Virus record (IMG/VR): IMGVR_UViG_3300043410_000935
Location: 1 to 25,452 of that record
Strand: one strand, 5' to 3'
Length of the DNA stretch: 25,452 nt
Source: a virus
In this document: in pieces, positions 1 to 25,452 of the stretch
Position numbering within the stretch: the first letter of the stretch is position 1
How the letters are laid out: each line of letters opens with the position of its first letter
Notes under the pieces: generated by a model
Database searches by the model: none
What the model was told of the DNA's origin: nothing
The model's input: the letters and a program-made list of their open reading frames with translations, nothing else
Position numbers and translations under genes: made by a program

Positions 1-55
1 AGGAATTACAGATTTTAATAAAGTACAATAATTATAATATATAAAACAAAATACA

Positions 56-382
56 ATGGCTGAAGAAACAGAACAAGAAGGAACCTGGTCAGGTTTAAAA
101 AAGACAATAATCGGTGTAGCGTCTACTGCAGTTGTTGCAGTTGGGACTTGGGCAACGTCATTATTAGGTGGTGGTGACAAAGCAGAACCGGCACCACAAC
201 AAGCCGCACCAGTAATTAACATCACAAACTCTAACCAACAACAGCAACAAGCTGCTGGTAAAACAGTAATCATCCAAGGTGGTGGTGGAAATGGTGGGTC
301 ATCAGCAAAACCTGTGGCACCTGCACCTAAACCTAAAAAGAAGGAAGGTGATGAGTTTAAAGAAGAGGCACCTAAATGGTAA
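56..382 (+). CDS. Small single-span membrane protein with low-complexity tail
   Basis: A 108-residue protein that I do not recognise. After about 14 polar residues (GTWSGLKK) there is one hydrophobic segment, roughly residues 16-38, rich in Val, Ala, Thr and Gly. It is followed by a disordered tail: Pro/Ala, a QQQQQ run near residue 61, a GGGGNGG stretch near 75, then PAPKPKKKEGDEFKEE. The start is preceded by an A-rich leader (aaaatacaATG) with no Shine-Dalgarno sequence, like most starts here. The last codons overlap the start of a 31-residue membrane ORF at 376, which suggests coupled translation. A role in the cell envelope or lysis is possible given the holin-like genes just downstream, but nothing catalytic is visible. 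The 55 bases before it hold only in-frame stops in all three frames, possibly the tail of an upstream gene. Confidence 0.75.
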   Translation: MAEETEQEGTWSGLKKTIIGVASTAVVAVGTWATSLLGGGDKAEPAPQQAAPVINITNSNQQQQQAAGKTVIIQGGGGNGGSSAKPVAPAPKPKKKEGDEFKEEAPKW

Positions 383-471
383 TTTATTATCAAATCGGGA
401 CGGTAGTATTTTTAATGGGGTTACTATCGTTCTTAATAAGATATAATTTTAAATTAGAAAAAAAAAGATGA
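376..471 (+). CDS. 31-residue single-span membrane peptide, overlapping both neighbours
   Basis: A short ORF, MVIYYQIGTVVFLMGLLSFL followed by IRYNFKLEKKR. One hydrophobic helix covers about residues 2-20 and is followed by a basic tail, so the predicted topology is N-out/C-in by the positive-inside rule. It overlaps the upstream stop (ATGGTAA, ATG at 376-378, TAA at 380-382) and ends in an ATGA overlap with the next gene (ATG 468, TGA 469-471). This two-sided overlap fills what would otherwise be an 85-bp gap and is the best evidence that it is translated. The shape fits small phage lysis or regulatory membrane peptides, but no family is recognised and function is unknown. Confidence 0.6.
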   Translation: MVIYYQIGTVVFLMGLLSFLIRYNFKLEKKR

Positions 472-1106
472 GTGAACAACAACAACCACCAAGTGGATTT
501 AAGGAATTATTAAGTAGTATGATGAAACGTAGATGGTTCATCACTGCCATCGTGTTAGGTGGTTTTATGATTATCATAATGGGTATATTTGGTGCAATTG
601 TGAGTAAATCCACAATTGAAGGAGAATGGAAAGAACTATTATTATTGTTATTAGGAGCATTCATTGGATCATATGGTAAGATTATTGACTATTGGTTTAG
701 TGATACTGATAAGGATAAGATGTTAGTTCAGAAAATGGATGAGGAAGATGGGGTATCTTTAAGTAATACCGCAGATATGCCAAATAACCCGATAGTTCCA
801 ACTGATATTTCACCATTATCATTACCAAAAACTGAAACTCTTAATGATTCATTTGAACAAGTTCCCGTAAGTGATGAAGTTGCCAAAATCACAACAAAAT
901 CTGAAAAGAAAGGTGTTGAGATTGATGAGGATGGTGATGGTGTAATGGATGGTTTAGATTTCGATGGTGATGGTAAAATTGATGAATACTTTGCACATAG
1001 ACAATGTGAACACGTTTGGGGTGACTTGGATGGTGATGGAACTGAAGAATGTTTGAAGTGTGGTAAAATCAAAGATGAATCCGCGGAAATCCACATGGAA
1101 GGATAA
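468..1106 (+). CDS. Holin-like two-span membrane protein with Ca-binding-type repeats and zinc-ribbon tail
   Basis: A 212-residue protein. Two hydrophobic segments (about residues 23-45 and 56-73) form a hairpin ending GSYGKIIDYWFSDTDKDK, which resembles the end of three-span phage holin-like proteins; that resemblance is by eye. Residues about 85-150 look disordered. The C-terminal part has DxDGDG repeats, DEDGDGVMDGLD at 153-164 and DFDGDGKIDEYF at 164-175, as in thrombospondin-type-3 or EF-hand calcium loops, and a third DLDGDG at 186-191. C180, H182, C195 and C198 (CEH...CLKCGK) could bind zinc. The ATG overlaps the stop of the 31-residue peptide. It lies next to another two-span membrane protein, so a role in lysis or inner-membrane remodelling is plausible but unproven. 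Confidence 0.75.
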   Translation: MSEQQQPPSGFKELLSSMMKRRWFITAIVLGGFMIIIMGIFGAIVSKSTIEGEWKELLLLLLGAFIGSYGKIIDYWFSDTDKDKMLVQKMDEEDGVSLSNTADMPNNPIVPTDISPLSLPKTETLNDSFEQVPVSDEVAKITTKSEKKGVEIDEDGDGVMDGLDFDGDGKIDEYFAHRQCEHVWGDLDGDGTEECLKCGKIKDESAEIHMEG

Positions 1107-1122
1107 TAAATAAAATTAAAAA

Positions 1123-1380
1123 ATGACAAAAATGAAATTTAAAGAATGGGTAATCGAACTTTTCAAAGATGAAAGGGGATCTATATCGGTAAAACCGGTA
1201 ATCGCAATGATAGGTGCGTTATTCCTATGTGTAACAATGATTTTAAATTCGTTCTCTCACGCGGATTTTGCACCGTCACCTGAATTAGTAAACGCGGTGA
1301 TGTTAATAACAGGAATAGGTATGGGAGCCGATACATTGGATAAGTTCTCACACAAAAAGAAAGAAGAAACTGAAGGTTAA
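1123..1380 (+). CDS. Holin-like two-span membrane protein
   Basis: An 85-residue protein with a charged N-terminus (MTKMKFKEWVIELFKDERGS), one hydrophobic segment at about residues 26-46 (VIAMIGALFLCVTMILNSF), a short polar turn, a second at about 55-68 (LVNAVMLITGIGMGADTL), and a basic tail (FSHKKKEETEG). Size and topology fit a class II holin-like protein, though many small phage membrane proteins share this layout and no endolysin is visible in the window. It is the last gene before a strong terminator at 1384-1412, so the four genes from 56 form one likely transcript. The start is preceded by aaattaaaaaATG with no Shine-Dalgarno sequence. Confidence 0.75.
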   Translation: MTKMKFKEWVIELFKDERGSISVKPVIAMIGALFLCVTMILNSFSHADFAPSPELVNAVMLITGIGMGADTLDKFSHKKKEETEG

Positions 1381-1383
1381 TAT

Positions 1384-1412
1384 AAAGGGAGGGTTTACCT
1401 CCCTTTTTTTTT
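1384..1412 (+). terminator. Rho-independent terminator
   Basis: Stem GGGAGG (1387-1392) and CCTCCC (1398-1403) with a GTTTA loop, extended by flanking AAA/TTT pairs and followed by a run of nine T. It lies 4 bp after the stop of the two-span membrane gene. Confidence 0.9.
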
Positions 1413-1416
1413 GTGT

Positions 1417-1425
1417 ATATTTATA
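1417..1425 (+). promoter_or_regulatory. Candidate late promoter box ATATTTATA
   Basis: An ATATTTATA box just after a terminator and 12 bp before the ATG at 1438. It matches a box repeated before several plus-strand head genes (see 13226, 16826, 18656, 21964, 22726). Assignment as a promoter is inference. Confidence 0.4.
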
Positions 1426-1437
1426 TAAAAACATTTT

Positions 1438-1662
1438 ATGACATTATCATTAAAAAACATCGGAGAAACCCTATTCAAAGGATATCTTGTTTGTGTATTC
1501 ATTTGGTTGGCATTTGCATTATCATTTGATTTAATCATGATTGGTGCACATTTCATGGATGAAAATTTAGAAAGAAAAATATCCAATGAAATTATGTGGA
1601 AAATAGACGGGACATTTAAAAATAACCCCGATAATATTTGGTACGAGGGACCAACAAAATAA
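1438..1662 (+). CDS. Unknown 74-residue single-span membrane protein
   Basis: A 74-residue protein with one long hydrophobic segment, about residues 14-38 (GYLVCVFIWLAFALSFDLIM), then a polar C-terminal part ending in DNIWYEGPTK. No family is recognised. It follows a terminator and a candidate promoter box and is 8 bp from the next ORF, so it probably opens a transcript reaching the terminator at 3222-3249. The likely location is the inner membrane. Confidence 0.7.
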   Translation: MTLSLKNIGETLFKGYLVCVFIWLAFALSFDLIMIGAHFMDENLERKISNEIMWKIDGTFKNNPDNIWYEGPTK

Positions 1663-1670
1663 AATAAAAA

Positions 1671-2480
1671 ATGGCAACAGAAACAAACGCTAGTATTAAT
1701 CAATCATCTGAAGCACATTCAGATAACAACTCTGCAGGTGTATCGTATGAAAATACGATGGAAGCTTCTGCGGGTGTAAGTACAGGTAACGATAACGCAT
1801 CTATTGGTGTGGAAGTATCTGTAAAAACGGGAACCGAATTTTCTGCTGAAGGTGGATTAGACGGTAATAATGTATATGCAAATGTTAATTATTCAGATAC
1901 AACAGAAGCTCACGTAACTGTGGAAGGTGAAGTTGATTATAATGGATTAGGTGGGTCTGCAAATGTTGATGCGTATGTTAAAAGTGGAACCGAAGCTGAA
2001 GCTCATTTATCCGTTGGGGATAAGGGTGTTGAAGTTGGTGGTGGAGCGTCAATTGGTAATGCTGCGGGTGTTGATGCGAGTGGAACGGCAGATTTAAGAG
2101 AAGTTTCAGTAACTACCGGTGCAGGTGTAAGTTTTGGTGAACAATTATCTGCCGGTGGTAGTGGTGAAGCAACATTTAAAGATGGTGTGGCTACCGTAGG
2201 TGTTAGTGGTGATATTGCAGCACTTGTTGGTGTTGAGGTGGATTTGAGTGTTAGTGTTGACACTAACCAAATAGTAAAAGACGCCAATGTAGTTGCAAAT
2301 GAAACAGAGAAAACTGCTAATATTGTTGCAAAAGAAACAGAAAAAACCGCCAATATAGTTGCAAATGAAACAACAAAAGTTGCCAATGATGTTGCAAAAG
2401 GAGCAGAAAAATTAGGTAACGATATAAATAAATCGGCCAAGGATACTGGTAAAAAAATTAGAAAAATATTTAAATTTTAA
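1671..2480 (+). CDS. Gly/Val/Ser-rich repetitive protein with LEA-like 11-residue repeat tail
   Basis: A 269-residue protein without a clear signal peptide. Residues about 15-200 are built of short alternating polar/hydrophobic stretches rich in G, V, A, S and T (for example VEVGGGASIGNAAGVDASG), suggesting a beta-rich repetitive fold. Residues about 208-251 contain four 11-residue units of the type VANETEKTANI, the period of hendecad coiled coils and of group-3 LEA proteins. The end is strongly basic (KKIRKIFKF), which could bind membrane or nucleic acid. It is 3 bp upstream of the CsgG-like gene. No family is recognised. Possibilities include a secreted or virion structural protein, or a membrane- or protein-protecting LEA-like factor. 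The low-complexity composition makes any call uncertain. Confidence 0.75.
   Translation: MATETNASINQSSEAHSDNNSAGVSYENTMEASAGVSTGNDNASIGVEVSVKTGTEFSAEGGLDGNNVYANVNYSDTTEAHVTVEGEVDYNGLGGSANVDAYVKSGTEAEAHLSVGDKGVEVGGGASIGNAAGVDASGTADLREVSVTTGAGVSFGEQLSAGGSGEATFKDGVATVGVSGDIAALVGVEVDLSVSVDTNQIVKDANVVANETEKTANIVAKETEKTANIVANETTKVANDVAKGAEKLGNDINKSAKDTGKKIRKIFKF
2292..2423 (+). repeat. Four tandem 33-bp coding repeats
   Basis: Four in-frame 33-bp units begin at 2292, 2325, 2358 and 2391, each starting GTTGCAAA and encoding VA(N/K)ET(E/T)K(T/V)AN-type 11-mers. The fourth is the most diverged. Third-codon positions differ between copies, so selection appears to act on the peptide. Confidence 0.85.
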
Positions 2481-2483
2481 TAT

Positions 2484-3203
2484 ATGAAAAAAATATTGTT
2501 ACTATTAGGTATAATACTGATTAGTATAACATCATTTGGACAAACAATCGGTTCAACTAAAACCGAACAATATAAAGCCGATTTTGAAAAGAAAAGAGAT
2601 ATTTCGGCATATATGGATTATGAAGGTCCACAAATACCAATTCAAATCCTTAAATGTGGTATTTCAGATGAAGTGTATGAAATGTATCCTGAATTAAAGG
2701 AAAAACGTGTGGGTTTAGGTGTGGCTAACATATCTATGGAATACCTTGAAAACTTAAATAGATTTAAATTTACCGAGGATAAAACGGAAATTAAGAATCG
2801 TATGGTAAAACAATTCCAAGCATCTCAAGCGGGTATTTCTGAAAATAAATTAGACGGTAGAGGTAAAATCAATTTGGCGAAGTATTTTGTTACAATTGAG
2901 TGTTACGACTATTCAATTTCTGAAGATGAGACTATCAATTTAAAAGATGGAATTAAAGATAATATGGTTACTCGTATTGGTTTACAGGTTAGATTCACAG
3001 ATGCTGAAACGGGTGTTTTATTCGGAGCTTCGGGTTTGGGTGAAGCAACAACCAGAAGAGAATTAACTTTATTGTCAGATGCAACAGTTGACCCAATTAA
3101 GTTTAACCAATCAACAATTTCAATTGCAACAAAGAAAGCGTTAGATATCGCATGTGCAAATATTTTAGATAGGATGATTAAAAAAGGTATATTTACAAAA
3201 TAA
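2484..3203 (+). CDS. CsgG-like exported protein
   Basis: A 239-residue protein. An N-terminal signal peptide (MKKILLLLGIILISITSFGQ, cleavage after FGQ) has no lipobox cysteine, unlike curli CsgG itself. The body resembles the CsgG fold by eye: an early VANISMEYLENLNRFKFTED segment, a central NLAKYFVTIECYDYSISED strand, IGLQVRFTDAETGVLFGASG (the typical two-strand hairpin), and a C-terminal helix with ATKKALDIACANILDRMIKK. CsgG-family proteins form or line outer-membrane secretion channels, and related TolB/LpoB-type folds bind envelope partners. It lies in a run of exported proteins and is closed by a terminator 18 bp downstream. A channel function in a phage is unproven; it could also be a periplasmic interaction domain. 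Confidence 0.65.
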   Translation: MKKILLLLGIILISITSFGQTIGSTKTEQYKADFEKKRDISAYMDYEGPQIPIQILKCGISDEVYEMYPELKEKRVGLGVANISMEYLENLNRFKFTEDKTEIKNRMVKQFQASQAGISENKLDGRGKINLAKYFVTIECYDYSISEDETINLKDGIKDNMVTRIGLQVRFTDAETGVLFGASGLGEATTRRELTLLSDATVDPIKFNQSTISIATKKALDIACANILDRMIKKGIFTK

Positions 3204-3221
3204 GATAAATTATTTATTATT

Positions 3222-3249
3222 AAGGGGACAATAGTCCCCTTTTTTTTTG
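3222..3249 (+). terminator. Rho-independent terminator
   Basis: Perfect 8-bp stem AAGGGGAC (3222-3229) and GTCCCCTT (3234-3241) with an AATA loop and a long T run. It ends the transcript of the CsgG-like gene. Confidence 0.92.
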
Positions 3250-3254
3250 AATAT

Positions 3255-4136
3255 ATGGATAACATCACAATAACAATATTTGGTCATTTTAATTATAATG
3301 ACGATTATTTGACGTATTTACGTTATCTTCTTTATAGTTTACCCGACGAATTGAAGAAATGTAAATTTTTAATAATATTTGATACAAACAATAAAAAAAC
3401 CAAAAATTCTAAATTAGAAGAATTGGAGATGTATTTTGAAAATAGAAATGAAAAATTAAACTACGAAATATTCTATTCTAATTTTGGATTAATTGATAGT
3501 GTCAATATTGCATTGAAAAAAATCAAAACTGAATATTTCATTTTTTTAGAATATGATTGGGTTTTTTTAGATAAAGATACTGTCGATTTTGAGGGATTAA
3601 TAAAATGTTTCAACAAATATCAATTTGTTAATTCTGTTTGGTTTAATGCGTATTTTAATAAAAAAACGTTACATGAATACGCACCTAACGATATAAATTT
3701 TAAAGAAACATATTTTGGTTTAGAAGAAAAAATTGAAGACTTCCAATTGACCAATACTATTAGATTTTTAAACTCCCCCTCAATTCATAGGACTAAAAAA
3801 TATAAACAATGGTTTAATAAGTACATAGATGTCTTTGAAAATAAAGTAAGTGATATTACCCCCGACGAAAATGGTCATTACGGATCAAACGGTTTGGAAG
3901 AGGTTATGATTAAACGTATAAGAGATTTGGTTCACGCAAATGATTATAATGAAGTTAGATATTACATCGGAACTTATTTATATGGTAAACCCGGTGATGG
4001 ACCGATAACCGCACATACGGACGGGACAAAAAGAAAATTTGACAATCCGTTAAATTCCCAATTCAAGAAAAAAAGTTTAAGTGAAATAAATGGTGATTAT
4101 TACATTTTAACAAACGAACTTCCGAAAAATGATTAA
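3255..4136 (+). CDS. Glycosyltransferase-like protein (GT-A type, probable)
   Basis: A 293-residue protein. The N-terminal ITIFGHFNYNDDYLTYLRYL and FLIIFDTNNKK segments, then SNFGLIDSVNIALKKIKTEY leading into FIFLEYDWVFLDKD (residues about 96-108), follow the layout of GT-A nucleotide-diphospho-sugar transferases. The EYDW at 99-102 sits where the metal-binding DxD is expected. A later GSNGLEEVMIKR could serve as an acceptor-side acidic motif. There is no membrane span or signal peptide, so it should act in the cytoplasm. The ATG directly follows a terminator and the gene is 2 bp from the next lipoprotein. Phage glycosyltransferases modify DNA, host surface glycans or virion proteins; the substrate cannot be deduced. 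The codons are more AT-rich than in the head genes. Confidence 0.6.
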   Translation: MDNITITIFGHFNYNDDYLTYLRYLLYSLPDELKKCKFLIIFDTNNKKTKNSKLEELEMYFENRNEKLNYEIFYSNFGLIDSVNIALKKIKTEYFIFLEYDWVFLDKDTVDFEGLIKCFNKYQFVNSVWFNAYFNKKTLHEYAPNDINFKETYFGLEEKIEDFQLTNTIRFLNSPSIHRTKKYKQWFNKYIDVFENKVSDITPDENGHYGSNGLEEVMIKRIRDLVHANDYNEVRYYIGTYLYGKPGDGPITAHTDGTKRKFDNPLNSQFKKKSLSEINGDYYILTNELPKND

Positions 4137-4153
4137 ATATGATATTTATCAAT

Positions 4154-4381
4154 ATGAAGAATTTCATATTTTTAATAGTCATAACTATTTTGTTTATTGG
4201 TTGTAAACCTGTTAGATACGTAAATGTTAGTTCAAAACATAATTACTATGAAAAACATAGAACAACTACGTATACCGTCCCAACTTGGTTACCAAATGTA
4301 GGTATTGTTTTAGAAACTAGAGTATATCGTGGACATAGGTGGTCACAACCTAAACGAAGATATAAAAGACACAAAAAGTAA
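4154..4381 (+). CDS. Small lipoprotein
   Basis: I chose the second ATG (4154) over the one at 4139, because it gives a compact lipoprotein signal peptide, MKNFIFLIVITILFIGC, with lipobox LFIGC. The longer form would add MIFIN. The mature part is about 58 residues, begins CKPVRYVNV, is rich in Tyr, Thr and Arg and ends in a strongly basic tail (QPKRRYKRHKK). It should be lipid-anchored to the inner or outer membrane. The stop overlaps the start of the next gene (TAATG at 4379-4383), which suggests a partnership with the putative outer-membrane barrel. No family is recognised. A TATTTAT box at 4144-4150 lies 3 bp before the chosen start, as at other starts here. Confidence 0.75.
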   Translation: MKNFIFLIVITILFIGCKPVRYVNVSSKHNYYEKHRTTTYTVPTWLPNVGIVLETRVYRGHRWSQPKRRYKRHKK

Positions 4382-5862
4382 TGAAGAAATGGTTATTTGT
4401 TTTCTTTATTTTAGTGTCAATACTAATGTCCCAAGATGTTAGTGGTCAAGTAATTATGACTCAAACGTTTATTGATAAATGTTCGGGTGAGGTTAAAATT
4501 GCCACAACAACGTATGTAAATGGTAATGCGGTTGTTACATTCTACAATCAAATAAAAACATTCACACCGGCACAAGTTCAAAATGGTGAATTACAAACTT
4601 GGTTACAACAAACATATACAGCATATAATAGTACAGGTTGTCCTACAAATTTAGTAGTTCAACAAACAATTACACAACAAGTTGCCGCCGCGGCGACACA
4701 GGCAGCAAGTCAAGCGGCATCGGCAGCTGCAACCGCAGCAGCTAACGCCGCGGCAAGTGCTGCAAGTTCAAGTGCATCATCCGCAGCAAGTAACGCGGCA
4801 AGTTCGGCTGCCAGTTCTGCTGCAAGTAGTTCAGCATCCTCGGCCGCCAGTTCAAATGCGTCATCTGCGGCCAGTTCAAGTGCCGCAGCAAGTACACCAC
4901 CACCAAGCTCATCATCAAGTACACCACCGGCAAGTAGCAGTTCATCGTCTTCATCAAGTGGGGGTAGTTCTTCATCGAGTAGTGGTTCATCTTCATCGGA
5001 AAGTAAAACTGAAACAAAGACTGAAACTAAATCAGAAACAAAATCCGAGTCTAAATCAGAATCAAAATCTGAAAGTAAGAGTGAGGAAAAGAAAGAAGAA
5101 TCTAAATCAGAATCCAAAAAGGAAGAAAAGAAAGAAGAATCTAAAGAAGAAAAGAAAGAGGAGAAAAAGGAAGAAAAGAAAAAAGAAGAGAAAAAGAAAC
5201 AACAAAACATGAACCCAATGTTAATTGCTTCCGATATAACCACCGCAGAATCTCCTGACGGTAGTTATTCATTGGCAATGACTGTTGGTATCTCTAAATC
5301 ATCTCTAATGGGTGATAAATCATATAGTTTAAACGGTATGGCCTTTTCAACTTTAGATCAGTTTGCGATATCTTCGGGAGTCACTGTTATGAAATTAACA
5401 GATAAAGGTCAATTAAACTCAATCAATAGTTATTCATTCACATCAGCCTATTTAAAAGGTACGTTAATGAGTCTATTGGGTTACACTTGGATTAAACCAC
5501 ATCCTAAATTGGGTACCTATGGTTACAACGTTGGTTTAATCACATTATTAATGAAGGGGGAGGATTCTTATATGACAAGTCTATCAACGTCAACAGTTGC
5601 GTTTTGGACAAAACCATATCAATACAGTAAAAAATTAACAATATCTCCACAAGTATTTGCAATGTATTCACCAATTGGGTATAATACGTTAACAGGAGGA
5701 ACAACAGTAGGAAAACAATTTGGATTCCTATTAGGTAGTAGTATTGATTACAAGATTACAAAAAGGTTCGGATTCAGTTTCAACTATAAGTTAAATCTAA
5801 ATACCGAACCCGGTTCACCAATGCTTAGTAACTTCTTGATTGGATCAAGAGTTATGCTTTAA
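4381..5862 (+). CDS. Putative outer-membrane barrel protein with Ala/Ser and Glu/Lys low-complexity linker
   Basis: A 493-residue protein. A signal peptide (MKKWLFVFFILVSILMSQ, cleavage near DVSGQ) is followed by a compact domain up to about residue 95 (IMTQTFIDKCSGEVKIATTT). A roughly 115-residue Ala/Ser/Pro/Gly tract comes next, then a charged Glu/Lys/Ser tract to about residue 277. The C-terminal ~210 residues (from NPMLIASD) alternate polar and aromatic residues in strand-like stretches (GTYGYNVGLITLL, LTISPQVFAMYSP, FGFSFNYKLNLN), as in an outer-membrane beta barrel, ending FLIGSRVML. It is translationally coupled to the lipoprotein. A phage-encoded barrel could change the host surface, block superinfection or help lysis; alternatively it could be an adhesin-like virion protein. 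No family is recognised. Confidence 0.65.
   Translation: MKKWLFVFFILVSILMSQDVSGQVIMTQTFIDKCSGEVKIATTTYVNGNAVVTFYNQIKTFTPAQVQNGELQTWLQQTYTAYNSTGCPTNLVVQQTITQQVAAAATQAASQAASAAATAAANAAASAASSSASSAASNAASSAASSAASSSASSAASSNASSAASSSAAASTPPPSSSSSTPPASSSSSSSSSGGSSSSSSGSSSSESKTETKTETKSETKSESKSESKSESKSEEKKEESKSESKKEEKKEESKEEKKEEKKEEKKKEEKKKQQNMNPMLIASDITTAESPDGSYSLAMTVGISKSSLMGDKSYSLNGMAFSTLDQFAISSGVTVMKLTDKGQLNSINSYSFTSAYLKGTLMSLLGYTWIKPHPKLGTYGYNVGLITLLMKGEDSYMTSLSTSTVAFWTKPYQYSKKLTISPQVFAMYSPIGYNTLTGGTTVGKQFGFLLGSSIDYKITKRFGFSFNYKLNLNTEPGSPMLSNFLIGSRVML
4678..5205 (+). repeat. Low-complexity coding tract (Ala/Ser then Glu/Lys)
   Basis: Imperfect in-frame repetition of Ala and Ser codons (about 4678-5005), then Lys, Glu and Ser codons (about 5005-5205). 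Synonymous codons vary widely, so this is peptide-level low complexity and not a recent tandem expansion. It produces long open frames on other strands and frames that should not be read as genes. Confidence 0.8.
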
Positions 5863-5994
5863 CACATCTTTATCTAATGAAAGAGGTTTGATGTGTTCAC
5901 GTTGTTTACGAAACCCGTATTGAGTTTGAACTTTAGATAGTGTGATTCCAAATGAGGAACATAAGACGAAGAGACCTATAAGTAAGTTTAACAT
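5845..5994 (-). CDS. 49-residue peptide with N-terminal hydrophobic helix
   Basis: A minus-strand ORF starting MLNLLIGLFVLCSSFGITLS, then KVQTQYGFRKQREHIKPLSL and DKDVLKHNS. The first ~19 residues form one hydrophobic helix and the rest is basic. It fills the gap left by the upstream plus gene, overlapping its last 18 bp tail to tail. A TATATTTG promoter-like box lies 38 bp upstream on the minus strand (6032-6039) and the ATG follows aaaaatacaat, as at position 56. Unknown function; probably a small inner-membrane peptide. Confidence is limited by length. Confidence 0.5.
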   Translation of the reverse strand: MLNLLIGLFVLCSSFGITLSKVQTQYGFRKQREHIKPLSLDKDVLKHNS

Positions 5995-6031
5995 ATTGTA
6001 TTTTTTTTATATAACTATTAGAAAAATACAA

Positions 6032-6039
6032 CAAATATA
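6032..6039 (-). promoter_or_regulatory. Bacteroidota-type -7 box (TATATTTG)
   Basis: On the minus strand the sequence TATATTTG matches the Bacteroidota -7 consensus TAnnTTTG exactly, 37 bp before the 49-residue ORF. No TTTG is found about 19 bp further upstream, so this is a partial match. Confidence 0.4.
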
Positions 6040-6104
6040 TTGTAATACCAAGAAAAATAGGATATTAACAAGAAGTTCTTCTTATAGTACAATTATATTT
6101 TAAT

Positions 6105-6143
6105 AAAAAAAAGAATCCCCGTAAATCAAGGACCTACGGGGAT
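6105..6143 (-). terminator. Rho-independent terminator of the minus-strand cluster
   Basis: Nine-bp perfect stem ATCCCCGTA (6115-6123) and TACGGGGAT (6135-6143) with an 11-nt loop. On the minus strand it is followed by a T run (6105-6112), so it ends transcription coming from the 117-residue gene. A second small hairpin (AAATGTA 6155-6161, TACATTT 6174-6180) lies just before it. Confidence 0.85.
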
Positions 6144-6178
6144 ATGACAAAAATAAATGTACCTCTCTCCTGATACAT

Positions 6179-6532
6179 TTAAATTATAACCTTTTCTTTT
6201 TTATTTGTCAACTCTTCGTATAATTTTTTTATTTCTGCACATTTTTCGTAATCTTCAATGTCTTCAAAAAACGGCATTAAATCTCTTGTTAATACTATTG
6301 CCTCTTGTTTGTGAAATATAAATTTTGTGTCCCAATCTAATGTTTTAATTTTTGCGGAAACATAAAGATCCAATGATTTTTTTCTAGTTGTTTTTAATTC
6401 GGTAAAAATATCAAATATTGATTCATATATGATTTTTTTGTTTTCATCATAAAAATCCGTAAAGTCATTGTATTTCCCTTGAATTTCTAAAGATATGAAT
6501 GGTTGGTTTCGTTTTCTGGTGTTTTCTGACAT
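6179..6532 (-). CDS. Unknown 117-residue protein with a UVR-like C-terminal motif
   Basis: A soluble, charged, mostly helical protein with no signal or membrane span. The C-terminal part, FEDIEDYEKCAEIKKLYEEL (about residues 88-107), resembles the UVR motif (DYExAAxLRDxI) found in UvrB, UvrC, McsA and ClpC, where it mediates protein-protein contact. The ClpC-like ATPase in this window has a similar motif. The rest (KRNQPFISLEIQGKYNDFTD, LDWDTKFIFHKQEAIVLTRD) is not recognised. It has its own promoter-like element upstream and a terminator directly downstream, so it may be expressed separately from the RNA-repair genes. The UVR reading is a weak similarity made by eye. Confidence 0.7.
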   Translation of the reverse strand: MSENTRKRNQPFISLEIQGKYNDFTDFYDENKKIIYESIFDIFTELKTTRKKSLDLYVSAKIKTLDWDTKFIFHKQEAIVLTRDLMPFFEDIEDYEKCAEIKKLYEELTNKKEKVII

Positions 6533-6567
6533 TTTAGATTGGGTTAAATGGTTAAAGTTTAGTTTGA

Positions 6568-6598
6568 TAAAATTAGAGAAAAATAGTTAACGAACAAA
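6568..6598 (-). promoter_or_regulatory. Bacteroidota-type promoter for the 117-residue gene
   Basis: On the minus strand TTTG (6595-6598) is followed after 19 bp by TAATTTTA (6568-6575), one mismatch from TAnnTTTG. It lies 35 bp before the ATG, in the 71-bp gap after the cREC gene. Confidence 0.45.
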
Positions 6599-6603
6599 AT
6601 TTT

Positions 6604-7080
6604 TTAATCTTTTCTTCGCCATTTAGCTTCCCTAACTTCAGGACTCATTTTAAACTGTTCATCAATTGTATGTGGAAAAGGTTGGTATTTACATGTCATT
6701 GGTAATCTACAATTTTTTAAATAATTGTTGATATATCCCATCATATTATGTGCTCCGACGGGATTTGCTGAATGAACAAAAATTTGGGGTAAAGGTATAC
6801 CTGTTTCAATACTCCTATTTACAAGAAATTTGCAACAATCATAACCTGTTTTTTCAATTATATTAGAATAATCAATAACATAATTATCCTTTACGTTATT
6901 GTAGTATTCAACCATTGCTGTGTCACCTAAATCATGGTCAAGTGAAATCATGTCGATATTTTCAAGACCGTGACGATTTATATTTGCAACAAATTGGGTA
7001 TAGTCTCTCACAACAATCCATTCAGAATCTGTTGGTGTCCTTACATCATCCAAATAAATTTTTACTTTTTCAATTCTCAT
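6604..7080 (-). CDS. Cyclic-phosphate processing receiver-like (cREC) domain protein
   Basis: A 158-residue protein with the hallmarks of the family called cyclic-phosphate processing receiver domain: IYLDDVRTP (D11, D12, R14), ISLDHDLGD (D48, H49, D50), a TGYDCCKFLV helix (79-87) and FVHSANPVGAHNM (H103, S104, N106). The family has a response-regulator-like fold with altered active-site residues, and has been proposed to process 2',3'-cyclic phosphate RNA ends because it occurs beside RNA ligases. Here its ATG lies 11 bp inside the end of the RNA ligase gene, so the two are translationally coupled. It would act in the cytoplasm, preparing 3' ends before ligation. The activity itself is a family-level prediction; the family match is a confident reading by eye. 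Confidence 0.8.
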   Translation of the reverse strand: MRIEKVKIYLDDVRTPTDSEWIVVRDYTQFVANINRHGLENIDMISLDHDLGDTAMVEYYNNVKDNYVIDYSNIIEKTGYDCCKFLVNRSIETGIPLPQIFVHSANPVGAHNMMGYINNYLKNCRLPMTCKYQPFPHTIDEQFKMSPEVREAKWRRKD

Positions 7081-8293
7081 CTTTCTTAAATGGTTTTTCG
7101 TATTTTGGTTTCATTAATCTCCATATGATATGTTCATATGGTTTCCTATCCCACATGGCAAATAGTATCGGTCTATAAAATGTTTCAACATTACATTTCT
7201 CTAAATGTAGTGCAAAATCCTTTTTTGTTGGTTCGGGGTAAACGTCCCCGTATTTACCATATCTAAAGTAATCGTGTATTTTGCCACAATGTTCTCTAAT
7301 GTTATACATACCATATTGAAATGAACTAACTTGTTGTTTAACCCATTTGTAAAATTCATCAGGTACTCTATCTAAAAATTCATCTAAAGGTTTACCTTCC
7401 TTCATTAATTCCCAAATATCTTTAGAAGAAAAATTAGTTAGAATTTTATGTAATCTTTTATATTCTTCACCTTTTATTTTCATACGAAAACCATTCTTGA
7501 AACGAATTACATAACCTTCTTTATCTTTTGAAATTTCTTCCTTTAATACGTCATACCCTTCTCCCCATGTCTTATATAACATAACAACACGAAATCCAAT
7601 ATTTGAAATCATGTTTTTTAAACGAATATCATTATTGTCGTTATGGATATTAACCTCGTCTCCGGTTTTAGTATTTATCACACCTAACAAAACAAGATCT
7701 TCATAATCATACTCACACACTATTCTGTTCTCTTTGTAGATTATCTCAAACAAATATGTGTAATCGGTATGCAACCTTTCAAAATTATATTTTTCTAAAA
7801 GTTCCTTACCTTTAATTGCTTGTGGTGATGTGAAAGAACCACGAGTCGCCATAATCCATTCACCTTTAGTCTTTGGGGTCGGTTCGTAATACGGGTCATC
7901 AAAATTAGGTAGGTTGTTTGGGTCAAAGAACTTTTCCATACCGGTTTCGTAATTGTTATTGAACCATATGTTGTATCTTCTTTCATCACTCAATTCATAT
8001 TCGTAATAAAAAAGAATACCTAAAGACCCATCCATTTTTTCATAAACATCAAACAATTCATTTGGTAAATCCTCTGGTTTATGTTCTTCATAGTTAAAAA
8101 ACTTCTTAAATGGTCTTGCAACAATATCACCTTTAGAGTTTGTAACTAATCCACGACATTGCATAGTAATATCATCCCATAATTTCTCGTATTGAACTTT
8201 TGGGGAATAATTCCAAATAGTTAAATCAAGAGTTGGGTGAGTTTGTTTGTGTAACAAACCTTCTTTATGGTATTTCTCTAATGTTGATAACAT
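7070..8293 (-). CDS. rnlA: T4 Rnl1-type RNA ligase
   Basis: A 407-residue ATP-dependent RNA ligase (T4 RNA ligase 1 is 374 residues). Nucleotidyltransferase motifs appear in order: motif I YEKMDGSLG with the predicted adenylated lysine K86; TRGSF at 150-154; LFEIIY (181-186); motif IV EGYVIRF (259-265); motif V MKIKGEEY with K272 and K274. The C-terminal ~120 residues form the family-specific region, which in T4 recognises tRNA. The enzyme seals 3'-OH and 5'-phosphate RNA ends in the cytoplasm, and in T4 repairs tRNA cut by the host anticodon nuclease. It shares TAATG with the upstream 79-residue gene and overlaps the cREC gene by 11 bp. All catalytic residues I looked for are present, so it should be active. 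The substrate here is inferred. Confidence 0.9.
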   Translation of the reverse strand: MLSTLEKYHKEGLLHKQTHPTLDLTIWNYSPKVQYEKLWDDITMQCRGLVTNSKGDIVARPFKKFFNYEEHKPEDLPNELFDVYEKMDGSLGILFYYEYELSDERRYNIWFNNNYETGMEKFFDPNNLPNFDDPYYEPTPKTKGEWIMATRGSFTSPQAIKGKELLEKYNFERLHTDYTYLFEIIYKENRIVCEYDYEDLVLLGVINTKTGDEVNIHNDNNDIRLKNMISNIGFRVVMLYKTWGEGYDVLKEEISKDKEGYVIRFKNGFRMKIKGEEYKRLHKILTNFSSKDIWELMKEGKPLDEFLDRVPDEFYKWVKQQVSSFQYGMYNIREHCGKIHDYFRYGKYGDVYPEPTKKDFALHLEKCNVETFYRPILFAMWDRKPYEHIIWRLMKPKYEKPFKKDEN

Positions 8294-8532
8294 TATTTAT
8301 GTTTTTTAGATACTCCGAATGTAAAACTTTTATCTAACCAAGAAATGGATAAATAAAGACCGACAAAACCATCTTTAATAAATCTTTTGTGTTCTATCGG
8401 TGAGTAAGTTTCTAAATATAAATCAATGACAGGTATTATATGTATCGACCATTGATGATTGTGCTTGTTGAAATAAAATTTCATCTTATTTGTATTTTGA
8501 GTGTGAAAATATGATTTGATGAATTCACTCAT
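8293..8532 (-). CDS. Unknown 79-residue protein inside the RNA-repair cassette
   Basis: A small soluble protein, starting MSEFIKSYFHTQNTNKMKFY and ending FTFGVSKKHK. It has alternating hydrophobic strand-like segments (WSIHIIPVIDLYLETYS, GFVGLYLSISWLDKSFTFG), which suggests a small beta-rich fold. No family is recognised. Both ends overlap by one base in TAATG junctions, with the kinase upstream and the RNA ligase downstream, so it is made from the same message and probably at similar levels. It may be a small partner or regulator of repair; there is no direct evidence. The C-terminal ISWLDKSFTFG stretch is typical of short phage proteins of unknown role. Confidence 0.75.
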   Translation of the reverse strand: MSEFIKSYFHTQNTNKMKFYFNKHNHQWSIHIIPVIDLYLETYSPIEHKRFIKDGFVGLYLSISWLDKSFTFGVSKKHK

Positions 8533-8954
8533 TAAAGTTTAGTTTCAAATCTATCCTTCATTTGTTGAAGTTTATCTTCAGGGACATTATGAACATTTCC
8601 CCCTCCGTGGCGATTTTCTACTATTACTGTGTGAACCCTATACTTGTATCTTTCCGCCATGTCAAAATAAATTTTCATTTCCCATTCTTGTGTAAATGTA
8701 TTTGCCACAACAATTTTTGAAAATTCATTTTTCATTTTGTTAGCACATCTAACTTGACAGTGATTATGTGCCTCTTTTAATTTAGTGACATCAAAATTAT
8801 AATTCCCATCAGAATCAACAAAGTAATCGTCTGCCGATAAAACATCAGGTTGATCACTACCAACACAACGAAGTATTGCCGAACCTAATGTGGTTTTACC
8901 ACTACCAGGTATCCCTCTTAATAAGATTAAGTCTCCGATAAAATTATTTTCCAT
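8532..8954 (-). CDS. P-loop polynucleotide kinase (AAA_33/PNK-like)
   Basis: A 140-residue P-loop kinase. Walker A is RGIPGSGKTT (residues 13-22, K20). SADDYF (41-45) follows, as in the 5'-OH polynucleotide kinase group where an Asp acts on the 5'-OH. Then IVVANTFTQEWEM (81-93) and a C-terminal NVHNVPEDKLQQMKDRFE stretch, typical of the kinase domains of N4BP2- and CNP-like proteins. There is no 3'-phosphatase domain, unlike T4 Pnkp. It would phosphorylate 5'-OH RNA ends in the cytoplasm before sealing by the ligase. It is first in the cassette and shares TAATG with the 79-residue gene. The short gap upstream holds a terminator, so transcription may depend on read-through or an unseen promoter. 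Confidence 0.82.
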   Translation of the reverse strand: MENNFIGDLILLRGIPGSGKTTLGSAILRCVGSDQPDVLSADDYFVDSDGNYNFDVTKLKEAHNHCQVRCANKMKNEFSKIVVANTFTQEWEMKIYFDMAERYKYRVHTVIVENRHGGGNVHNVPEDKLQQMKDRFETKL

Positions 8955-8965
8955 GTCTCTTGATT

Positions 8966-8996
8966 AAAAAAAAATAGGGTCGGGGATACCGACCCC
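8966..8996 (-). terminator. Rho-independent terminator after the small lipoprotein
   Basis: Stem GGGTCGG (8977-8983) and CCGACCC (8989-8995) with a 5-nt loop. On the minus strand it is followed by a run of nine T (8966-8974), 12 bp before the kinase ATG. It separates the lipoprotein gene from the RNA-repair cassette, unless read-through occurs. Confidence 0.85.
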
Positions 8997-9001
8997 ATTC
9001 T

Positions 9002-9175
9002 TTATTTTACAGCTGTAGTGTCAGCAGCTGGTGCTGAAGTAGAATCTACTGATGCCGTTGCAGTATCAGCTTGAACCGCTGTTGAGTCAGTTGTTTCAGT
9101 TGCGGTTGACCCTGAACCACATGCAGTTAGTGTTAATGCAACACCAAGTGCGAAGATAAATGTATATTTTTTCAT
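9002..9175 (-). CDS. 57-residue lipoprotein, Thr/Ala/Ser-rich
   Basis: A short minus-strand ORF: MKKYTFIFALGVALTLTACG, then a tail of Ser, Thr, Ala and Asp (QADTATASVDSTSAPAADTT) ending AVK. The signal peptide has a lipobox LTAC with C19, so the mature product is a lipid-anchored peptide of about 39 residues without aromatic residues, probably disordered in the periplasm or on the outer membrane. It has its own host-type promoter (9182-9213) so near the ATG that the mRNA would be nearly leaderless, and its own terminator. Similar small lipoproteins are common in Bacteroidota hosts. In a phage, one could act in superinfection exclusion; that is inference. Confidence 0.8.
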   Translation of the reverse strand: MKKYTFIFALGVALTLTACGSGSTATETTDSTAVQADTATASVDSTSAPAADTTAVK

Positions 9176-9181
9176 ATATTG

Positions 9182-9213
9182 TAAATATACGACATTTTGG
9201 TGATATAAACAAA
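9182..9213 (-). promoter_or_regulatory. Bacteroidota-type promoter for the small lipoprotein
   Basis: On the minus strand TTTG (9210-9213), then 20 bp, then TATATTTA (9182-9189), one mismatch from TAnnTTTG. Only 6 bp lie between the box and the ATG at 9175, implying a leader of zero to a few bases. Confidence 0.5.
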
Positions 9214-9220
9214 TTTAAAT

Positions 9221-9249
9221 AAAAAACCCCAACTAGCTGTCGGGGTTTT
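9221..9249 (-). terminator. Rho-independent terminator after the clp gene
   Basis: Stem AAAACCCC (9223-9230) and GGGGTTTT (9242-9249) with an 11-nt loop. On the minus strand it ends in TTTTTTATTT. It lies 120 bp beyond the clp stop. Confidence 0.8.
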
Positions 9250-9320
9250 AAGGTCTTTCGGCGGGTTCAACCCCACTTACTTATTGAAAAAACGAAAAGG
9301 TAATCGACAAAGAGAACCTC
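9221..9320 (-). ncRNA. Possible small non-coding RNA or structured 3' UTR
   Basis: The 120 bp between the clp stop and its terminator carry no ORF on either strand. On the minus strand an ATATTTATA box (9327-9335) is followed by about 90 nt ending in the terminator. Possible stems are GGTCTTT (9252-9258) with AAAG and ACC (9309-9312 and 9316-9318, AGA bulge), and GGG-TTCAA-CCC around 9263-9274. A GGGGTT segment could also pair with the terminator's AACCCC, giving an alternative fold. This could simply be a clp 3' UTR. Confidence 0.25.
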
Positions 9321-9368
9321 TATTGATATAAATATATATAACTTTAGAGAAAAGTCAACTATTTACAA

Positions 9369-11381
9369 CTATTTTTTTGAAATAGTTAGTTTTTCGTTAG
9401 CATATCTAATGACTGCAAGTTTACCTTCAACGATATTACCTTTCAAGATTTCCTCACTTAAGAAGTCCTCACATAAATTTTGGATAATACGTTTAAGTGG
9501 TCTCGCACCATATTCTTCTTGAACGTTAAGTTCGTGAATTCGTTCGATAATTGATTGGTCAAAAGTCACATTAAATCCTTTATCAATTAAACGATTGTTT
9601 AGTTTACCAAGTTCAATAAGAATGATTTTCTTCAATGTTTCAGTATCCAACGCATTAAATAAAACAATGTCATCAATACGATTTAAAAATTCAGGATTGA
9701 ATTGTTGTTTTAATGATTTTTGAATCATTGATTTACGAACTTCATATTGTTGTTGTTCACTGCTTGATGTTGAGAATCCAACACCTCCACCGAATTCGGA
9801 TACTTTCTTTGCTCCAACGTTTGAAGTCATAATAATCAAACAGTTAGTAAAGTTTACCTTACGTCCAAATGAATCGGTTAAATGTCCCTCATCTAATATT
9901 TGTAACAATAAATTGAACACGTCCTTATGTGCCTTTTCAATCTCATCAAATAAGATAACCGAGAATGGATTGTTTTTAACCTTTTCAGTCAATTGACCTC
10001 CCTCATCGTATCCAACATAACCTGGAGGAGAACCAATTAATTTAGATACGTTATGACGGTCCATAAATTCACTCATGTCAACACGAATAATTTTATCAGG
10101 ATCACCAAATAACATTTCCGCTAATGATTTTGCCAAGAATGTTTTACCAACACCCGTTGAACCTAAAAAGATAAACGAACCAATAGGTTTATTACTATCT
10201 TTAATACCTACACGATTACGTCTGATGGCTTTTGATATGGACGTAATTGCTTCGTCTTGACCAATTACCTTAAGTGAAAGATTTTCTTCCATTTTAAGTA
10301 ACTTCTGTGTCTCCTTATCGTCTAATTTACTGATAGGTACACCTGTCATTTGTGATACAATTTCGTACACATCATTAATTGATACGGGAGTTTTATTATC
10401 TTTTTGTTTTTCCGCCCATTTTGTTTTCTCTTTCTCAAGTTTGTCTAAAACTTTTTTCTCATCATCTCTTAATTTTGCTGCGTTTTCGTAATCTTGTTTT
10501 TTAACAACTAAAAGTTTTTGTTCTTTAATACTCTCAACTTCTAGTTTTAATTTCTCAATTGATTCAGGAATACGACTTGATACACGTTTTTCAGAACCCA
10601 ATTCATCAATCACATCGATTGCTTTATCAGGAAACTGTCTATCTGTAATATAACGTCCAGCCAATTTAACAATTGTTTCAATTACACCATCCTCATAAGT
10701 TACTTTATGGAAATCTTGATATGATGTTTGAAGATTCTTTAGAATTTCAACAGTTTCGGCTGCGGTTGGTTCGTTAAGTATGATTTTTTGGAAACGTCTA
10801 ACCAATGCCGCATCTTTTTCGATGTGTTTTTTAAACTCATCAAATGTTGTGGCACCAATACATTGTATTTCACCTCTTGCCAACGCAGGTTTTAGAATGT
10901 TTGCAGCATCCATCGCACCACTTGCGTTACCCGCACCAACCATAGTATGTAACTCATCAATGAATACAATCACATTTGGTGATTCTTGTAATTCATTTAA
11001 GATAGCTTTAATTCTTTCTTCGAATTGTCCACGGTATTTTGTACCGGCAACAAGTGAAGTTAAATCTAACGACATGATTCTCTTATCTAAAAGATTAGTA
11101 GGACAATCACCTTTAACAATCATTAATGCAAGTTTTTCAACGAGAGCCGATTTACCAACACCCGCATCACCTACAATAACCGCGTTATTTTTCTTTTTAC
11201 GTGATAGAATTTGTGCAATTCGTTTCACTTCTTTATCCCTGCCAACAACAGGGTCAATTTTACCATCTTCCGCAAGTTTAATGAGATCCCTTGAGAAGTT
11301 ATCTAAAATTGGTGTGGTTGAACCTTTCCGAGTTTTTTTCGGGTTAGTAACGGGTCCATCGTCAAAAAAGTCTACTGCCAT
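9369..11381 (-). CDS. clpC: ClpC-like AAA+ unfoldase lacking the N-domain
   Basis: A 670-residue protein with two AAA+ modules. D1: Walker A GDAGVGKS (71-78), Walker B VIVFIDE (137-143), pore motif KYRG (115-118) and RR at 195-196. A short helical insert has the UVR-like QDYENAAKLRDDE (296-308). D2: GSTGVGKT (407-414), SVILFDE (474-480), pore GYVG (454-457) and LNRID (566-570). A VGF tripeptide (534-536) after TSNVGA sits where ClpC/ClpA carry the ClpP-docking loop, so it may hand substrates to host ClpP. Host ClpC proteins are about 820-850 residues; the missing part is the ~150-residue adaptor-binding N-domain, replaced by a 45-residue leader. It lies divergent to Hsp20, with a Bacteroidota-type promoter. 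Confidence 0.88.
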   Translation of the reverse strand: MAVDFFDDGPVTNPKKTRKGSTTPILDNFSRDLIKLAEDGKIDPVVGRDKEVKRIAQILSRKKKNNAVIVGDAGVGKSALVEKLALMIVKGDCPTNLLDKRIMSLDLTSLVAGTKYRGQFEERIKAILNELQESPNVIVFIDELHTMVGAGNASGAMDAANILKPALARGEIQCIGATTFDEFKKHIEKDAALVRRFQKIILNEPTAAETVEILKNLQTSYQDFHKVTYEDGVIETIVKLAGRYITDRQFPDKAIDVIDELGSEKRVSSRIPESIEKLKLEVESIKEQKLLVVKKQDYENAAKLRDDEKKVLDKLEKEKTKWAEKQKDNKTPVSINDVYEIVSQMTGVPISKLDDKETQKLLKMEENLSLKVIGQDEAITSISKAIRRNRVGIKDSNKPIGSFIFLGSTGVGKTFLAKSLAEMLFGDPDKIIRVDMSEFMDRHNVSKLIGSPPGYVGYDEGGQLTEKVKNNPFSVILFDEIEKAHKDVFNLLLQILDEGHLTDSFGRKVNFTNCLIIMTSNVGAKKVSEFGGGVGFSTSSSEQQQYEVRKSMIQKSLKQQFNPEFLNRIDDIVLFNALDTETLKKIILIELGKLNNRLIDKGFNVTFDQSIIERIHELNVQEEYGARPLKRIIQNLCEDFLSEEILKGNIVEGKLAVIRYANEKLTISKK

Positions 11382-11402
11382 TGTGTTTTATGTTTTATAA
11401 GA

Positions 11403-11433
11403 CAAACATAACATATTTTATACTCAATTCAAA
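11403..11433 (-). promoter_or_regulatory. Bacteroidota-type promoter for the clp gene
   Basis: On the minus strand TTTG (11430-11433), 19 bp, then TATGTTTG (11403-11410), an exact match to the TTTG/TAnnTTTG consensus. It is 21 bp upstream of the ATG, so the leader is about 15 nt. Confidence 0.65.
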
Positions 11434-11437
11434 AAAA

Positions 11438-11516
11438 ATGTCAAAATGTCTAAAAAAATGTCTAACGAATGTCTAAATGTCAGTTTTAGACATTTGGTTT
11501 ACAATTTGTAAATTGT
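11438..11516. promoter_or_regulatory. ATGTC repeat array and inverted repeat between clp and hsp20
   Basis: Five direct ATGTC copies at 11438, 11446, 11458, 11469 and 11477 (mostly aATGTCtaa) and one inverted GACAT at 11489-11493, which forms AAATGTC/GACATTT (11475-11481 with 11489-11495). Next to it is a perfect inverted repeat ACAATTT-GT-AAATTGT (11501-11516). The array abuts the clp -33 box, so a regulator binding here could control both divergent genes. No known operator is recognised. Confidence 0.6.
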
Positions 11517-11538
11517 GAATTAAAAAAATATAAAAACT

Positions 11539-11907
11539 ATGATAACATTATTCAAAGACCCACTTTTCAACACTTTAGATAGAGTGTTTGACGATGCTTA
11601 TTTAAGAGCTGATAAAAAAACTAACATTACCAAAGAAGGAAATGATTATCATCTACAGATTTCGGTGCCAGGATTAACTAAAGATGATATTACCATTTCT
11701 TTAAAAGATAATGTAATGTCCATTTCATATGATAAAAGTGAAAAGAATAAAAATTTCACATTTACAAATTCATTTAAAAAATCATATGAATTACCTGATG
11801 ACGTTGATGAAAAACACATCACAGGAACAGTTGAAAACGGTATTCTTGAAATTGTAATACCTACGAGTAAACGAAAAACAACCGAACGTCTAATATCCCT
11901 AAATTAA
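11539..11907 (+). CDS. hsp20: Hsp20/alpha-crystallin small heat-shock protein
   Basis: A 122-residue holdase chaperone. The alpha-crystallin domain spans about residues 28-110: DYHLQISVPGLTKDDITISL near the start and the signature GTVENGILEIVIP near 94-106 (the family's G-x-L motif). The N-terminal arm is short (MITLFKDPLFNTLDRVFDDA). It lacks a clear C-terminal IxI anchor but has LISLN at the end. It would bind unfolding proteins in the cytoplasm. T4-like phages of marine bacteria often carry Hsp20. Here it is divergent from a Clp unfoldase, so holding and unfolding may be co-regulated through the ATGTC repeats. A terminator follows 4 bp after the stop. Confidence 0.93.
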   Translation: MITLFKDPLFNTLDRVFDDAYLRADKKTNITKEGNDYHLQISVPGLTKDDITISLKDNVMSISYDKSEKNKNFTFTNSFKKSYELPDDVDEKHITGTVENGILEIVIPTSKRKTTERLISLN

Positions 11908-11911
11908 AACT

Positions 11912-11936
11912 AACCCCGAGAAATCGGGGTTTTTTA
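11912..11936 (+). terminator. Rho-independent terminator after hsp20
   Basis: Stem AACCCCGA (11912-11919) and TCGGGGTT (11924-11931) with a GAAA tetraloop and a following T run. Confidence 0.92.
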
Positions 11937-11939
11937 TTT

Positions 11940-11948
11940 GTATTTATG
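11940..11948 (+). promoter_or_regulatory. Candidate late promoter box GTATTTATG
   Basis: A GTATTTATG box right after the hsp20 terminator and 13 bp before the ATG of the 53-residue ORF. It is one base from the recurring GTATTTATA. Confidence 0.35.
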
Positions 11949-11961
11949 TTAAATAGAAATT

Positions 11962-12123
11962 ATGAACAAAGAACAAATGAAACGTAAACATATTGAAGAG
12001 GCTAATATACTTATGGAAAAAAGAGCGAGAGAACCTCAAGTAAAAGATGTTGTAGTTAAAGATACCACAAGAAAAGATAACCTAAAAAATAGACTTATGA
12101 ATCAATTGAAGTACGGTAAATAA
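11962..12123 (+). CDS. 53-residue basic helical peptide
   Basis: A short ORF starting MNKEQMKRKHIEEANILMEK and ending LKNRLMNQLKYGK, with RAREPQVKDVVVKDTTRKDN between. It is highly charged and basic, with two predicted helices joined by a short Val-rich linker. It lies alone between a terminator plus promoter-like box and the next transcript. No family is recognised. Its composition would suit binding to nucleic acid or an acidic partner, but that is a guess. Confidence 0.6.
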   Translation: MNKEQMKRKHIEEANILMEKRAREPQVKDVVVKDTTRKDNLKNRLMNQLKYGK

Positions 12124-12196
12124 ACATTCAATCCTTTATGTGGTTTGTTTTCTTTTTAACATTTATTTTGTATATTACACTATAAACTAATACTAT

Positions 12197-12442
12197 ATGG
12201 GAATTATATCAGAAAAAATTGATGGTAAACTAATTGAAGTTACTGTCAACTCAACAAATTTAAAAACGGCATCATATAATACTGAAACCGAAGATTTAAT
12301 TGTAACTTTTAATAACGGTGGTATTTATCAGTATGATAAAGTACCTTGGAATAAGTTTACCAAATTTAGGTTAGCCGAATCTCAAGGAAAATATTTTAAC
12401 CAAAACATCGCAAAAAGTTACAATTACAAAAAAATACAATGA
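12197..12442 (+). CDS. KTSC-domain protein
   Basis: An 81-residue single-domain protein matching the KTSC pattern: VNSTNLKTASYNTETEDLIV, then FNNGGIYQYDKVPWNKFTKF, and AESQGKYFNQNIAKSY near the end. The name comes from its fusion to the C-terminus of some lysyl-tRNA synthetases, and the molecular role is not settled, though binding of RNA or protein has been suggested. The stop overlaps the next start by 4 bp (ATGA at 12439-12442), linking it to the nucleotidyltransferase. No signal peptide, so cytoplasmic. Confidence 0.82.
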   Translation: MGIISEKIDGKLIEVTVNSTNLKTASYNTETEDLIVTFNNGGIYQYDKVPWNKFTKFRLAESQGKYFNQNIAKSYNYKKIQ

Positions 12443-13197
12443 GTTTATTTGAAGAATTGATTGAAGATAGGGTTGGGGATGAAAAGATTATTAAATCTTT
12501 TGAGTCTAAAGAAACGCTATCAGATAACATATTCGAAACTTCAGGTAAAAAGATTGTAATGCGTGATGATATTAGAAAATCATTATTAAAAATTGCGGAT
12601 GAATTTGTTGATACATTAGGAATTGAGTTTTTTATTCATGATGTTGTCTTAACGGGATCACTTGCAAATTACAATTGGTCCAATTTTTCCGATGTTGATT
12701 TACATATTGTAATTGATTATAAAGAAACTGATTACAATATAAATTTACTTAAGGAATTTTTTGATGCGAAGAAAAATGTATGGAATGAAAAACATGATAT
12801 CAAGATTAAAGGTTTTGATGTGGAGGTGTATGTTCAAGATGTGGAGGAACCACACATTTCTTCCGGTGTATATTCTATTCTAAATAACAAATGGATTATT
12901 GAACCTGAAATGTCTAAACCAAATATTGACGATAGAAAAATATTAGAAAAAGGTGAAGAATATGCCAAGAAAATAGACAATTTAATATCAAAAGCTCAAA
13001 AAGGTAACGATGTTATTAAAGAAATAGAATCATTACGTAAGAAGTTAAAAACGTTCAGACAGAGTGGATTAGATGGTGGTGGAGAGTACTCTTATGAAAA
13101 CTTAACCTTTAAATTATTAAGAAGAAACGGATACATCGGTAAATTATTAAAATTAAAAACTATAGTTACAGATAAGAAATTGTCTGTGGCACAATAA
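12439..13197 (+). CDS. Pol-beta superfamily nucleotidyltransferase with phage C-terminal helical domain
   Basis: A 252-residue protein. The core has LTGSLANYNWSNFSDVDLHI (71-90) with the GS pair (73-74) and the metal-binding DxD (D85, D87), and a third acidic residue in FDVEVYVQ (E129), so the catalytic set looks complete. Such enzymes transfer a nucleoside monophosphate to a protein, RNA or small molecule; the substrate cannot be read here. The C-terminal part, KLKTFRQSGLDGGGEYSYEN followed by LTFKLLRRNGYIGKL (about 206-240), is a separate helical module that I believe recurs after similar domains in T4-like phages. Coupled to the KTSC gene. It is not MNT/HEPN-like in context, since no HEPN partner is visible. 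Confidence 0.75.
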   Translation: MSLFEELIEDRVGDEKIIKSFESKETLSDNIFETSGKKIVMRDDIRKSLLKIADEFVDTLGIEFFIHDVVLTGSLANYNWSNFSDVDLHIVIDYKETDYNINLLKEFFDAKKNVWNEKHDIKIKGFDVEVYVQDVEEPHISSGVYSILNNKWIIEPEMSKPNIDDRKILEKGEEYAKKIDNLISKAQKGNDVIKEIESLRKKLKTFRQSGLDGGGEYSYENLTFKLLRRNGYIGKLLKLKTIVTDKKLSVAQ

Positions 13198-13225
13198 AGA
13201 ACCTTATTTTTTTCTATATATCTAT

Positions 13226-13234
13226 GTATTTATA
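13226..13234 (+). promoter_or_regulatory. Candidate late promoter box GTATTTATA
   Basis: An exact GTATTTATA box 33 bp before the ATG at 13268, in the 70-bp gap that begins the gene run leading to terminase. Confidence 0.45.
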
Positions 13235-13267
13235 GGATAAGAATAAGTATATCTAACAATTTATAAA

Positions 13268-14293
13268 ATGGCAGATTTAAAACCCCTTGGTAGTGAAAAG
13301 CTTAACGCTGATGAGAAATTAAAAAGAATTCTCGAATTAACCTACTATAAAGAGAATAACAACAAGAAGTCCACATCTTCAAAACCTGAAATGGTTAGTG
13401 AATCAAAAAATGGTGGAGTATATGGTATCGTTAAAGAAAAAGACGGATACTATGTAAAAAGTGGTTTAAATGAATCATCACTTGATTATATCGGTGGGAT
13501 GTTCATGAAAAACAAAAACAAGTTCTCTTCTTACGCAGAAGCAGCTAAAAGATTAAGTTTAATCCAAGGTCAAGAAGAATTACACGAAGCAACAAAATAT
13601 GTTTTAAAACAAAACAGTCCAAAATCTGAAGCACCTGCACCCGCACCATCTATGGATGCGCCAGCACCGGCTCCCGCACCATCTGCAGCACCTACAATGG
13701 CACCTACAGATATGAGCGAACCTTCAGGTATTCCAGCTTCCGATGAACCAACAGACTTACCTCCATCAGATGGTGGTGAAGAGGCTCCAAGTGAACCAAA
13801 ACGTTCTGACTACATGGCGGAAGTTCAAAAATATGCCGGTAAATTAGGACAAGAATTAAGAGACTTACATGATAGAATGGAAAGTGATGATATTAAGTAT
13901 GTTCTTAATATGATTATTTCGGCAGTCGATTTAGATAAATTAGATGATGAAGATATTGAAGAAATAGGTAAGAAATTTGAAAGAGATGAGGAAGGTAACG
14001 CAGAACAACCATCATTTGATGAGGTTCCTGCAGAAGAACCAACAGCGGCTCCTGACGAAGATTTAGATGAAGATGCTACTATGGATGCTTTAGAATCTTT
14101 TATCAATACACCAATGGACACTGATGAGATTGATTTATCATCTTATGTTGGTGATACAAACGAAATTGATGATTTTGCTCATCACGCAGATTTAGAAATG
14201 GGAGAAGATGCCACTAAAGAAGTTGATTTAGAAGAAATTAAAAACGATATCCATAGAAGTATCGGTGAAACTTTAAGTAAATATTTCAACTAA
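13268..14293 (+). CDS. Unknown, probable virion/prohead-associated protein with Pro/Ala linker
   Basis: A 341-residue acidic protein. The N-terminal ~40 residues are charged and helical. A folded stretch follows, VYGIVKEKDGYYVKSGLNES with DYIGGMFMKNKNKFSSYAEA (about residues 51-95), which looks like a small repeat domain. Residues about 117-180 are a Pro/Ala/Ser/Asp linker. Then comes a helical segment (YMAEVQKYAGKLGQELRDLH, 181-200) and a very acidic region (DEDLDEDATMDALESF). The end is IKNDIHRSIGETLSKYFN. The composition and its position four genes upstream of terminase, in a likely late transcript, suggest a structural or scaffold-type protein. No family is recognised and function is unassigned. 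Confidence 0.65.
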   Translation: MADLKPLGSEKLNADEKLKRILELTYYKENNNKKSTSSKPEMVSESKNGGVYGIVKEKDGYYVKSGLNESSLDYIGGMFMKNKNKFSSYAEAAKRLSLIQGQEELHEATKYVLKQNSPKSEAPAPAPSMDAPAPAPAPSAAPTMAPTDMSEPSGIPASDEPTDLPPSDGGEEAPSEPKRSDYMAEVQKYAGKLGQELRDLHDRMESDDIKYVLNMIISAVDLDKLDDEDIEEIGKKFERDEEGNAEQPSFDEVPAEEPTAAPDEDLDEDATMDALESFINTPMDTDEIDLSSYVGDTNEIDDFAHHADLEMGEDATKEVDLEEIKNDIHRSIGETLSKYFN

Positions 14294-14294
14294 A

Positions 14295-14696
14295 ATGCAC
14301 CTAATCTATGTTAATGAAATCGGTTCCGATTACAAAGGTCAAAAACAGTATGAATTTATATTCAGTACTGCAACTGAAATTGACATGGACGAATGGTTTG
14401 TAATACCGGCATCAATTACACCTCACACAAAATCCCCCGACGTTGAATACGTTGATTTAGTGGGACTATTAAAAAACACAGATTTACAGTTAGAATTAGT
14501 TCAAGACTCCGATTATTTCGGAGTTATTGACGCTGTAGATGGTGTTGTTGCTTTAGCGTGGGAAAAATTTAACATAGATTCTGAAGATGATAGATTAACA
14601 TTTAAATTTGGAGAATCAATGGAAAATGTTACAAAAAAATTAAAACAAAGAAGTTACATTCTTTTAAGTGAAGAAATTAAATTCAAAAACATATGA
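14295..14696 (+). CDS. Unknown 133-residue protein upstream of terminase
   Basis: A soluble acidic protein beginning MHLIYVNEIGSDYKGQKQYE, with alternating strands (FIFSTATEIDMDEWFVIPAS) and helices. No signal peptide, membrane span or catalytic motif. The stop of the upstream gene is 1 bp away, and its own stop overlaps the next ATG (ATGA, 14693-14696), so it belongs to a tightly coupled operon of four genes before the terminator at 16801. Such neighbours of gp17 in T4-like phages are often head-completion or packaging factors, but nothing in the sequence shows which. Confidence 0.6.
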   Translation: MHLIYVNEIGSDYKGQKQYEFIFSTATEIDMDEWFVIPASITPHTKSPDVEYVDLVGLLKNTDLQLELVQDSDYFGVIDAVDGVVALAWEKFNIDSEDDRLTFKFGESMENVTKKLKQRSYILLSEEIKFKNI

Positions 14697-15469
14697 AAAG
14701 AGATATAATAGTTGGAAAATTATTAGCTGAAGGTTTATCTGAAAAAACTTTAGTTAGATTAAACGATAATCAACTTTTAGCATTGGCTGAAAGAATGTTA
14801 TCTGAAGAAGATGTGATGATTTCTAAAAAAGACCCACAATTTCAACAAAAAGTTGCTGCTAGTAAGAAATTAAATAAAACCATCGAAACATATGAGCAAG
14901 AATTAAAAGGTGGACAAAAGAAATTAGATAAAAACCACAATGGTAAAATTGACGGTCAAGATTTTAAAATTTTGAAAGGTCAAAAGAAATCAAGTAAAAA
15001 ATGTGACGATTGTGGTAAAGAAGTTAAAGATTGTAAGTGTGACCAATCACATTTAGAAGAATCACCTAAATTTGGGAAAAAAGTTACTAAAGGACACAAT
15101 GGTATACCTGAATTTATGGATTCTAAAAAGTTAAAAGGAAAAAGTGAGAAATCTCAAGTTAAAGAATGGGTTGAAAAATTAGTTGAAAATCAGTATCATA
15201 GTTTTACATCTAAAAATGAAATTATGGAATTAATTCAAGTTAAATTAACTGAAAATCAACCAGCACCTTCTAAACCTACAAGAGAGGCTCCTGTAAGAGA
15301 AAAACCTTCTACTAAACCTGAAAAACCAAGTAGAGAAAATCCATTTGAACCAAAACATAAACCAAAACCAAAAGCGTTAGGTGAAGATGAAATGGTTGGA
15401 AATAAACCTAAAATGCCTGAATTTATGAAAGCTAAAAATTTAGGTTTTAAATTTAAAGATCAGAAGTAA
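14693..15469 (+). CDS. Unknown protein with EF-hand-type loop, cysteine cluster and repeated PEFM motif
   Basis: A 258-residue basic protein. The N-terminus MKRDIIVGKLLAEGLSE is amphipathic and ends in a possible L-x-E prohead-protease site. Residues 79-90 (DKNHNGKIDGQD) match an EF-hand or dockerin calcium loop with D, N, N, D and D at the right positions. C104, C107, C114 and C116 form a small CxxC/CxC cluster that could bind zinc. The motif PEFM followed by (D/K)xK(K/N)L occurs twice (139-147 and 242-250). Residues about 189-230 are a Pro/Lys-rich linker. It is coupled to both neighbours (ATGA upstream, TAATG downstream). An internal capsid protein is a possibility, not a demonstrated role. 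Confidence 0.62.
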   Translation: MKRDIIVGKLLAEGLSEKTLVRLNDNQLLALAERMLSEEDVMISKKDPQFQQKVAASKKLNKTIETYEQELKGGQKKLDKNHNGKIDGQDFKILKGQKKSSKKCDDCGKEVKDCKCDQSHLEESPKFGKKVTKGHNGIPEFMDSKKLKGKSEKSQVKEWVEKLVENQYHSFTSKNEIMELIQVKLTENQPAPSKPTREAPVREKPSTKPEKPSRENPFEPKHKPKPKALGEDEMVGNKPKMPEFMKAKNLGFKFKDQK

Positions 15470-16797
15470 TGTTGATTTCCAAGAAAAAATTAATATCTTT
15501 GATTCAAGAAAACTTGAATGAGATGCCAATAGATTACGGAACCAACCCCGAAAGAATGAATCCTGATTTAGAAAGAAAATTAGGTAATAAAGAAACTCCG
15601 TACAAAGATAACCCCTCAATACCACAAGATGAACCAGAAGGTTTACCTTCAAATTTTGAGGAGGTAATTGCTTCAAAACGTTTTATTGACGTTGTAAATA
15701 AAGTAAAACACTATACTGGTCAACAAGGTAACGTAACAGATCATAACACATTTAGACAATTACAATTGTCTATGAATGGCGTTATGATGGAAGTTTTATC
15801 ATTTGAGGCTGAGAATAAAGAAATGTTAGAGCAATTGGCGGTTGAATTAGTTAAAAAAGAATTGGCAGTACCCGAAGGTGTTGTTCAATATGATGCTAAA
15901 TTAGTTGGTATTGGTCAAATAGATAATGAAGGATTTTCAAATCAATCAGAAAATCCAACTGATGAAGAAATCGAACAAGAATTTGGTGTTAATCCTGAAG
16001 AGGCAAGTGATGATGTTGAAGAATTTATGTCAGCAATAGAAATATTCAATGATGAAGTTGCCAAAAGAAAGGTAATGAACGCATTGATTCAAGGGTCATC
16101 TAAAAAAGGACACTATATGTTTGAATATGTTGCGGAAAGATTAACCGAACTTAAACCAAACATAGTTAGATTATATGGTATTTTAATGTCAGTTAACGAT
16201 ATGTTATATTGGTTAATACCAGATGAGATGATGTTAGGTGGTGGAGGTAACGAAACTAAAGCGGGTAAAGAAGAAATTGATATTGAAACAGAACCACCAA
16301 CAGTTAGAGCACGTGGAGTGTTTTTCCCTGTTTTAGTTCACGAATTAATTAAGGGTACGATGGAAATCATCGCAACTCAAGGTTTACCTGATGATAAAAG
16401 ACAGGCGGATATGGTTATGGGTGTAACAGACACATTACCAATGGAAATATGGGATTTAAGATTTGGACCAGTTATTTGGGAAAGATTAACAGCGGCATAT
16501 CCAAATAGATTATCTGAAGATAATTATAGACATATACACAATTACTTGTTCTCAAGAATTTCAAAATTATCAACTAAAGATTTTGCTAAATTGATGAATA
16601 TGGTAATTAAAGAAGATCCAAGAGCAAATCAAGTTATTGAAAAAATGGTTCAAGAAATTGAACAACATTTAAGAAAGGAAGATTGGGAAGAAGCCGAATA
16701 CGATATGGAGATGAATAATTATGACGATGATGGTGACGATGAAGATGATTTTGATGATTTCCTACGTTCTATGGGGATTGATAGACCACGAGATTAA
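15469..16797 (+). CDS. Unknown 442-residue protein directly before terminase
   Basis: A 442-residue acidic protein, mostly helical. It starts MLISKKKLISLIQENLNEM, an amphipathic leader ending in a possible I/L-x-E cleavage site. Two helical blocks follow, about 60-130 (FEEVIASKRFIDVVNKVKHY) and 175-275. A segment GVFFPVLVHELIKGTMEIIA (287-306) has HELIK rather than a metalloprotease HExxH. A C-terminal helical domain (309-410) ends in an Asp-rich tail (DDDGDDEDDFDDFL). It is last in its operon, with a terminator 4 bp after the stop and the terminase beyond. No family is recognised; a structural or packaging role is inferred only from position. It is too large for a typical T4 gp16. Confidence 0.6.
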   Translation: MLISKKKLISLIQENLNEMPIDYGTNPERMNPDLERKLGNKETPYKDNPSIPQDEPEGLPSNFEEVIASKRFIDVVNKVKHYTGQQGNVTDHNTFRQLQLSMNGVMMEVLSFEAENKEMLEQLAVELVKKELAVPEGVVQYDAKLVGIGQIDNEGFSNQSENPTDEEIEQEFGVNPEEASDDVEEFMSAIEIFNDEVAKRKVMNALIQGSSKKGHYMFEYVAERLTELKPNIVRLYGILMSVNDMLYWLIPDEMMLGGGGNETKAGKEEIDIETEPPTVRARGVFFPVLVHELIKGTMEIIATQGLPDDKRQADMVMGVTDTLPMEIWDLRFGPVIWERLTAAYPNRLSEDNYRHIHNYLFSRISKLSTKDFAKLMNMVIKEDPRANQVIEKMVQEIEQHLRKEDWEEAEYDMEMNNYDDDGDDEDDFDDFLRSMGIDRPRD

Positions 16798-16800
16798 TAT

Positions 16801-16825
16801 AAAGGGAGTTTAACTCCCTTTTTTT
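16801..16825 (+). terminator. Rho-independent terminator before terminase
   Basis: Stem AAAGGGAGT (16801-16809) and ACTCCCTTT (16813-16821) with a TTA loop and a following T run. It separates the upstream operon from the terminase gene. Confidence 0.9.
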
Positions 16826-16834
16826 GTATTTATA
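16826..16834 (+). promoter_or_regulatory. Candidate late promoter box GTATTTATA at terminase
   Basis: An exact GTATTTATA box directly after a terminator and 3 bp before the terminase ATG. If it is a -10-like element, transcription would start at or within the start codon. Confidence 0.5.
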
Positions 16835-16837
16835 TAT

Positions 16838-18613
16838 ATGAATAGTAGGATAGAACAGATTAAAGAACTGGCTCGTATAATAAAAGATACTCCTTATGCA
16901 TTAAGAACATATCTACAGACATACGACAATACACAAAAGAAATACGTTCCTATGGACCTATTTCCTGACCAATTACAATTGATTCAGGATTATGAGGATT
17001 ATAACGAAAATATTACAAAAAAATATCGTCAAGCGGGTGTCACAACCGTAACTGCTGCTTGGTTATCAAAAAAATTACAATTAGCTAAACCAGAAAATCC
17101 GGAAAGAGTCTTGGTAATTGCCAATAAGAAGGATACGGCTGTGGAAATGGCTAATAAAATTAGACATTTTATTGAACAATGGCCAGAATGGTTAAATGTC
17201 GGATTCTCACCTGACAAGAACTCTGAAAGTAGATTTAAATTAAATAACGGTTCTGAAGTTAAAGCAGTTGCAACATCTGCGGATGCGTTACGTGGTTACA
17301 CGCCAACAATTCTTGTATTTGACGAAGCTGCCTATATTGAGGCCGGTGAGGATTTTTGGGCAGCATCTATGGCCTCTCTATCTACAGGAGGTAAAATTAT
17401 TCTTGTATCAACTCCAAATGGTTACGACCCGATTTATTACGGTGTATATGACCAAGCATTACGAGGTATCAATGATTTTCATATAACCGATTTAAGATGG
17501 TTTAAAGACCCTCGTTACACTAAAGACTTACGTTGGGTTAAATGTAATGATATCTGTCATTACATGTTGAATAGAGAATTGTACGATGATAATGAAGTTG
17601 TTTTGTATGATTTTGAAATTGAAAAATATCACGAATATGAAGAACAAGGTTATAAACCATTCTCATCTTGGTTTGAATCCATGTCTAAAAAATTCAAGTA
17701 TGATAGACGTAAAATTGCTCAAGAGTTAGAATGTGACTTCTTGGGATCAGGTGATGGAGTTATACCAGGAGATGTTCAAGAAAACATATCAAAAAATATG
17801 ATACGTGTACCCAAAGAAAAATATATGCAAGGTACATTTTGGCATTGGAAAGAACCGGTACAAGGACATCGTTATATTATGGGAGTTGACGTTAGTAGGG
17901 GTGATAGTGAGGATTTCTCGGCAATTAACATAGTTGATTTTGATGAGAGGGAACAAGTTGCAGAATATATTGGTAAAATACCACCAGACGATTTAGCTGC
18001 AATTGCATATAAATGGGGAGTATTATATGACGCTTTTATTGTTATTGATATAACCGGTGGTATGGGAGTTACCACATCAAGAAAATTACAAGAATTAAAT
18101 TATAAAAATTTATATATTGATGGTGTTAATACACAAAACATATGGGATTATAATGCAAAGGCGTTAGAAAAGATACCAGGTTTGAATTTTAACAATAAAA
18201 GAACACAAATTGTTGCCGCATTTGAGGAACAATTAAGAAAAGGATTTCAAGTTAGGTCAAGTAGATTATTAGGTGAACTTAATACGTTTGTTTATATGAA
18301 CGGAAGACCCGACCACATGAAAGGTGCTCACGATGATGCTATTATGAGTTTATCAATGGCACTTTATGCTGCTGATATGTGTTTCAATCAATTACAAAAA
18401 AGTGAAGCTAAAAGTAGAGCAATGATAGAATCGTGGGTTATGTCAGAAAGAACCTACGAACCTAATAAAACTTTTTATTCTTATGGTACATCATTTGACC
18501 AAATTGGGTCAATGGGGATGGATAATCAACAAATATATCATCAAAATAATCCAATGCAAGCAACCAAAGATTCTTATCAAGAATACTCTTGGTTATTCGG
18601 TAGAAAAAGATAA
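16838..18613 (+). CDS. 17: Terminase large subunit (gp17-like DNA-packaging ATPase/nuclease)
   Basis: A 591-residue packaging motor (T4 gp17 is 610). The ATPase domain has TKKYRQAGVTTVTAAWL (60-76) at Walker A, Walker B TILVFDEAAYIE (157-168, D162/E163) and the coupling motif STPNG (191-195). The Walker A is deviant: the usual lysine of GKT is valine (GVTT), and lysines sit at 61-62 before the arginine, as in terminases with an N-terminal P-loop lysine such as lambda gpA. The RNase-H-like nuclease has D351 (GVDVSRGDSEDFSA), D404 (VIDITGGMG) and D499/D500 (GAHDDAIMSL). It translocates DNA into proheads and cuts concatemers, docked on the portal encoded next. In T4, genes 18 and 19 lie between 17 and 20; here they do not. 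Confidence 0.96.
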   Translation: MNSRIEQIKELARIIKDTPYALRTYLQTYDNTQKKYVPMDLFPDQLQLIQDYEDYNENITKKYRQAGVTTVTAAWLSKKLQLAKPENPERVLVIANKKDTAVEMANKIRHFIEQWPEWLNVGFSPDKNSESRFKLNNGSEVKAVATSADALRGYTPTILVFDEAAYIEAGEDFWAASMASLSTGGKIILVSTPNGYDPIYYGVYDQALRGINDFHITDLRWFKDPRYTKDLRWVKCNDICHYMLNRELYDDNEVVLYDFEIEKYHEYEEQGYKPFSSWFESMSKKFKYDRRKIAQELECDFLGSGDGVIPGDVQENISKNMIRVPKEKYMQGTFWHWKEPVQGHRYIMGVDVSRGDSEDFSAINIVDFDEREQVAEYIGKIPPDDLAAIAYKWGVLYDAFIVIDITGGMGVTTSRKLQELNYKNLYIDGVNTQNIWDYNAKALEKIPGLNFNNKRTQIVAAFEEQLRKGFQVRSSRLLGELNTFVYMNGRPDHMKGAHDDAIMSLSMALYAADMCFNQLQKSEAKSRAMIESWVMSERTYEPNKTFYSYGTSFDQIGSMGMDNQQIYHQNNPMQATKDSYQEYSWLFGRKR

Positions 18614-18655
18614 GATTTGATTTATCAATAATTTAGTTTATATTCAGAAAGAAAA

Positions 18656-18664
18656 CTATTTATA
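18656..18664 (+). promoter_or_regulatory. Candidate late promoter box CTATTTATA at portal
   Basis: A CTATTTATA box 3 bp before the portal ATG, the same spacing as at the terminase gene. Confidence 0.45.
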
Positions 18665-18667
18665 TAC

Positions 18668-20497
18668 ATGGCAGTTCAAAATTTAACAGTCTTTCAAAAG
18701 TTAACAAGTATGTTTGGTTATCCTGGCAAAGTTACACAGGAAACCACACCGTCATTTAACTTCAGTAAAGACGAATTATTAAAAACAGATAATAGGGAAG
18801 AATTTGAAAAAGCAATGTTACAAGCTCAACAGAGCTCGTACATTTCCGACAAATGGGCTAAATTAGACCAATCTTTATATAATCAATCAGTTTATTATGA
18901 GCCAACAAGAATGGCCGCATATTATGATTATGAATCGATGGAATTTACACCTGAAATATCTGCAGCGTTAGACATATATGCGGAAGAATCCACAACAATG
19001 TCAGAAAAAGGTGAAATCCTTACAATTTATTCAGAGTCAGATAGAATTAAAAGTATACTTGAAGATTTGTTCCAAAACAAATTAGATATTAATACTAACC
19101 TACAAATGTGGGCAAGAGGTTTATGTAAGTATGGTGATGATTTTGTGTATTTAAAAATTGATCCTGAAAAAGGAGTAATCGGTTGTCAACAATTACCTAA
19201 TATCGAAATTGAAAGAATTGAAGGTGCGGCATCTAAAACACCTTCAGAATTAAAAGATGCTAAAGTACCTAGTCGTGAATTACGTTTCCAATGGAAAAAC
19301 AAGGATATGGAATTCCAAGCGTGGGAAATTGCTCACTTTAGATTATTAGGTGATGATAGAAAGTTACCGTATGGTACATCTATGTTAGATAAAATTAGAC
19401 GTATTTGGAAACAACTTTTACTTGCCGAAGATGCTATGTTAATTTACAGAACATCGAGAGCACCTGAAAGACGTGTATTTAAAATATTTGTGGGTAATAT
19501 GGACGATAAAGATATCGAACCATATGTACAAAAAGTGGCAAACAAGTTCAAAAGAGCACCTGTCGCTGACCCACGTAATGGACAAGTGGATATGAGATAT
19601 AATCAAATGGCGGTAGACCAAGATTATTTCATACCAGTTCGTGATCCGTCACAAGCAAACCCAATTGAAACTTTACCTGGTGCTGCAAATCTTGGTGAAA
19701 TTGCGGATATAGAATATATCCAAAAGAAAATGTTAGCGGCACTTCGTATTCCTAAAGCATTTTTAGGATTTGAGGAAGTTGTTGGTGATGGTAAGAATCT
19801 TGCATTAATGGATATTCGTTTCGCAAGAACAATCAATAAGATTCAAAAATCATTAATTCAAGAGTTAAACAAAGTTGCATTGATTCATTTGTACCTTTTA
19901 GGTATGGAGGATGATTTGAATAGTTTCTCTTTATCATTAACTAACCCGTCATCTCAATCTGATTTATTGAAGATTGAAATGTGGAAAGAAAAGATTACTC
20001 TATATAAAGATGCAACATCTGACCAATCACAAGTTGGTATTCTACCTGTATCACATACTTGGGCTAAAAAGAACATACTTGGATTCAGTGATAATGATGT
20101 ATTATTAGATTTACAACAACAACGTCTTGAAAGAGCAATGGGATTTGAGTTAACTAACACTCAAAATATTATTAAACGTTCAGGTGTATTTGATGAGGTT
20201 GATGGTAAGTACGGTATATCGGAAGATGAAAGACAAAAACTTGAGGCTGCAGGTGCATTAGGTGGGGAGGCCGGAGCAGAAGGTGGTGGAATGGATATGG
20301 GTGGAGGAATGGCACCTTCAGGTGGTGGAGAAGCTGGTGGAGAAGGACCATTAAGTGAATCTGTATCTAAAAAATCTAAAATATTAGGGATGTTAGGTGA
20401 CGATTCTTTATCAATTAATGATTTATTTGATATGGATAAGGCACAACGTAATATTTATGAAATAGAAACAAAAATAAAAGACATATTAAACGACTAA
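18668..20497 (+). CDS. 20: Portal protein (gp20-like)
   Basis: A 609-residue portal subunit (T4 gp20 is 524). Familiar T4-type segments include YYDYESMEFTPEISAALDIY (about 81-100), the wing part with WARGLCKYGDDFVYLKID, GTSMLDKIRRIWKQLLLAED with YRTSRAPERRVFKI (about 236-272), and the clip/stem region IQKKMLAALRIPKAFLGFEE (about 354-373). The extra length is mainly a C-terminal Gly-rich linker (about 530-565, GGGMDMGGGM) followed by SESVSKKSKILGMLGDD and a helical end. Twelve copies should form the dodecameric ring at one capsid vertex, where the terminase docks. The gene is 2 bp upstream of the 245-residue gene, so they are cotranscribed. Confidence 0.95.
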   Translation: MAVQNLTVFQKLTSMFGYPGKVTQETTPSFNFSKDELLKTDNREEFEKAMLQAQQSSYISDKWAKLDQSLYNQSVYYEPTRMAAYYDYESMEFTPEISAALDIYAEESTTMSEKGEILTIYSESDRIKSILEDLFQNKLDINTNLQMWARGLCKYGDDFVYLKIDPEKGVIGCQQLPNIEIERIEGAASKTPSELKDAKVPSRELRFQWKNKDMEFQAWEIAHFRLLGDDRKLPYGTSMLDKIRRIWKQLLLAEDAMLIYRTSRAPERRVFKIFVGNMDDKDIEPYVQKVANKFKRAPVADPRNGQVDMRYNQMAVDQDYFIPVRDPSQANPIETLPGAANLGEIADIEYIQKKMLAALRIPKAFLGFEEVVGDGKNLALMDIRFARTINKIQKSLIQELNKVALIHLYLLGMEDDLNSFSLSLTNPSSQSDLLKIEMWKEKITLYKDATSDQSQVGILPVSHTWAKKNILGFSDNDVLLDLQQQRLERAMGFELTNTQNIIKRSGVFDEVDGKYGISEDERQKLEAAGALGGEAGAEGGGMDMGGGMAPSGGGEAGGEGPLSESVSKKSKILGMLGDDSLSINDLFDMDKAQRNIYEIETKIKDILND

Positions 20498-20499
20498 CA

Positions 20500-21237
20500 A
20501 TGAACAAATTCGGGATATTAAAAACCAAAATGTTGACAAAATTAACTGAATCATACGCTAAAGAAAATAAAGCGGAGGTTAAAGATATATTGAACACAAT
20601 TAAAGAAAACAAAGATTTCAAAGAAATGTATTTGTTTTATGAAGAAATTGAGAACAAATATTTCGATGATAAAGAAACTGCTAAATTGTATGTAGAAGAA
20701 TTAAACACTATATTAAAATCAAAAGCAACAAACATATCAAAATTTTGTAAATCATTAGAAGAGAAGATTGGTGATGTACAAATCACTGAAAATGAATTAT
20801 ACTCAACATTAGATCAATTATCAGAAAACGACAATTTAAGTAACATTGACAAAAAAGTAATTGCAAAGAAAAAATTAGTAGAACATTTAATCACTAAAAA
20901 ACAAATTCAAGAATCTAAAGAAGAGACGTATACGTCAAATGAAAATCTTTTACATGCAGTTTTAGCAAACAATTTCAATGTATTATATAATAACTCATTA
21001 AATGAATCACAAAAAGAAACATTAAAAAATATTCTTTCTTTAAATGACAATGAGTTAGAAATTAAAACGAATGAATTAAAAGAATCAATTAATAGTCAGG
21101 TTGAAACTTTATTAAGTGAATCAACCGATAATGATTTCGCAACTAAATTATCACAAGTTAAAAGTGAGGTCGAACAAATGAAAACCTCCAAGTTTAATTA
21201 CTACAGATTAACAGAATTAAAAAATGGTCTTAATTAA
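20500..21237 (+). CDS. Unknown helical protein between portal and protease, possible prohead core component
   Basis: A 245-residue protein, rich in Lys, Glu, Asn and Leu, and almost entirely predicted helical (LTKLTESYAKENKAEVKDIL, LEEKIGDVQITENELYSTLD, ELKESINSQVETLLSES). No membrane span or catalytic motif. In T4 the small prohead core genes 67 and 68 lie between 20 and 21; by position and composition this is a plausible counterpart, but I see no sequence motif that proves it. L-x-E sequences near the N-terminus (KLTE) would suit cleavage by gp21. The last codons encode KNGLN and lie inside the palindromic terminator shared with the convergent bS21 gene. Confidence 0.65.
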   Translation: MNKFGILKTKMLTKLTESYAKENKAEVKDILNTIKENKDFKEMYLFYEEIENKYFDDKETAKLYVEELNTILKSKATNISKFCKSLEEKIGDVQITENELYSTLDQLSENDNLSNIDKKVIAKKKLVEHLITKKQIQESKEETYTSNENLLHAVLANNFNVLYNNSLNESQKETLKNILSLNDNELEIKTNELKESINSQVETLLSESTDNDFATKLSQVKSEVEQMKTSKFNYYRLTELKNGLN

Positions 21238-21248
21238 GACCATTTTTT
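21219..21248. terminator. Bidirectional palindromic terminator shared by convergent genes
   Basis: A 30-bp perfect palindrome, AAAAAATGGTCTTAA and its exact reverse complement. It has A and T tails on both sides, so it can end transcription from both strands. It contains both stop codons (21235-21237 on plus, 21230-21232 on minus). Confidence 0.88.
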
Positions 21249-21421
21249 ATTTGTTGTACATACACTGCTTTTAACTTCTCATGTCTCTTGGTGACCGAAG
21301 GTTTTACAAACTCCTGTCTTTCCCTCAATTTTTGAATCTGTTTAGTCTTTTGAACTTTACTCTTGTAAACTCTCAAGGCAGCCTCAATACTCTTTTCTTT
21401 GGTTACGTCTATGATTATCAT
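21230..21421 (-). CDS. rpsU: Ribosomal protein bS21, Bacteroidota-type
   Basis: A 63-residue basic protein with the bS21 pattern: MIIIDVTKEKSIEAALRVYK, then LRERQEFVKPSVTKRHEKLK near residues 32-51, close to the Bacteroidota form (LRKRQxFxKPSxxRR). In that phylum bS21, together with bS18 and bS6, helps sequester the anti-Shine-Dalgarno end of 16S rRNA. Viral bS21 genes are known in several phage groups. The gene lies reversed between the portal and prohead protease, has a TATATTTG -7 box 17 bp upstream, and shows no Shine-Dalgarno sequence (leader GGAATATAATTATAAATT). A phage copy could replace host bS21 on 30S subunits and bias initiation toward phage mRNA; that role is inference. Confidence 0.93.
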   Translation of the reverse strand: MIIIDVTKEKSIEAALRVYKSKVQKTKQIQKLRERQEFVKPSVTKRHEKLKAVYVQQIKNGLN

Positions 21422-21438
21422 AATTTATAATTATATTC

Positions 21439-21446
21439 CAAATATA
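21439..21446 (-). promoter_or_regulatory. Bacteroidota-type -7 box for rpsU
   Basis: On the minus strand TATATTTG matches TAnnTTTG exactly, 17 bp before the ATG, giving a leader of about 10 nt. No TTTG is found near -33, so the upstream element is weak or absent. Confidence 0.5.
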
Positions 21447-21524
21447 TAAAAATTTTTTGTTTTTATAAGTATTTTTTCGTATTATTTAAAAAACACCATA
21501 AAATAAATATAATATGAAGAATTA

Positions 21525-21950
21525 ATGAAAATTGGAAAGTATATTCCATTAGGAACGTACAACGAAGTAAAAATTGGTTATGGTACGGTAGATTTTAAAA
21601 ATCTAAAAACAATTTATTTAAAATTAAATGCGTGGGTTCAACCCGAGAATGAGACTGATGATTTTGATTATCTAATTTCAAAATCGAGAAGAAAAATAAA
21701 AGAATTAATTTATAATTTAAGAAACCCTTATTTTAGACAACAATGTATTGTTGATTTAGATATAAGAACTAAAGGTATAAAATTAGAAAAAAGGTCTTTT
21801 ATGAATTTAGAAGTTACATTATATGTTGATAAACAATTTGATGTGAAATCTAAAGAAGTAAAAACTGTGATAAAAGATATACTTGAAACCACAATCGATG
21901 AGGGTTTGGGTGACAAAAAATTATTCAATTTTTACAAAAGCAAGAAATAA
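21525..21950 (+). CDS. Unknown 141-residue protein in the head module
   Basis: A basic, soluble protein starting MKIGKYIPLGTYNEVKIGYG. It alternates strands (KTIYLKLNAWVQPEN, RSFMNLEVTLYVDKQFDVKS) with helices (SKSRRKIKELIYNLRN, KEVKTVIKDILETTIDE), suggesting a compact alpha/beta fold. An earlier ATG at 21513 hits a stop after two codons, so 21525 is the start. The 38 bp after the stop hold the candidate late box for gene 21. It lies between the reversed bS21 gene and the prohead protease. No family is recognised and its role in head assembly is unproven. Confidence 0.65.
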   Translation: MKIGKYIPLGTYNEVKIGYGTVDFKNLKTIYLKLNAWVQPENETDDFDYLISKSRRKIKELIYNLRNPYFRQQCIVDLDIRTKGIKLEKRSFMNLEVTLYVDKQFDVKSKEVKTVIKDILETTIDEGLGDKKLFNFYKSKK

Positions 21951-21963
21951 CCTTGATATTGAT

Positions 21964-21972
21964 GTATTTATA
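21964..21972 (+). promoter_or_regulatory. Candidate late promoter box GTATTTATA at prohead protease
   Basis: An exact GTATTTATA box 16 bp before the ATG at 21989, in the 38-bp gap after the 141-residue gene. Confidence 0.5.
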
Positions 21973-21988
21973 GTAATAAAATCTATAA

Positions 21989-22672
21989 ATGAAGATATTA
22001 GGACCAAACGAAACGGGAAAAGGAATATTAATCGAATACGACGCAGGACACGTATCTCCCGAAGACAATAAAAAAATCATATCGGAAATGAAGAATATGG
22101 ACTTCTCTGAAGACCTTATTCTTTATGCCGTTTTACAAAAATTCGACACTCCAAATAAGAACGGAAGAATCTATCCTGAATTATTACTTAAGAGAGAAAA
22201 CGAAAAATATCAAACACTTATTAATAAGGGTAGTGCTTTAAATGAATTAAATCACCCTTCATCATCACTTATCGATTTAGATAGAGTATCACATTCTATT
22301 TTAGAGACATGGTGGGATGGTAAAATGTTAATGGGTAAAATTAAATTATTCACATCACCAGGTTGGAAGAAAATGGGTATCGTTTCTACGAAAGGAGACC
22401 AAGCGGCTATGTTAATTATGAACGGAGCAACTTTAGGTATATCTTCTCGTGGAGTAGGATCATTAAAAAACGTTAAAGGTCAAAACATTGTACAAGAGGA
22501 CTTTGAGTTGGTTTGTTTCGATTTAGTATCCTCACCATCAACTCCAGGTGCTTACATTTTTTCTGATCCATCAGAGAGAGACCAATACCAAGAATCGATT
22601 GAGGAGAAGCCTGAATTAGATAGTAGAATGAAAAAGTTAATGGGCGGATTAGACAGATTTTTATCAAAATAA
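21989..22672 (+). CDS. 21: Prohead core protease (gp21-like, serine protease)
   Basis: A 227-residue maturation protease (T4 gp21 is 212). The catalytic elements of the fold shared with herpesvirus assemblins are visible: the histidine in ALNELNHPSSSLID (H89) and the serine in GATLGISSRGVGS (S152/S153), followed by EDFELVCFDLVSSPSTPGAY. A segment YAVLQKFDTPNKNGRIYP (46-63) is typical of T4-type homologues. It is packed in the prohead core and on activation cleaves the scaffold, capsid propeptides and itself, mostly after (I/L)-x-E. The gene precedes the scaffold and capsid genes, as in T4. Its candidate late promoter lies 16 bp upstream. Confidence 0.93.
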   Translation: MKILGPNETGKGILIEYDAGHVSPEDNKKIISEMKNMDFSEDLILYAVLQKFDTPNKNGRIYPELLLKRENEKYQTLINKGSALNELNHPSSSLIDLDRVSHSILETWWDGKMLMGKIKLFTSPGWKKMGIVSTKGDQAAMLIMNGATLGISSRGVGSLKNVKGQNIVQEDFELVCFDLVSSPSTPGAYIFSDPSERDQYQESIEEKPELDSRMKKLMGGLDRFLSK

Positions 22673-22725
22673 CAAATTTTATAGGGTTACAAATAGTAAA
22701 AAAGGAAATTTTCCATAAAACCGTA

Positions 22726-22734
22726 GTATTTATA
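22726..22734 (+). promoter_or_regulatory. Candidate late promoter box GTATTTATA at scaffold gene
   Basis: An exact GTATTTATA box 24 bp before the ATG at 22759, in an 86-bp gap with no other structure. Confidence 0.5.
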
Positions 22735-22758
22735 AGATAATAAAAACAAAATTTCACA

Positions 22759-24000
22759 ATGACTGAAAAATCAATTTTAGAACAAGCGTTACTTCAAGTA
22801 CAAACTCTTGAAGAAGCTGTAAAGCAAAATGCAAAAGGTATACTTGCTTCAACTATGAAACAAGAACTAAATGACTTGCTTAAAGAATCATTGGAAGAAG
22901 AGGAAGAAACTAAAGATGAAGAGGTTGACGAGCAACCCGAAACTGAAGTAAATCCTGAAGAAGAGGAAGACGATATGTCAGATACAGACACTGAAGAAGT
23001 GGATGATACTGAAAATGACACAAACCTCGATAACGTTGACCCTGAAGCAGGTAACGACTCAATCGAAACAGATAGTGCTGATGCTCCTGAATTACCAGAT
23101 TTTGGTGGTGGAGATGACGCAATTGAAGATGAAGATGACGTTATGGACATGACAGGTGCGTCTGATGAAGATGTACTTAAAATCTTTAAAGCGATGAAAC
23201 CAGAAGATGGTATTGTTGTTAAAAAAGATGGAGACAATGTCGAACTTGATTTAGACGGCGACGAATATATCATCAAATTAGATGGTGAAGGTAATGACAC
23301 TCCTGAATTCGAATCAGAAATGGGAGAACCGGATTTAGATAACATGGGTGGTCCATCAGATTTTGATGCAGACAACGCAGGTTCAGATATGTCAGGTTTA
23401 GGAGATTCTGAAGAAGAGGAAGAAGAAACACTTTACGAAATCGAATTAGGTGACGAAGAGGAAGAGGAAATGGCAGAAGAAGATGCAAAAGAAGTTGAAA
23501 CAACTGAAGCTGCAAGAACAAAGTCTAATCCTCACGGAAACAAAGGTGGTTTCAATAGAGCAGGATTACCAAGTAAGAAAACTTACAAGGCGGGTTCTGG
23601 TGTAGTTGGAATCAACGAAGAAGTTGAAACATTAAAGAAACAAAATGCTGAATATAAGAAAGCGTTAGTTTTATTTAAAGATAAACTTAACGAAGTTGCT
23701 GTGTTTAACGCAAACTTAGCTTACGCTACACGTTTATTCACAGAACATTCGACAACAAAACAAGAGAAATTGAATATCCTTAAGAGATTTGACACAGTGG
23801 CAACATTGACTGAATCTAAAAGTTTATTCAACTCAATTAAATCTGAATTAGGTACAAAAACTACAGTTACTGAATCAGTTGTTGAGAAAATCTCTAACAC
23901 TCCATCAACATCATCATCTCAAGAAGTATTGGCTGAAGCGAAAGCTTACGAAAATCCACAATTCAAGAGAATGAAAGATTTGATGAGTAAAATGAAATAA
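22759..24000 (+). CDS. 22: Prohead core scaffold protein (gp22-like)
   Basis: A 413-residue acidic protein (T4 gp22 is 269). The N-terminus (ILEQALLQVQTLEEAVKQNA) is helical and followed by a long Glu/Asp-rich disordered region. Near residues 130-180 is a more ordered acidic part (DVLKIFKAMKPEDGIVVKKD and VELDLDGDEYIIKLDGE), and then more acidic linker. The C-terminal third is coiled coil: EEVETLKKQNAEYKKALVLF, NEVAVFNANLAYATRLFTEH and QEKLNILKRFDTVATLTESK, a conserved stretch of T4-type scaffolds. It forms the inner core around which the capsid assembles and is then degraded by gp21. The extra ~140 residues lie mainly in the acidic insert. It is followed directly by the capsid gene, with an A-rich leader and no clear box between. 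Confidence 0.9.
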   Translation: MTEKSILEQALLQVQTLEEAVKQNAKGILASTMKQELNDLLKESLEEEEETKDEEVDEQPETEVNPEEEEDDMSDTDTEEVDDTENDTNLDNVDPEAGNDSIETDSADAPELPDFGGGDDAIEDEDDVMDMTGASDEDVLKIFKAMKPEDGIVVKKDGDNVELDLDGDEYIIKLDGEGNDTPEFESEMGEPDLDNMGGPSDFDADNAGSDMSGLGDSEEEEEETLYEIELGDEEEEEMAEEDAKEVETTEAARTKSNPHGNKGGFNRAGLPSKKTYKAGSGVVGINEEVETLKKQNAEYKKALVLFKDKLNEVAVFNANLAYATRLFTEHSTTKQEKLNILKRFDTVATLTESKSLFNSIKSELGTKTTVTESVVEKISNTPSTSSSQEVLAEAKAYENPQFKRMKDLMSKMK

Positions 24001-24036
24001 TAAATAAAAAAAACAAAAAACAAAAAAACATACAAA

Positions 24037-25452
24037 ATGGGAGCATTATTAGAATCAGGTATGGTAGGTAACATCGGTCTTAAGCACTTACGTGTTATCA
24101 AAGAAGATACCATCAAAAAATGGGATGAGTTAGGATTTTTAGAAGGTCTTGACGGTCACCAAAAAGATAACATCGCGCAATTATATGAAAACCAAGCGTC
24201 TTATTTAATCAACGAAGCAGCTGTTGCTGATGCGTCTGGTTCATTCGAGACTGTGGTATTCCCTATCATTCGTCGTGTGTTCTCTAAATTATTAGCTAAC
24301 GATATCGTATCAGTACAAGCGATGAACTTACCAATTGGTAAATTATTCTACTTCATTCCTAAAATTCAGGATAGAGCAGGTACTCATCACCACGCACCTT
24401 ACGGATATCCTAGCACTGCGTCATCTACTACAGGTTACACAGATTCAGCTAAAGCACTTTACGATCGTTTCTACGAATCTTCAGATGCTGTAACTGAAGG
24501 ATTATTTGATTACTCAAAAGGTAATTATTCAGCTGTAACTTTATCTGCAGATGCAGTTGTTACATTCTCTAACGGTGTTGCTGCTGACACAAACATCGTA
24601 ACTACATTGACAGGTACTTCAGTATCTTCTTTATTAGTTATGTTTAGTGGTTTCACTAAAGATGGTCAAGGTAAATTAATCGGACCTAACGGTTCTATTA
24701 TGGACACTGAAGAGTTTTTGGCTTCATTAGAAATCAAATTATCAGGTACATCTAAAAACTTCAACATCGTTACTCAAAAATATGGTAAAGGTATTGTTGA
24801 ATACGGTTCAAGAGGAACATCTACTAACTACCCACAAGGTCGTTACACAGATATCTGTGATGAAGAAGGTGTAATCTACGTTAACGTTGACTTACAATCA
24901 TATTCTGCAACTGCAGGTTTCAGTGATTTCACTGTTAACACTGGTTTCGCAGTAACTGACTTAACTGCAACTTACCGTGTTTATGACACATTAGAATTCG
25001 AAGAAGAAATCGGTGAAGTATCTTTCGATTTACAATCAGTAACAGTTTCTGTAACTGAAAGAAAATTAAGAGCTAGCTGGTCTCCTGAATTGGCTCAAGA
25101 CGTTAGTGCATTCCACAACATCGATGCTGAAGCTGAATTAACAGCTTTATTATCAGAGCAAATCGCTGCTGAAGTTGACCGTGAAATCTTACGTGACTTA
25201 CGTAAAGGTGCTGCATGGACAGCGAAGTGGGATTACAATGAGTGGAAATATGGTGCTACAGGTAACACTCCGTTCCAAGGATACACTCAAAAAGACTGGA
25301 ATCAAACTTTGATTACTAAAATCAACCAAATTTCAGCTCAAATCCATAAGACAACTTTACGTGGTGGTGCTAACTGGGTTGTTGTTTCTTCAGAAGTTTC
25401 TGCAGTATTCGACGATTTAGAATATTTCCACGTATCTAACGCTAACCCAGAG
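24037..25452 (+). CDS. 23: Major capsid protein (gp23-like), 3' end cut by window
   Basis: Open to the window edge: 472 codons present without a stop (T4 gp23 is 521). It starts MGALLESGMVGNIGLKHLRV. The segment FPIIRRVFSKLLANDIVSVQ (75-94) aligns by eye with the MVRRAIPNLIAFDICGVQ region of T4 gp23. An L-I-N-E site at residues 57-60, followed by AAVADASGS, lies where T4 gp23 is cut after Glu65, so a 60-residue propeptide is predicted. Later segments FDLQSVTVSVTERKLRASWS and EAELTALLSEQIAAEVDREI are typical of the family. It assembles the hexamers of the head shell. The leader is A-rich (aaaaaacatacaaaATG). Codon use shifts to more C-ending codons than its neighbours, as expected for a very highly expressed gene. 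Confidence 0.95.
   Translation, partial: MGALLESGMVGNIGLKHLRVIKEDTIKKWDELGFLEGLDGHQKDNIAQLYENQASYLINEAAVADASGSFETVVFPIIRRVFSKLLANDIVSVQAMNLPIGKLFYFIPKIQDRAGTHHHAPYGYPSTASSTTGYTDSAKALYDRFYESSDAVTEGLFDYSKGNYSAVTLSADAVVTFSNGVAADTNIVTTLTGTSVSSLLVMFSGFTKDGQGKLIGPNGSIMDTEEFLASLEIKLSGTSKNFNIVTQKYGKGIVEYGSRGTSTNYPQGRYTDICDEEGVIYVNVDLQSYSATAGFSDFTVNTGFAVTDLTATYRVYDTLEFEEEIGEVSFDLQSVTVSVTERKLRASWSPELAQDVSAFHNIDAEAELTALLSEQIAAEVDREILRDLRKGAAWTAKWDYNEWKYGATGNTPFQGYTQKDWNQTLITKINQISAQIHKTTLRGGANWVVVSSEVSAVFDDLEYFHVSNANPE

Follow-up and report, generated by a model that had tools for sequence, protein, structure and literature searches.

A probable RNA-repair locus of a T4-like phage with an optional cREC gene and an RNA ligase carrying a passenger peptide

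The stretch of DNA analysed here as a whole (the window), an IMG/VR virus record of 25,452 bases, is a fragment contig of a T4-like phage, and it probably carries an RNA healing-and-sealing locus in which the helpers acting at the 3' end vary between phages and the RNA ligase harbours a passenger peptide. The T4-like assignment is based on recognisable terminase, portal gp20 and prohead protease gp21, and a Bacteroidetes host is likely, as the nearest cultured relatives are Flavobacterium, Cellulophaga and Tenacibaculum phages.

The cluster starts with a single-domain P-loop kinase (AAA_33; 8532–8954, 140 aa), followed by U79 (8293–8532, 79 aa), an Rnl1-type RNA ligase (7070–8293, 407 aa, motif I K86-M-D-G) and a cREC protein, i.e., a cyclic-phosphate processing receiver-like domain (6604–7080, 158 aa), all on the minus strand. 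These four genes had been described in an earlier note made from the sequence alone, and its reading of the junctions is borne out: TAATG is found at 8532 and at 8293, the ligase and cREC genes overlap by 11 bp (7070–7080), and all the proteins match their families except U79, which has no Pfam or PHROGs match and no relatives among cultured phages at the searched depth. Two elements come in addition to that description, a fifth gene, U117 (6179–6532, minus strand, 117 aa, no family), which the neighbourhood survey reveals to be the regular last member of the cluster, and a 41-residue insert in the ligase. The gene order is kept in dozens of contigs and is thus not due to chance. No tRNA genes were found in the window, which counts against the RNA-repair reading. 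Elsewhere in the window, a phage ClpA/B-like AAA+ protein (9369–11381) and an HSP20 chaperone (11539–11907) are encoded beside the cassette and kept in most relatives, a polymerase-beta-like nucleotidyltransferase (12439–13197; PF01909 just below cut-off) is possibly another RNA-end enzyme, and a secreted-looking protein (4381–5862) contains long Ala/Ser and Lys/Glu/Ser repeats, several frames being open there through composition.

The ligase belongs to the Rnl1 family by its profile matches (RNA_lig_T4_1, 1.6e-16, 61.3 bits against a curated cut-off of 28.3; phrog_562, 1.4e-67), by its motifs KxDG (motif I), FEII...NRIV, EGYV and RMKIKGE, which vary little or not at all among 29 homologues, and by its predicted fold, since its AlphaFold model, of moderate quality, matches T4 Rnl1 (best Foldseek matches 5tt6 and 2c5u, E ~1e-14, though with a TM of only 0.43–0.49). 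In four relatives (L108:5643-7986 and L109–L111), the ligase gene is interrupted near motif IIIa, and two ORFs in or beside it look by eye like homing endonucleases, which could represent a group I intron or a pair of mobile inserts. In two other records (G041:C1:138406-139188 and G056:C1:267869-268615), the C-terminal ligase match crosses one stop codon, TGA and TAA, respectively.

The kinase matches AAA_33 (1.5e-12) and phrog_2071 (3.3e-35), and the 'polynucleotide kinase' family phrog_505 at 3.9e-6 only. As it is nearer to phrog_2071, annotated only as 'ATPase', than to polynucleotide kinases, its substrate could be something else. As in T4-type Pnkp, it contains a P-loop kinase domain with an Asp at the expected place: the P-loop, D42 and an E-N-R-H / N-x-H motif are invariant in 46 homologues, and this Asp could, by analogy, be the general base. 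The earlier note was right that the 3'-phosphatase domain is missing, the 140-aa protein consisting of the kinase domain only, without the C-terminal HAD domain of T4-type Pnkp. No PNKP-type HAD is found above cut-off in any ligase-holding IMG/VR record; sub-cut-off matches occur in G025, G026 and G035, and T4-type phosphatases above cut-off only in Tenacibaculum phage pT24 and two records lacking the ligase. The kinase and ligase families together support the proposal of an RNA-repair cassette, with activities that are predicted from sequence.

The cREC protein is a member of the cREC_REC family (PF20274, 3.7e-22, 79.2 bits against a cut-off of 27) with conserved active-site aspartates. In 47 homologues, D10 D11 R13, D47 H48 D49 and H102 S103 A104 N105 are invariant (numbering from residue 2 of the protein). 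Judged by the invariance of these aspartates and of the kinase motifs, both proteins look active. cREC was named by Iyer et al. (2021), who predicted its role on cyclic phosphates and reported operons with RNA ligases (PMC7824862). Neighbourhoods of T4-like ligase, cREC and nucleotide kinase, with the same predicted role, were then described by Iyer et al. (2022; PMC9503650). The activity on 2',3'-cyclic phosphate is a prediction only, and ADP-ribose products have also been considered as substrate (PMC7824862; PMC9503650).

How constant each member of the cassette is was assessed in IMG/VR, where scans with the cREC and ligase queries gave 27 and 80 loci, respectively, which come from 87 distinct contigs that include near-identical ones; the 83 contigs containing the ligase are the base of the following counts. 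The kinase adjoins the ligase in 81 of them, the two others (L072 and L107) beginning too near the ligase to judge, and U79 lies between both genes in ~32. The linkage anticipated by the earlier note is strong. cREC adjoins the ligase in 57/83 contigs, often with an overlap of 8–11 bp. It is missing from at least 22 of the 83 although downstream sequence is present and the kinase-ligase pair is kept; in 15 of these, U117 directly follows the ligase. Kinase and ligase thus form a fixed core, with cREC as an optional accessory. Since the homologues come from one broad clade, co-occurrence partly reflects common descent. In some contigs, other sequence separates ligase and cREC: a 273-aa ORF that looks by eye like an SGNH hydrolase in L033 (9083–9904), and likewise ~0.8 kb in L034, L071 and L072.

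Whole ligase-bearing records lead to the same view. cREC is absent from five of them, G004 (251 kb), G008 (207 kb), G009 (188 kb), G012 (133 kb) and G015 (111 kb), all of which keep the ligase and, with it, the kinase. Together with the contigs lacking cREC, they weaken the suggestion that cREC supplies the missing 3'-end step, which in its strong form is not supported: cREC is an optional accessory and not an obligatory 3'-end step. One type of calcineurin-like phosphoesterase is found near the ligase in 12 of the 83 contigs (e.g., L075 and L038), seven without and five with cREC, and lies within ~2 kb of the ligase in G008, G009, G012 and G015, none being near it in G004. A 2H phosphoesterase was also considered as the missing 3' enzyme and rejected, as none is found above cut-off in 43 records. 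As the window contig is a fragment, other 3'-end enzymes may lie beyond it.

What cREC would act on bears on two other readings. The first one, which we hold to be possible but rather unlikely, is that it processes soluble ADP-ribose or cyclic-nucleotide products instead of RNA ends and shares an operon with the ligase because both counter host defences. Both options are found in the literature, along with Nudix fusions and sirtuin links (PMC7824862; PMC9503650), the jumbo-phage homologues are annotated as Nudix proteins, and cREC and the ligase also occur independently, cREC being encoded without ligase in L010, L013, L017 and L030. However, the constant partner of cREC in the clade is the ligase, and no Nudix protein is present among the window genes scanned; nor was a sirtuin recognised among the scanned window proteins, which cover part of the ORFs of a fragment contig. 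In L010, L013 and L030, a different calcineurin-like phosphoesterase adjoins cREC, at a locus without kinase or ligase.

The second reading, unlikely in our opinion, is that cREC is a dedicated 3'-end enzyme opening 2',3'-cyclic phosphates for the ligase, with the kinase, cREC and the ligase as obligatory steps of a single pathway. It would account for the tight linkage with frequently overlapping ligase and cREC genes and for the conserved acidic residues of cREC, and it follows the published prediction (PMC7824862; PMC9503650). It is nevertheless difficult to reconcile with the kinase-ligase pairs devoid of cREC, in some large records devoid of any cREC at all, and with cREC genes devoid of ligase; moreover, after ring opening, a phosphate would remain to be removed. 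We therefore retain variable 3' helpers around a kinase-ligase core. Since the pair cannot depend obligatorily on cREC, the published prediction can be put to a sharper test, and phages with and without cREC offer matched enzymes for comparison.

The cassette shares with the T4 Pnkp-Rnl1 system, carried in its T4 form by pT24, a 5' kinase and an Rnl1 ligase, for which the same reaction order is expected. It differs from it by the missing HAD domain, by the adjacency of its genes in one cluster, by the optional cREC and by the passenger insert of the ligase. The idea of a distinct module, raised in the earlier note, is not new, since Iyer et al. (2021, 2022) had already described such operons and neighbourhoods and proposed the same role on cyclic phosphates (PMC7824862; PMC9503650). 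The neighbourhoods of the Escherichia phage V5 and Proteus phage Mydo type contain the same three core components (PMC9503650), but no MazG is seen here and the calcineurin-like gene is present only in some relatives. In jumbo-phage cREC operons, cREC is likewise linked to RNA ligases with the same predicted role (PMC7824862), whereas the cREC of the cassette is stand-alone, without Nudix fusion. The cassette is a new member of this published kind and was mostly anticipated by these predictions. What it adds is a kinase with a single domain, a cREC gene that is optional, and synteny within the clade.

The passenger peptide corresponds to residues 101–141 of the ligase (7871–7993, minus strand, 41 aa), an in-frame insert that the closest sister ligase lacks. 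Ligases of the clade are found in two forms, an empty one, with ILFNYE(N/G)EW in the hairpin that follows motif I, and a filled one, in which this hairpin has a net gain of 45 codons (in the window, the whole insert relative to the empty site spans 7862–7999, minus strand) with a conserved 41-residue core of consensus LSDERRYNIWFNNNYETGMERFFDPNNLPDFDNPYYEPTPK. AlphaFold models suggest that the insert begins with a helix, the remainder being in the ligase a low-confidence coil. One contig (L106) has an empty ligase and the same peptide in its thymidylate synthase. A degenerate DNA pattern covering 12 residues of the core and subsequent profile scans retrieved from IMG/VR 67 different DNA versions encoding 55 peptides, at four kinds of site: the ligase hairpin, two loops of thymidylate synthase, the first one lying, by analogy with the bacterial enzyme, between two strands and the second one nearer to the C-terminus, and a small ORF (L145, L151 and L506). 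In the two records checked (G007 and G040), this small ORF is less than 1 kb from thymidylate synthase.

In six-frame searches of 64 records, exactly one copy was present in each of the 49 positive ones. These single copies rule out a docking tag common to several enzymes of one phage. Among 19 positive records with both carriers, the peptide is located in the ligase in 6, in thymidylate synthase in 12 and in the small ORF in 1 (for G041, G042 and G050, the carrier was read from fetched loci). By count, this exclusivity is striking, but several of these records are close relatives and, in our judgement, both carriers occur together in no more than about seven independent lineages; with kinship allowed for, it is not significant (p ~0.14, a rough hand count). 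On a ligase tree made without the insert columns, presence of the peptide changes at least five times, the window and L033 being sisters that differ; the insert's own tree does not have the length needed to tell which way the peptide moved. The peptide is dispensable, as some records lack it (G001, 335 kb; G005, 217 kb).

The peptide does not correspond to a known domain, with no Pfam match, best values of 0.06 in PHROGs and 0.65 in the PDB, and no credible match in cultured phages. Its exact core is absent from 84,980 bacterial and archaeal species genomes, a regular-expression search of the fetched loci for further carriers gave nothing convincing, and no in-frame phage inserts of this kind were found in the open-access literature. 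To our knowledge, a recurring 41-residue peptide in different phage enzymes has not been described before. Both thymidylate synthase sites also hold loops with the same ends (ELSxEER ... IPxR) and unrelated middles, including a VPFGGG type found at both sites, whose count is a lower bound as the search pattern lacked the Leu codons TTA and TTG; two of these alternative types are present in the cultured Flavobacterium phage immuto. Sites 1 and 2 are hypervariable (e.g., L233, L237, L241, L246, L112 and L196), and exchangeable inserts seem to be a general feature of the thymidylate synthase of these phages.

As the scans could only retrieve copies with a conserved core, selection on the peptide was estimated on residues 20–41, the half lying outside the pattern of the first scan; later profile scans used parts of this right half, which may have introduced a mild bias. 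Compared with the ligase insert, this region has a pS of 0.55 and a pN of 0.10 at thymidylate synthase site 1, of 0.71 and 0.125 at site 2, and of 0.76 and 0.17 in the small ORF. Within filled ligases, pN is 0.044 in the insert (0.060 in its right half) and 0.204 elsewhere in the enzyme, with a similar pS (~0.54 for the insert). The amino-acid identity of the insert, 0.90 (right half, 0.86), is near the value for the catalytic motif I region and above the ligase median of ~0.73. The RNA of the insert folds no better than shuffled sequences (z = +1.63), and no palindrome spans it, the only inverted pair being imperfect, of 11 nt, with one arm outside the insert. As amino acids are kept while synonymous sites have diverged and no RNA fold is found, selection acts on the peptide itself, and more strictly than on most of the carrier protein; high synonymous divergence and the lack of a fold also rule out an RNA element.

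These results support well the view that the peptide is a recurring, selected unit in unrelated enzymes. Because the peptide behaves as one evolutionary unit whose amino acids are under selection of their own, a transferable mini-domain is likelier than a part of the ligase chemistry. The chances seem to us evenly balanced that T4-like Bacteroidetes phages carry it as a free-moving mini-domain, under strong selection of its own and with at most one copy per genome, which would have changed places among four sites, in three proteins unrelated to each other, and would act in trans, e.g., by binding or inhibiting a host protein, the enzymes being mere carriers.

Rickettsia palindromic elements are known to insert in frame into unrelated protein genes, in a way that is reminiscent of the peptide. 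The insert could accordingly be selfish DNA of a comparable type, tolerated in surface loops, as could be expected from its in-frame insertion at several unrelated sites, its polymorphic presence, and the loops with the same ends and different middles at the thymidylate synthase sites. We find this doubtful. Such elements occur in many copies per genome and as palindromic, stably folding sequences, whereas the peptide is phage-borne, never exceeds one copy per record (49/49), has no palindromic structure or RNA fold, and is under purifying selection on its amino acids, with far diverged synonymous sites. As for the ligase, it is very improbable that it acts mainly as a tail-fibre attachment factor, a role also reported for T4 gp63 and echoed in the two names borne by phrog_562, given its complete nucleotidyltransferase motifs and nearly invariable kinase partner.

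Coming back to RNA repair, Rnl1 ligases and polynucleotide kinases are expected to phosphorylate 5'-OH ends and to join them to 3'-OH ends. In the locus described here, the P-loop kinase would phosphorylate 5'-OH RNA ends and the Rnl1 ligase would then seal the 5'-phosphate to a 3'-OH. The 3' end could be prepared by variable helpers: cREC, the natural candidate by its predicted activity, where it is present, the calcineurin-like phosphoesterase in some relatives, and host enzymes or none elsewhere. The locus would probably serve to rescue tRNAs, or RNAs of other kinds, after cleavage by metal-independent host nucleases, the probable enemies being those that leave 5'-OH and 2',3'-cyclic phosphate ends. 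The cleavage of tRNA anticodons by target-activated Cas13a is reported as one anti-phage case of RNA cutting (PMC11042736).

The passenger peptide matters more than the cassette itself. If our reading of it is true, a short peptide has been kept by selection while changing carriers, and phage proteins may hide functions that annotation by whole-protein similarity misses. The loop inserts of conserved enzymes would thus be worth searching for hidden effectors.

Follow-up and report, generated by a model that had tools for sequence, protein, structure and literature searches.

A Bacteroidia-type bS21 gene reversed within a phage head module, with a probable late promoter of its own and a probable terminator shared with its convergent neighbour

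In the Bacteroidetes myophages described by Chen et al. (2022; PMC9723584), which comprise clades a to e, bS21 is encoded on the reverse strand, between conserved hypothetical genes, in the region of terL, portal, protease, and MCP. The encoded proteins retain an aromatic residue 54 and form their own group of phage bS21. Metatranscriptomes in that study indicated that bS21 is transcribed late in situ with the structural genes, not as one operon, and packaging of phage bS21 was raised as a possibility; the paper contains no promoter, terminator, palindrome, stop-overlap, or Shine-Dalgarno (SD) analysis. SD-dependent autoregulation of rpsU was shown in F. johnsoniae by McNutt et al. (2023; PMC9976891), who also speculated on phage bS21. 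Mizuno et al. (2019; PMC6375957), working with an E. coli system, showed that the bS21 of pelagiphage HTVC008M enters 70S ribosomes; the E. coli ribosomes carrying it translated poorly, translation being almost abolished, so incorporation of a phage bS21 need not aid translation.

The stretch of DNA analysed here, called the window, comprises 25,452 nt (IMG/VR record IMGVR_UViG_3300043410_000935); this 25-kb virus fragment is the entire record and does not belong to a larger genome. The ORF at positions 21230 to 21421 on the minus strand starts with ATG and encodes a protein of 63 aa (MIIIDVTKEKSIEAALRVYKSKVQKTKQIQKLRERQEFVKPSVTKRHEKLKAVYVQQIKNGLN) with the C-terminal tail KNGLN. The protein matched the Pfam domain Ribosomal_S21 (PF01165) over residues 4 to 56 with 45.7 bits (E = 5.5e-12), above the curated cut-off of 27 bits and across the whole domain, and its PHROG match was ribosomal protein S21. 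The reversed bS21 gene reported in the initial annotation is thus confirmed as a genuine gene, and a median dN/dS of 0.11 among 44 distinct full-length copies indicates that it is maintained. Its assignment to the Bacteroidota type is also supported: in proteins of this type residue 54 is aromatic and contacts A1534 of 16S rRNA by stacking, and the window protein has the anti-SD-blocking residue Tyr54. Residue 54 is aromatic in all 34 proteins of the window's clade and in all 29 proteins of other phages in which bS21 converges with its neighbour as it does here (the convergent layout); arginine is found at this position in 31 of 32 "other" host bS21 proteins. The nearest solved structures are that of F. 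johnsoniae (7jil) and chain 9i5v_9, and Flavobacterium bS21 is ~44% identical to the phage protein.

As initially read, bS21 interrupts the portal-to-protease interval on the opposite strand: its flanks are a T4 gp20-type portal gene (positions 18668 to 20497, plus strand) and a T4 gp21-type prohead core protease gene (21989 to 22672, plus strand; S77). The gene is reversed within a terL-portal-protease-MCP block, which is the layout of Chen et al. (2022), and the general finding of a reversed phage bS21 among head genes was already published in that year. This placement, together with an N-terminal region that diverges from host bS21, could indicate that, instead of acting in ribosomes during infection, the protein is packaged or has an extraribosomal function. 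However, the ribosome-contact features (Tyr54 and the KPSV core) are under purifying selection, and the bS21 of a different phage enters 70S ribosomes (PMC6375957); we regard the extraribosomal explanation as highly improbable and favour a ribosomal role.

The immediate neighbours of bS21 are both encoded on the plus strand. The convergent gene (positions 20500 to 21237; 245 aa) gave an all-helical model and had no family match; it has no promoter motif of its own and is therefore probably read with the portal gene. The divergent gene (21525 to 21950; 141 aa) gave a confident alpha/beta model. No solved relative of either model was found with Foldseek against the PDB (E ≤ 0.001), and the BFVD matches were uncharacterised phage proteins only; because the models gave no solved relative, gene order alone suggests a T4 gp67/68-like core role for these neighbours. 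Before the divergent gene, which has no late motif, the block CACCATAA (21494 to 21501, plus strand) is kept in the clade, with CACCATTA in L081, and is perhaps another type of promoter. A candidate conserved 3-codon mini-ORF before the same gene was dropped because its frame is not maintained in L003, L025, and L037. Elsewhere in the window, the vicinity of the head module contains genes for a Clp-type AAA+ chaperone (9369 to 11381, minus strand) and HSP20 (11539 to 11907, plus strand), an association already reported for other bS21 phages. The product of the gene at 4381 to 5862 (plus strand) has long low-complexity stretches of Ser/Ala and Lys/Glu, a composition that accounts for the long antisense ORF over it.

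Relatives of bS21 were encoded at 280 IMG/VR loci, 80 of which were kept, and additional scans that used host-type queries brought in more distant phages. When phage records were searched for closely related isolates, only distant uncultured phages were returned. The convergent layout extends far outside the window's clade, and stop overlaps of 4, 6, 8, or 9 bp are common. Comparison with host copies by phylogeny, proposed in the initial annotation, did not bear out a closeness to the sampled host bS21: in a tree of 168 proteins, built on only 64 columns, the convergent-layout copies were placed in a phage-dominated clade (98/94) separate from canonical host bS21. The junction of this clade with Bacteroidia was weak (91/57), as were the deeper joins with so few columns. 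Recent capture of the gene from a host is unsupported because the best host identities are ~44 to 52% and the tree separates phage from host. Some additional host copies (L141, L143, and L144, from genomes G163 and G157) were located inside the phage-dominated clade with weak support and on long branches; phage-to-host transfer or prophage remnants are possible explanations for them.

The initial annotation assigned bS21 a host-type (Bacteroidota) -7 box. This box, TATATTTG, is present at positions 21439 to 21446 on the minus strand, 17 nt before the bS21 ATG, and is found at 17 to 18 nt in 26 of 39 distinct upstream regions of the clade (0.2 expected); by itself it is not significant in the AT-rich window (5 copies versus 2.7 expected). 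Its conservation is confined to the window's clade, and it occurs in none of the 29 distinct upstream regions of other convergent-layout phages. Since these phages of the same layout lack it, TATATTTG was rejected as the sole bS21 promoter, and it is probably not the main one.

Closer to the gene, at positions 21426 to 21433 on the minus strand and 4 nt before the ATG, lies the late-promoter-like motif TAATTATA, which matches TATTTATA at 7 of 8 positions and is one change away from the consensus (TA[T/C/A]TTATA in the family). The sequence TA[TCA]TTAT is present in 36 of the 39 clade upstream regions (9.6 expected), at 4 to 6 nt before the ATG in 35 of these, and a late-type motif was found within 45 nt of bS21 in 19 of 29 more distant layouts. 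The same type of motif precedes the plus-strand head genes of the window: (i) TATTTATA at 18657 to 18664, 3 nt before the portal ATG; (ii) GTATTTATA at 16826 to 16834, 3 nt before the terL ATG and directly after a terminator-like hairpin; (iii) GTATTTATA at 21964 to 21972, 16 nt before the prohead protease ATG; and (iv) GTATTTATA at 22726 to 22734, 24 nt before the gene at 22759 to 24000, which has a scaffold-like position. Among distinct upstream regions, TATTTATA was found for terL in 29 of 31 and for the portal gene in 32 of 33 (both 3 to 6 nt before the ATG) and for the protease gene in 30 of 32 and the scaffold-position gene in 27 of 41 (13 to 27 nt before the ATG); it was found before neither the convergent gene (0/36) nor the divergent gene (0/35). 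In total, 65 of 201 unique upstream regions contained GTATTTATA, compared with 1.1 in shuffles, and its reverse complement was not enriched. The octamer is thus conserved before late genes and specific in both strand and position, as expected of a late promoter. Besides the four window sites above (16826, 18657, 21964, and 22726), strand-specific motifs of the TATTTATA type were noted at window position 13226 and in six large relatives, and the order of hairpin with T-run followed by the terL motif (window positions 16790 to 16837) is the same in relatives.

T4 late promoters consist of a short A/T octamer, TATAAATA, and depend on the gp55 sigma factor. All six large relatives encode a divergent sigma factor of ~230 to 240 aa, and for the one examined the PHROG "late sigma transcription factor" family gave a match at 2.3e-4; G207 and G208, two of these relatives, also have a second, clear sigma-70-type factor. 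Given these gp55-like factors and the T4-like motif 4 to 6 nt before the ATG, a nearly leaderless mRNA is predicted for bS21: if the octamer acts as the T4 -10 element does, we infer a start at or within 1 to 2 nt of the ATG. The late-promoter-like motif, and not the host-type box, is probably the main bS21 promoter, although TATTTATA could instead be an activator site or a translation element. Nothing relevant was found in the literature on TATTTATA or on leaderless late promoters in Bacteroidota phages. Alternatively, the host sigma factor could drive bS21 through TATATTTG from early infection, with the downstream ATATACTTATA a mere conserved leader, which would account for the nonrandom occurrence of the box at its fixed distance in the clade. 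This explanation appears unlikely, as the box is missing not only from the other convergent-layout phages but also from clade members with an exact TATTTATA (L027, L055, L062, and L075), and as bS21 is expressed in situ with structural genes (PMC9723584); the same metatranscriptomes support late timing for the gene. Both promoters could also operate, host sigma first and late sigma later.

The SD was scored by the length of the longest match to the extended SD in the vicinity of the start codon, with a threshold of at least 6 nt. No such run precedes bS21 in the window or in its relatives (0 of 82 distinct phage upstream regions), compared with 40 of 48 canonical Bacteroidia rpsU genes; eight clade members have SD-like runs of 5 nt, but these read GTGAT instead of the core GGAGG. 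The part of the initial annotation that described an SD-less copy was thus upheld, and such a gene offers no hook for SD-dependent rpsU autoregulation. However, SD-less bS21 genes are not peculiar to phages, because many Flavobacteriaceae have a second bS21 paralog without the extended SD (e.g., L139, L145, and L147), and their presence in the hosts themselves calls for caution. The second paralog begins MLKIIVKDGENIERALKRYKRKHRN and was also seen, without the extended SD of the canonical copy, in L149, L151, L153, and L155; host ribosome heterogeneity is a possible consequence.

The bS21 gene and the convergent gene overlap by 8 bp at their stops, inside the perfect palindrome TAAAAAATGGTCTTAATTAAGACCATTTTTTA (positions 21218 to 21249, both strands), which encodes KNGLN-stop on each strand; both proteins end in KNGLN because both genes end inside it. 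The predicted fold has an energy of -15.5 kcal/mol on one strand and -19 kcal/mol on the other, with z about -5.7. The stem of 14 pairs contains only 3 G-C pairs, and the U-run is partly in the stem, whereas a textbook terminator has a G+C-rich stem followed by a U-run. Over 34 distinct relatives, pairing is retained at 99.8%. Two pairs have changed on both sides, giving 11 cells compared with 1.9 in shuffles and 0 when slid, a count that overstates the number of events because the 34 relatives are not independent. Both double changes are at third codon positions and silent on both strands, and their four combinations (TGGT, CGGT, CGGA, and TGGA) all occur. This covariation supports a structure at the palindrome, which is probably a shared bidirectional terminator. 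Large antisense effects, considered possible in the initial annotation, would then be unlikely, since both convergent transcripts should stop at the shared palindrome and the expected antisense overlap is short.

A palindrome this perfect, with arms encoding identical peptides, might instead serve to stabilise RNA ends, or it might be an inverted duplication whose arms are held to the same sequence by gene conversion or template switching. In phages outside the clade, an LKxGL-like end is retained in the convergent protein, but the bS21 tails vary and TAAAAAATGGTCTTAATTAAGACCATTTTTTA is absent, and for these reasons the bS21 tail and the palindrome probably arose via inverted copying of the neighbour's 3' end. 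Nevertheless, the palindrome is positioned between convergent stops; unrelated symmetric hairpins with U-runs occupy the equivalent place between the two genes in more distant phages (L261, L273, L286, and L299); and bS21 Leu62 is encoded by CTT in 40 of 44 copies, whereas TTA or TTG predominates at Leu 16, 32, and 50. A role other than termination consequently has a low probability, and termination is the preferred reading.

We consider it fairly probable, taking the explanation as a whole, that this is a Bacteroidia-type phage bS21 expressed with the structural genes through a late promoter, an SD-less mRNA, and a shared terminator and that it replaces host bS21. Judging from the position and conservation of the motif, bS21 would have a phage late promoter to itself, TA[T/C/A]TTATA, used by a gp55-like late sigma, and with the promoter so close to the ATG the message would have almost no leader. 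As this mRNA has no extended SD, through which Bacteroidia ribosomes restrain host rpsU, synthesis of the phage protein would presumably continue even once ribosomes are saturated with bS21. Transcription would end at the covarying palindrome held in common with the convergent portal-side unit, preventing collision of the opposed units. On the evidence of residue conservation and of published work on other phage bS21 proteins, the phage protein may then replace host bS21 on the 30S platform, where Tyr54 would keep the anti-SD blocked and SD-less late mRNAs would be favoured. A further step, a specialised late ribosome in which near-leaderless late mRNAs (terL, portal, and bS21) made with the gp55-like sigma are preferentially translated by 30S subunits carrying a phage bS21 whose synthesis escapes host SD feedback, is conceivable but quite doubtful. 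The initial annotation was right in outline and its main parts were already published, with the promoter and antisense points corrected here. It has been speculated in print that Bacteroidetes ribosomes are redirected by phage bS21 in late infection; the features described here give this idea a specific form that can be tested at the sequence level, namely, a late promoter, a shared terminator, and between them a message that is near-leaderless, SD-less, and beyond host feedback.

The window resembles the myophages of Chen et al. (2022) in the reverse bS21 layout, Tyr54, the separate phage bS21 group, late transcription (predicted for the window), and nearby Clp/chaperone genes; the promoter, terminator, stop-overlap, and SD features are added here. 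The F. johnsoniae rpsU product (PMC9976891; ribosome 7JIL) belongs to the same protein family and has the same anti-SD-occluding Tyr54, but the host gene is autoregulated and carries an extended SD, whereas the phage gene, located in a late module, has no extended SD. A bS21 is likewise encoded by Pelagibacter phage HTVC008M, but of alphaproteobacterial type and in a phage of an alphaproteobacterial host. As in T4, a short A/T octamer precedes late head genes, and a gp55-like sigma is encoded in the relatives; in place of the T4 octamer TATAAATA, however, the motif here is TATTTATA, and its position 3 to 6 nt before the ATG of terL, portal, and bS21 implies near-leaderless mRNAs.
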